Below the pieces are notes generated by a model, which was not told the origin of the DNA, did not search any database, and saw only the letters and a program-made list of their open reading frames with translations. DNA of 42,462 bases from positions 1 through 42,462 of the IMG/VR virus record IMGVR_UViG_3300021407_000024; one strand, written 5' to 3'. Source of the stretch: a virus. The stretch's first letter is position 1. Each line of letters starts with the position of its first letter. Shown here one piece after another: positions 1-42,462 of this stretch. Position numbers and translations under genes: made by a program.

Positions 1-15
1 CGAACAATAGTTCTC

Positions 16-120
16 TCACGCTGTCAAGGCGATGAAGTAGCACAGCATCGCCAGAACAAATAACAAAAGAACAAGCATAATCCAATGTATTCGGTTATCA
101 GGATCAAACAGGTCGCCCAC
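16..120 (-). CDS. tiny membrane protein, 34 aa
   Basis: A GTG-start frame of 35 codons begins six bases after the stop of the holin-like gene and ends in TGA at 16-18. It encodes a short acidic/polar head (GDLFDPDNRIHW) and then one strongly hydrophobic helix (about residues 14-33) ending ITALA-like. The position next to another one-helix protein suggests a lysis accessory or small membrane-disturbing peptide, but no family is recognised. There is only a weak GAG ahead of the GTG. It is the last frame in the leftward tail module within the window. Confidence 0.4.
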   Translation of the reverse strand: MGDLFDPDNRIHWIMLVLLLFVLAMLCYFIALTA

Positions 121-126
121 GGAATC

Positions 127-390
127 TCAATGACCCGGAGTGCAGCGATACAGCAATTCCGCTGTCTTTGTCTGCTGCTCGGTCAGTTGCGCGATCAGCT
201 TGGAGTCGGTGTTGCGAATCTCAAGGAACATCTCATTGCTGGCGCTGCGCGCCTGATTGATTCCGTAGTACACGATAACGATGAAGACCAAATTGAACAC
301 GACCATAGCCAGCGTCATCGGCGACTGCTTGAGCGCGTCGATCAGTCCGGTGGCAACCTTGGCGCCTTCCTCGGGTAGACCTGGGTTCAT
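127..390 (-). CDS. holin-like single-helix membrane protein
   Basis: An 87-residue protein with a short N-terminal cytosolic segment, one clear membrane helix (about residues 25-43, MTLAMVVFNLVFIVIVYY) and a polar, partly helical tail with a Cys near the end. Size, topology and position at the end of the tail module fit a phage holin or related lysis protein, but there is no diagnostic motif. The start chosen is the ATG at 390, which overlaps the stop of the upstream gene as ATGA. An upstream in-frame ATG at 423 would overlap that gene by 37 bases and is less likely. Confidence 0.6.
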   Translation of the reverse strand: MNPGLPEEGAKVATGLIDALKQSPMTLAMVVFNLVFIVIVYYGINQARSASNEMFLEIRNTDSKLIAQLTEQQTKTAELLYRCTPGH

Positions 391-608
391 TGCGGCAGCG
401 TCTTCTTGGCTATGGCGTCGCACGTCTCCGTCACGCCGACGAACTTCCCATCAACGGTATAGACGATGCAATGAACATTCGCGTGTAGATGCTGCTCCGA
501 AGGTCGCGGCACACGCAGCGTAACGATCTCGTCGGCGTTGAGTTCAAGCAGATGCCCGTCCGGCGCAGTCAGCTCGATCAACGTCAGAGCCAACAAAAAT
601 TTCAGCAT
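387..608 (-). CDS. hypothetical small protein, 73 aa
   Basis: The ATG at 608 is preceded by a GAGGGA ribosome site. The N-terminus (MLKFLLALTLIELTAPDG) is hydrophobic but lacks a clear cleavage site. The rest is short beta-type sequence with two Cys residues (CIV, ETCDA) and histidines. It is coupled by ATGA to the holin-like gene, so it probably belongs to the same lysis or tail-end unit. The family is not recognised. A periplasmic or membrane-anchored role is possible from the N-terminus only. Confidence 0.6.
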   Translation of the reverse strand: MLKFLLALTLIELTAPDGHLLELNADEIVTLRVPRPSEQHLHANVHCIVYTVDGKFVGVTETCDAIAKKTLPQ

Positions 609-616
609 TCATTCCC

Positions 617-1111
617 TCAACGTCTGCGGCGAGCATCGATCACCAAGTCCATGTTGCCACCGGCTCCGTTGGCAACCTGAAACACTTCAACGAAGAATGA
701 CAGCAGCGTCGTCACCGAGAACGATCCACGCGCGCTCTGCCCGATGATCGCCACGCCCTCCACCGCCATGGTGCCGAAGTTGCCATCGCCGCCGATCATG
801 ATGTTCGACATGCCTATCGGTTTCGGATTGAGATAGAACAGAGCGCTGCCGATGGTGGTGGAAAACGTCGCCGAGATGGTGAAGTCCCAATCACCGGGCG
901 GCATGTTGATCAGCGGAATTTGCCCGGTGGTAACCAATCCGCCGGCTCCACCAGCGCCGTAAGCAAACTCAACATCCGCTGTCAGGAACTCACCGACCTC
1001 GCCGGGAGCGGCGTCGGAACCATCAACAACACCAATGATCGGCCCGATGGTCGAGGTCGAAGACGACGGCGCCGGCTGGTCCTCTGGATGCTTTGGCTTG
1101 GCCTTTTTCAT
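617..1111 (-). CDS. tail-associated beta-rich protein
   Basis: A 164-residue protein starting with a Lys/Pro-rich head (KKAKPKHPEDQPAP). The following sequence is rich in Gly, Thr and aromatic beta strands (PPGDWDFTISATF, SARGSFSVTTLLSFF) and it ends RRRR. The strand pattern looks like the jelly-roll end domains of phage fibre proteins, so it may be a fibre tip or receptor-binding accessory (inference). The AGGGG site upstream of the ATG at 1111 supports the start. It lies just after the SPRY protein and a 67-residue protein in the fibre operon. Confidence 0.6.
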   Translation of the reverse strand: MKKAKPKHPEDQPAPSSSTSTIGPIIGVVDGSDAAPGEVGEFLTADVEFAYGAGGAGGLVTTGQIPLINMPPGDWDFTISATFSTTIGSALFYLNPKPIGMSNIMIGGDGNFGTMAVEGVAIIGQSARGSFSVTTLLSFFVEVFQVANGAGGNMDLVIDARRRR

Positions 1112-1120
1112 CGTTAACCC

Positions 1121-1324
1121 CTACTGCTTGACGCCAGTTTCCCCTTGATAATCGGGCACTTCTCCACTGTTTGACTGTTTGATCAGAGCAATCTGTTTTT
1201 GTAGTTGCTCGCTCATACTCAGCAACAATGGATTGACGTCGCGCCACGGACCGAGCGACAGGAACGAAACCACCCGCTGCCATTCATCATGCGTGAGCTG
1301 CACCGTGTAAAGCTGAGTCGTCAT
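1121..1324 (-). CDS. small hypothetical phage protein, 67 aa
   Basis: A short, mostly helical protein (TVQLTHDEWQRVVSFLSLGP, then a Gln-rich amphipathic segment) preceded by a GGAG site eight bases from the ATG. Small proteins of this style, opening with a beta strand and a TxxEW helix, are common in phage genomes, but I know no function for them. Gaps of a few bases on each side place it in the fibre transcript. Confidence 0.65.
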   Translation of the reverse strand: MTTQLYTVQLTHDEWQRVVSFLSLGPWRDVNPLLLSMSEQLQKQIALIKQSNSGEVPDYQGETGVKQ

Positions 1325-1327
1325 CGT

Positions 1328-1966
1328 CTATCTCCAGGCCACGTAACCAGCGGGCGGCGGATGGCTAAACGGACCAGCGGTGTTGATGGTCACCTGATCG
1401 GCTGATGCCCTCGAAGCGCTGACGAATCCGCTGAATGCCGGGAACAGCGCAGTGCCGGCAATTATTTCAAGCATAGCGAAGTTGGCGCCGAGGCCGACCA
1501 AGTCGCCATTGATATAAAAACCCACGGCCGGCTCGGCCGTGGAGGTGCCGGTTTGATCGAGCGCCACACCGATGACGTTGCCGGCAACGACTTGCACCGA
1601 ACCGGACCACGGTTGCTGATCCGCATACCAGACGTCGCTTTGTAAAGCGCCGTTGTTGAAGCCCAGGCCGATGGAGTCGCCGCCGCCATCATTGCCAAGC
1701 TGAAGCTGTCCAGCAAGGTTGAAGTTGCCATCGCACACCCCAACCGCCGCCACCAAGCCGAACGTCGCGTTGACCGTGATCTCGAAGTAAGTCTTGCCGG
1801 CAGTTTGCGACTTGACCCCGCGCACGCAGCCGATGTTGGCACTGGTCGCCGTCGCCGTCCGACTGCCGTTGCTCAACGCGATCAGGGAAAGATGCGCCGG
1901 GTCCCAGCCCGAGCCAAAGCCGACCGCATCCAGAACCGGAAGATTGCCGGGCAGAATGCACGTCAT
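1328..1966 (-). CDS. SPRY-domain tail protein
   Basis: A 212-residue protein with the hallmarks of a B30.2/SPRY fold. KTYFEITVN is an early strand, VGVCDGNFN follows, NVIGVALD is the central strand, VGFYINGDLVG comes next, and the end ADQVTIN...GPFSHPPPAGYVAW matches the usual phage SPRY ending PPAGYxxW. SPRY domains bind protein or glycan ligands and appear in phage fibre regions, so a host-surface recognition role is inferred. The start is the ATG at 1966, which overlaps the stop of the large fibre gene as ATGA; the longer frame to 2032 is rejected for that reason. Confidence 0.75.
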   Translation of the reverse strand: MTCILPGNLPVLDAVGFGSGWDPAHLSLIALSNGSRTATATSANIGCVRGVKSQTAGKTYFEITVNATFGLVAAVGVCDGNFNLAGQLQLGNDGGGDSIGLGFNNGALQSDVWYADQQPWSGSVQVVAGNVIGVALDQTGTSTAEPAVGFYINGDLVGLGANFAMLEIIAGTALFPAFSGFVSASRASADQVTINTAGPFSHPPPAGYVAWR

Positions 1967-3909
1967 GCGCAATCCCCGGCCAGGACAAAAGCGGCATTGC
2001 TGCCGGTGGTCGACATGACCGTCAGCGCACAAGTCGCGTACTGCCCGGCACTGTGGGTAAGTCCCTGCCGGTTGTGCACGCTGGCGGAACCCGAGGCGAC
2101 AAACGAAATCTGCCCGGCGCCGGCCTGGATGATGGTGCAGTAGAAAGTTTTCGGCAGGGTCCCCGGCAAGGTCACGGTGACCGGCGAGGCGGCGGTGCAG
2201 TTCTTAATGCAGCCCGAGTCGCTCGCGGCGAGCGTGATCGAGTTGGCGAAATCGGCCGAGCTGGCCGGCACGTTGGCCGAGGGAACCGAACTCGGCACGC
2301 TGGCCTGCACGAAGGCGGTGGTGGCGAGCTGCGTGGTCGAGGTGCCAGGGACCGCAGTCGGGGCGCTCGGCGTTCCGGTGAAGGCCGGCGAGGCAATCAG
2401 CGCACCACCAGCTCCGGTAATGTCCGGCCCGGTCAAGGTCACCGCCCCGGTGCGGCTGTTGAAGCTGGTCACCGAGCCCAGAACCGCGAGCGCAACAAAG
2501 GCCGTGGTGGCGAGCTGCGCCGTTGAGGTACCCGCTGCGGCGGTCGGCGCAGTCGGGGTGCCGGTGAAGGCCGGTGAGGCCAGCGCCGCCCCGCCGGCAT
2601 TGGTGACGTCGGTCACCACCAGGGTCACCGCACCATTGCGGCCGTTGAAGCTGGCGACGCCGCCGGCAGCGCCAATGGCGGCAGTGACGAAGGCGGTGGT
2701 GGCGATGCTGGTGTCGCTGTCGCCCGGCGCTGGAGTCGGGGCGGTCGGAGTGCCGGTGAAGGCCGGTGACGCGAGCGGCGCACCACCGGCGGCCGTGATG
2801 TCCGCCGCAGTCAGAGTGATCGCGCCGGTGCGGCCGTTGAACTGCGACACCCCGGTGGTCGAGGCCACCACGGCAGCGGTGACGAAGGCCGTGGTCGCCA
2901 ATTCGGTCGTGTTGGTGCCGGCCGTGGCCGTGGGGCCGCGCGGCACCCCGGTGAACACCGGGCTGAGCAGCGGCGCATAGCCGGTCAGACCGGCCTGGGT
3001 AGCCCCGCCCGCTGCCGTGATGTCGGCCGTGGTCAGGACGATGGCGCCGGTGCGGGTGTTGAAGCTGGTTACCGCCGACTGCCCGGCCGCCGCGATTGCG
3101 CTCTGCACCCACGCGGTATTGGGAATCTGCTGATCGGATTGAGTCGGCGACGCGGGCGTGGGCGTGGTTGGGGTGCCAAAAAAGGTCGGCGATCCGAGCG
3201 TCGCCCCACCGGCGCCCATGATGTCGTTGAGTTGTAAGGTGATCGCGCCGGTGCGGGTGTTGAAGCTGGTGACCGAATTGGCGATCACCCATTGCTGCGT
3301 CGCCGCCGGCTGATTGGCAATCATCATCCCGTTGGCCGAGATCGTGCCACCGACAGTAAGGTTGCCGAGCGGGGTGACGTTGAAGACCGGGAGGCCGCCG
3401 AAGAAAATGGTGAAGTTGCTGCTGGTGAGATTGATCGAGCCGATTGGCGGGTTGCCCCACTGGATCGGACCAGTCATGACCAGCCCGGGGAAAGAGCCGT
3501 CGCCGCCGAGAGTAAACACCGGTTGCCACGCCGAGGTGTCGATAGCGTCGTCGCGCTCACCCGCTTGCAGCGTTGACCACACCAGATTGGCGCCGTCGAA
3601 ATTCCAGTTGCCGGCGCCGCCATTCTGCAAATAGCGCTGCACCCCGTCTTCATCGACATACCAGTTGAAGCCCTGGCGCTGGCCGATTGGGGTGATCAGG
3701 TAGGACGAAGCAATGCCTTTGTTGAACGGCGGCGGTAGAATGCCGACATTGAGCCGCTGATAGACCTGCGCCAGCAAGCCGTCCTGCGTGACGTTGGCAT
3801 AGGGACCGCCGACGCCACCTTGCTGCACCAACAATAAGTCATAGGCGCCGATGTATTGCAGCGTCGGATAGTTGCCAACCTGCCTGACATTGATGACGAA
3901 GTCGTCCAT
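1963..3909 (-). CDS. tail fibre with five internal repeats
   Basis: A 648-residue fibre. The N-terminal 200 residues probably attach it to the tail. Residues from about 210 to 545 are five repeats of 60-70 residues, each with the pattern SFNxRTGAxTL, then DIxxAGGA, then SPxFTGTPTAPT and LATTAFV. This repeat type is well known in phage tail fibres. The C-terminal 100 residues (from ANSITLAASDSG) form a beta domain typical of fibre ends. The ATG at 3909 has a GAGGG site. The fibre operon reads spike, adaptor, fibre, then SPRY protein. Repeat number probably varies between relatives by recombination. Confidence 0.9.
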   Translation of the reverse strand: MDDFVINVRQVGNYPTLQYIGAYDLLLVQQGGVGGPYANVTQDGLLAQVYQRLNVGILPPPFNKGIASSYLITPIGQRQGFNWYVDEDGVQRYLQNGGAGNWNFDGANLVWSTLQAGERDDAIDTSAWQPVFTLGGDGSFPGLVMTGPIQWGNPPIGSINLTSSNFTIFFGGLPVFNVTPLGNLTVGGTISANGMMIANQPAATQQWVIANSVTSFNTRTGAITLQLNDIMGAGGATLGSPTFFGTPTTPTPASPTQSDQQIPNTAWVQSAIAAAGQSAVTSFNTRTGAIVLTTADITAAGGATQAGLTGYAPLLSPVFTGVPRGPTATAGTNTTELATTAFVTAAVVASTTGVSQFNGRTGAITLTAADITAAGGAPLASPAFTGTPTAPTPAPGDSDTSIATTAFVTAAIGAAGGVASFNGRNGAVTLVVTDVTNAGGAALASPAFTGTPTAPTAAAGTSTAQLATTAFVALAVLGSVTSFNSRTGAVTLTGPDITGAGGALIASPAFTGTPSAPTAVPGTSTTQLATTAFVQASVPSSVPSANVPASSADFANSITLAASDSGCIKNCTAASPVTVTLPGTLPKTFYCTIIQAGAGQISFVASGSASVHNRQGLTHSAGQYATCALTVMSTTGSNAAFVLAGDCA

Positions 3910-3918
3910 GGCCTACCC

Positions 3919-4236
3919 TCAACTTGTTGGCGCGCACAGCATCAGCGCGGTGCGCGGCCAGATGCCGCCATCAGTATCGGTCGCCGTCCACAGCACCTGA
4001 TAGTCCTTGCCCTCGGAGCCGCCGCCGACCGGACAGTACAGCACTCGCCCGAGCACCGTGACGTTACCAACAACAAAATCAGCGTCGGCCGGAATCGGCA
4101 CCGCCAAGTTGTTGAAGAAGTGCAAGGTGCCGGAGGCAATGCCGACGCCGGGCGGAATCACGTAGCTGAAATCCATGCCGAGCAAACACGCCTCGCCGGG
4201 TGCGAAGTTGGGCGTGTAGCGGCGGTTGATCGACAT
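3919..4236 (-). CDS. fibre-tail adaptor-like protein
   Basis: A 105-residue beta-rich protein starting MSINRRYTPNFAPGEACLLG and ending PRTALMLCAP. The length, the early Asn/Arg/Tyr head and the position between a spike and a fibre gene fit small proteins annotated as phage fibre-tail adaptors, which join fibres to the tail hub. The identification rests on general resemblance and context. An AGGGG site lies nine bases ahead of the ATG at 4236, and the stop is ten bases before the fibre start. Confidence 0.55.
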   Translation of the reverse strand: MSINRRYTPNFAPGEACLLGMDFSYVIPPGVGIASGTLHFFNNLAVPIPADADFVVGNVTVLGRVLYCPVGGGSEGKDYQVLWTATDTDGGIWPRTALMLCAPTS

Positions 4237-4245
4237 GGCGATCCC

Positions 4246-4455
4246 CTAGCCACCGAGCCGGCGGGTGTCCTCGACCCAACGCGCCGTGAGCAACCGGTGA
4301 ATGAAAAACGCATTGGTGGTGCCGACGAAATTGCCATCAGGATCAATGACATAGGAGCCCGGACCGGGTCCGGTCAGCAGCACCGGCCCCTCGATCAGCA
4401 CCGGTCCGCTGCCGTTGGTCGGCATCGCCGTGATGACCCGCATGCGCCCGAACAT
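4246..4455 (-). CDS. hypothetical 69-aa tail-region protein
   Basis: A short Gly/Pro-rich beta protein (GPVLIEGPVLLTGPGPGSYV) with a more charged end (RLLTARWVEDTRRLGG). A strong AGGAGGG site precedes the ATG at 4455. It lies in the ten-gene leftward tail unit between the spike and the adaptor, with ten-base gaps on both sides. I do not recognise the family. A spike-associated or chaperone role would be a guess. Confidence 0.65.
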   Translation of the reverse strand: MFGRMRVITAMPTNGSGPVLIEGPVLLTGPGPGSYVIDPDGNFVGTTNAFFIHRLLTARWVEDTRRLGG

Positions 4456-4465
4456 CCGATCCCTC

Positions 4466-6724
4466 CTAGCGCACGATCAAGCACGTCACCGTCGCGGTCG
4501 AAGCTGCATTCGATGAATGCACGTTGAAGCCAGTCGGCGAAATCGTATCAACATAAAATGTCTCGCCGGCATTGCCGGTCACCAACACCATGTAGTTGGC
4601 GTCCGGTTCGTTGGCGCCAATCACCGCCGTGGCACCACCGCCGCTCGACGGCGCATAAACCCCGGTCTGCGGAGCTGCGCCCTGGATCAATATCTTGCTG
4701 GCGTTGACATAGCCGATGCAGTAGCCGAACCAATCGGTCCAACCATTGCCGCCCTTGCCGGCAACGTGAATCGGCTTGCCGTTGTCGGACGGGAAAAACA
4801 ACGACGCGCTGTTGAAGTGAAACGCCAACCCGCCGCCGGTATCAACCGCAACGCTGCGCTTGAAGCTGAGGTTGAGCGTGCCGGCGCCGGCAAACTTGCC
4901 CATGATGCGCAAATTCTGCCCCGGGGTCGGCACCCCGGTCGAGGACCAGAATTGAATGCTGTCACCGCTGCCGGTGCTGACCGGATTGCTCAGGGTCACC
5001 GAGGTGCTGGTCAAGGATATGACAATGGTCGGATTCTCGTTGCCCGGCGCGATAAACCCACTGCCGCCGGTCGCGTCCGACACCGAATAGCCGACCTGAA
5101 CCCCGGCCGGCACCGCCGCAAAATTCAGCACCGGGCTCGATGTCGTCGCCGCGCTGGTCGGCGCGGTGATCAGCAGCGGAACCTCGGCCCCGCCAACAAC
5201 ACCTTCAGCCAATTGCCGCACCAAGTTGAGCGCCGAGTAATCCGAGCCGAACGGCGATCCAACATTGGCATCAGGCGGAACATACTTGATTTGCTGATTG
5301 ACCGGATTGTACTGCGTCACCAGCCACGGCTGATTGTCGAGGTTGATGCCGTTGACGCTGCCCTCGAAATCGGGAATTGGCAGTCCCGGAAAACTGGAAC
5401 CGTCGAAGTTGCTTTTCAGCACAATGCTGGCCGGACTGTTGTTGGAAAACGCCTGAATGTTGAACGGAAGTCCGGTTGCCGGATCAGGCAAAATAAAGTT
5501 GTTGATCATGACCAAGCTGGTTAACCCACTGGAAAATATGGTGTTTTGCTCGGCAACGATGCCGCAGTCGCTGGCGTGAAGGCGGGAGAATTTGCCGGTG
5601 AATATTTGTTTGCAATTCAAAACATTGCAGGAGCGGGCAGAGAGCGCGCCGCCACTACCGTTGACAAACACGGCGCCGTCCTCGGAGCGGAAGCCGACGA
5701 TGTCACAGATGCCGTTCTGTTCAACAACAAAATCCGCGACCGTACTCAACGACGACGAACCACCATAAACATGCCAGCCTTCAGCGGCGCCGCTGTCGAG
5801 TCCAACCTTGTTGTTGCTCATCGACAACATGTAGAAACAATGATCGAGAGTATCGAAATCGATGCAGGTCCATCCGGTGTTGTTGTTGTAAAGCCCGAGC
5901 GAATACCAGGAAATCTCCGAAGACGCACCAAAGTTGCCGTCAATGATGGCGGTATCAAACCCGCTGATCAGGCAATCACTGAAGCGGCCCTGAAGCGTCT
6001 GGGTGCCGGACGCGCCGCTGCCGGAACCGCCAAGCAGCATGCCCTTGCTGGTGCCGGGCGCGCCATTGTTGCTGACGCTCAAGCCGGTGACGCTGAAATA
6101 CTTGTTGCGGCCAAACTGCAAGGCCGCCCGACCATCGGTCGGGCCAGCGTAGCGAATGCCGCTGCTGTTGGCGCCGAACGGACACTCGATGCTGATAAAG
6201 CTGGACGGCGCGGTGGCGCCGCTGACCACGTCGCCAACAACAATCGTGTCGGTGGTGCGACAAAATCCGACGTCCCAAACGACAGTGCCGCCCTTGCCCT
6301 TGAGCGAAGCAAACGCGGCATTGAGCGCAGCGGTGTCGTCAGTGACGCTGTCGCCGACAACACCAAACGAACTCAGCGGGAAGTAACCGGCGATGCTGCC
6401 GCCGCCACCACCCGATCCGGGCGGCCCCTGCGGTCCCGGCGGACCCTGAGGTCCTGGTGGTCCTTGCGGTCCGGCCGGCCCGGGAGGTCCGGGCGTGCCC
6501 GAGCCGCCGCCGCTCAACGCCTGCACCGAGCCGACCGACATGCCGACATAGCTGCCGCTGGGCTGTAATTGCTGCAACGCCGCAGCGGTCGGATTGGCAC
6601 TGCGGGTGAGCGCGCCGCGCGGGGTGGCGCTGTCAACGATCAGCGCCGGATCAACCAATCGGGTCGCCATCTGATCGACCGTCAGAGTCGGACGCGAGCT
6701 GATGCTGGACGGAGGCAGCGGCAT
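4466..6724 (-). CDS. tailspike with collagen-like stalk and pectate-lyase-type helix
   Basis: A 752-residue receptor-binding spike. Residues 1-75 are a Ser/Thr/Pro-rich attachment head. Residues about 76-103 are Gly-Pro-Pro type triplets followed by a Gly-rich hinge. From about residue 120, SSFGVVGDSVTDDTAALNAA is the classic entry to a right-handed parallel beta-helix (pectate-lyase-3 type), which continues to about residue 430 with N-rich turns. The last 280 residues are beta sandwiches probably involved in trimer closure. Such spikes bind and often cut surface polysaccharide; catalytic residues cannot be assigned by eye. The ATG at 6724 lacks a strong ribosome site. It is first in the leftward tail unit. 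Confidence 0.85.
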   Translation of the reverse strand: MPLPPSSISSRPTLTVDQMATRLVDPALIVDSATPRGALTRSANPTAAALQQLQPSGSYVGMSVGSVQALSGGGSGTPGPPGPAGPQGPPGPQGPPGPQGPPGSGGGGGSIAGYFPLSSFGVVGDSVTDDTAALNAAFASLKGKGGTVVWDVGFCRTTDTIVVGDVVSGATAPSSFISIECPFGANSSGIRYAGPTDGRAALQFGRNKYFSVTGLSVSNNGAPGTSKGMLLGGSGSGASGTQTLQGRFSDCLISGFDTAIIDGNFGASSEISWYSLGLYNNNTGWTCIDFDTLDHCFYMLSMSNNKVGLDSGAAEGWHVYGGSSSLSTVADFVVEQNGICDIVGFRSEDGAVFVNGSGGALSARSCNVLNCKQIFTGKFSRLHASDCGIVAEQNTIFSSGLTSLVMINNFILPDPATGLPFNIQAFSNNSPASIVLKSNFDGSSFPGLPIPDFEGSVNGINLDNQPWLVTQYNPVNQQIKYVPPDANVGSPFGSDYSALNLVRQLAEGVVGGAEVPLLITAPTSAATTSSPVLNFAAVPAGVQVGYSVSDATGGSGFIAPGNENPTIVISLTSTSVTLSNPVSTGSGDSIQFWSSTGVPTPGQNLRIMGKFAGAGTLNLSFKRSVAVDTGGGLAFHFNSASLFFPSDNGKPIHVAGKGGNGWTDWFGYCIGYVNASKILIQGAAPQTGVYAPSSGGGATAVIGANEPDANYMVLVTGNAGETFYVDTISPTGFNVHSSNAASTATVTCLIVR

Positions 6725-6809
6725 GGCGCGAGCTTAACAGATTTTTTTGCAGCGCCGGTAGCCCACCCCTTTCGCCGACGCAGAGCGGGGACTAGGCTCG
6801 CGAAATGGA

Positions 6810-6837
6810 AAAGGGTCCGGCGCCGACCGGACCCTTT
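6810..6837. other. perfect 11-bp hairpin in divergent control region
   Basis: AAAGGGTCCGG at 6810-6820 pairs perfectly with CCGGACCCTTT at 6827-6837 around the loop CGCCGA. It lies between the leftward spike gene and the rightward primase gene. Read leftward, the stem is followed by TTTTCC and ATTT, so it could end leftward readthrough before the tail unit. Read rightward, there is no T-run. An operator or mRNA 5-prime stem is equally possible. Confidence 0.6.
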
Positions 6838-6887
6838 GATAGCCTACCACAGCCATCAAACCAAACACGGGGAAGCCTGAGCCGAAT

Positions 6888-6967
6888 CCCAATGTCTGAC
6901 CATCAAAACACCAGGAGGTACCCCAATGTCTGACCCCGCAAAAATAGATACGATCCCCCTGTCTGAC
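6888..6967 (+). repeat. three phased TGTCTGAC repeats
   Basis: CCCAATGTCTGACC occurs at 6888-6901 and again at 6922-6935. A third shorter copy, CTGTCTGAC, ends at 6967. The shared core TGTCTGAC starts at 6893, 6927 and 6960, so the spacing is 34 and 33 bases, about three helical turns. The second copy contains the start codon of a 22-codon leader and the third encodes Leu-Ser-Asp in the same frame. The set may be an operator array or the remains of duplicated start regions. Confidence 0.6.
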
Positions 6968-6994
6968 AAGCGATTTTTGCCGTGGGGAGCCTGA
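6926..6994 (+). CDS. 22-aa leader peptide ahead of primase-helicase
   Basis: The ATG at 6926 is preceded by a perfect AGGAGG at 6913-6918 with a seven-base spacer, the best ribosome site in the region. The peptide is MSDPAKIDTIPLSDKRFLPW plus Gly-Ala, and its TGA lies three bases before the primase ATG at 6998. The close spacing suggests translational coupling to the primase-helicase. No family is recognised. The peptide may matter only as a translated leader. Confidence 0.5.
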   Translation: MSDPAKIDTIPLSDKRFLPWGA

Positions 6995-6997
6995 TCT

Positions 6998-8863
6998 ATG
7001 GCTCCAGATATAGCGCGGCTGCTCACCGACAACGGCATTTTCCCGCCGCACTACGAACCCAACCGCTACTACCTGACTTGTCCGCACTGCTCGGCAACAC
7101 GCCAACTTCCGCATCAGAAACTCAAATGCCTGAGCCTGATGATCGAGGCCGACAAGGCATATTGGAAATGCCACAACTGCAATTGGATCGGTCCAGAAGC
7201 GAGCGGCAAAAATTCATTCGATGACCGCATCCGCTACGAATACCCGGGCGGCAATTTCAAAATCCGCAACCCGAAGGGCCGCACTCCACCCTACGTCTGG
7301 GAACACGAGAACGATCACGGCCAGATTGTCAGCGGCGCCAACAACCTCGGCGCGGCGCTGTACCGGCTTGAGGAGGCCATCGCCCGAGGCGGACTGATCG
7401 CCGTGGTCGAAGGCGAAAAGGATGCCGACAATCTGTGGCGGCATGGGTTCCCGGCGATCACCTCGCCGCACGGCGCGGCCAAGCCGGGACAACGGCCGAA
7501 GTGGACAACCGAGCATTCGCGGCAGCTCGCCGGCCTGGAAATCGTGGTGCTCAACGACAACGATCCGGCCGGCTACGAACACGCCAAGGCGGTAGTCGAT
7601 TGCTCACACGGCATCGCCAAGTCGATCCGACGACTCGATCTCAAGGACCATTGGTCAGACATTCCCGTCAACGGCGATATCTCGGATTTCCTCGAATCCC
7701 TGCACTCGACCGACTACCCCGGCGACGAATGGGTGCGCGACCTGTTGGAAGACGCGCCACTGATCAACGGCAAAGGAAGTCTCGGACCTTTGCCGGCACC
7801 CCCGCAACCGTCAATCTGGATCAGCGGAGACGTTCTCACCAGCACCCAGGCGCCAAAGCAGGAGTGGTCGGTACGCGACCTGATCCCGGCCAAGCAAGTG
7901 TGCCTGCTGTCGGGTCATGGCGCGGTCGGCAAGTCGTCAACCGCGCTGCACCTCGTCGCCGCGCACGTGCTGCGCCGCGCATGGCTGAACTTCGATCCGA
8001 CACCCGGACCAGCTTTTTTCATCGACGCGGAGGACGACCTCGACGTGATCCACCGCCGGCTCGACGCGATCCTCGCCCACTACGAGGACGGCGCCGCCGA
8101 CCTCGCCGAGCTGCACATTCTCTCACTGGCCGGCAAAGGCGCGGTGATGGCCACCGCCGACCGCAACGGCGTGGTTCAGCCAACCGCGCTGTATCACGAC
8201 ATTTACCAACGCGCCGGTGATCTCAAACCGCAGCAAATCGTCATCGCCTCAAGCGCCAACGTATTCGCCGGGTCGGAAGTGGACCGCTCACAAGTCACCC
8301 AATTCATCGATCTACTGACCAGGATCGCCATCCTCACCGGCGGATCAGTGATCCTGATCAGCCACCCCTCGCTCACCGGGCTGAATACCAACAGCGGCAT
8401 TTCCGGCTCGACCTCCTGGCACAATGCCGTACGCGCCCGGTTCTACATGAAGTTCGTCAGCAACGGCGGCGACCAGCAGGACGACAGCGATCTGCGGGTG
8501 CTCGAATTCCAGAAGAACCAGTACGGACCACCGGCCCAATCGCTCACGCTGCGGTTCAAGCACGGGCTGTTCCTGGTCGAAACCGATGGCCTCTCCAACC
8601 TCGACAAGCTGGCGCGCGAAGCCAAAGGCGAAACCAAGTTCCGCGACCTGTTGCGACGAATGCTCGAAGGCAACCGCCCGGTCAGTGCCAAACCCACCGC
8701 CCGCAACTACGCCCCCACCGCCTTTTCACGGGAACCGGATACCGAAGGTCTAGAGCGCCGCGACTTCGAGTATGCCATGCGACGGCTGTTCGCCGCTAAA
8801 GTCATAGCGGTAAAACAGTATGGGAAACCCTCACTTGGATGGGAGCGAATCGAGTTCGTTTAA
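6998..8863 (+). CDS. primase-helicase (zinc ribbon, Toprim, RecA-type ATPase)
   Basis: A 621-residue replication protein. A zinc ribbon (CPHC at 28-31, CHNC at 58-61) is followed by a Toprim domain (EGEKD at 138-142, LNDND at 185-189) and a RecA/RepA-type ATPase with Walker A GHGAVGKSS at 306-314. The later motif SHPSLTG and SGSTSWHNAVRAR at about 455-480 are typical of RepA-like hexameric helicases. It would unwind DNA and make primers. The usual Walker B segment here reads IVIASSANVFAG (about 414-425), lacking the expected acidic residues; AEDD at 344-347 may compensate. The GGGGAG site sits eight bases before the ATG. Directly downstream are iteron-like repeats, so it may act at that origin. 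Confidence 0.9.
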   Translation: MAPDIARLLTDNGIFPPHYEPNRYYLTCPHCSATRQLPHQKLKCLSLMIEADKAYWKCHNCNWIGPEASGKNSFDDRIRYEYPGGNFKIRNPKGRTPPYVWEHENDHGQIVSGANNLGAALYRLEEAIARGGLIAVVEGEKDADNLWRHGFPAITSPHGAAKPGQRPKWTTEHSRQLAGLEIVVLNDNDPAGYEHAKAVVDCSHGIAKSIRRLDLKDHWSDIPVNGDISDFLESLHSTDYPGDEWVRDLLEDAPLINGKGSLGPLPAPPQPSIWISGDVLTSTQAPKQEWSVRDLIPAKQVCLLSGHGAVGKSSTALHLVAAHVLRRAWLNFDPTPGPAFFIDAEDDLDVIHRRLDAILAHYEDGAADLAELHILSLAGKGAVMATADRNGVVQPTALYHDIYQRAGDLKPQQIVIASSANVFAGSEVDRSQVTQFIDLLTRIAILTGGSVILISHPSLTGLNTNSGISGSTSWHNAVRARFYMKFVSNGGDQQDDSDLRVLEFQKNQYGPPAQSLTLRFKHGLFLVETDGLSNLDKLAREAKGETKFRDLLRRMLEGNRPVSAKPTARNYAPTAFSREPDTEGLERRDFEYAMRRLFAAKVIAVKQYGKPSLGWERIEFV

Positions 8864-8865
8864 CC

Positions 8866-8962
8866 GTCACCACATGCGTCACCACATGGTGACCACATGG
8901 TGACCACACCCCATGGGGGACCAGTGACACCACATCCCCCCCTTTAGGGGGGGTGGTGTCAC
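8866..8962 (+). other. iteron-like repeats and large G/C hairpin, origin candidate
   Basis: Copies of GTSACCACAYSS start at 8866, 8878, 8889 and 8900, so the spacing is 12, 11 and 11 bases, about one helical turn. Further partial copies follow at 8924 and about 8979. GTGACACCA at 8924-8932 and C7 at 8936-8942 pair with G7 at 8947-8953 and TGGTGTCAC at 8954-8962, leaving a three-base bulge and the loop TTTA. There is no T-run, so it is not a standard terminator. Direct repeats one turn apart beside a replicative helicase gene resemble a replication origin (inference). Confidence 0.6.
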
Positions 8963-9014
8963 CCCCGCGACACCACATCGTCACCACACCTCCCGCGTTT
9001 TTAAGAGGATGCCA

Positions 9015-9230
9015 ATGCCCAACTGGAAAACCGCAGCCAAACGCAGATGGCCAAAAGCCTGCTGGATCGCAGGGAGCGGTCGATATGCGTCGCTGGCGCA
9101 TTGCCGCGAGCTGACAATCGAGCTGTTCAACAGCGCCCCCGAGGCGGCCAAGGCCAAAGCCCAAATCGACGCTACCGGATGCGGTGGCCGCTGCTACCGC
9201 CAGCACGAGATCATCGATTTGCAGAGCTGA
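9015..9230 (+). CDS. hypothetical 71-aa protein with Cys residues
   Basis: A small protein, MPNWKTAAKRRWPKACWIAG at its start and GCGGRCYRQHEI near its end. The basic head and four Cys residues could suit nucleic acid or metal binding, but no known zinc motif is complete. The ATG at 9015 is preferred over 9009, because the AAGAGG site at 9003-9008 directly abuts the earlier ATG. It is followed four bases later by the next gene. The family looks like a common phage hypothetical of unknown function. Confidence 0.6.
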   Translation: MPNWKTAAKRRWPKACWIAGSGRYASLAHCRELTIELFNSAPEAAKAKAQIDATGCGGRCYRQHEIIDLQS

Positions 9231-9233
9231 CCG

Positions 9234-9467
9234 ATGACCATCCCGCTCGACTTCCCCGAATGGCTCAAAACCCACCCCGCCCCCGACATGCAGGAGCTGG
9301 TCGCCCTGCGCGGCGGCTACAGCAACATCAGCCCCCAGGATTGGATCGATTGGGACGCCGCCTGCGCCGCCTGGGAATCCGCCCGCCGCGACCGGCTGCT
9401 CGGCTCACACACCTGGGCGGTAGCCGAAATCAAACGCCGCAAACGCAAATCGACTGGAAAAAATTAA
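9234..9467 (+). CDS. hypothetical 77-aa phage protein
   Basis: A short acidic/aromatic protein with the segments PDMQELVALRGGYSNIS, AWESARRDRLL and a strongly basic tail (KRRKRKSTGKN). The pattern xPDMQELVxxxGGYxxI is one I recognise from many small phage open frames without assigned function. It begins three bases after the previous stop, so translation is probably coupled. A run of phased T-tracts begins six bases after its stop. Confidence 0.65.
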   Translation: MTIPLDFPEWLKTHPAPDMQELVALRGGYSNISPQDWIDWDAACAAWESARRDRLLGSHTWAVAEIKRRKRKSTGKN

Positions 9468-9472
9468 CAAGG

Positions 9473-9499
9473 AATTTTTTCCAATTTTTGCAATTTTTT
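9473..9499 (+). promoter_or_regulatory. phased T-tracts (predicted intrinsic bend)
   Basis: AATTTTTT at 9473, AATTTTT at 9483 and AATTTTTT at 9492 are spaced 10 and 9 bases apart, in phase with the helix. Such tracts usually give intrinsically curved DNA. They lie at the start of the 334-base gene-free stretch 9468-9801, which then holds the 77-bp repeat, a -10-like hexamer, structured leader sequence and a second promoter candidate. Confidence 0.55.
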
Positions 9500-9555
9500 C
9501 TTGGGGAAATTTCGCGCATGGGGCTGAGCCCGAGTGCGGATCAAAAGGCCAAGAG

Positions 9556-9632
9556 ACGTTCTCTGGGGCCTCCATAACCTCCCGGCCCAAACCTAGGTTA
9601 TGGGTTATGGGGGTGGGTTATGGGGAGGGAAG
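9556..9632 (+). repeat. 77-bp inverted repeat, internal copy
   Basis: These 77 bases are identical to the reverse complement of 42386-42462, the right end of the window. Inside are the inverted pair CCATAACCT / AGGTTATGG, the palindrome AACCTAGGTT, and a G-rich tract of GGG and GGGG runs separated by TTAT, T and A, which fits the G-quadruplex pattern. The two copies diverge after 9632. Both are oriented toward the gene block that follows them. The left limit cannot be known, because the other copy is cut off by the window edge. Confidence 0.9.
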
Positions 9633-9650
9633 ACGTTACTTCCAGTCGTG

Positions 9651-9801
9651 AATAAAAGGGTCGGGGTGGAGGGCACCCGGGGAGATGTTTGCAGACACTT
9701 ACCCGGCTCTCCACCCCCAGGCCACGGCGGGTGGCCATAAGTTGTTCCGCTTGACGAAGGTACACCAAGCCTATTTACTAGACAGTCCGATGGAGGTCAA
9801 G
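9651..9801 (+). promoter_or_regulatory. promoter candidates and structured leader for 9802-10452
   Basis: AATAAA at 9651-9656 lies 18 bases after the 77-bp repeat, the same distance as TATAAT from the other copy. A second candidate is TTGACG at 9751-9756 with TATTTA at 9772-9777, though the 15-base spacer is short. Between them GGGGTGGAG (9663-9671) pairs with CTCCACCCC (9709-9717), and GGCCAC pairs with GTGGCC at about 9719-9736, so the leader RNA would be strongly folded. Confidence 0.4.
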
Positions 9802-9993
9802 ATGGTCAGTCAGAACGCCCGCTTTGCGGCAATCGTCGCCTTCGGCAAAAAGGCCGGTGAGCGGCTCGATCAGGACATGTGTCCGCGCTGCGGCAAGCGG
9901 GCAGAGAATTTTCGCGACAAAGTCTCTCAGCATGAATGGGTGATCAGTGGGCTGTGCCAGCCATGTCAGGACGCAATATTTGTTGAGGACTAG
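9802..9993 (+). CDS. small zinc-ribbon protein, 63 aa
   Basis: The frame encodes a basic head and then CPRC ... CQPC separated by about 24 residues (residues 26-29 and 51-54), a four-Cys zinc ribbon. The segment ISGLCQPCQDAIF is typical of small phage zinc proteins of unknown role, perhaps transcription or nucleic acid binding. The ATG at 9802 is chosen because GGAGG lies five bases upstream; a longer frame from 9685 has no ribosome site and runs through the folded leader. Its TAG directly abuts the ATG of the next gene. Confidence 0.75.
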   Translation: MVSQNARFAAIVAFGKKAGERLDQDMCPRCGKRAENFRDKVSQHEWVISGLCQPCQDAIFVED

Positions 9994-10452
9994 ATGGACG
10001 CGCGGCGAGAGGAGACGCTGGCGGAGGCAAAGCAGAGGCTGCGCGAGCACCTCGATGAAGGCATGCGCTGTCCGCTCTGTCGTCAATTCGCCAAGAGGTA
10101 CAAACGCAAATTCAATTCCGGCATGGCCCGGGCGCTGATCACGATCTACAAGCGCGGCGGCCGTTCCAGCCTTGATTGGGTGTACATCCCCAGCTTGCCG
10201 GCAAAGTCGCGCGAGGAAGGCAAGATCGCCTATTGGGGTTTGCTGAAGGAGGCGGACGAGACGCGACCAGATGGCGGTCGCGCGGGCTGGTGGCGGGTCA
10301 CGCGATTGGGTGAACATTTCATCATCAGCGGAATGCGAATCCCGAAGCATGTATTCGTCTACGATGCGGTATGTCTCGGGTTTGACAAGACCGAGATGGT
10401 TTCGATCCAGGACTGCCTGGGCGATAAATTTGACTTGTCTGAGTTGAAATAA
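9994..10452 (+). CDS. zinc-binding phage protein, probable DNA-binding (152 aa)
   Basis: This 152-residue protein has CPLC at residues 26-29, then a Lys/Arg-rich helix (FAKRYKRKFNSGMARALI), then a domain reading YWGLLKE ... WWRVTRLGEHFI ... VPK-like and ending IQDCLGDKFDLSEL. I recognise this architecture from many phages as an uncharacterised family. The order resembles a winged helix, so binding of DNA is inferred. It begins directly after the previous TAG (TAGATG) with GAGG upstream, so the two zinc proteins form one unit and may act together. Confidence 0.7.
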   Translation: MDARREETLAEAKQRLREHLDEGMRCPLCRQFAKRYKRKFNSGMARALITIYKRGGRSSLDWVYIPSLPAKSREEGKIAYWGLLKEADETRPDGGRAGWWRVTRLGEHFIISGMRIPKHVFVYDAVCLGFDKTEMVSIQDCLGDKFDLSELK

Positions 10453-10593
10453 AAATTCCCAAAAAATTTAAAAAGAACAAAACGAGATTGGTTGACTTGT
10501 CAACTACTGACTTGTCAACGAAATGAAAGCCGCCGCCGGGTTTGAACGGGTGAACTGGGTCCCGGCGGCGACTATCAGGACCGACTGTCCTGA
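10453..10593. terminator. convergent intergenic region with A-tracts, repeats and hairpins
   Basis: The stretch between the rightward zinc protein and the leftward amidase holds A-tracts at 10451, 10461 and 10470, about ten bases apart. TGACTTGTCAAC follows at 10493 and 10508, and the shorter TGACTTGTC lies at 10431 inside the preceding gene. Next come two stems: CGCCGCCGGG (10531-10540) with CCCGGCGGCG (10561-10570), and ATCAGGAC (10574-10581) with GTCCTGAT (10587-10594). Two strong stems between convergent genes suggest two-way termination, but neither has a T-run. Confidence 0.5.
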
Positions 10594-11721
10594 TCAGGCA
10601 ACGACTTCGTCATCTTCGATAAATCGCCAATCAACCGTGCCCTTGCCACTGAGGCCGATTGCCTTAGCCGCTCCAGGTGTGAGGTCGATGCCGGCTCCGT
10701 TGGTCTTGCGTCCCTTCTTGTCGGTGCCGGTTTCGGCCTGTGGGCGCGCACCTGTTTGCCAATATGGATCATCGATGTTCCAGGGTCCTATGTCGCGGAT
10801 TTCGCAAATCGCATCCTTGTCGTTGGCGGTATTGTGGACCAGCACCTTCGGGCGCGGGTCCTTGAAGCGATAGGGCAACGCGCAACTGATTTCGGCGTCG
10901 GTGATCTTGTCGTAGGGCGGATAGGCTGAATTGTTCGGATCGGCATTGCCGCCAAATACGGTGCAGATGATACCCGATTGATTGGGCGGGAATACCGCCG
11001 TCGCGGGTGTCTCCGGCCCCGGCGCACTGACCATAAAATCTTCACCATTGATCGAAACGATGACTGGCCCGGTCGTTGTGATGGCGATATCGACCCGCGC
11101 CGTTTCTTCATCGGGCGGTGGAGTTACCACCGGTGGGGGTTCGGTTGGCGGGGTTTCGGGCGACGGCGGTTGTCCCGGAGTCCCGCCAATCGACACCTTG
11201 CCGACCACCTCGGCGATGCGTTTGCAGATCGCCTCGAAATTTTTCCGGTACAGATTGCTGTCGGCTTCGCTGTCAACAAAACACACCTCAAGCAGGATCG
11301 CTGGTTTGTTGGTGTTGTTGAGGAATGATAGATCGGTGCGCTTCTTGGCGCCTCGGTTGATGAAGCTGCCGGCCTGGGCAATCGCCAGCGAGGTGTCGGC
11401 GGCAAGTTTCTGCTGCGTCACATACAGCACTTCGACGCCCATTGCCTTGGTGGTTTTCTGATAGGCGTTGAAGTGACAGCTCACGTCGTAGTCGCGCGAC
11501 CGCGAATTGTGATAGCCGACGATGGCGCCGAGATTCTGACTTTGCGATGTGCTGGTGTTGTCGTGGTACACATCGACGCCGACACCGGCGCCGCGCCACA
11601 GTTCGGCGATTCGGTCAACGACGCGACGGGCTTCATCGACTTCGTCCAGATATGGCGGCCGTGGTGAAGCCGAGGCGCCTCGGATATATTTGCCGTGGCC
11701 GCTACTGATGACGATTTTCAT
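10594..11721 (-). CDS. endolysin: N-acetylmuramoyl-L-alanine amidase with C-terminal double-psi barrel
   Basis: A 375-residue cell-wall hydrolase. Residues 1-190 are an Amidase_3 domain with zinc-site signatures: SSGHG at about 6-10, Glu in YLDEVDEA, SCHFNAY and the catalytic-type LLEVCFVDSE. A Pro-rich linker (SPETPPTEPPPVVTPPPDE) follows. The C-terminal 150 residues contain ICEIRDIGPWN, NGAGIDLTPGAAKAIGL and GTVDWRF, typical of RlpA/expansin-like double-psi barrels that bind peptidoglycan. It would cut the stem peptide from muramic acid at lysis. The ATG at 11721 is chosen because GGAGG lies just upstream. The barrel wording strongly recalls Hyphomicrobiales proteins. There is no signal peptide, so a holin is needed. 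Confidence 0.9.
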   Translation of the reverse strand: MKIVISSGHGKYIRGASASPRPPYLDEVDEARRVVDRIAELWRGAGVGVDVYHDNTSTSQSQNLGAIVGYHNSRSRDYDVSCHFNAYQKTTKAMGVEVLYVTQQKLAADTSLAIAQAGSFINRGAKKRTDLSFLNNTNKPAILLEVCFVDSEADSNLYRKNFEAICKRIAEVVGKVSIGGTPGQPPSPETPPTEPPPVVTPPPDEETARVDIAITTTGPVIVSINGEDFMVSAPGPETPATAVFPPNQSGIICTVFGGNADPNNSAYPPYDKITDAEISCALPYRFKDPRPKVLVHNTANDKDAICEIRDIGPWNIDDPYWQTGARPQAETGTDKKGRKTNGAGIDLTPGAAKAIGLSGKGTVDWRFIEDDEVVA

Positions 11722-11732
11722 GAGGCCTCCAG

Positions 11733-12053
11733 TTAGCGTTGGGGCGGCAGCTTGCCGCGAATGTGCTCCCAATCGAAGCCGGTATGCTTGGCTAGTTCCT
11801 TGGCCAGCTTGTCATCCGGCCGGTACTCCCCGGCCAGCCAACCGTAATAGGCTTGCCGAGTGATTCCGAGCCGGCGGACCTTGTAGGTGACGGTTTCCTC
11901 CGGCCACAGCTTTTCCAGCACCGCCGTCATCGGTAGACGCAAGCGGGCTTCCATCTTCAGGGCGTAGGCGGTGGTGGTGGTGTCAGGGTCCAGCTCGACT
12001 ATTTTCTCCACCAGCGCCAACGCCTTTTTCTGTCGGTCGGTCAGGGTGTCCAT
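11733..12053 (-). CDS. helix-turn-helix regulator, repressor-like
   Basis: A 106-residue protein. The N-terminal half is helical and charged (LTDRQKKALALVEKIVELDP). The C-terminal half contains a helix-turn-helix reading VRRLGITRQAYYGWLAGEYRPDD, as in Cro/CI-type regulators, and ends GKLPPQR. The ATG at 12053 is taken; a GTG at 12065 is possible. It is divergent from the SSB-like gene across a 74-base promoter region and lies 11 bases ahead of the amidase, so it may control both the rightward recombination genes and lysis. Target sites are unproven. Confidence 0.7.
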   Translation of the reverse strand: MDTLTDRQKKALALVEKIVELDPDTTTTAYALKMEARLRLPMTAVLEKLWPEETVTYKVRRLGITRQAYYGWLAGEYRPDDKLAKELAKHTGFDWEHIRGKLPPQR

Positions 12054-12065
12054 GAGTACTTCCAC

Positions 12066-12100
12066 TTGACACTTATCCGTAAAGGTATATCAGTGTACAC
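12066..12100 (+). promoter_or_regulatory. promoter and GTGTACAC palindrome
   Basis: TTGACA at 12066-12071 is a consensus -35. TATATC (12086-12091) or TATCAG (12088-12093) could be the -10, with 14- or 16-base spacers. The perfect palindrome GTGTACAC at 12093-12100 overlaps the presumed start site, a usual place for a repressor operator. The region sits between the repressor-like gene and the SSB-like gene. Confidence 0.5.
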
Positions 12101-12127
12101 GGCTCCACACAACCAAGGAAACACGCA

Positions 12128-12784
12128 ATGAACGAAATCGAAAAGGTACTCTCGCAAGACGCACCTCTCCCCGCCGTCACCGAGGCCGCTGCCATCGCCA
12201 ATGCCGCCAACGAAGATGCCGGCTTCGAGAAGCTGCTGAAATTCAAAAAGGGCGTCTACACTTCGGACGCTAATGTCGTGGAATGGGGCACCGAGTTCGT
12301 GGCCCATTGCGTCGGGTGGACGAAATGCTGGATCAAGTTTGTTGATCAGCAAGTTGCTGACCGCAAGATGTTTCGCGTCGCGGAAGGCAAACGTCCACCC
12401 GAGCGCGAGGAGTTGGATGACTTGCAATTGATCGGTGTCAAAGACCCGAAGACTGGCATGTCGGTTGATCCGTGGGTGTATCAGTATCTGTTACCGATGG
12501 AGGACAAGGCTGGCGAGTTGGTGGTGTTCGTGACCAGTTCGACCGGCGGCAAGCGAGCGGTCGCGGATTTGTGCAAGTCTTACTCCCGGCGCGCGCAGCG
12601 TTCCGGGAAAAGCGAGCAGCCGGTGATCAAGCTGTCGGGGACGGTGATGCCAACACGCAATTTTGGCGACATACCGCGCCCGCTGTTCGAGATCGTCGGT
12701 TGGGACTCGAACCGTGAGGGTATTCGGGAAGTCAAGGCGCCGGACACGCTCAGGCAGGAAATGGATGATGAAATTCCGTTCTGA
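12128..12784 (+). CDS. single-stranded DNA-binding protein-like, SSB-type tail
   Basis: A 218-residue protein. Its last seven residues are MDDEIPF, very close to the acidic DDDIPF tip by which bacterial SSB recruits partner enzymes. The body has aromatic and basic strands (VGWTKCWIKFVDQQ, VVFVTSSTGGKRAVADLCKSY) and a long segment PPEREELDDLQL common in phage homologues. I infer an SSB-like role beside the YqaJ exonuclease and primase-helicase. An AAGGAA site eight bases before the ATG supports the start. It may be regulated by the divergent helix-turn-helix gene. Confidence 0.7.
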   Translation: MNEIEKVLSQDAPLPAVTEAAAIANAANEDAGFEKLLKFKKGVYTSDANVVEWGTEFVAHCVGWTKCWIKFVDQQVADRKMFRVAEGKRPPEREELDDLQLIGVKDPKTGMSVDPWVYQYLLPMEDKAGELVVFVTSSTGGKRAVADLCKSYSRRAQRSGKSEQPVIKLSGTVMPTRNFGDIPRPLFEIVGWDSNREGIREVKAPDTLRQEMDDEIPF

Positions 12785-12790
12785 CGTGAT

Positions 12791-12925
12791 TTGTATGCAG
12801 GAGATGGTGCAAGCCAACTTGAGGACGTTGATGGGCGACCGATTGCTTCAGCATCAAAAAGCTATAAGCAATGGGTCGCTACATTTTTGGAGTTACAGCA
12901 AATACAAAAAGAGGAACAGAAATGA
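12791..12925 (+). CDS. possible 44-aa TTG-start protein or SSB readthrough extension
   Basis: After the SSB-like TGA the same frame stays open for 46 codons, reading LYAGDGASQLEDVDGRPIAS then SYKQWVATFLELQQIQKEEQ, and it ends in a TGA that overlaps the next ATG as ATGA. The sequence looks like a real soluble helical protein, but it lacks ATG or GTG starts. The TTG at 12791 is the only standard start. Either a weak TTG start, rare readthrough of the SSB stop, or chance is possible. Confidence 0.35.
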   Translation: MYAGDGASQLEDVDGRPIASASKSYKQWVATFLELQQIQKEEQK

Positions 12926-13059
12926 AAACGGCTCTATTCGCAATCTTGCTGGTTACGCTCAACGTGACTGCTGTCTGGGCGCAGACCACAACGCGCTGTA
13001 CCCGTTCGCCTGATGGGCAGCATATGAACTGCACGACTTGCTGCTATAATTGTTGTTAG
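12922..13059 (+). CDS. secreted Cys-rich micro-protein, 45 aa
   Basis: The ATG at 12922 has GAGGAA upstream. Residues 1-20 form a Sec signal (MKTALFAILLVTLNVTAVWA, then Q). The mature part is about 25 residues with six Cys residues, ending NCTTCCYNCC. It would be exported and disulphide-bonded or metal-binding in the periplasm. The function is unknown; an anti-host, exclusion or envelope role is only a guess. It lies in the recombination operon between the SSB-like and a hypothetical gene. Confidence 0.65.
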   Translation: MKTALFAILLVTLNVTAVWAQTTTRCTRSPDGQHMNCTTCCYNCC

Positions 13060-13074
13060 TAATTGAGATTGCTG

Positions 13075-13121
13075 GGCTGGGACGCCAGCCTAGAGCCGGT
13101 GAGGTGGCGCCTGTGACCGGC
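13075..13121 (+). other. two hairpins in 5-prime region of 13139 gene
   Basis: GGCTGG (13075-13080) pairs with CCAGCC (13085-13090) and GCCGGT (13095-13100) pairs with ACCGGC (13116-13121), with the palindrome GGCGCC inside the second loop. They sit between the Cys-rich gene and the next ribosome site. No known riboswitch class is recognised. A terminator is unlikely without a T-run. Confidence 0.4.
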
Positions 13122-13138
13122 GCAAAAGAGGTGGAAAG

Positions 13139-13483
13139 ATGTTCGACTATCTGATGACCTTTGCCGACGAAGCTACCGCGCAAGCCGATCCTGTGGTCGG
13201 CCGATATTATTATGTCGATGAAAGCTGGGATTACAGTCGGGTAATGCCCAACGTGGCGGTGACGGTGCATGAAACCGGTCTGCTCTATGACGATAGCTGG
13301 TGGATCATGATCGCATCGGATCAACAAAGCGCGGCGCTGCGGGATCATCCCGCGTGCTTTCTGGTTGCTGATCGCAGGACTGGAGGGTTGATCGATTCGA
13401 GTCTGCCGATCCCCGAGCTTGCGTTGCTGCGGGTGGCGCCGGTGCCGGCGGGGAGCGATTATCTGTTTGGCGCCCCGCCCTGA
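13139..13483 (+). CDS. hypothetical 114-aa protein
   Basis: An acidic, aromatic-rich protein (YYYVDESWDYSRV, DDSWWIMIASD) with no recognised motif. It has a good ribosome site (GAGGTGGAAAG) before the ATG, and it ends in TGATG overlapping the DUF7694-like gene. The beta-rich pattern and adjacency suggest a small soluble phage protein in the recombination operon. Function unknown. Confidence 0.65.
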   Translation: MFDYLMTFADEATAQADPVVGRYYYVDESWDYSRVMPNVAVTVHETGLLYDDSWWIMIASDQQSAALRDHPACFLVADRRTGGLIDSSLPIPELALLRVAPVPAGSDYLFGAPP

Positions 13484-13905
13484 TGCGCAAGCCGTTCCCT
13501 GAACTTGTTGAGGCCGGCCGCCTCGCGGAAGGTTCTTACAGCTCCAGTCCCGGTGATCCGTTCGGGGCGTTTCGGCTTTGCGTGCCCGGCTATTGGGAAC
13601 CGCTGGTCATTATCGCCAACGATGCCTGTCGTGATTCGGAATGGTGGGAACACGTATCCGCCTCGCACCGGGACCGCACGCCGACATGGGAAGAGATGGT
13701 TTGGTTGAAGGACCAGTTCTGGAATGACGACGAGGTCGTGGTGCAGTTTCATCCGGCCAAGCAGAACTACGTCAACTGGCATTCCTACTGTCTGCATCTG
13801 TGGCGGCCGACGCGGCACAAGGACAAGCTGTCGCTGCCGCCGCCGGTGCTGGTCGGACCGCTGATGGGGAGAAGGCATGACCGAGAACATTACCAAGCTG
13901 AGTGA
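13483..13905 (+). CDS. DUF7694-like phage protein
   Basis: A 140-residue protein whose core WEHVSASHRDRTPTWEEMVW, then KDQFWNDDEVVVQFHP and NYVNWHSYCLHLWRP, matches the pattern I know as DUF7694, widespread in phages near replication genes. Function is unknown. The conserved Trp, His and Glu residues hint at a ligand or metal site. The ATG overlaps the previous stop by one base, so translation is coupled, and the gene overlaps the next start by 29 bases. Confidence 0.75.
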   Translation: MRKPFPELVEAGRLAEGSYSSSPGDPFGAFRLCVPGYWEPLVIIANDACRDSEWWEHVSASHRDRTPTWEEMVWLKDQFWNDDEVVVQFHPAKQNYVNWHSYCLHLWRPTRHKDKLSLPPPVLVGPLMGRRHDREHYQAE

Positions 13906-14098
13906 GTATTCCCGTCTTGATCTGGTGAGCAGTCGGCGCAAGGAAATCAAGGAACGTATGGCGGCCATCCAGCAGCAGCAGACGGCTTTAACGCAAGAAC
14001 ACAATGCCATGTGGCATGAAGATCAGGAATTGGCGCGGGCAGAGGTAACTATCAAAAAGCTGATGGCGCAGAGGAATCATGAAATTCCACAAGGTTGA
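13877..14098 (+). CDS. coiled-coil protein, 73 aa
   Basis: A short, nearly all-helical protein (RRKEIKERMAAIQQQQTALT, then ELARAEVTIKKLMAQRN) with heptad-like spacing, so a coiled coil is likely. A GGGGAGAAGG site precedes the ATG at 13877. Both ends overlap neighbours: 29 bases with the DUF7694-like gene and 20 bases with the exonuclease. It may be a partner or inhibitor of the exonuclease, judged only from the overlap. Confidence 0.65.
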   Translation: MTENITKLSEYSRLDLVSSRRKEIKERMAAIQQQQTALTQEHNAMWHEDQELARAEVTIKKLMAQRNHEIPQG

Positions 14099-14792
14099 AC
14101 AATACTCCGACGAATGGTGGCGGGTGCGGATGGGTATCCCGACCGCCAGCAACTTTCATTTGCTGATGACGCCGGGCGGCAAGGTCACCGCGCCCGACAA
14201 CAAGGAACGCCGCAAGTATCTCTATCGGCTGGTGGCAGAGCGCATCTTGGAAGAACCGATGCCGCCGCGCTTCGAGGGCAACGAATACACCGAGCGCGGC
14301 AAGGACATGGAGGCGTCGGCGGCCCAGGTGTTGTCCGACCGGGTCGGAACGGAGTTGCTTTCGGGCGGGTTCATGACGGCTGCGGATGGCCGCTATGGCT
14401 GCTCAATGGATCGGCTGATGCCCGGCCGGCACGAGGCGGCTGAGATCAAAGCCCCGGCCGCCTGGACGCATATCGCGTACTTGGTCGATGGACCGGGTGA
14501 TCGCTATCGGCCGCAAGTCCAGGGCCAGCTCATGATCAGCGGATTTTCGCTGTTGCATTTCTGGAGCTGGCATCCGCGCTTTGCCCCGGTGCATATCTTC
14601 ACCAAGCCTGACGAGCGCTACCAAGCCCGCTTGCGCAGCGAGCTGGATTTGTTTTGCGATGAGCTGGATAGCGTCGAGCGCTGGGTGCGCCGGCAGGGCA
14701 ATGTCGCCGAGGTGGTGCAGATGGCGGGTGAGGCGGAATACGATCAGGCCATGGCGCGTGAGCACGGCCCAGACTTCAATCGCGAAAGGTAA
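14079..14792 (+). CDS. YqaJ/lambda-type exonuclease
   Basis: A 237-residue recombination nuclease. The order of motifs fits lambda exonuclease: YSDEWWRVRMGIPTAS near the start, GNEYTERGKDME at 68-78, GCSMD with Asp111, AEIKAP with Glu122 and Lys124 (the ExK metal motif), and QVQGQLMISG at 146-155. Such enzymes degrade the 5-prime strand of duplex ends and hand the 3-prime strand to an annealing protein. No classical RecT/Bet annealase is recognisable here, so the SSB-like protein may partly serve that role (inference). GAGG lies upstream of the ATG. Confidence 0.9.
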   Translation: MKFHKVEQYSDEWWRVRMGIPTASNFHLLMTPGGKVTAPDNKERRKYLYRLVAERILEEPMPPRFEGNEYTERGKDMEASAAQVLSDRVGTELLSGGFMTAADGRYGCSMDRLMPGRHEAAEIKAPAAWTHIAYLVDGPGDRYRPQVQGQLMISGFSLLHFWSWHPRFAPVHIFTKPDERYQARLRSELDLFCDELDSVERWVRRQGNVAEVVQMAGEAEYDQAMAREHGPDFNRER

Positions 14793-14801
14793 GGCCCCGC
14801 T

Positions 14802-14936
14802 ATGTGGTTTGTGATGGATATGGACGGAAAGACGTTCGGCCCATTCAAGACTGCGGATGAGGCAGGTAGTTGGGCGCTCGCGAAAATAGGAACACACTTC
14901 GCTATCAGGTTTATGCAGCCCCCAAGCGCAATGTAA
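14802..14936 (+). CDS. small hypothetical protein, 44 aa
   Basis: A 44-codon frame beginning MWFVMDMDGKTFGPFKTADE and ending FAIRFMQPPSAM, with a compact beta-alpha look. Short proteins starting with a Trp-Phe/Tyr-Val-Met strand and a GPF turn recur in phages. The AAGGTAAGG stretch lies ahead of the ATG at 14802. It fills the gap between the exonuclease and the next gene and is too small for ordinary gene callers. Function unknown. Confidence 0.65.
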   Translation: MWFVMDMDGKTFGPFKTADEAGSWALAKIGTHFAIRFMQPPSAM

Positions 14937-14947
14937 AAGGCCCCCAA

Positions 14948-15136
14948 ATGTCTCATTGGATGCCGGCCTCCACGATTCGCGCCTTGGGTGGCGATATTGA
15001 CGCCTCGTACAACGAGCTGCGCGCCGAGTACCACGCGCTGCGCGCCGAGAACCAACGGCTGATCCGGGAACGCGATACGTGGCGCAACATCGCTCACTGT
15101 GGCTGGCGGCTAGATTGCGAGAGGCCGAGTGGTTGA
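14948..15136 (+). CDS. leucine-zipper-like small protein, 62 aa
   Basis: The frame reads MSHWMPASTIRALGGDIDAS followed by YNELRAEYHALRAENQRLIR, a helix with Leu/Tyr every seven residues, so a coiled-coil dimer is likely. It ends with Cys and basic residues. The ATG at 14948 follows AAAAGG; the longer frame from 14870 overlaps the 44-aa gene and is less likely. It overlaps the next GTG by eight bases. Function unknown. Confidence 0.65.
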   Translation: MSHWMPASTIRALGGDIDASYNELRAEYHALRAENQRLIRERDTWRNIAHCGWRLDCERPSG

Positions 15137-15224
15137 CCCGATCCTACTCGTCATCGGCGCTATCGGCGCCCTGTGGCTGGCGGTCGGAGTCGTCTGCCTG
15201 ATCAGGCTGGCCGGGAGGCGGTAA
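15129..15224 (+). CDS. 31-aa single-helix membrane peptide
   Basis: A GTG-start frame (AGAGG just upstream) encodes VDPILLVIGAIGALWLAVGV followed by VCLIRLAGRR, a single membrane helix with a basic cytosolic end. Its TAA overlaps the next ATG (TAATG), and its start overlaps the previous stop, so the three genes are tightly coupled. It is too short for routine gene calling. Role unknown; small membrane proteins like this are frequent among phage early genes. Confidence 0.55.
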   Translation: MVDPILLVIGAIGALWLAVGVVCLIRLAGRR

Positions 15225-15514
15225 TGGGATGCTGCGCTCAGTGTGGAAAGGATATTTCGCTCAAACGGCGAGGAGCTGAGTTCTGCTCCGACCGTTGTAG
15301 GAAGCGCCGGGAACGGGGCGCGGACCCCCAAATTATCGCGGACAAACCGGAACAGCCTACTGTGAGACCCCAATGGGGTGCTTTCCGCGCTGTTGCCGGC
15401 CCTACGCTGTCTCCAGGCGTCTTCCATGCCGCGACTATCTCGGATCGCGATCCGAAAACAGAGCGTAGTGCTTGGGGGGAGTCCGAAGACCGGAACCGAA
15501 AGATGCTCCCATGA
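15224..15514 (+). CDS. zinc-finger protein with FCS-type motif, 96 aa
   Basis: The N-terminus holds CAQC at residues 4-7 and FCSDRC at about 21-26, followed by a basic helix RKRRERG. This is the short treble-clef or FCS-like zinc finger found in many phage and bacterial small proteins that bind nucleic acids. The remaining 65 residues are poorly conserved looking. A GGGAGG site directly before the TAATG start fixes the start at 15224. It overlaps the next gene as ATGA. Confidence 0.7.
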   Translation: MGCCAQCGKDISLKRRGAEFCSDRCRKRRERGADPQIIADKPEQPTVRPQWGAFRAVAGPTLSPGVFHAATISDRDPKTERSAWGESEDRNRKMLP

Positions 15515-15930
15515 TCCGTGTCATCATCACAGGCTCGGCCCGCGAGGGCCGCTTCCCGTTCCGGGTCGAGACGGAAGATACCCGGCTGGCGCACCCGGTT
15601 ACCGGGTTGTCGGCTGTGCCCCTGATCGATGCCTGCAAGATGCTGATCAACATGGGTGCCGCCAACCGCAATTCGCCGATTGCCCTGTTTGAGGATGATG
15701 ATCGCGAGGAGTGGATCGAGCACACTCAGGTCGGCTTTGCCATTCACCCAATCGAGTATCGGGTTAGCGCCGAGCCGACAGCCACACCATCGGCAGCACC
15801 ACCACCACCGCGTAAATCGCTAGAGCCCCGAGGCGGTAAGGGTCGGGCTGCGTCAGCGCCAGATACGCCAACGCGATCGCACCGCAAACGGAAACCAGCA
15901 GGATCAGGCGGACGGCCAGGACGGCGGTGA
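15511..15930 (+). CDS. hypothetical protein with basic disordered tail
   Basis: A 139-residue protein. Residues 1-90 look folded (MIRVIITGSAREGRFPFRVE, then IDACKMLINMGAANRNSPIA). The last 50 are Pro/Ser/Arg/Lys-rich and low in complexity. The ATG at 15511 overlaps the previous stop as ATGA. The disordered tail lies exactly where the gene overlaps, on the opposite strand, the membrane gene 15764-16069 by 167 bases, so that tail may exist because the other strand constrains it. Function unknown. Confidence 0.6.
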   Translation: MIRVIITGSAREGRFPFRVETEDTRLAHPVTGLSAVPLIDACKMLINMGAANRNSPIALFEDDDREEWIEHTQVGFAIHPIEYRVSAEPTATPSAAPPPPRKSLEPRGGKGRAASAPDTPTRSHRKRKPAGSGGRPGRR

Positions 15931-16069
15931 CGACGTTCAGCGCCCCGAGCAATCCGGCTTTCCAGGCGGCGCGGTGAATATACTCTTGCGGTAGATTATT
16001 CTGCGGCGTCGCGGTCGTCGTCGTCGCGGTCGGGGTTGTCGGGGTCGTCGTCGTCCCCGAGGATATCAT
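15764..16069 (-). CDS. small two-helix membrane protein
   Basis: Residues about 40-100 read AGLLGALNVVTAVLAVRLI, then VSVCGAIALAYLAL and RLGALAIYAVVVVLPMVWL, so two or three membrane helices. I recognise similar small membrane proteins in related phages. The start is uncertain: the only good in-frame ATG after 16090 is 16069, giving a Thr-rich head that overlaps the Asp-rich end of the upstream gene in another frame. The 3-prime half overlaps the convergent plus-strand gene by 167 bases. It is the last gene of the leftward virion block. Confidence 0.6.
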   Translation of the reverse strand: MISSGTTTTPTTPTATTTTATPQNNLPQEYIHRAAWKAGLLGALNVVTAVLAVRLILLVSVCGAIALAYLALTQPDPYRLGALAIYAVVVVLPMVWLSARR

Positions 16070-16367
16070 CGATTGCAGGCTCGGATTCATCGGCGAGGGC
16101 GAGGGTTCCGGCAATCTTTTTTCGCCCACGAGCGTCATTGGCTTTGAACGCGGCGGCATATTTTCGGACGGAGCTTCCTGTGCCGGGGTCACTGAGCTTC
16201 TCTTTCCGCAATGTGGTGAAGATCACCTGTATCCTACCGATGGCGATCAGTGCCGCAACACGTTCCTTGAGAGTGATGTTGGGGCCATGCTCCAGCTCAT
16301 GGAGAATTTCTGACACTTGATTGTAGAGTCGGACGTTGACGTTCAGTGGATCAAGGTTGTTCGGCAT
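15996..16367 (-). CDS. hypothetical protein with acidic tail
   Basis: A 123-residue protein. The N-terminal part is helical (VRLYNQVSEILHELEHGPNI, KERVAALIAIGRIQVIFTTL), followed by a basic patch and an extremely acidic end (DDDDPDNPDRDDDD). The ATG at 16367 has GGAG six bases upstream; a TTG at 16379 is possible. It overlaps the ejection-type gene by 17 bases and the membrane gene by 74 bases. Function unknown; the context among internal virion genes suggests a small virion or assembly factor. Confidence 0.65.
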   Translation of the reverse strand: MPNNLDPLNVNVRLYNQVSEILHELEHGPNITLKERVAALIAIGRIQVIFTTLRKEKLSDPGTGSSVRKYAAAFKANDARGRKKIAGTLALADESEPAIDDILGDDDDPDNPDRDDDDRDAAE

Positions 16368-17337
16368 TGGCTTCTCCAAAATTGCGTGCTGCGCCGGCAG
16401 TTGCCGCTCCGGTCAGTGCCGGAACCTTGGTGCCAGCCTTGATAGCTGCGCGGGCTGGCCAAGCTGCCATGTTGTGAACGGCATGACCGAGCGGCCCCAT
16501 ATAGGCGCCACCCAGGCCGAGCGTATAGGCCACGCGCGGGTCGAGCCCTTCCTGTTGCAAGAGCCAGCCGGTGCCGGCCCCGACGCCCGCTCGGGTGACA
16601 TGACCAGCAAGTCCACTGAGTGGTCGTGATAGGGCACCAAGGCCAAACGGCAGCGCGCCTGATCCGATGGCGCCAGAGACAGCTCCGCGTTGGCGGTCCT
16701 CGGGGTCCTCCTGCGCGGCGCCGATTGTCGCGCCCATGGCCGCGCGCTCGACCACATCGCCCAGAGTCGAGCCAATGCCGCCCAGCTTGGTCTGCAAAGC
16801 CCTGCGTGCCGCATAGGCTGGATTGGCAGCAAACTTACCGGAGGCTTGACGGATGGCGGGAGCGACGCGCGGCAACAGGCTGGTCAGCCCTCGGCCGGCG
16901 GCCTCGCCGACTTTGCCGACGATGCCGGGGCCGGGAATGAACCAAGGCGCGACTTCGCCGGTAACCTGCCCGGCGCTCTGTGCCCAGGACTCGCTTGGTG
17001 CGTCGGTGAATTCCTTGAGTTCGCTTTTGGCCTGCTCGCGCGCCTTGACTGCGCGCTCGGGCAAGCCGGGCAGATTGCCTCCTGGTAGCACCTCGCCTAG
17101 ACCGGCCACGGTGCTACCGAGCTTTTGTGCAACGCCTTTGCCAAAACCCAACGCTTGGCGCCCGGCCCATTGCAGCGTGCTTTCTTGTGGCTCAGCCGCT
17201 TCTTTGCTGGCGGGTTTTTCGGCCGCGCCTTTGGCGGCATCGGGAAACCATTTCAGAATCTGAGCCTTGATTTGCTCACGCGGCATGTCGTTGGGGAATT
17301 CGACCAAATCGCCGTTGGGCATCTTGACGACGGGCAT
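16351..17337 (-). CDS. membrane-active internal virion (ejection) protein
   Basis: A 328-residue protein. Residues 1-40 start MPVVKMPNGDLVEFPNDMPR, a small beta unit also seen in phage ejection proteins. Then come long Ala/Gly-rich amphipathic and hydrophobic segments (AAMGATIGAAQEDPEDRQRG, VSGAIGSGALPFGLGAL, GLGGAYMGPLGH). This composition is typical of podoviral ejection proteins that enter the cell envelope to make a DNA channel. The start overlaps the preceding stop by one base (TAATG). The role is inferred from composition and from the two long proteins just upstream. Confidence 0.65.
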   Translation of the reverse strand: MPVVKMPNGDLVEFPNDMPREQIKAQILKWFPDAAKGAAEKPASKEAAEPQESTLQWAGRQALGFGKGVAQKLGSTVAGLGEVLPGGNLPGLPERAVKAREQAKSELKEFTDAPSESWAQSAGQVTGEVAPWFIPGPGIVGKVGEAAGRGLTSLLPRVAPAIRQASGKFAANPAYAARRALQTKLGGIGSTLGDVVERAAMGATIGAAQEDPEDRQRGAVSGAIGSGALPFGLGALSRPLSGLAGHVTRAGVGAGTGWLLQQEGLDPRVAYTLGLGGAYMGPLGHAVHNMAAWPARAAIKAGTKVPALTGAATAGAARNFGEANAEQP

Positions 17338-19811
17338 TAGCGCAAGAACTCCTCAAAGTTTACCGGGCCATCGCCGGTGCTGCCGCCGCTCGCACTGCCA
17401 CCGCCGGGAGAGTAGTCGCTGGATTTACGCACCTTGCCGCCACTCGGCGTGGCTGGTGCGGCCGGCGCAGCTCGCCCGCCATAGAGCGCGGGCGGCGGGT
17501 CCTGGCCCGGATGCTGCATCATCCAGCTTACCAGACTTGCGGTTCCGGCATTGGCTGCGGTGGTCGCGCCAAGCGCATCGCTGCTGCCGCCGCCGCGCCC
17601 CTCTGCGGCATAGGCTCTAAACATCTTATCCAGCGGTCCGCCTTCTCCGGGTTTATCTGGTCTCGATGGATCGCGGCCGGTGCCCGCCTTGAATCGCATT
17701 TCTTGGTATTCCATGCGCTGTTTTAGTTTATCGATCTTGTCACGCGCGTCGCCAATGACGCGATCAACATCGAGCGTTTTCCAGTTCATCCTTTCTTTCT
17801 GTTCCTCGCGTCCGGTCACGGTTGGTTTGCCGCCCGTTAATGCGCGCTCGTATTCGGAGCCGGCTGTGTCCATGCTGTTGTCCAGTCGGGCAAACAAATC
17901 CTGTTCTTCTGGTGTCAGACCGAGGTGTGCGCCCATGAACTTGAATCCACCAAAGCGTTCCTGTCCATATAGCTTTAATTGATTTATGAACCCCTTGCCG
18001 TGTTTGGCCTCAAATTCCTTCAATTGTTTTAGATCATCGATGTAGGAGTACAGATGGCCGTATGCCGTGCCAATCGAGGTCATGTTGCGGCCATCTTGGC
18101 CGGAGGAAAAATCTTTTAGTGTACCGGCGCGATACATGAAGGCGTTCATGTCAAGCTGTGGATCGGCCTTGTGAGCCAGCCCGTAAAGGTAGGTCCACGG
18201 AGGCTTGGCCAGATTGGCGTAACGCGGCGGCGCCATGGTGCCATCAACAAATCCTTTGACGTGACTGGCCAGCGTCGGGCTGACGCGATTAACGGCGGCA
18301 ATGACGTCGTCGGCGGTTTTCAAATCCTTCCTGTTGATGATGTCAGTGAGGTTGCCCTCGATTTCCTTGCTGCGTGCATCAATGACGCCGAGCGCATTCT
18401 TGCTCTTTGTCTTAGGCTGGATGCCGCCGATCAGGTCGAGCGCGGCTTGATCAATGATTTTGCGATTGAGGTTCGGGTATTGCATCGAAGCGTTGTCGAG
18501 CACCCGCGATTTTCCGTAATCGTAGGATCGCTGATCGTCTGGTCTCGCCGCCGGTTGCGGCTCGGCTTGGGCGACTTGGCCGATCCCCGGTTCCGGGGCA
18601 TCGCTGGCAATATCGCCGCGCCCAGCGACTTGCACACCCCTGCTCGGCGCAGCTTGCGATTGCTTTTGCGCAGCTCCAGGAGGCGCCTCCTGTTTTGTCG
18701 GGTCCCAATCGTCCGGTAGAGATTGCGGGCTGGTGTCTTGCAGCGGATCGGCTTCTGGCTGGCCTTGCGCGGCGGGTGCGGCTCCCGTTTCCGGCGCGGT
18801 TACCGGTGCGCTGCCGACGCCGCTTTCTTCGCCCGCGCCACCCACTTCGCCCAATCCGCCCCGGCCGCTTTGGGCGTCGGGTCCGCCGCCGAGATATGGA
18901 TCGTATTCTCGATCTTCTTTTTTCTTCTTGTCCGCCTTGGCGGCGGTTTCAGCATTCCAGATGTCCTGATTTTTTGCATTCTCCCAATTCAAATAGGAAA
19001 ACACCCCAGGTATACCGTACTTGTTGAGGTAGGCGTCGAGGTTCTGATGATGGTATTTGATGTTCAGGTCACGGATTTTTTGGTTTGCGTCCTCGATCTC
19101 CTCCGGTGTGTTCTGACCATCATGCAATTTTTTCTGCAATTCCATTTCTTGTCTGACTTCATCGTAATCCTTGAGCATGACTTGCTGATTGGTTCGCGCT
19201 TGCGTGAGCGAGTCAATCATTCGGTCGCGTTGTATTTCGATATTTTCACGCTGTTCAAGCATGGCCTGTCGGCGCTCGGCCAGACCGCCCAGCATTTGAT
19301 TGCGATAGTGTGAGGAAAAGGCGTTCTTGCTGTAGAAGTCGAGAAACGGGCCGATGAAGGTCGCAATTTGACTGGCCATGTTGGCCGGAGCGGAAACTGC
19401 GGGGGCTGAATTTTGGCCAAGCTGACGTCCAGCAACGGCAATCACGCCGGGGTATTCCCGCATTGACGGCATCGCTGAAGTTTCAAACACGCTGGAGTCG
19501 GTTTCGGCCGCTTGCCGGTGTGAGGTATCCTCGCCCCAGCGTCCGCCGGTATTGACCGATGCTGGCACATAGCGCTGCGGAACCTGCGGCGGCTGTGGCG
19601 GCAATGGCACGCGCGGTAAGTCGGTTTGCGCATCGCGCGGAGCTGCATCGAGCCGTCCGCCGGTAAAGTTCACGCCCGGAGTTTCGGCGCCGGCAACGCG
19701 CCCCATTGGCTGCTGTGCCACCTGAGTGAGCGGCGACGGCGCCGGCTGCGGAAAGTACGGCTGCTGCGGCGGCGGGGCCTGTTGCTGCGAGTCAAAATCG
19801 GTGTTCGACAT
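17337..19811 (-). CDS. large internal virion protein, 824 aa
   Basis: Residues 1-120 are Pro/Gln-rich and disordered. Residues about 150-300 are helical with a coiled-coil look (ERRQAMLEQRENIEIQRDRM, then MELQKKLHDGQNTPEEIEDA). A second Pro/Glu/Ala-rich linker follows to about 440. The C-terminal 380 residues hold a globular helical part (NRKIIDQAALDLIGGI, SYIDDLKQLKEFEAKHGKG) and a Gly-rich end. No lytic transglycosylase motif is seen. Length and position match large ejected proteins of podoviruses. The ATG at 19811 is chosen over 19844, as it starts just after the upstream TAG. Confidence 0.65.
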   Translation of the reverse strand: MSNTDFDSQQQAPPPQQPYFPQPAPSPLTQVAQQPMGRVAGAETPGVNFTGGRLDAAPRDAQTDLPRVPLPPQPPQVPQRYVPASVNTGGRWGEDTSHRQAAETDSSVFETSAMPSMREYPGVIAVAGRQLGQNSAPAVSAPANMASQIATFIGPFLDFYSKNAFSSHYRNQMLGGLAERRQAMLEQRENIEIQRDRMIDSLTQARTNQQVMLKDYDEVRQEMELQKKLHDGQNTPEEIEDANQKIRDLNIKYHHQNLDAYLNKYGIPGVFSYLNWENAKNQDIWNAETAAKADKKKKEDREYDPYLGGGPDAQSGRGGLGEVGGAGEESGVGSAPVTAPETGAAPAAQGQPEADPLQDTSPQSLPDDWDPTKQEAPPGAAQKQSQAAPSRGVQVAGRGDIASDAPEPGIGQVAQAEPQPAARPDDQRSYDYGKSRVLDNASMQYPNLNRKIIDQAALDLIGGIQPKTKSKNALGVIDARSKEIEGNLTDIINRKDLKTADDVIAAVNRVSPTLASHVKGFVDGTMAPPRYANLAKPPWTYLYGLAHKADPQLDMNAFMYRAGTLKDFSSGQDGRNMTSIGTAYGHLYSYIDDLKQLKEFEAKHGKGFINQLKLYGQERFGGFKFMGAHLGLTPEEQDLFARLDNSMDTAGSEYERALTGGKPTVTGREEQKERMNWKTLDVDRVIGDARDKIDKLKQRMEYQEMRFKAGTGRDPSRPDKPGEGGPLDKMFRAYAAEGRGGGSSDALGATTAANAGTASLVSWMMQHPGQDPPPALYGGRAAPAAPATPSGGKVRKSSDYSPGGGSASGGSTGDGPVNFEEFLR

Positions 19812-19813
19812 GA

Positions 19814-21850
19814 CTATTGCCCGCTCATGGTTTGCTGCGCCCACTGCCGGGCGAGCTGGTTCAGCAACGGCTCAAGATCGTTCGATCCAGCCTGTGCCGC
19901 CATCAGCGTGGCGCGGTCGGGAGATTGTCTGCCGGCCATCCAGTTGGCCGCGTTTTGCAGCGACGTTCCCGAGGTCGAGGCGTCCATCGGGATTGCGCCG
20001 GTTTGCTGTTCGACGTTGGTCGAGCGGCGCCAGTCCTGCCAGGGAACGCCGCCCGGGGCCATTTTGGCTTGTGCGTTAACGACGTCCTCGAAGTTGCTAA
20101 GGTCGGCTTGACCGGACGCGCGCTGCGCGAGCTGTTCGTTCATGGTCGGTAGTCGGTCGCCCGGGCGCAGATTTTCGCGGAACCACTGGTCGCCGCCCAT
20201 TGGCCGCCCGTCATAGCCGAGAGTGCCGCGCCGATACTGATGCGTTGCGACCATGCCGCGCTCGCCGGCGCGGGGATTGTCGGAAGCGTTGCCGGTCATT
20301 GGTCCCCAGCCAACATCGGACAGATTGCTGCCCTGCTTCATGACCGGGTCCCAGACTTCGCGCTTGTAGGCGGCAAATGCCGCTGGATTGACCCGCTGTC
20401 CGCCATAGTACGGATAGTAACCATGGCGTCCGCGCGTTGGCCCGTTCACGGTTTGCAGCGCTTCGGTCACGCTCCTGGGCGCCGGGGCGCCATTCGGATA
20501 GCGGCCGTTGCCCTGAATGCCGTACAGCGCGCGATTGCGCGCGGTTTCCAATTGAATGATCTGGGCGCGGCGATTTTTCGGGCCTACGCCGACTTCCTGC
20601 GAGATCATCTGCGCGGATTGATAGGCCAATTGATCGTTGTTGGCTTCGTTTCTGAGCGGCGAAATGTTGACGTTGGGCTGCGATGGCCGCATCGGCGGCG
20701 CTTGCGATCCGCGCGCCCGGATTTCGTGGCTGGCAACAGGCCCGACGCCCTGGCCAGGAGTGCCCTGACCGGGCACGCCAGTCGTGTACGAAGCCTGTTG
20801 CGTGGCTGGCGTCTGCGCTGGTGGCGTCCCTACTGGTGCCGTCCCGACTGGCGCAGCTCCCGCCTGTGCGGCGGCGCCAGGGTCCTGAGCGGTCTGTTCA
20901 GCCTGGGCCGCCTGTGCCTCCTGGCCCGGTGGAGTTGGCGGCTGCGGCGCGGGCGGCTGCTGGGGTTGGGGCGACCCTGGAACAGCAGCCTGTGCCGGCG
21001 GTTCACCCGCGCCGTAGCCATAACCGCGTGCGCCGCCTTGCGAACCATAATTCTGCGGTTCATAGGCGCTACCGACTTGATTGGTGAGCCCTTGCAGGTC
21101 CTGGGCGAAGGCGGCCGGCCCCTTGGTCAGGAGGTCGGCAATGGCTTGGATTGGATTAAACCCCGCGCTGGCGCGTGCTGGCGCCCCGCCGGGAGTTTGC
21201 TTTGCCACATTTTTGAGAAAGCGGCCGGCAGCTTGTAGAGGGTTTTGTTGTTTTTGTTGATTTTGCTGTTGCTGATCGGTGTTGACCGAGGACGCGCCGA
21301 TGGCACCTTGACCGCCTCCCTGTTCCTGCGCTGCCTGGGCAAGATCGGCGTCGGTCGCCTCGGGTGGGCGATAGCCGGCAGCGATCTCGGCCTGTGGGGT
21401 TAGCCCGGTCGAGGTTTCCGGCGAAATGCCGGTATTGGCATCGGCCGCAGCTAATGGTGTCTGCGCCGTTAGCTGACCTAGGGGTGTCGTCCCCGGTGGT
21501 AGATCGGGCACTGGTGGTGTTGGCGGTCCGCCACCAACGCCAAGATTCGCGGGGCTGGTCCAGTTCATGCCGCCGCCCGGGAGCTGATCTTGGGTTTTGG
21601 TGAAGGTCGGAGACTGTTGCTGGTCCGCCGGCTGTTGCCGGCCCTGCCCGGTCGGATCGCCAGCGGTTACTGCGGCCTGAGCGCCGACCAGCGGATCGGT
21701 GAAAACACTGTTGGGGGCGTTTGCCGGGGTTGCAGCGTTGGGATCAAACCCGCCACCCGCACCGCCGCCGCCGCTTGGTTGCGATCCGGCGAGCGACGAA
21801 AGCCCGCCGCCGAGGGCGCCGAAGATGTCAGGCAAACCGCCGCCAGCCAT
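19814..21850 (-). CDS. large internal virion protein, 678 aa, Pro/Gln/Gly-rich
   Basis: Residues 1-400 are low-complexity Gly, Pro, Ala and Gln, including runs such as QQQQNQQKQQ and alternating GTAPVGTPP segments. Residues about 410-600 are folded (NRRAQIIQLETARNRALYGI, then YKREVWDPVMKQG, VGWGPMTGNASDNP), and the end is helical. The WGPxTGNAS segment recurs in phage internal proteins I have seen, function unknown. It is probably ejected with DNA together with the two downstream gene products. An AGGTGACAC site precedes the ATG at 21850. Confidence 0.6.
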   Translation of the reverse strand: MAGGGLPDIFGALGGGLSSLAGSQPSGGGGAGGGFDPNAATPANAPNSVFTDPLVGAQAAVTAGDPTGQGRQQPADQQQSPTFTKTQDQLPGGGMNWTSPANLGVGGGPPTPPVPDLPPGTTPLGQLTAQTPLAAADANTGISPETSTGLTPQAEIAAGYRPPEATDADLAQAAQEQGGGQGAIGASSVNTDQQQQNQQKQQNPLQAAGRFLKNVAKQTPGGAPARASAGFNPIQAIADLLTKGPAAFAQDLQGLTNQVGSAYEPQNYGSQGGARGYGYGAGEPPAQAAVPGSPQPQQPPAPQPPTPPGQEAQAAQAEQTAQDPGAAAQAGAAPVGTAPVGTPPAQTPATQQASYTTGVPGQGTPGQGVGPVASHEIRARGSQAPPMRPSQPNVNISPLRNEANNDQLAYQSAQMISQEVGVGPKNRRAQIIQLETARNRALYGIQGNGRYPNGAPAPRSVTEALQTVNGPTRGRHGYYPYYGGQRVNPAAFAAYKREVWDPVMKQGSNLSDVGWGPMTGNASDNPRAGERGMVATHQYRRGTLGYDGRPMGGDQWFRENLRPGDRLPTMNEQLAQRASGQADLSNFEDVVNAQAKMAPGGVPWQDWRRSTNVEQQTGAIPMDASTSGTSLQNAANWMAGRQSPDRATLMAAQAGSNDLEPLLNQLARQWAQQTMSGQ

Positions 21851-21857
21851 GTGTCAC

Positions 21858-22220
21858 CTATTTGCCCAGATGGCCAAGGTTGCCGATGACGTTGCCCGGA
21901 GCTTTGTTGGCGCCGAGCGGACCGCTCTGGAGAGCTTGGTTTTGCAATTGGCCGCCGACAGCCGCGAATTGCCCGGGAATGCCGCCGGTCACGCTCGGCA
22001 GTGCGCCGAGGTCCATCGCTTCTGCTGATCCCATTGGAGCTGCGGCGCCGCCCGCTGCGCCCGGACCACCAAGTCCGAGCTGATTGTAGCGGTTCGCCAT
22101 CATTTCCGTGCTCTGCCCGGCCGCTTGGCCGATTCCGGCCGTCGCTGCCGGGGGCACGAATCCCGGGGCGCCCGGAGAACCGAATGGACCGCCGAGAAAA
22201 TTGGAGATGCCGCCGGCCAT
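21858..22220 (-). CDS. small Gly/Ala/Pro-rich virion-region protein
   Basis: A 120-residue protein starting MAGGISNFLGGPFGSPGAPG, rich in Gly, Ala and Gln, without Cys or charged clusters. A strong GGAGGAGG site overlaps the end of the upstream gene, and the ATG directly follows the upstream TAA. It resembles the first lines of the 678-aa protein in composition. It is probably a small ejection or tail-assembly component; no family is recognised. Confidence 0.6.
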   Translation of the reverse strand: MAGGISNFLGGPFGSPGAPGFVPPAATAGIGQAAGQSTEMMANRYNQLGLGGPGAAGGAAAPMGSAEAMDLGALPSVTGGIPGQFAAVGGQLQNQALQSGPLGANKAPGNVIGNLGHLGK

Positions 22221-22550
22221 TTAGCCGCCTCCTCCACTGCTTCCGCCGCCGCTGCTGCCGCCCTTGCCGAGAATGCTGCCAAGGCCGCCGGCAAAGTTGG
22301 AAAACGAGGAGTTGAGAAAGTTTGCCTGCGCGGCCGTGTCGGCAATCGATGCGTTACCCTGGTTCTGGGCAAACCCGGCCAGCGGTCCGGTGGCGCCTTG
22401 GGTGGCGTTGGTGCTCATTCCCATGCCGTTGGCGAAGTTAGCGGCGTTCTGCACCTCGCCTTCGCCCATGGTGTACTGGTTCAAGGCCGTTTGCGGTCCG
22501 GTTGCGGGAATGCCGCCCTGCGTAAGCAGTCCGCCGATGTTGTTGCTCAT
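22221..22550 (-). CDS. small Gly/Asn/Ser-rich virion-region protein
   Basis: A 109-residue protein starting MSNNIGGLLTQGGIPATGPQ, with small polar helices in the middle (QNAANFANGMGMSTNATQG) and a Gly/Ser tail (GKGGSSGGGSSGGGG). The ATG at 22550 has GGGAG upstream; a longer frame to 22640 runs into the membrane gene and is rejected. It is probably a minor structural or ejection accessory, judged from context only. Confidence 0.6.
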   Translation of the reverse strand: MSNNIGGLLTQGGIPATGPQTALNQYTMGEGEVQNAANFANGMGMSTNATQGATGPLAGFAQNQGNASIADTAAQANFLNSSFSNFAGGLGSILGKGGSSGGGSSGGGG

Positions 22551-22561
22551 GCCGGCACTCC

Positions 22562-22732
22562 CTATTGATGGACGATAAAGCCGAAGTCGTGCCACCCGAG
22601 CAGAAACAGCAGAATGAATATCAGCAAATCTCCCGCCCACGGATAGCGGCCCATGATTGGAGAGGTCCGCGAGACAACGCCGAACACCAGCCAGATTAGC
22701 ATCAGCACCCAGAAGATCGTTCCGATTGTCAT
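22562..22732 (-). CDS. two-helix membrane protein, 56 aa
   Basis: The frame reads MTIGTIFWVLMLIWLVFGVV, then a short polar turn with MGRYPWAG, then DLLIFILLFLLGWHDFGF. Two membrane helices with a Trp-rich edge. I recognise this small protein type from many podovirus and prophage structural regions; it is uncharacterised. The ATG at 22732 overlaps the upstream stop as ATGA. A role in ejection-pore assembly or lysis timing is possible. Confidence 0.7.
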   Translation of the reverse strand: MTIGTIFWVLMLIWLVFGVVSRTSPIMGRYPWAGDLLIFILLFLLGWHDFGFIVHQ

Positions 22733-23175
22733 GGCGCGACTCCCTGTAATTTTATGCTGAAGCGCGGTGACAGCTCGTGCGCGCCCAGCCGTTTGGCCAT
22801 TGGCGCGAGATCATAGACCGTATCGGAGGCCAGCAGCCAGTGCTTGCAGCCGCGCTGCCGTGCCCATTCGACTGAAGCGCGCAACAGTTTCACGGTTTCC
22901 CACATCGCCCCGTCGTCGGCGCACACGCAGATGATGTTGCAGTCAAACTGCGATGGTAGCCATGGCAGAGTCGAGAGCATGGCGATCAGAAACGAGTTGG
23001 CCAGCCTGACCGGGTAGAACATCATTGGATTCTTCAGAACAATATTCCTGAACCACCCCTCGGTGGTCATGCTGTCGAAGCCCACATCGTACTTTTTTTT
23101 AAAAAGAAAATGCAGCCATGGTAAATCATTTTCGCTTAACAGCCACGGTTCAAGCAAAACCGTGTCGGCTTCCAT
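22729..23175 (-). CDS. GNAT-like protein
   Basis: A 148-residue protein. The opening EPWLLSENDLPWLHFLFKKK, the middle FDCNIICVCADDGAMWETVK and the end ASVEWARQRGCKHWLLASDT plus MAKRLGAHEL follow the strand and helix order of GNAT acetyltransferases, where the last part resembles the acceptor-side RxLGF segment. The CoA-binding RxxGxG/A motif is not clear, so it may be a degenerate family member. Start uncertain: ATG 23175 is preferred, GTG 23256 would overlap the upstream gene by 55 bases. It may modify a virion or host protein. Confidence 0.55.
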   Translation of the reverse strand: MEADTVLLEPWLLSENDLPWLHFLFKKKYDVGFDSMTTEGWFRNIVLKNPMMFYPVRLANSFLIAMLSTLPWLPSQFDCNIICVCADDGAMWETVKLLRASVEWARQRGCKHWLLASDTVYDLAPMAKRLGAHELSPRFSIKLQGVAP

Positions 23176-23201
23176 TGTTGTTGTTACAACAGGTTTGAAC
23201 C

Positions 23202-23537
23202 CTACGGGATTTGATTGTTCCTGAAGTGCTCTTGATGATTGACGAAGGTCCACCACGCTAAACTCGCTGGTTCGATGAGGTTGCTGTCTGCCATGTTTTG
23301 ATTGAGCGGTACGCCAAACAGAGCAAGATTGAAATCATCGTGGCCGTTCTGATGATCGAAGTGCCAGTAGCCGGCGCGCACTGTCGAGTCGCTGACGGTT
23401 GCCGGATCGAGTAGGCGCGGCTTGCTGCCCGAGCCCAGCACGTCGGTGAAGTCACGATGTAGCTGGTCGTGATCGAAGGCAAAGGCGATTGCTGCCCGCT
23501 GGTCTGTGGGCATGACCAGGAGTGAGGCGATGGCCAC
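23202..23537 (-). CDS. phage hypothetical protein, 111 aa
   Basis: The segments IAFAFDHDQLHRDF, HFDHQNGHDDFN and LAWWTFVNHQEHF form a pattern of His, Asp and aromatic residues that I recognise as a small phage family found near structural genes. Function unknown. It starts with GTG at 23537, fixed by an AAGGAGG site five bases upstream and by the previous gene's TAG just before. The repeated DHQN/NHQEH motifs could bind metal, which is speculation. Confidence 0.7.
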   Translation of the reverse strand: MAIASLLVMPTDQRAAIAFAFDHDQLHRDFTDVLGSGSKPRLLDPATVSDSTVRAGYWHFDHQNGHDDFNLALFGVPLNQNMADSNLIEPASLAWWTFVNHQEHFRNNQIP

Positions 23538-23861
23538 CTACTCCTCCTTGCGACGATTGCTGCCTCTCAGCTCGCGCGAAACAAGGGGGGAGGGTTCCGC
23601 TGCGCCTTGCCGGTCGAGCGGAGTGCCGATGATATCGATTCGACGCGGCGTCACCCGGTCCATGCCGAAGTCGGAATTATTGCCGCCGCGCAATGCGCCG
23701 GTGGGGCCGGCGCCGGGAGCGGTGCCCATACGCAAAGGCCCGGCGACTGAGAGATCGGATTTCGCAATCGTATCTGGATTGGCGAAGAATGCGGTCGGAG
23801 ACCGCCGCTCGGTTCCGTCCTCCCGGGTTCGTGGCCACGGCGCTTGGGTTTCCTTGGTCAT
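23538..23861 (-). CDS. hypothetical protein, Arg/Pro-rich, 107 aa
   Basis: A mostly disordered, Gly/Pro/Arg-rich protein starting MTKETQAPWPRTREDGTERR and ending in Arg, Lys and Glu. The ATG at 23861 overlaps the stop of the VRR-NUC gene as ATGA; the longer frame to 24149 is only a shadow of that gene. The overlap implies joint expression with the nuclease. No family is recognised. Confidence 0.6.
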   Translation of the reverse strand: MTKETQAPWPRTREDGTERRSPTAFFANPDTIAKSDLSVAGPLRMGTAPGAGPTGALRGGNNSDFGMDRVTPRRIDIIGTPLDRQGAAEPSPLVSRELRGSNRRKEE

Positions 23862-24232
23862 GCTGCGATCTCCACATGGCGAACCGGGAGGCTCGCCGCC
23901 CGCAATGCGGAAATCACCTCCTCGGGGTTGTGACAAACGTAAGTCATAACCCCGGCTCCCCGCAACAGCAGGATGCGCTGGCGCTGGACTTTGGAGAGCG
24001 CGCCGCCGGGAGCTTTCAGCTCCAGCATGGTGCAGCGGCCATTGAAGAAGATTTGGATATCGGGGAATCCGGCTTTCAATCCAGCCCCGTAGAGCCGGCC
24101 GGCGGTTGCCTTCGGGAGCTTGCCCCAGCCGGCCGGGAACGTCGTCCACAATGCCGGCGGCAGCAGCATCCAGTCGAGCAAATCGGCCACAGTCTTGTGG
24201 AGCTGAGATTCAGTGACCTTGAGCTGCGTCAC
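23858..24232 (-). CDS. VRR-NUC domain nuclease
   Basis: A 124-residue PD-(D/E)xK nuclease. The key residues are in GFPDI at 55-59 (Asp58), ELK at 71-73 and Gln83, in the VRR-NUC order E..QLH, then AGRLYGAGLKAGFPDI, then MLELKAPGGALS..Q. Standalone VRR-NUC proteins in phages may process Holliday junctions or packaging intermediates. The GTG at 24232 overlaps the stop of the preceding basic peptide (GTGA), which supports this start. Placement between tail and ejection genes is unusual for a nuclease and may hint at a packaging or ejection-linked role. Confidence 0.85.
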   Translation of the reverse strand: MTQLKVTESQLHKTVADLLDWMLLPPALWTTFPAGWGKLPKATAGRLYGAGLKAGFPDIQIFFNGRCTMLELKAPGGALSKVQRQRILLLRGAGVMTYVCHNPEEVISALRAASLPVRHVEIAA

Positions 24233-24399
24233 CGCCGGGCTCGCCGCACCGGGCCAGTACGCGCTCCGGGTCGAGGTGATCGCCCAGAGCGCTTACCGGT
24301 CAACCGAGTACGGCTCCAGTCACTCGGCCAAGCTCCGTCAGTCCATGGCTGTCTTGAAACCGGACCGGTACGGCCCGGTGATTTGCGTGAGCGAGCCAT
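24229..24399 (-). CDS. basic peptide 6 of tiny-gene array, 56 aa
   Basis: MARSRKSPGRTGPVSRQPWT is followed by a Trp-containing middle and then SGRSPRPGARTGPVRRARR. By count it has 14 Arg and 2 Lys in 56 residues. It has SPGRTGPV and RPGARTGPV, an internal near-repeat. It starts two bases after the TAA of the 12-codon frame and ends in TGA overlapping the VRR-NUC GTG. It would bind DNA or RNA, or pack internally (inference). Confidence 0.55.
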   Translation of the reverse strand: MARSRKSPGRTGPVSRQPWTDGAWPSDWSRTRLTGKRSGRSPRPGARTGPVRRARR

Positions 24400-24400
24400 T

Positions 24401-24439
24401 TTAGCGGCGTCCTAAGCGGCGCCTACCTCTGCGAGCCAT
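24401..24439 (-). CDS. basic micro-peptide 5, 12 aa
   Basis: MARRGRRRLGRR, seven Arg in 12 residues. A GGGAG six bases before the ATG lies in the end of the previous frame, and its TAA is two bases before the next ATG. It could be a true peptide or only a coupling device for the 56-residue frame. Its first residues resemble the start of that next peptide, MARSR. Confidence 0.4.
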   Translation of the reverse strand: MARRGRRRLGRR

Positions 24440-24441
24440 TG

Positions 24442-24618
24442 TCATCTCCCGCTGCGTCGCGAACGCCGATAGCGCTGTCCGCCGCCGTGCGGACTACACG
24501 CGCGGGTCTCGCGAGCGCGAAATCCGGGGGTGTTATGCCCGGTTCGTGGAGTGCGGGTTGGAAAACGGCCAGCAGGATCGACGCGAGAGCGCGGCCCAAG
24601 GTCAGTGCCTTTTGCCAC
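24442..24618 (-). CDS. basic peptide 4, 58 aa
   Basis: A GTG-start frame with AGGAGG five bases upstream, inside the end of peptide 3. It is Arg/Pro/Thr-rich (AGRFPTRTPRTGHNTPGFRA) and ends QRYRRSRRSGR. By count 14 Arg and 1 Lys in 58. A longer ATG frame from 24678 overlaps peptide 3 more heavily. The strong ribosome site favours the GTG. No family is recognised; protamine-like in composition. Confidence 0.5.
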   Translation of the reverse strand: MAKGTDLGPRSRVDPAGRFPTRTPRTGHNTPGFRARETRACSPHGGGQRYRRSRRSGR

Positions 24619-24737
24619 TACATCCTCCTGCCTTTGCGGTAGCTGAATAAACGCGGGCGCCATGATGGCGTCCGCCATTTCTTTACCTTGAGGGTTCTGC
24701 GCAAGTTGGCAGTATTGCGCGCCCCGTACTTCGGCAT
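24618..24737 (-). CDS. basic peptide 3, 39 aa
   Basis: MPKYGARNTANLRRTLKVKK is followed by WRTPSWRPRLFSYRKGRRM: 9 Arg and 5 Lys with four aromatic residues. The ATG immediately follows the TAG of peptide 2 in the same frame. There is no separate ribosome site, so reinitiation or readthrough would be needed. Its TAG overlaps the GTG of peptide 4 by one base. Confidence 0.55.
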   Translation of the reverse strand: MPKYGARNTANLRRTLKVKKWRTPSWRPRLFSYRKGRRM

Positions 24738-24818
24738 CTAGTGGCGCTTGTTTTTGCGCGCACGAATGCGCTTGGCCCTGCGAGTCATTTTCAGGGCCTT
24801 TGAGCGCTTACGGCGCAT
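24738..24818 (-). CDS. basic peptide 2, 26 aa
   Basis: MRRKRSKALKMTRRAKRIRA then RKNKRH. By count 9 Arg and 6 Lys in 26 residues, the most basic of the set and predicted helical. The ATG directly follows the TAG of peptide 1 in the same frame, with AGG just upstream. Its composition fits a protamine- or histone-tail-like nucleic acid binder. Confidence 0.6.
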   Translation of the reverse strand: MRRKRSKALKMTRRAKRIRARKNKRH

Positions 24819-24890
24819 CTACCTGCGTCCGCGACGATGCTTGCGGCGGCGGCGATTGGCTGTGAGTTCGTGATTGTCGAGGGCGTCCAT
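24819..24890 (-). CDS. basic peptide 1, 23 aa, first of array
   Basis: MDALDNHELTANRRRRKHRR then GRR, an acidic head and an Arg-rich tail (8 Arg, 1 Lys). It has a perfect AGGAGG site seven bases before the ATG, which shows the array is meant to be translated. It begins 91 bases after the end of the tail stabiliser gene; that 91-base gap contains no other frame I trust. Confidence 0.65.
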   Translation of the reverse strand: MDALDNHELTANRRRRKHRRGRR

Positions 24891-24981
24891 TTAGTTGCCT
24901 CCTGATAAGGGCAATGTGCGTTTTATAGCACCACCCGGATGAGAGCCGGTGCAGGATGATCCAACGAAACGCCATCGGTCG

Positions 24982-26655
24982 TCAAGCGCCCCACAGAGTA
25001 CGGTCCTCGACCATGACATGAAGGCGCTCGATGGTGAAATCCGGCGACAGCGATTGCATATCGACGGCGCCGGCAATGCCGGAAGCTTGCAGCGCGAACG
25101 GTTGCGTTGCGGTCGGGCGCGGCGTGTTGCTGACTCCAGTTCCCAGCACCGGCCCCGGAGTCAGATTGAATGATATTTCCTGGGTGCCGTTGGGAATGCC
25201 GCCGCCGATGGTGGAAAATCCGCCGACGAAATTAACGCCGGTGCCGATGTTGTCGGCAAAATCCAGAAACAGCCGTTTCCAGCTCTTGATCGTGAGTTGC
25301 GCGATCCCCTGACCGCGAATGTATTTGGTGGAGAGGATTTTCAGTAGATCGGGGTCGGGTTGAGCAAATAGTTGATACAGGCTGGTGCCATCGGTTCCGT
25401 AGGGCCTGATTATGCTGTCCTGTTCATAGGAACCGATGTTGGTCAGCTCGAAAATGCCGGCCGGCCCTTGGGTGGCGATTGACCAGAATTCGCCGCCCTG
25501 GCGCGGGTGCCACATCAGCAGAAGATTGCGCGTCAATCCATAAATATCGTTGAAGCGTCCGTTGCACAGCAGTACGCGAAACCCGAATATGGTTGCTTCC
25601 GCCATGGTCGGGTAATAGCCGCTGGTGTCGAGAGTGACGTAAATATTGGTCACCTTCTGACCGATTTCGCGGGTCTCGCCACCGCGCAGCTCGAAGATGC
25701 CGGCGCCGTTGAACATCTGCATGTAGCGGCCGACCCGACCAACCGGGCGCGGGAACCGGGAACCGACTTGCGGATCGACGTTGGTGTAAGCAAGGTTGGT
25801 GGTGAACGGACTTTCTGGAGTGCCGGACCCGCTCAGCACTACATTGTTGATAAGATCGATTGAGCTGTCGCCGAATACAAACAGATAGCCGGCGCTGGCC
25901 GCCAAATCCATGTAGCTGTAGGTCAGCCGGTCGCCGAAATAGCCGAATGAGCCGCCGCCGTCAGTGGTGGAAAAGTCGGCGCCGTTGGAAGGCGCGGAAA
26001 ACGAAATCACGTCCTTGCCGGCGACAAACAGGCGCGAGTTGTAGACCTCCATCGCATAGATTCCGGGTAATTCGGTCGGCATGAAAAATGGCACGCCCGG
26101 GGATTGCTCCAGGCCATCGGTCAGCCAATCCGGCGCCGGATCGCCCGGTGCGGAAAGGATCGAACCGTCCCAGGCGAACAGTCCGAGTGGAGAACCGAAC
26201 AAGACTCCGCCGCCCTGGCCCGACACGGCGCCGACAAAGCGCGGGCGCCAGACTTTGGCGCTGGCCCAATATTGCGGAGCGATTGGTTCCCAGACGATGG
26301 TGCCGGCGCCGCCGACATGAACGACAGCGCTGGTATCGAGGTCTACCTGATCAATGGTTCCGTCGCTTAGGAACATCCAGCCATAGGCGCCGGGGGGCGG
26401 GGCGCTGAACTGAGGCGTAGTATCGCCGATAAAGCCGAAAAATATACGCAAGATCGTCACGCCGGTGGGCGCGGTATAGATTGGCAGGCCACGGCCCCAG
26501 CAGGAACGCAAATTCCCGGGGCCAATCGCGAATAGATTTTCGTTCCACCATTGCTCGTCGTCGCCTATCGCGCCGCGCCCCGCTTGTTGATTGAGCCCGG
26601 CGATCCAATTTTCCCAAGTGTGCAGCTCTGGTGGATTCGCGCTTTGGATGGCCAT
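24982..26655 (-). CDS. tail stabiliser, P22 gp10-like
   Basis: A 557-residue beta-rich protein. The N-terminus (HTWENWIAGLNQQAGR) precedes repeated blades with motifs such as WRPRFVGAVSGQGGGVLFGS, MEVYNSRLFVAGKDVISFSA, YLFVFGDSSIDLI and MFNGAGIFELRGG, the look of a beta-propeller. Position after the adaptor matches P22 gp10 (472 aa), which plugs the portal-adaptor stack and holds packaged DNA. The assignment is by architecture and order. It starts four bases after the adaptor stop, with a weak ribosome site. Confidence 0.65.
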   Translation of the reverse strand: MAIQSANPPELHTWENWIAGLNQQAGRGAIGDDEQWWNENLFAIGPGNLRSCWGRGLPIYTAPTGVTILRIFFGFIGDTTPQFSAPPPGAYGWMFLSDGTIDQVDLDTSAVVHVGGAGTIVWEPIAPQYWASAKVWRPRFVGAVSGQGGGVLFGSPLGLFAWDGSILSAPGDPAPDWLTDGLEQSPGVPFFMPTELPGIYAMEVYNSRLFVAGKDVISFSAPSNGADFSTTDGGGSFGYFGDRLTYSYMDLAASAGYLFVFGDSSIDLINNVVLSGSGTPESPFTTNLAYTNVDPQVGSRFPRPVGRVGRYMQMFNGAGIFELRGGETREIGQKVTNIYVTLDTSGYYPTMAEATIFGFRVLLCNGRFNDIYGLTRNLLLMWHPRQGGEFWSIATQGPAGIFELTNIGSYEQDSIIRPYGTDGTSLYQLFAQPDPDLLKILSTKYIRGQGIAQLTIKSWKRLFLDFADNIGTGVNFVGGFSTIGGGIPNGTQEISFNLTPGPVLGTGVSNTPRPTATQPFALQASGIAGAVDMQSLSPDFTIERLHVMVEDRTLWGA

Positions 26656-26659
26656 GTCT

Positions 26660-27409
26660 TCAAGCCGACCGGAGCGTGGCCCCGTAAGCCGTTTGGATCA
26701 TTTGCGGACACACGACCGAGGCGCATAGCGGCAACTCGGTTGCGAACATGACCGCCATTGCCTGCGCGTCTTCGCGGCGCTGCTGTTGCAGCAAGGCGAG
26801 TGTTGCCGCCCAATAGCTCACCGCATCGCGCCACGGAAAAGGAATCGGGTCCACGTCGTCGTCGGTCAACAGCGGCTGCGGAACGATGGTGAGATCAACC
26901 TCCATCGGCAGCGCTTGTGTTGGCACCGGCGCCAGATAGATCGATCCGGTTGGCCCTTCACCATACTGCGAGTACCAGCCGGGCTCGCTGATGGTGCCCA
27001 TGAAGGTGCCGCCGTAGATGCGAAAGCGGGCTTGGAAATCGGTCCAGACAACCCGCCGCCACATCGGCTTCCAACTGCCGCCGACGATGCTGGCACTGAG
27101 ATAATTGCCGGCGCCGTCGTAATTGACCTTCCATTTTCCGCCGATGCCGACCGACACTGACCGGCAGGAGAGAACGGATTCCGCTTGCGGCATGACGAGC
27201 TGCGCCAGCGCGTCCCAACTGCGGAATGTGTAGATTTCCTGATTGGGGATGGTTGTGACGCCGGGCGGAATGACCCGCAGACAGCCCGACACGGCGGCGA
27301 TCCGGCGACGGGCGCGATTGATGTAGTTGGCCAGGGTCGGAAAGGTGAAAAACTGCCCTTGGTTGTCGTTGAGCAGGTTCTGCACCTCGTTAACGTAATT
27401 GGCCAACAT
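26660..27409 (-). CDS. head-tail adaptor, P22 gp4 / T7 gp11-like
   Basis: A 249-residue protein. The opening MLANYVNEVQNLLNDNQGQF followed by LANYINRARRRIAAVSGCLR is the typical helical start of short-tail adaptor proteins that bind below the portal. The rest alternates strands and a long C-terminal helix (WRDAVSYWAATLALLQQQRR). It lies between the capsid/SPRY genes and the stabiliser. It is longer than P22 gp4 (166 aa) or T7 gp11 (196 aa). The ribosome site is weak. Confidence 0.7.
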   Translation of the reverse strand: MLANYVNEVQNLLNDNQGQFFTFPTLANYINRARRRIAAVSGCLRVIPPGVTTIPNQEIYTFRSWDALAQLVMPQAESVLSCRSVSVGIGGKWKVNYDGAGNYLSASIVGGSWKPMWRRVVWTDFQARFRIYGGTFMGTISEPGWYSQYGEGPTGSIYLAPVPTQALPMEVDLTIVPQPLLTDDDVDPIPFPWRDAVSYWAATLALLQQQRREDAQAMAVMFATELPLCASVVCPQMIQTAYGATLRSA

Positions 27410-27415
27410 GCCGCA

Positions 27416-29077
27416 TTATGCCCGACGCTGGCGGCGATGTCTTCTCGCGTGCGGAGGTTCGTCCTCGGACTGCTCTGGCGCGGACTCGGTCGCGACCTCG
27501 GGCTCGGCGTTCTCGTTGGCCGCCAAGTGCGGCAATCCGGCGCCGGGAGGATTGGGGTAGGTGGGCGGTCCCGGGCCGCTGCCGGAGGGTCCGGGCAGTC
27601 CCCAGCCGCCGAGGGCAATTGGTGGGGTGGTCACGGTGCGGGGCGGCAATGTGCTGGTCCATACCCCGCCCGCAAAGGTTGGAATGGCCCAGATGTTGGA
27701 AACGACAAAGGTCGGAACCGGGAATGTCGTGCTGAAACGCGGAAGCAGGGCCGCTCCCGTTGGGACGGTTGCGCTGCCGCCGGTGCCATAAACCGGCTGG
27801 ACGATGCCGGCGACCGAGGGCGGTACGGCGGCCGCCTTAATGGCGGGACCAATCAATCCGCCGCCCGCGCCGATCAGCGGCGGCGGCAGCAGCGGCGTGA
27901 ACCCTGGGAAGGTCGCCGGATTGGTGCCGGCAATGACCGGCTGGACGATGCCGAGCTTCGAGGGTGGAGCAGTCGCGGACTCTATCGGTGCCCACACCAG
28001 CACGTTTTCGGTGCCGAAAACGCGGCCGTTGATCCAGGAAAACAGCGCTGTCGTATCGCACGAGATCGCCAGCGCTAAAGTATGCCCCTCGCCTTGATTG
28101 GGGGCGGGGACTTGTGGCGGCGGAATGGGAATGTTTGTGAGATATTGCGGACCGGTATCGTTGAAGTGAAAGCGAGAGATCAGAAACGAAGGCTGGCCGT
28201 CCCACGAGCCCCAGATATAATTGTTGCCGGGCGCGGCCTCCGCGCTGATGGTCAGCGACAGTATTGGCCAATCATCGGTGACCCACGAAGCCGTCACGTC
28301 ACCGTCGTCTTCCGTGACCCAATCAGTAACTCGCAGATTGCTGACCGCATCGAGATTGGCGTCACCCCAGCGAATATAGGAAAACGGGATCGGGGCCAGA
28401 TCGTTGACGTCATCAGATGAATACTGGCCGTCAGGAATCATTGCTTCAAAATCAAGCACTTTGACGGGTTGTTCGCTGAACAGGGCTTCCGGGTTCCAAT
28501 TGGCATAGCCGGCAGGAACCGGTCCCTGGAACGGACCAAAGAAGTTTGCTCTGGCGTTGTCACCAACTTGAGTCTCGAATCCGAGCACCAGATAGTAAGG
28601 CGGCAACCCGATTGCGGCAAACGAGACTGGCGGTGACCACGCTGAGTTTTGTGAGATACTTCTGAATTGAATTGTTTTTGCGTTCGCATCAAACGCAAGC
28701 GCCAGCGTGTCGCCTGGGCCGAAATTAAATGGCGTATTCGCGAGGACTACTGCACCGATGCTGATGTTGGTAGCTGCGTCGAATGCAACGCTGTTGCCGG
28801 CCGGGTCCCCGCCAGGGCGGAGGTTGGTCACCATGAATTTGTTGGCGATGCCGATATCCAGATTGCCGGTGAAGGCCGTAGCGGTGACCTCGGCATAGCA
28901 TTTATGCATTCCCGATTGAGTCGAGAACGCCAGCGCCCAAGGCTGGCCGGTGTTGTACTCACGATAAGCCGTGAGCCGGTCCGGCGACAAAATGATATCG
29001 GGACTGGACAGCGGCAGATAGAGAATGCTGTCTTTGACGACTTCACGGTCAGTGAAGGTAGTTTCCCAGGGTTTCAC
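27416..29077 (-). CDS. SPRY-domain virion decoration protein, 553 aa
   Basis: Residues about 45-200 form a SPRY domain: HKCYAEVTATAFTGNLDIGI, then SVAFDAATNISIGAVVLANT, GDTLALAFDANAKTIQFRS and the ending GPVPAGYANWNPEAL. A second ligand-binding-like beta region follows to about 380, then a Pro/Gly-rich linker with GIVQPVIAGTNPATF and GIVQPVYGTGGSATV near-repeats, and an Arg-rich end (HARRHRRQRR). It starts with GTG at 29077 after GGGG. Its place directly after the capsid gene suggests a head fibre or decoration rather than a tail fibre. Confidence 0.65.
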   Translation of the reverse strand: MKPWETTFTDREVVKDSILYLPLSSPDIILSPDRLTAYREYNTGQPWALAFSTQSGMHKCYAEVTATAFTGNLDIGIANKFMVTNLRPGGDPAGNSVAFDAATNISIGAVVLANTPFNFGPGDTLALAFDANAKTIQFRSISQNSAWSPPVSFAAIGLPPYYLVLGFETQVGDNARANFFGPFQGPVPAGYANWNPEALFSEQPVKVLDFEAMIPDGQYSSDDVNDLAPIPFSYIRWGDANLDAVSNLRVTDWVTEDDGDVTASWVTDDWPILSLTISAEAAPGNNYIWGSWDGQPSFLISRFHFNDTGPQYLTNIPIPPPQVPAPNQGEGHTLALAISCDTTALFSWINGRVFGTENVLVWAPIESATAPPSKLGIVQPVIAGTNPATFPGFTPLLPPPLIGAGGGLIGPAIKAAAVPPSVAGIVQPVYGTGGSATVPTGAALLPRFSTTFPVPTFVVSNIWAIPTFAGGVWTSTLPPRTVTTPPIALGGWGLPGPSGSGPGPPTYPNPPGAGLPHLAANENAEPEVATESAPEQSEDEPPHARRHRRQRRA

Positions 29078-29099
29078 TGTTGGTCCCCATTACCCGCAC

Positions 29100-30137
29100 C
29101 TACGGAGCTGGTGCGGCGGGGAACCCAGCCTGACCGCCCGTGATGCCATTCATGATGAATCCGGTCGAAGGCTTGGAGCAGACCAAATTGAGCGCTGTTA
29201 GCGATAGTCCGACGCTGGCGATTTGACCTTGCGGGATTGTTGAATACCACCCGGTCCAAGCAAAGTTCGCGTCTTCGTGGATGACCAGAGTGATGTACTT
29301 TGAATTGAATCCGATGGCGGTTCCCTGTGGGCAATTGAGGTCAAAGAATATTGGCGTGTCGCCCAGCAGCAAGCCACGGAAACCGGAATTAACCGGGTCA
29401 TCCTTGCCCCATCGGCTGGAGGGATCGTTGTTGAAACGTTCCACGGTCATGAAGTCGGTCAACAACGTTGTCCAATCTTCAATCGACATGACCACGAAGT
29501 CGAGTGCTTCGCCGCCGGAGTGCTTGACCGCCTTGAGCATCGCTGGAATGAATGTGGTGCGGGTCAGGACCGCGCCGGCCGCCGGAATTTTCAGCCCGGC
29601 CCAGCTTGGATAGGTGGCGCGCGAGAGGCCGCCGAACACATCTACGGCGGTGCCGTCGTCGTAGGCGTCGAGCAGCCCGAACATCTGCAATACGCTGCCG
29701 GCATTGCTGCCGAACAAGGCAAGCGCGAGCGAGTGCAGAGAGCTGTTCTTGAGATCGTTCAGTTTGAGCATCAGCCGGCTGGCGACGGCAATCGCGTCCT
29801 GAGTAACGAGCTGTTCCAATCCGAGTGAGCTGACCGGGGTGGCCAGCGCGCACATGTTGAATTCGGCGTTGACGGTGGCAGCAACATCGGTCGGCAGATT
29901 GAATTGCCCTGACGGTCCCATCCAGGACGACGTGACGTATTGGCCGGTCTGCACCGGCTGCGTATAGGGCGACACCCCGCCCGATGCGCGAACGGCATTT
30001 CTGAGCAGCAGGGACAATAGCGGGTTTTGCCGATACAGCAGAACCACGACCATCTGTGAAAACACGCGCCTTACGGTCGCTTCCAGCTCTAGCCCTATCG
30101 GACCGCTTGGGATTAACCCTGTCCCGAGGATCGGCAT
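29100..30137 (-). CDS. major capsid protein
   Basis: A 345-residue protein located after the scaffold gene. An N-terminal helix-rich arm (LELEATVRRVFSQMVVVLLY) is followed by alternating alpha/beta sequence with ALDFVVMSIEDWTTLLTDF and DTPIFFDLNCPQGTAIGF, the latter resembling the ExxG/peptide regions near the end of HK97-fold capsid proteins that list substrate-like locations. The end is Gly/Pro-rich. Identification rests on length, order and general style. A GGGAG site lies eight bases before the ATG. Confidence 0.8.
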   Translation of the reverse strand: MPILGTGLIPSGPIGLELEATVRRVFSQMVVVLLYRQNPLLSLLLRNAVRASGGVSPYTQPVQTGQYVTSSWMGPSGQFNLPTDVAATVNAEFNMCALATPVSSLGLEQLVTQDAIAVASRLMLKLNDLKNSSLHSLALALFGSNAGSVLQMFGLLDAYDDGTAVDVFGGLSRATYPSWAGLKIPAAGAVLTRTTFIPAMLKAVKHSGGEALDFVVMSIEDWTTLLTDFMTVERFNNDPSSRWGKDDPVNSGFRGLLLGDTPIFFDLNCPQGTAIGFNSKYITLVIHEDANFAWTGWYSTIPQGQIASVGLSLTALNLVCSKPSTGFIMNGITGGQAGFPAAPAP

Positions 30138-30140
30138 GAC

Positions 30141-30683
30141 TTATCTCCCGCCTCTCATTTTATCCTGGTCGCGCCGCATGGCGCCCAGGAGTTCATTGCG
30201 TGCCCAGCCTTCCGGGTCTTTGGCAATCTCCGCGAAGCCGTCCTGCTTCTGGTGATTCCACAGCCCGTCGCTGTAGTTTGCTTCACTCTGTTTGGGATTT
30301 TTACTGGCTTGATAGGAGGCGGCGACCTCGTAGTCGCCAACGCCTTTTTCAACCATGAACTTTTCCAGGTCCTTCATGGCATCGTCTGTGAAGCCGTAAT
30401 CTTGCTGGACTCTGCTGCGGGTTTGCTGAAAGTGCTTTTCTTGTTCCGCCTCTTTGGCCGCCTTGCGCTCGTTTTCGCGAGCTTTTCTATCTTCATCGAT
30501 TTTCTGAGTGACCCGCTCCTCGATGTCGTAGTCCGGGATTTGCACTTGCGGGTATTTGCGCTTGATCAGCGCTTTCGCCTCTTTGGCGAGCTGCGGATCA
30601 TTGTAGATCGATTCAACGAAGTCAGCGACTTGCCGCCGGCCCTGCAAAAAATTGTATTCCTCGTCAGTAACTTCGCGCGGCAT
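30141..30683 (-). CDS. scaffolding protein
   Basis: A 180-residue, highly charged and almost fully helical protein (RVTQKIDEDRKARENERKAA, then EAEQEKHFQQTRSRVQQDYG). The basic C-terminus (MRRDQDKMRGGR) would bind the inside of the capsid, as in P22 and T7 scaffolds. It lies three bases ahead of the capsid gene. The start is ATG 30683, with AGG upstream. Confidence 0.8.
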   Translation of the reverse strand: MPREVTDEEYNFLQGRRQVADFVESIYNDPQLAKEAKALIKRKYPQVQIPDYDIEERVTQKIDEDRKARENERKAAKEAEQEKHFQQTRSRVQQDYGFTDDAMKDLEKFMVEKGVGDYEVAASYQASKNPKQSEANYSDGLWNHQKQDGFAEIAKDPEGWARNELLGAMRRDQDKMRGGR

Positions 30684-30691
30684 GGCAAAAC

Positions 30692-30877
30692 CTAGTTGCT
30701 GTTGTTCTTACCGATCACTGATGGCTGCAACGGTACGCCACCTTCCGGCTTTGGAACCACCTTCGGGATCGCACCCCATTCCGAAACTTCGGATTGGGTG
30801 TCTACTTGTAGGATGGTGCGCGGCGGGGTCTCGGGAGGAGTGGTGATCGGAGGATCATAGCTTCTGTTCTGGGCCAT
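30692..30877 (-). CDS. small Pro-rich head-region protein
   Basis: MAQNRSYDPPITTPPETPPR opens this 61-residue frame, followed by VDTQSEVSEWGAIPKVV. It is probably unstructured. The ATG at 30877 is chosen; the longer frame to 30946 would overlap the preceding gene. It lies in the head module between the portal-side genes and the scaffold. Function unknown, perhaps an assembly linker. Confidence 0.55.
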   Translation of the reverse strand: MAQNRSYDPPITTPPETPPRTILQVDTQSEVSEWGAIPKVVPKPEGGVPLQPSVIGKNNSN

Positions 30878-30906
30878 CTCGGATTCCGCTTTTTGTTGGT
30901 GATTAA

Positions 30907-31251
30907 TTACTTCTTGGGCTCTGGTCGCAGCGGCGGTTCCGGCCAAGCATCCGGGTCAACAACAATCCAGCGCCAGCCGTGTTGTGGAAGGTGAGCAAGC
31001 ACAACAAACTTGCCGCTGATCGAGCCAGGAGGCCGTGGCCAGATTGCGCCGGGTGGAATGGGGCTGTCCGGCGGTAATGGCTGGATCGGATAGCCGGGCA
31101 TGACCGGCGGCCAGATTTCGGGTGGTGCGTCATCAGGATCGGGCGGCTCAATCTGCGGCGGCTCGCCTTCATCGATACCGTACTCGGGATCAACCGGGTT
31201 TCCGCCCCCGCCGCGCTGGCTCACTCTGAGGAATCCTCTGACGAATGGCAT
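30907..31251 (-). CDS. Pro-rich protein of head module, 114 aa
   Basis: A long run rich in Pro, Asp and Glu (EGEPPQIEPPDPDDAPPEIW) is followed by a small beta end (GKFVVLAHLPQHGWRWIVVD, then PDAWPEPPLRPEPKK). The ATG at 31251 has GGAG seven bases upstream. Likely an extended structural linker or minor head protein. No family is recognised. Confidence 0.6.
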   Translation of the reverse strand: MPFVRGFLRVSQRGGGGNPVDPEYGIDEGEPPQIEPPDPDDAPPEIWPPVMPGYPIQPLPPDSPIPPGAIWPRPPGSISGKFVVLAHLPQHGWRWIVVDPDAWPEPPLRPEPKK

Positions 31252-31285
31252 AATTATTCTCCGCTACGCACGTTTGTCATATTTA

Positions 31286-31783
31286 TCACGCGCCGGGAAG
31301 GGGGGTTGACGGCATTGGCGCCTGGGGCATTGCTCCGGCTGGCCCTTCTTGCCCGCCTTGTCCGCCCTGTTGCTGCTGTCCCATGATCCTGGACAGCATG
31401 GCGTTCTTGACCACGTTGCGCAGTAAGTCTTGGAGCTGAGTTTGCTGGACTCCGGCGGTTGGCTGACCTTGCGCCATGTGCTTGCTGAGAGATTGCAGGG
31501 CGCGCAATACATCGCGATGCACCGGGGTTCCGGGTTGTAGTCCGGTGAGCGCCGACTGCATCATGCCAAGCGCATTTTGCAGCATGCTCAGGGACGACGC
31601 CTGATCTCCCGGACCCGGCGCGCTAGGCTGCGGACCTTGTTGACGCCGCGCCAGACTAGCCAGAACGGGATTGCCTCCACCAGCCGCATTGCCGGGAGTC
31701 GGAGGGGCGCCGGGAGGAGTAGCACCAGCCGCACCAGCATCTGCGCTCTGCGGTCCGCCTGCGACTTCATCGCCGTTAGCCAT
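31286..31783 (-). CDS. hypothetical head-module protein, 165 aa
   Basis: The first 60 residues are Ala/Gly/Pro-rich. The middle is helical (SMLQNALGMMQSALTGLQPG, RDVLRALQSLSKHMAQGQPT, QLQDLLRNVVKNAMLSRIMG), and the end is Gln/Gly/Pro-rich. It directly follows the portal gene and resembles helical portal-partner or assembly proteins in shape. A GAGGGG site supports ATG 31783. The 122-base gap to the portal stop contains a GC-rich imperfect stem near 31802-31842. Confidence 0.6.
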   Translation of the reverse strand: MANGDEVAGGPQSADAGAAGATPPGAPPTPGNAAGGGNPVLASLARRQQGPQPSAPGPGDQASSLSMLQNALGMMQSALTGLQPGTPVHRDVLRALQSLSKHMAQGQPTAGVQQTQLQDLLRNVVKNAMLSRIMGQQQQGGQGGQEGPAGAMPQAPMPSTPLPGA

Positions 31784-31905
31784 TGCGCACCCCTCGCTAG
31801 GAAGGCCGCCCCCGTTTATTTCCAACTCATGGCGGGGGCCGTTTGCAGGGAGTGGCGGGGACGGCCTATTGCGTCAAACTAAACCCAAATCCTGGTGGGT
31901 TGCAA

Positions 31906-33636
31906 CTACCCCCCTCCACCAGCCTTGGGTTTGCGCCCTTTCTTGCTCTGGCTGCGGCCTCCGGGGAGGCCGATGACTTCCTTCAGCATTTCCTTCTGTT
32001 CCTCGGCCTGCGCTGCCTGGGCTTGGCGCTTCTGCCGCTGATGCAAGCGGGCCAGAAGCAACTCGGCGCCGGGCGGGTGCAGCATGTGGATCAGGTCCTC
32101 GCCGTCGATGGCGCCGGCCCGGGCGAGCGCAATGGCGACTTGCCGGTTGTCTTCGGCGAACGCCGGGCTGGCGCTATGGCTGTCCACCTGAACCTGGAAA
32201 TTGTCGGGCAAGTCCGACAACAGAAAATCAACGCCGCTGTCGGTCGAGTAGACCAGCGCGTCCATGGCCTGCATGATGCGCAGCGAGATGTAGCCGCTCT
32301 GGGCTAGTTGCCGTTCGACCCGAGCAGCCTGATCAATGAGTCGTGGAGAGGATGTGCGGACCAGAGTCTGCGCGTGAATTCCGGCGCGAACACCGGGCTC
32401 GCCTTGTCCTGACATGATTGGGGAGAAGCCGCCGGCTTCGTCAAACATTGAAAAAATGAAATTGAGTTCGTCCATGTAGCCCGGGGGCGGCGGCTCGACC
32501 ATTTTCGAGGCTTTGGCGTTTGGGTTGGGATCGTTGATGAACCCGCCTTCGTTGATGATCTTGAAGTACTGTTCCTCGGTGACCGAGGTGAAGCCGGAGA
32601 AGACTTGCGGCGCATTGACGTTGCGGTCCCACATGACTTTGATGTCGCGCAGCCGTTTGTTGAGCAAATCTTGCAGCATCTGCACATCGGCGACATAGCT
32701 GCGTCCCCAGAAATATCCGGGGGTCACTTGCGGCTGGATTTTGACAAAGCTGGAATGACCGGGAACGCGCGAGAGGTTGCGGCGCGTTCTATCGCCCTCG
32801 ATGATGATGTCGGGGTAGACAACCTGCATGGTGGTGTAGTCGCCGTCCCGCTCGCGATCCTTGATCCACAGCTCGCAGAATTTGACGGTCGGGGTAATGT
32901 GCCGCTGCGGGCGCCAGGGGGTCGGGATCGGGAACACGTTGACGATGCCGCCGGCTTCCGAGTTGGGCATTCCGCCCGGCTCGCCCAGCGGGTTGAGGCC
33001 GCCGATGACCATCTGGTGAAAATAGCTTGGCTGTTCTTCGTCCTGCTGTGTCGGTCGCCCCTCGGATATGCGTTTGAGAATTTCCGCGCGTCGGGGGTGC
33101 TCCTGCAAGATGGTGCGCAGTCGTGAGATCGTGGGGTAAGTGACGTGGCAGAATGCTTCTTGCTCATCGAGGTCGAGGATTGTTTCCCCGAGGACGCCAA
33201 AATTCTGCGGGTGGACGGGGACGACTTTGAAGCCCATCTCGTGCGGGTAGTGCTTGAGCAGGTAACAGCCGTTTACCATGGCCCAGGTCAGCGCTTCGGA
33301 AAAGGTGATGTCACTGTCGGTCTGTCGGTAGTCAGCCGTGAGCTTTTCCGAGACGAGCTGCGAGCGCTCCAGTACGCTTTCCGACTCACCGCTGTCGTAG
33401 ATGATTTGATAGCGAACATCGGTTGGCTGCATCAGGAACCCGGACAGCTTGTCGATGAATGGTTTTGTCTTGTTGTAGATCGCAGCTTGGGCGCTATACG
33501 TGCCCGTGTAGTAGTATTGCGAAGCGCGGGTGTAGACCATCGCCCGCTCCTCCACTGAGGCCATGCATTCGTCTATGACCTCCTTAACCCACAGGTCGAG
33601 GGTGCCTTCTTTATCTAAAGAGGGAATCTTGAGCAC
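31906..33636 (-). CDS. portal protein
   Basis: A 576-residue portal. The opening helices (EGTLDLWVKEVIDECMASVE, SQYYYTGTYSAQAAIYNKT), the middle FWGRSYVADVQMLQDLLNKR with KVMWDRNVNAPQ, and the long C-terminal helix with Gln/Ala/Lys (RQKRQAQAAQAEEQKEMLKE) are typical of podoviral portals. It forms the dodecameric DNA gate at the capsid vertex where TerL docks. It starts with GTG at 33636, overlapping the previous gene by 26 bases, with GAGG upstream. The tail ends in a Lys-rich basic segment. Confidence 0.85.
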   Translation of the reverse strand: MLKIPSLDKEGTLDLWVKEVIDECMASVEERAMVYTRASQYYYTGTYSAQAAIYNKTKPFIDKLSGFLMQPTDVRYQIIYDSGESESVLERSQLVSEKLTADYRQTDSDITFSEALTWAMVNGCYLLKHYPHEMGFKVVPVHPQNFGVLGETILDLDEQEAFCHVTYPTISRLRTILQEHPRRAEILKRISEGRPTQQDEEQPSYFHQMVIGGLNPLGEPGGMPNSEAGGIVNVFPIPTPWRPQRHITPTVKFCELWIKDRERDGDYTTMQVVYPDIIIEGDRTRRNLSRVPGHSSFVKIQPQVTPGYFWGRSYVADVQMLQDLLNKRLRDIKVMWDRNVNAPQVFSGFTSVTEEQYFKIINEGGFINDPNPNAKASKMVEPPPPGYMDELNFIFSMFDEAGGFSPIMSGQGEPGVRAGIHAQTLVRTSSPRLIDQAARVERQLAQSGYISLRIMQAMDALVYSTDSGVDFLLSDLPDNFQVQVDSHSASPAFAEDNRQVAIALARAGAIDGEDLIHMLHPPGAELLLARLHQRQKRQAQAAQAEEQKEMLKEVIGLPGGRSQSKKGRKPKAGGGG

Positions 33637-33820
33637 GCCACTCTACCTCACGATGGATTGCGTTCAGGGTCGTCACGATGTTGGGGGAGTCGGGGAGCTT
33701 TTCCATGCATTCCCACAGGAACGCTTCGTAGGCCTCCAGCTCCCGGAACGACATTTTGGTCAGATGCGTGGTCGAGGTGAGCTTCGGCCTTCCTGTTTTG
33801 TTGCGCCAGACGAACGGCAT
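33611..33820 (-). CDS. hypothetical 69-aa protein before portal
   Basis: A basic head (MPFVWRNKTGRPKLTSTTHL) and an acidic helical part (ELEAYEAFLWECMEKLPDSP, NAIHREVEWRAQD). Its ATG overlaps the upstream TAA by one base (TAATG) and its end overlaps the portal GTG by 26 bases, so translation of the three is linked. Function unknown. Confidence 0.6.
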   Translation of the reverse strand: MPFVWRNKTGRPKLTSTTHLTKMSFRELEAYEAFLWECMEKLPDSPNIVTTLNAIHREVEWRAQDSLFR

Positions 33821-34281
33821 TACCAGACTCGCATAGCTTTGCGTTTGGAGTTGGCGATCAAGTCGGGCTCGGCCCCGCTCTTGAGATTGCTTTGCAGGAT
33901 ATCGAGGCCGGAACCGAAGTTCAATCGCGTGTGCCGGCCGCTGGCGATGGCTTGCTCAAGAGTGGCCTGAGGAACGCCGGCCCAGGTGCTGGTGGGGAGC
34001 GGGGCTGTCTGATCCTTGTAGCGCACCTTGGGCCGGTCGCCTTCCTTGCGCGCGCTGCCCATGTCGGCGACGTGATAGTCATTGGCGGCGATGTCTTCGG
34101 CCAGGGCGTGAGCGCGCGCTGATGGTGAGCCGGTAATGGCGACCGGACGAAACTGCTGTTGCATGGCGCGCGCCGCGCATGCTGGGCACTCGGGCGCGGG
34201 ATCATCACACTGTTCCATGCTCAAGGTGACTTCAATGAAGTGATTGCACTGCTCACAGGCGTAGGTGCGGACGATAGGCAT
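33820..34281 (-). CDS. FmdB-like zinc-ribbon protein
   Basis: The N-terminal 45 residues read YACEQCNHFIEVTL, then PECPACAARAMQQQFRPVAI: a CxxC...CxxC ribbon of the FmdB regulatory type. The rest is a polar domain with KVRYKDQTAPLPTSTWAGVP and LDILQSNLKSG. FmdB-like ribbons in phage head modules are known but uncharacterised. AAGGAG lies eight bases before the ATG at 34281. Confidence 0.65.
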   Translation of the reverse strand: MPIVRTYACEQCNHFIEVTLSMEQCDDPAPECPACAARAMQQQFRPVAITGSPSARAHALAEDIAANDYHVADMGSARKEGDRPKVRYKDQTAPLPTSTWAGVPQATLEQAIASGRHTRLNFGSGLDILQSNLKSGAEPDLIANSKRKAMRVW

Positions 34282-34291
34282 GATCGGCTCC

Positions 34292-35560
34292 TTATGTGGT
34301 CAATCGCATCAGCTCGGCATTGGTCGCGCGGTGATTGAGCCAGATAGCGAATCTTGCGGTCGTCCACCAACCGGTTGCGGTGTTGAACTGTCCCATATCC
34401 AGCTCGTCCAGCGCGGTCGGAAATGGCGTTGCGGTCCCGGTACCGATTGCTTGACCATTGAATGAAACGGCTTGATCGCCGGCAGTCGCGGCCTGTATCA
34501 GCTTGCCCTGAGCAGTGCCGTTCCCTGGCCAAGTAATTGTTCCACCGGGAACGATGTTGGTGACCGTACCGTTAGGTACAAAAATTCCGCGAGCTACTGT
34601 TGCGGCTTTGAAAATGGCAATTCGATTGGCATTGCTCCCGTCACTCATGGTCAGCCAAGTTATGTTCCCGGCCTCGCCGCTTCTTGGCGTTCCAACACCT
34701 AATATGGTAATAGCCGAACCAACGGTCATCGGGAGCTGAAATCTGTCGGCGCTGCGGAATACCGATGCAGTTGTTGTTGCAATTGGTGACGAGGCCATGG
34801 TGATGCTGGTGTTTGTTATCTCCAATTGATTGAAGTCCACCGCGACTTGATCGCCGGAGGTAGCAACCTGTATTCCAATTGTTGGGTTGGCGAGTGTTTC
34901 CTGTATTTGCACGCGCGACCAACTAGTCGAATTGATTTGCGACGCTACATTGGTCCAGGTCGCGCCGCCGTCCATTGTAATTGAGATGGCACCGGTGCCC
35001 GCCAGCCGCTTGAGAAAGACGCTGTAGATGTAGGTCGCCGACGCCAGGGTGATTGATTGAAGCACAGTGCAGTTAGCGGCATTCGCGGATATCAGCGATG
35101 CGGAGTTGATGACGCCATCAATTCCGATTTGATTCTGAGCTGTGGTGCCAGCCGGATTTTTGACCCAGACGGCATTGAGAAGACCCCGGCATTGCAGTGC
35201 GTAGTTGGTTTGTACGACTTGTGTCTGCCACCCGGTATCGGTGATGACCGGCACACCGGCCGGGAATTGCACCCAAGTGCCATTTGCATAATCGCCCCAC
35301 GCAACAGTGTTGCGAGTCAATGCGGCGTCAATCGCCGCCAGCGAGGTTCCCCAATAGTTTCCGTTGACGAAGTCGGCGTAGACATCGGCGGGGATGCCAT
35401 CGGCGGTCGGCACGAAGGCCGGCGGTCCACTGCGACGGGTAAGTGCGCTGATGCCGTCTCGGTTGACGCCTCTGATGCCGTCAAACGAATTGGCCCGGGC
35501 AAGCGCCGGGTATTGCAGCAACAGGCCGGCAATGAATTTGCGCCTATTGCCAGTCAACAT
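34292..35560 (-). CDS. jelly-roll lectin-like protein with Tat-type N-terminus
   Basis: A 422-residue protein. Residues 1-25 read [20 protein letters not shown] then ARANS: twin Arg, a hydrophobic stretch and an AxA-type site, as in Tat signals. The body has two beta-sandwich units of the carbohydrate-binding type (YIYSVFLKRLAGTGAISITM, SWSRVQIQETLANPTIGIQV; GKLIQAATAGDQAVSFNGQA, MGQFNTATGWWTTARFAIWL). Head decoration or an exported host-surface factor are both possible. ATG 35560 overlaps the preceding gene by 17 bases. Confidence 0.6.
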   Translation of the reverse strand: MLTGNRRKFIAGLLLQYPALARANSFDGIRGVNRDGISALTRRSGPPAFVPTADGIPADVYADFVNGNYWGTSLAAIDAALTRNTVAWGDYANGTWVQFPAGVPVITDTGWQTQVVQTNYALQCRGLLNAVWVKNPAGTTAQNQIGIDGVINSASLISANAANCTVLQSITLASATYIYSVFLKRLAGTGAISITMDGGATWTNVASQINSTSWSRVQIQETLANPTIGIQVATSGDQVAVDFNQLEITNTSITMASSPIATTTASVFRSADRFQLPMTVGSAITILGVGTPRSGEAGNITWLTMSDGSNANRIAIFKAATVARGIFVPNGTVTNIVPGGTITWPGNGTAQGKLIQAATAGDQAVSFNGQAIGTGTATPFPTALDELDMGQFNTATGWWTTARFAIWLNHRATNAELMRLTT

Positions 35561-35945
35561 AGAGGGTGTCCCCCGCTGCCACACAAGTGCCGACAATCGG
35601 CCCGGTCGGGGCGTGTACCTGATAGCGGCCGTAACTGATTCCCGGCGGCAGCAAGATCGACACCTTGGCGGCAGTGCTCGCCGGCTTGCCGGGGATGGTC
35701 ACGGCGCTTGCGGTGGTCATGCCGGCGGTGACGAGGCCACTGACTTCGATCCAGCAACTATCGGTGTTGGTGTTGTTGTTCTGGATGGTGAGCGAGCGCA
35801 TCGCTTGAGTGCCGCTGGAAATTAGCTGGAAGGTGTTGGCGGCAGTGATCGCGATTGATTGATTGAAGGTCGGGAGCTGCGAGACTTGCTGCGCTGCTGC
35901 GGGAGTCGCCGCGAGCAGGGCCAGTAAGGCGAGAACCTTGCGCAT
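35544..35945 (-). CDS. Sec-signal beta-sandwich protein, 133 aa
   Basis: [20 protein letters not shown] is a textbook Sec signal with an AAA-Q cleavage site. The mature 114 residues form a small beta domain ([56 protein letters not shown]) with two Cys residues. GAGGAAT precedes the ATG. A secreted protein among head genes is unexpected; it may act in the periplasm or be virion-exposed, as related unexported domains occur on heads. Confidence 0.65.
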
Positions 35946-35963
35946 TTGGGGATTCCTCGGTTT

Positions 35964-36323
35964 TCAGGGCGTGCCAGGAGGCCCCTCGGGGCCAGCCGGG
36001 CCTTCCGGGCCTGTTTCCCCTTGTGGCCCCGCCGGTCCCGCTGGTCCAGCCGGTCCGGCTTCGCCTTGTGCCCCGGCCGGACCAGCCGGTCCTGCCGGGC
36101 CAGCCGGCCCCGCTGGTCCAGGCGGTCCAGGAGGGCCGGGTACGGGATCAGCTCCGGCTGTGCCAACGTAGCGCGCGCCGCCGTCCGCCCAGATATTGCC
36201 GACTTGATCCACCGCCAGCAGGCTAGTCGATAATCCGCCGACCGGCGCTGATGGCACCTCGGCCAGCTCGGCCGCTTCGTCTTCGTGCTCGTCTTGTTTG
36301 ACGTGCTTGGGTTTGCGGACCAT
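35964..36323 (-). CDS. collagen-like protein, 119 aa
   Basis: A charged N-terminal part ([20 protein letters not shown]) and a short beta segment ([20 protein letters not shown]) precede about 18 Gly-X-Y triplets, mostly GPA, GPP and GPE, that run to the C-terminus. It should form a trimeric rod. The start at 36323 overlaps the TerL stop by one base and has AGGAG eight bases upstream; a longer frame to 36479 is a TerL shadow. Probably a head or neck fibre. It is the second collagen-like protein in the genome. Confidence 0.75.
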
Positions 36324-38122
36324 TAGAACTTCTCCTTTCGGACCTGAGCTTTTTTGTTGATGCCGGCCATGTGCTGTGAGAATGCAAACGAAAGCATGGT
36401 GCCGATATTGGCCGGCGGCCGCTCGCCCTTGACCCGGTCCCAGGTGTGATTGCGGGCGACCAGCATCGGCCGGCGCCATTCGATCCAGGCATGATGCGCC
36501 AGAACCAGCGCCGACACCAAGTCGTCGTTCTCACCGGTGTCGGGGCCGGCGCCAATCCACCCCTCGTCCTCGATCACTGACTGCATCTGCGCCACCAGCG
36601 CCGGGGAGCGTATCTCCACCCGCCGCAGCATCAGGCTGTCGCGCAGCTCGCTGTAGGTCTGGTGCTTGTTGTCGAGGTTCGCTTTCCAGGCGATGACGTT
36701 TCCAGCGCCACCAAGAGTGTCGGGACGTTTGTACAGGAACCATCGGACGGCCCCGATCATGTTGAGAATGTTTTCTGATCCCGGCTCGCCCTGGATCATG
36801 CCGCGCTCGGCCAGCATGCGCAAGTTGCGGACTTCGGGCAGCACGGCAGCGCCGACCCCGGTCACCTCCAGATTGGCGATGTGATCGCGGTAGGCGCCGG
36901 CCAGATGCGCCAGCACCCAGGCGATTTGATAGGTCAGCGGTTTGTTGCTGCGGAATTCGGCGACTTGCACAACGCGATCAGCATAGCAGCGCATGACCTC
37001 AATCGCGTGATCGTCGCTATCGCCGCCACCGCCGCCGGAAGGGTCAACACCAATGCAATAAATGCCATTTGGTTCAGGCGGTTCCCAAACCTTGAGCATA
37101 GCCTCCTCGCGGTCATTGGTCGCCTCAATCCGGCTTTTCAGGAATTGTTCGTCGAACAGATACTTGTAGCCCTTGTAGGGCGGCCCGGATGGCGTCAGCA
37201 GCTCGGAGATTTCCAAGGTCCGTTGTGCCGGGAAGAACCCGCTGCCCGACGCGATGAAGCATTCTCTCTCGTGCCACGGGTAGTGGCGCAGCATGTACTC
37301 CTCGTGACGGAATTCGGCCTCCCTTCGCCACCATGCGATTTGCTCCGGTTTGATGATGTGACTGTACTGCTGTTTGACGTAGCGGGCGCGGGTGATTTCC
37401 GCCTCGGTCAGCTTGCCGTCGTCCCAATAGATTTTGAAATCAGGGTCCGACTTGGGAATGGCGTAAGTCGGATTGGCCCAGAAACCGATGAAGATAAACT
37501 TCATGTGTCGGTCTTGTTTGGCCTGCTGGCAGAAGTTGTAATACCAGTTGAATCCGTTGGCGATTGATTCCCAGACGTACAGCCGGCTTGGATTCTGTCG
37601 CGCCAGCGAGGCCTTGAGACTTTCCACCCCGGCCAGCGACTTCCACTGCGCGCATTCGGTCGCGTGCATCATGTTGAGGGCGCGCGAGGCGCCCAGGTCG
37701 GGATTGGAGGCAGCGGCCAGCAAGTCGATTACCGACCGATTGGCGAACGCCATGCCGTTGCGGTTGTTCTGAATCAGCTTGTGCTCGGGGGACCGCCATT
37801 CCGGGGGCAGGGTTTCGAGCAGGCTCGCAAAAATGCGCCGCAGCCTTTCAAGGTTGTCAGTGCGATCCGCAATGATAGCACCTTGCACTCCAGGATTAGC
37901 CAGCGCCCAAAATAGCTCGACAACGCTGCAAACCGTCGTGATGGCGACTTGTCGGCATTTGAGGACGACGAATTCGTGAACACCTTCATTCAAGCCCTTG
38001 GCAATGGCGTCGATGATCAGGCGTTGGGAAGGCCAGGGTTCGATCCTGGTCCTTCCGCCTTCTTTGGTGTCGATTTCGACACTGGTTAGGAGATCATAAA
38101 TCCCCTGTCTTACGGTTGGCAC
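36323..38122 (-). CDS. terL: terminase large subunit
   Basis: A 599-residue packaging motor and nuclease. The N-terminal ATPase has [10 protein letters not shown] at about 54-63, in the place of the usual Walker A or R-rich loop, and [10 protein letters not shown] (about 151-160) as Walker B. The C-terminal nuclease has [20 protein letters not shown] with the metal-binding Asp, and [16 protein letters not shown] with the late acidic cluster. The start is placed at GTG 38122 (GGGGAC six bases upstream); ATG 38167 has no ribosome site and would overlap the preceding gene by 74 bases. Confidence 0.95.
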
Positions 38123-38381
38123 TAGCGTCCCCAAAAGGCACGATGGCCGGCTTGGGTGCCGGGCCATAGCTATCGCCGTCCCGACGCACCCATCGTCCTG
38201 ACATGTACTCCTTGGAAGCCGCTTCGCGCAATTCGCGATTGGCTTGGATTTTGTGGAGCATTGACGTCGAATCTTCTGTCGCGGTTACCCCGGCCAGTTC
38301 CAGAGTGCGCAGCACGTCTTCAATCGCCAAGCCGACTTGGGCCAAGGTTGCGTAGATTTGCGCGAGAATCTTGTCGTCCAT
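38094..38381 (-). CDS. hypothetical, possible small terminase
   Basis: A 95-residue helical protein (MDDKILAQIYATLAQVGLAI, DVLRTLELAGVT, LHKIQANRELREAASKEYMS) ending in a polar Gly/Pro tail. It overlaps TerL and occupies the usual place of TerS, but I see no clear helix-turn-helix. AGGAG lies seven bases before the ATG, and a perfect stem lies 45 bases upstream. TerS is a reasonable but unproven guess. Confidence 0.6.
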   Translation of the reverse strand: MDDKILAQIYATLAQVGLAIEDVLRTLELAGVTATEDSTSMLHKIQANRELREAASKEYMSGRWVRRDGDSYGPAPKPAIVPFGDASANRKTGDL

Positions 38382-38424
38382 TTAGGTCTCCTGTATAGGG
38401 GATCATCCCACTTGCACTTGGACT

Positions 38425-38628
38425 TCACCGCCGGCCTTGGTCGGCGGTTTTTGTTTGCGCCCAGCAACGCTGCGCGTAGTTCAGCAGCGCGCGATAGACT
38501 TGGGGTTCCAGCCCTATCCAATGATCCTCGCCAAAGCGCGGCGCGCGCAGCGTGATCATGTAGCCGTCAAACGAGGCATACAGGCCGTCGCCGAGATACT
38601 CCTCGGGCTGTTCTTCGATCTTCTCCAT
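38425..38628 (-). CDS. phage hypothetical protein, 67 aa
   Basis: EEYLGDGLYASFDGYMITLR followed by HWIGLEPQVYRALLNYAQRC is a widespread small phage protein pattern: a beta strand pair with YLGDGxYASFDG and a C-terminal helix. Function unknown. AGGAG precedes the ATG at 38628. The region upstream to 38691 holds phased A-tracts. Confidence 0.7.
   Translation of the reverse strand: MEKIEEQPEEYLGDGLYASFDGYMITLRAPRFGEDHWIGLEPQVYRALLNYAQRCWAQTKTADQGRR
38427..38448 (-). other. hairpin 45 nt upstream of the 38381 start
   Basis: ACCGCCG at 38427-38433 pairs with CGGCGGT at 38442-38448, overlapping the stop codon of the gene 38425-38628. Read rightward it is followed by TTTTT, which would look like an intrinsic terminator, but no rightward gene precedes it. 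It fits the set of stems placed 33-45 bases before leftward starts. Confidence 0.45.
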
Positions 38629-38658
38629 TAGTTCTCCTTTCGTTCTAGTTTTGCCTTA

Positions 38659-38687
38659 ATTTTTTTTGGGAATTTTTTTGGATTTTT
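38659..38687 (-). promoter_or_regulatory. phased A-tracts upstream of 38628 gene
   Basis: Runs of T (A on the coding strand) begin at about 38659, 38671 and 38682, 11-12 bases apart. The coding strand carries AAAAATTCCCAAAAAA, also present at 10451-10466 on the plus strand. Intrinsic curvature is expected. Confidence 0.5.
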
Positions 38688-38691
38688 GGCG

Positions 38692-38949
38692 CTAGGCCAG
38701 CAAATCTTCGGCCGATTGAGTTGAGTTTGTTTGCTTGCGCGCTGCTCGCGCAGCTCGTGCGGCTCGCTCCTCCTCCCGTGCCTTGTCGAGTGCCTTGAGC
38801 GTGCGCGTGACGACCTTGACGGATTTGCGGTATCTCGCTTCCGCTCGGATCAGGGTATCGAGCGCCTTGTCACGTCTTGCTGCAAGCTTGGTCACGTCAT
38901 CGACCGCTTGCCGGTGTCTTTTCTGTACTCGTTCCAGTGCCTTTGTCAT
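38692..38949 (-). CDS. coiled-coil protein, 85 aa, Arg/Ala-rich
   Basis: A fully helical protein: MTKALERVQKRHRQAVDDVT, LAARRDKALDTLIRAEARYR, VVTRTLKALDKAREEERAAR, then an Ala/Arg run and a Ser/Gln tail. AAGGAG precedes ATG 38949; the longer frame to 39021 is rejected. A coiled-coil DNA- or partner-binding role is possible. It has a stem 40 bases upstream. Confidence 0.65.
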   Translation of the reverse strand: MTKALERVQKRHRQAVDDVTKLAARRDKALDTLIRAEARYRKSVKVVTRTLKALDKAREEERAARAARAARKQTNSTQSAEDLLA

Positions 38950-38989
38950 GTCTGCTCCTTTGGTTTGTTTGGATGAAGTGGAGCGGCAT

Positions 38990-39007
38990 CGAGGTGTCCC
39001 CCCTCGA
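38990..39007 (-). other. hairpin 40 nt upstream of the 38949 start
   Basis: TCGAGG at 38990-38995 pairs with CCTCGA at 39002-39007 around a six-base loop. The rest of the gap 38950-39127 holds no frame I can support. Confidence 0.45.
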
Positions 39008-39127
39008 CCCGCCCCTGCCATGTGTTGCCAATCTTGAACGGTACTAATGAAGCAGGGCGAGGATCACCGCAGATTGGCTTTCTGAATACCGACGCACACG
39101 GTCCCCGATACGGAGCGCAATCCTGCC

Positions 39128-39379
39128 CTAGCTTGGGATATTGTCATCCATTTCGACCCGTGGATACGATTTGTTGATCCGTATCATCATTGCGCGCCAG
39201 ATCGCATCCGATCGGACGTCGTCGCTGCGCAGAAAGAAATCGACCGAGTCGCGCAGAAACGCTGATTGTGCGTCAGGGCTCCATTCCGCCGGCAGCTCCC
39301 AACTATCGATGCTGTGCAACAGACACAGCAGGTTGCGAAATTCTCGCTTGTTCATTTTTCTAGCTTCCATTTGTTTCAT
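39128..39379 (-). CDS. hypothetical 83-aa protein
   Basis: MKQMEARKMNKREFRNLLCL then HSIDSWELPAEWSPDAQSAF and FLRSDDVRSDAIWRAMMIRI. A helical, Trp-containing small protein. The ATG at 39379 overlaps the stop of the upstream gene as ATGA; an internal ATG at 39355 lacks a well-placed ribosome site. Function unknown. Confidence 0.6.
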   Translation of the reverse strand: MKQMEARKMNKREFRNLLCLLHSIDSWELPAEWSPDAQSAFLRDSVDFFLRSDDVRSDAIWRAMMIRINKSYPRVEMDDNIPS

Positions 39380-39630
39380 GGTTGCGGATTTCTGAATAGG
39401 GCTTTTTGCTGCATGATGCTTTCAATCATGTCCACAACGCGCCAATCGCAATCGGTATCATGCAGCGCTGCGCCGATTATTCCACCCGCGCATGTTGCCC
39501 AAGCCGTTACGCGCGCGTCGCCTTCTGGAAGTTTGTTGATAAGCATGCGCGTAAAGTACCCAACATCACGAATCGTTTGCGAGATGTAGTTCCTGTGCCG
39601 TTTTGATATTTTTGATTTTCGGACCTTCAT
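39376..39630 (-). CDS. hypothetical 84-aa protein, basic head
   Basis: The frame starts MKVRKSKISKRHRNYISQTI and continues DVGYFTRMLINKLPEGDARV and DWRVVDMIESIMQQKALF. The ATG at 39630 is preferred because GGAG lies eight bases upstream; ATG 39651 is possible. A basic N-terminus and helical remainder. It is coupled by ATGA to the next gene. Function unknown. Confidence 0.6.
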   Translation of the reverse strand: MKVRKSKISKRHRNYISQTIRDVGYFTRMLINKLPEGDARVTAWATCAGGIIGAALHDTDCDWRVVDMIESIMQQKALFRNPQP

Positions 39631-39667
39631 GGGTTTTACTCCGTTTTTCATTTTCTCTCGGCGACCG

Positions 39668-39706
39668 CACGCCGGCTTGGCTCGCATGCGCAAGTCAGCC
39701 GGCGTG
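39668..39706 (-). other. 10-bp hairpin 37 nt upstream of the 39630 start
   Basis: CACGCCGGCT at 39668-39677 pairs perfectly with AGCCGGCGTG at 39697-39706, with a 19-base loop that contains GCATGC. It also lies just downstream of the gene ending at 39720, so it could serve both genes. Confidence 0.55.
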
Positions 39707-39719
39707 ATTGTTTCGTGTT

Positions 39720-39932
39720 TCAGGGTTTCGCTCCATTGGTGTTGACTGCCCATCGACAACCGTTGTCGATCAGGAAGCAGGTTTCGCCGTTCTTGAGCGG
39801 GGGCATGCCGATATAGATTTCCCCGTTCTGTACTTTTTCGGGTACCAGAACCAATGCGGCCTCGCCGTATTGACTCTTGTAGTACCAAACTGCGTGCATC
39901 ATGCTGCGGAAGTAGCTGGTTCCGTAGGTCAT
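39720..39932 (-). CDS. hypothetical 70-aa protein
   Basis: The frame starts MTYGTSYFRSMMHAVWYYKS and continues AALVLVPEKVQNGEIYIGMP and LKNGETCFLIDNGCRWAV, a small aromatic beta protein with two Cys. The ATG at 39932 overlaps the previous stop as ATGA, which decides the start over 39956 or 39980. Function unknown. Confidence 0.65.
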   Translation of the reverse strand: MTYGTSYFRSMMHAVWYYKSQYGEAALVLVPEKVQNGEIYIGMPPLKNGETCFLIDNGCRWAVNTNGAKP

Positions 39933-40126
39933 CGGTTTAGCGTCCAGGCTTGCCATTGCTTGGGCGCGGCCCCGCCGCACGCCATCCAGGTATCGAGTGC
40001 TTTCACATGCTGCGCTAGATCGATTGCTAGATCAGCAAGCAGGATGAAGTTGCCCTGCCTGATTTCCAGTTCACCGACTTGTTCGATTAGCTCGCGAATG
40101 ACCACGAGCGCTGCGGTAGGGTCCAT
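39929..40126 (-). CDS. hypothetical 65-aa helical protein
   Basis: MDPTAALVVIRELIEQVGEL, then IRQGNFILLADLAIDLAQHV and a Trp-rich end. Helical and slightly amphipathic. GGAGGG lies eight bases before the ATG, which also overlaps the previous stop (TGATG). No family is recognised. Confidence 0.6.
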   Translation of the reverse strand: MDPTAALVVIRELIEQVGELEIRQGNFILLADLAIDLAQHVKALDTWMACGGAAPKQWQAWTLNR

Positions 40127-40308
40127 CAGATGAACCCTCCGCGAATTCGCATCAGCGCTGCTTGCGACACCTCGAAACCGAGGTGTTGGCCGCTGACGGA
40201 TAGATCGGCTGCGGTATCGCAGACGAAGGGCGGACGGTTTTTGAACGACACGCGCAATCGCGAGATTTTGCTCAACGCGACGTTTTTCGGCTTGTGATGC
40301 GGTTTCAT
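40126..40308 (-). CDS. hypothetical 60-aa basic protein
   Basis: MKPHHKPKNVALSKISRLRV then SFKNRPPFVCDTAADLSVSG. The basic, His-rich head suggests nucleic acid contact, but no motif is known. The start at 40308 is set by CGGAGCAATC just before the ATG. A 9-bp stem is 38 bases upstream. Confidence 0.6.
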   Translation of the reverse strand: MKPHHKPKNVALSKISRLRVSFKNRPPFVCDTAADLSVSGQHLGFEVSQAALMRIRGGFI

Positions 40309-40346
40309 GATTGCTCCGATTAGTTGGTTGTGGCGTGATTGCCCAA

Positions 40347-40368
40347 ATGCGGCGCTGTTGCGCCGCAT
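40347..40368 (-). other. 9-bp hairpin 38 nt upstream of the 40308 start
   Basis: ATGCGGCGC at 40347-40355 pairs perfectly with GCGCCGCAT at 40360-40368 around the loop TGTT. Flanking TGATTG and CAATCA could lengthen it. It lies between two small genes. Confidence 0.6.
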
Positions 40369-40376
40369 GTAGTCAA

Positions 40377-40616
40377 TCATTCGCCAGCAAAGTCGCGGCA
40401 ATCATCGATTGCCGCTTGTTCCGTTTCAAACGGTCCTATCGGTTCGCCGTCCGGCAAGCAGCCGGGAAAGCAAAACCAATAATACCAACCCTCCTCCATG
40501 GGACCATCGCCCGACGCATTCTCGAATGCGTCTTTTACTGAAACGTAAAACACTTCCGCGTCGGGAAGTGCATGTTCGCTTTGCTCACGCTCCGCGTGAC
40601 TGTAGAATTGTTTCAT
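40377..40616 (-). CDS. hypothetical 79-aa acidic protein
   Basis: MKQFYSHAEREQSEHALPDA, then EEGWYYWFCFPGCLPDGEPI and GPFETEQAAIDDCRDF. The GPFETEQAAIDD ending is a common feature of small phage beta-alpha units. Acidic overall. CGGAGCAACC directly precedes the ATG. A nested stem lies 36 bases upstream, inside the end of the previous gene. Confidence 0.65.
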   Translation of the reverse strand: MKQFYSHAEREQSEHALPDAEVFYVSVKDAFENASGDGPMEEGWYYWFCFPGCLPDGEPIGPFETEQAAIDDCRDFAGE

Positions 40617-40626
40617 GGTTGCTCCG

Positions 40627-40887
40627 TTAGTAGAAGTTGATGCGGGAATCGTCCGGGTACTTGTGCTGCTGTTCGCCTGTTGTGTCGAACAGGATACCCG
40701 GCAATTGTCCGGCCGGGACTTCGTGGTGACACAAGTAGCGAAAGCCCCGGTAGTTGTTGGTTTCCATCAGCAGGGCGCCGACGAACGTATGCAGCATTTG
40801 CCGGCCCTCTCTGCTGCCCATGTCAGCACGCATGTACTGGTTTGCCTTGCTGACGACTAACTCCATTGAGCGGCTTCGCTTGCTCAT
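40627..40887 (-). CDS. hypothetical 86-aa phage protein
   Basis: MSKRSRSMELVVSKANQYMR, then GRQMLHTFVGALLMETNNYR, GFRYLCHHEVPAGQLPGILF and DDSRINFY. I recognise ETNNYRGFRYL and the final PDxSRIxFY as a widespread uncharacterised phage protein. The ATG at 40887 overlaps the upstream stop as ATGA. Confidence 0.7.
   Translation of the reverse strand: MSKRSRSMELVVSKANQYMRADMGSREGRQMLHTFVGALLMETNNYRGFRYLCHHEVPAGQLPGILFDTTGEQQHKYPDDSRINFY
40653..40701 (-). other. nested hairpin 36 nt upstream of the 40616 start
   Basis: CCGGGTA (40653-40659) pairs with TACCCGG (40695-40701), and inside it CTGTTCG (40669-40675) pairs with CGAACAG (40686-40692). Both stems are perfect. It lies inside the coding sequence of 40627-40887. 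Confidence 0.5.
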
Positions 40888-41078
40888 GCTCGCCGCTCCT
40901 GACTTTCCAGGAACGACTCGAAACTGCTGATTACTTCGTCAGCATGCGGCTCACCGTTTCTTAGTCCGCTCCGATTGAAGCATTGCCAGCAAGCAAGTAG
41001 GCCGCTGTCTTTTGGCCCGTAGCAGAATGGGCAAGTGTACCCGTTCCGCGTTCGCGGGTTGTCTAGCGTATGTGTCAT
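40884..41078 (-). CDS. small zinc-finger protein, 64 aa
   Basis: CPFC and CWQC (about residues 16-19 and 30-33) form a four-Cys zinc site in YTCPFCYGPKDSGLLACWQC. The rest is acidic and helical. The ATG at 41078 lies ten bases after GGAG and 42 bases after a 9-bp stem. Possible nucleic acid or protein binder of the early region. Confidence 0.65.
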   Translation of the reverse strand: MTHTLDNPRTRNGYTCPFCYGPKDSGLLACWQCFNRSGLRNGEPHADEVISSFESFLESQERRA

Positions 41079-41120
41079 GGTTCGTTGCTCCGAGGTGTTG
41101 TTGAGCGGAATTGCTCCAGC

Positions 41121-41142
41121 GGCGCGGCATTGCTGCCGCGCC
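41121..41142 (-). other. 9-bp hairpin 42 nt upstream of the 41078 start
   Basis: GGCGCGGCA at 41121-41129 pairs perfectly with TGCCGCGCC at 41134-41142 around TTGC. It also lies 12 bases after the stop of the DUF932 gene, so it could end that transcript in part. There is no T-run. Confidence 0.6.
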
Positions 41143-41153
41143 CCTAGCGCCTT

Positions 41154-42026
41154 TCACGCCGCTTGCTTCAGCTCTGCCATTTTGTTGGCCAGTGTGAACA
41201 GGGCGCGATTTAGCTTCACGTCCTGGTCAATTCCGTTCACACCACGCGTGGTGGTGCGGCGCGGGCGATTGTTGGCATCGCGGCCAACGGCCGTGAGTCC
41301 GCCGCGAATTGCATTCTCCTGCACCACGTTAAACACGTTCCAGAGATTGGGTGCAGTGTCTTCTCGCCGGTGCGGGATCAGCAATTGCTCAGCCTTGATA
41401 GGCGTTGCAACGTTGCCTTCTGCATCGGCAAAGCGCAGCGTATGTGCTGCCTCCGCAAAAACTTGCCGTTCCTCACGATTGAGCGTGATTGCTGGCCAGT
41501 CTTGCGGCGCCTTGAGGGAATGCTCTGCCGTATCAAGAATACGGTAGGTTCCCTCAATCACTTTGTTGGTCACGTCACCGCTATGGCGAACCTTGAGGCT
41601 ATCCATATCGTCGGTTTGTGAGACAAGGCTGTTCATGCAAAGAATCTTGAACATGCCGGCCAACAAGTCATAAGCACTTGAACCATCGTTTGCGTTCTTG
41701 AGCAGTGTCTCAAAAACGGTATCGCCAACCTGATACTTTTTGTCGTCATCCAGGCGACGAAGGCGCACCATATGCTTGGTGAAGTCTTTACGATCATCAA
41801 GCCGAGTGATGCACTGCTTTGCAGCGACCACGCTAAAGCCTTCCCGCTGCAAGCCGCGCAACACTTCAATCGTCGGAATAGGCCGAAACCTATCTGACCG
41901 TGAGTGATGCGCTTCCGTAGCGAAAATGCTTGGCGCAAGGCGCCGCATATCGTCTTCACTCAGAGCTGTTGCATGATCGAACCGGGCGGACTGAGCGTAG
42001 ACGGTGTTTGTACGAGTCATCAACAT
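41154..42026 (-). CDS. DUF932-like phage protein
   Basis: A 290-residue protein with FRPIPTIEVLRGLQREGFSV, then KDFTKHMVRLRR and a later ETLLKNANDGSSAYDLLAGM, the pattern of the DUF932/DUF945 phage family often found among early genes of large and small phages. Its function is unknown; plasmid-borne relatives lie near recombination genes. The ATG at 42026 has GGGAG eight bases upstream; the frame to 42095 runs through a hairpin and is rejected. It is first in the leftward early region. Confidence 0.75.
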   Translation of the reverse strand: MLMTRTNTVYAQSARFDHATALSEDDMRRLAPSIFATEAHHSRSDRFRPIPTIEVLRGLQREGFSVVAAKQCITRLDDRKDFTKHMVRLRRLDDDKKYQVGDTVFETLLKNANDGSSAYDLLAGMFKILCMNSLVSQTDDMDSLKVRHSGDVTNKVIEGTYRILDTAEHSLKAPQDWPAITLNREERQVFAEAAHTLRFADAEGNVATPIKAEQLLIPHRREDTAPNLWNVFNVVQENAIRGGLTAVGRDANNRPRRTTTRGVNGIDQDVKLNRALFTLANKMAELKQAA

Positions 42027-42385
42027 TGTAAGCACTCCCAAGTTTAAGCGCGGATTGCGCCGCAAGCGCCCATTAGGCGCTTGCGGAGCAATCAATGCGA
42101 AAAGAAGGGAGAGTGAAGGTGTTGCCCGTTCTCGGACGTACGCTTGGGATATGCCCCGCGATCCTTCATGTGAGCCCTTGCTGGGCGTCCGTCCGATCGA
42201 CTCCTCATCTCGACCGTGGATTCAGTCTAGCAGAACTGCTTGATATGTCTAATCACAAGATTGTGAAGTCCATCTGCTTGGCCAAGTGAAAATGCTTGCC
42301 CACCTTTCGCGTGGGCAGGAGGCCCCGCATCATAAGTGGGCATCAAGAGATAATGCTTTACATTATAGATAACTATGTCTAATAA
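42027..42385 (-). promoter_or_regulatory. long control region of early leftward unit
   Basis: This 359-base stretch has no gene I trust. Read leftward from the 77-bp repeat: an ATTAGACATA, a perfect TATAAT (42367-42362), a 7-bp stem (TGCCCAC/GTGGGCA at 42297-42317), the symmetric TCACAAGATTGTGA (42252-42265), a second ATTAGACATA (42253-42244) and a second possible promoter, TAGACA-16-TAGACT. A weak 38-codon frame (42343-42227) starts 20 bases from the TATAAT; it has no ribosome site and is not counted as a gene. Confidence 0.55.
42060..42086 (-). other. 11-bp hairpin 33 nt upstream of the 42026 start
   Basis: CCGCAAGCGCC at 42060-42070 pairs perfectly with GGCGCTTGCGG at 42076-42086 around CATTA. 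It is the strongest stem of the early-region set. Confidence 0.6.
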
Positions 42386-42462
42386 CTTCCCTCCCCATAA
42401 CCCACCCCCATAACCCATAACCTAGGTTTGGGCCGGGAGGTTATGGAGGCCCCAGAGAACGT
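42386..42462 (-). repeat. 77-bp inverted repeat, right-end copy
   Basis: Identical in reverse complement to 9556-9632, and running to the last base of the window. Leftward of it, TATAAT starts 18 bases after the repeat. The window ends inside the repeat, so its full length is unknown. A length of exactly 77 equals a common assembler k-mer, so the contig probably ends here because of this repeat. Confidence 0.9.

Follow-up and report, generated by a model that had tools for sequence, protein, structure and literature searches.

What six tiny, extremely basic reading frames are doing between a tail gene and a nuclease gene is the question raised by the viral DNA analysed here, a window of 42,462 nucleotides taken from IMG/VR virus record IMGVR_UViG_3300021407_000024. 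The frames lie on the minus strand at 24229-24890, comprise 23, 26, 39, 58, 12 and 56 codons, and are referred to below as peptides A to F (Table 1). Arginine and lysine make up 76 of their 214 residues, and the net charge counted over the six peptides is +68. A first-pass annotation had listed the frames with their codon counts, about 76 Arg or Lys residues in 214, the junctions between them and three ribosome-binding sites; the frames proved exact to the base, the residue count was equally exact, and the junctions and sites (AGGAGG before A and D, GGGAG before E) were found as described. We read the array as part of a late operon, a set of Arg-rich micropeptides that are probably unfolded and translated one by one, and whose genes keep a fixed order after the nozzle gene. 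Virion-packaged, protamine-like DNA-binding peptides would be the best explanation for it, and on balance we regard this reading as the probable one.

Table 1 Features of the micropeptide array and its neighbours in the window.
Feature	Position	Strand	Description	Basis or occurrence
Tail nozzle protein	24982..26655	-	557 aa, P22 gp10 / T7 gp12 type, directly upstream of array	AlphaFold and Foldseek
Shine-Dalgarno of A	24898..24903	-	AGGAGG	Sequence
Peptide A	24819..24890	-	23 aa, MDALDNHELTANRRRRKHRRGRR	Too simple for a profile
Peptide B (family B1)	24738..24818	-	26 aa, core MTRRA(R/K)RIRARK	61/68 loci
Peptide C	24618..24737	-	39 aa, NLRR..KPKSWRxPxWRPRLFSYRKGRR	67/68 loci
Shine-Dalgarno of D	24624..24629	-	AGGAGG, within 3' end of C	Sequence
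Peptide D	24442..24618	-	58 aa, GTG start, conserved MARGxxLGPRSRVDPAG head, variable basic tail	Overlaps C stop (TAGTG)
Shine-Dalgarno-like site of E	24446..24450	-	GGGAG	Sequence
Peptide E	24401..24439	-	12 aa, MARRGRRRLGRR	30-57 aa in some relatives
Peptide F	24229..24399	-	56 aa, GRTGPVxRxPWxDGAWPSDWSR...SPRPGARTGPVRxxRR	Profile: 54 IMG/VR loci; 65/68 loci
VRR-NUC nuclease	23858..24232	-	Start overlaps F stop (GTGA)	Pfam PF08774, E 7e-7
Protein T	23538..23861	-	107 aa, conserved GPLRxGTAPGxGPxGALR, after nuclease	Homolog past nozzle in 66/80 nozzle-selected loci

Organisation of the array and its genomic neighbourhood

The reading frames follow one another with almost no intervening sequence. 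A stop codon TAG directly abuts the next ATG at the A/B and B/C junctions, C and D share a single nucleotide in TAGTG, gaps of two bases and one base separate D from E and E from F, respectively, and the end of F overlaps the start of the nuclease gene in GTGA. Such junctions fit coupled re-initiation of translation. A single protein read through frameshifts was rejected as a candidate, since the junction offsets differ between genomes (-4, -1, 0, +1, +2, +9 and more).

Upstream, the array adjoins a gene whose product was modelled with AlphaFold at low confidence (mean pLDDT 51, pTM 0.56); this low-confidence model shares the fold of solved nozzle proteins. In Foldseek searches, phage nozzles topped both structure libraries, the best match being the PhiM1 nozzle 8vbx in the PDB (E 1.6e-6; also 7y22, T7 gp12) and a P22 gp10-type protein in BFVD (E 5.7e-12). 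The earlier placement of the array between a tail gene and a VRR-NUC nuclease is thereby borne out, the tail gene being the nozzle, and since this upstream gene is P22 gp10/T7 gp12-like, the array is part of a podovirus late operon. Farther upstream of the nozzle lie an SU10-type adaptor, a major head protein (phrog_9953) and a large terminase at 36323-38167, and the opposite end of the window carries a primase/helicase, a YqaJ exonuclease and an endolysin. Downstream, the array is followed by the VRR-NUC nuclease, by protein T, which has no match in Pfam or PHROGs, and by large Gly/Ala/Ser/Gln-rich proteins. By position and composition, the latter sit where T7-like phages encode core or ejection proteins.

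Conservation of the array among relatives

The window comes from an IMG/VR virus record, and its relatives were found among IMG/VR contigs. Queries with the nuclease and the nozzle returned 8 and 17 loci, respectively, with the same kind of array at the nozzle-query loci, and profile searches returned 54 loci for peptide F and 68 for peptide D. One relative, 3300021475_000061, encodes nozzle, nuclease and F proteins identical to those of the window, and is therefore taken to be this phage or one almost identical to it. An unbiased test was obtained by picking loci with the nozzle profile alone (n = 80), of which 71 had at least 1000 bases downstream. A basic array occupied the same place in all 71, with a median tiling charge of +69 and a minimum of +35, compared with a median of +4, a 95th percentile of +22 and a maximum of +40 in background stretches of 900 bases. 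The lowest score belongs to L229, in which extra sequence stretches the array; L085 comes from the same contig.

Across this group of uncultivated short-tailed phages, the array consists of roughly four to eight genes, each about 12-60 codons long, and the usual order in the D-selected loci is (A)-B-C-D-(E)-F-nuclease-(G). A census of these 68 loci recorded D in 68, C in 67, F in 65, B1 in 61, G in 31, B2 in 18, A2 in 8 and E in 7, and in most relatives the first ORF of the array is a poly-Arg equivalent of peptide A. Among the members that diverge most (L221, L222, L226, L231 and L214), peptide D and mostly also C and F have drifted beyond profile recognition; nozzle identity is 50-56% in L226, L231, L221 and L222. 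Yet these arrays still carry +60 to +68, and wherever D or F is unrecognisable, the array charge remains about +55 to +70. This retention of charge despite the divergence of D, C and F fits selection on charge. Over 404 array ORFs, Arg and Lys form 37% of residues and the Arg share of basic residues is 0.87, and 51% of the distinct array peptides start with MAR, compared with 0/317 long genes; both the 404-ORF statistics and the MAR count derive from a chain search that favoured charge and partly ribosome-binding sites. The common MAR start hints at duplication or at a shared N-terminal role.

The peptides of family G, found in 31 of the 68 relatives, were not seen in the window. They are basic, 24-28 aa long, carry the motif AARRNLRKARxxxRRK, and are encoded downstream of the nuclease position, as in L138 (6977-7064) and L143 (6711-6789). 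Their matches in PHROGs are weak (E 0.02-0.1) and fall in families of no assigned function.

Evidence that the reading frames are genes

GC-rich DNA readily gives rise to frames dense in arginine, and the array could in principle reflect Arg codons that occur by accident, or conservation of an RNA, rather than proteins. When B, C, D, F and G were aligned by codon, pS came to 0.64-0.75 and pN to 0.23-0.37; the values for the neighbouring nuclease were 0.67 and 0.34, respectively. For peptide B, the window and L012 differ with a pS of 0.62 and a pN of 0.02, while pN/pS is 0.52 for peptide C and 0.39 for peptide F. Synonymous changes thus far exceed replacement changes in these very frames. Because the chain search itself favoured charge and partly ribosome-binding sites, the enrichment of overlaps and ribosome-binding sites is quoted from the fixed start of D. 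At 51 of the 65 unique loci, this start overlaps the preceding stop by one nucleotide (6.5% for other ATG/GTG codons), and at 64 of them it is preceded by a Shine-Dalgarno motif (background 9.4%). The basic-short-ORF tiling score of the window array is +56, above all of 500 Markov-1 simulations (mean 7, maximum 36), and makes the array the highest-scoring stretch of the window, the runner-up reaching 42.

The low pN relative to pS, together with the D overlaps and the conserved Shine-Dalgarno sites, indicates that the frames are selected as proteins, and judged from these alignments, B, C, D, F and G are under purifying selection. Chance frames in GC-rich DNA and conserved RNA, to which we give hardly any credence, are ruled out by the excess of synonymous change, the 71/71 loci and the simulations; the conserved start-stop overlaps and Shine-Dalgarno sites likewise count against them. 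The first-pass annotation had spoken of a deliberately translated set, to be abandoned if relatives lacked conserved frames or AGGAGG sites. Both frames and Shine-Dalgarno sites are conserved, and the sequence evidence of conservation, coupling and ribosome-binding sites strongly supports that description.

Searches for homologues and hosts

Peptides A, B, C, D and F had no match in Pfam up to E 1, and none in PHROGs up to E 1 or 10 except for one F member, which matched a family of no assigned function at E 0.49. PDB searches with B, C, D and F gave no meaningful match, and structure prediction for F yielded no fold. Among GenBank phages, no homolog of B, D or F was found, and matches to C were at chance level (E 3-7). 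Cultured relatives of the phage are confined to MW202825/MW202753, whose capsid protein is 35% identical, and a few weaker matches. Neither peptide D nor the nozzle, each searched in 84,980 prokaryote species genomes, revealed a prophage or integrated copy, and since both are absent from these genomes, the lineage is probably strictly lytic. A search for independent arrays with a strict CGN-only Arg junction pattern returned 7 loci, all put down to chance; the window itself lacks a related junction pattern, and the search is hence too strict to exclude other arrays. The earlier remark that no phage system of this form had been described agrees with the open-access literature searched, in which we found no description of such arrays; most subscription papers fall outside that scope.

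Four to eight genes as short as these, about 12-60 codons each, can thus sit in a late operon of such a phage without any match in family libraries. Since these libraries return no match, and protamine-like analogues are named in the literature (PMC3281028), the array may work like known protamine-like proteins while being a member of no known family.

Comparison with known basic virion proteins

One close likeness is to adenovirus proteins VII and X (mu), which are small, Arg-rich, protamine-like proteins condensing a viral dsDNA genome. Adenovirus dsDNA measures about 26-48 kb, and is accompanied by 500-800 copies of VII and 100-300 copies of the mature, 19-aa mu (PMC7998265). The peptides of the window are likewise small, strongly basic and Arg-rich (76/214), but have no sequence homology to the adenovirus-type core in Pfam (up to E 1) and no meaningful match in the PDB. 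Furthermore, adenoviruses employ two or three proteins, and a protease releases mu from a precursor, whereas the phage array comprises four to eight separate genes and sits in a tailed phage with terminase packaging. Small Arg-rich protamine-like proteins occur in adenoviruses, asfarviruses and baculoviruses (PMC3281028). Baculovirus P6.9 and related proteins of eukaryotic dsDNA viruses are small, Arg-rich and condense DNA in the virion, but each is encoded by a single gene in a eukaryotic virus and shows no sequence match to the phage array.

Among phages, the J protein of Microviridae is a tiny basic protein entering the head with the DNA. It belongs to ssDNA phages, is the product of a single gene and binds the capsid through its C-terminus, whereas the array peptides have no sequence match to J or to any Pfam family, and the window encodes a large terminase, a tailed-phage head protein and a nozzle. 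In podovirus late operons, the nozzle gene is followed by T7 genes 13-16, which encode internal core or ejection proteins. These share the operon place of the array but are mostly large proteins, and none is a basic micropeptide.

The T4 internal proteins IPI, IPII and IPIII are also basic phage head proteins, present at about 300 copies each and binding DNA at low salt (PMC9026906). They are roughly 8-20 kDa in size, with a capsid-targeting propeptide and at least in IPI an anti-restriction function, whereas the array peptides are roughly 1.5-7 kDa, and A, B, C, D and F matched no T4 internal protein family in PHROGs.

Possible functions of the array peptides

In tailed phages, ions and polyamines rather than proteins are held to neutralise the packaged genome. 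According to the literature, nothing indicates that basic proteins take a large share in offsetting the charge of phage dsDNA, and the tightly packed DNA offers them scant space (PMC3281028); phages with packaging motors are set apart as lacking Arg arms (PMC7096446). Since basic-protein neutralisation of tailed-phage DNA is thus denied, the array is a surprising finding, and a protamine-like micropeptide operon conserved throughout a group of phages would depart from the ion and polyamine rule.

Nucleic-acid condensation and an internal virion location agree with the composition, operon position and turnover pattern of the peptides as read from the genomes. The Arg share of 0.87 in the arrays represents the same Arg bias as reported for viral nucleic-acid-packing segments (PMC7096446). 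The peptides would be produced in large amounts late in infection and reach the head ahead of the DNA or together with it, where their arginines would bind the packaged genome, part of which could be neutralised or condensed as by adenovirus VII and X. With +68 per set, and if each peptide were as abundant as the capsid protein (415 copies, assuming T=7), the array could balance 33% of the 84,924 phosphates in the genome. It could further be speculated that a head or core protein serves as docking partner for the conserved, less basic segments in D (LGPRSRVDPAG) and in F (PWSDGAWPSDWSR). As the array adjoins the place of the T7 core/ejection genes, the peptides could also exit with the DNA at ejection.

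Besides the published view, two observations count against this reading. In MW202825, the closest relative in GenBank whose capsid and nozzle are related, the array is missing from that place, and specific sequence motifs are kept in B, C, D and F, so charge is not the whole story. The array might instead encode capsid-binding structural peptides: D and F would belong to the head or tail in a minor role, as cement or core, their basic tails only lining the inner wall, with the smaller peptides as accessories. The conserved head and variable basic tail of D (92% versus 51% column identity) and the invariant W/D/P core and repeated GxxGPVR motif of F are in line with such a role, but it leaves the near-pure poly-Arg peptides A, B and E unexplained, and we consider it highly improbable.

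The main rivals to packaged DNA-binding peptides are ejected effectors of the T4 internal-protein type and late proteins acting outside the virion. Ejected effectors would be packed at low copy and travel with the DNA into the new host, there to shield it from nucleases, displace the host nucleoid or bind RNA or ribosomes. Several distinct peptides with conserved motifs, gained and lost between genomes, resemble an arms-race cassette, and T4 internal proteins are basic and ejected into the host, where IPI inhibits restriction, while their genes are not highly conserved (PMC9026906). Unlike such variable sets, B, C, D and F occur in nearly every member (61-68 of 68), and outside the cores of D and F there is almost no non-basic content, making effectors an unlikely, if serious, explanation.

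Alternatively, the peptides could act in the infected cell on mRNA, ribosomes or replicating DNA, or serve as scaffold-like assembly factors that do not stay in the particle. Operon position alone is no proof of virion location, and the core of peptide B presumably resembles short Arg-rich RNA-binding segments. A PDB search with the B profile was empty up to E 10, a weak test as many such peptides have fewer than 20 residues, and so many different basic peptides would be unexpected for one regulatory task; a role outside the virion thus seems somewhat less likely again than ejected effectors.

If the peptides do coat packaged DNA, the phages would form a tailed, motor-packaged dsDNA lineage in which at least five different, coupled protamine-like micropeptides organise the packaged genome into a nucleoprotein. 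Virion chromatin of this kind is, to our knowledge, not known in tailed phages, and we hold it to be a real possibility that falls just short of an even chance.

Other reading frames near the array

A further basic ORF of 53 codons (23838-23677, minus strand) lies in another frame inside gene T (23861-23538). Its start is ATG in 50 of 59 relatives, compared with 17 expected from codon use and with 8% in front of the remaining Trp codons; in 48 of the 59 (25 expected), no stop interrupts the frame for at least 35 codons. Since the ORF is short in 11/59 and the synonymous diversity of T is only slightly lower there (0.55 versus 0.59), a hidden gene overlapping T is only possible. Finally, in some relatives, such as L023 (~700-1100 bases past the nozzle end), the array is kept and the nuclease position is occupied by an ORF without the VRR-NUC motif searched for, which looks like a different protein.
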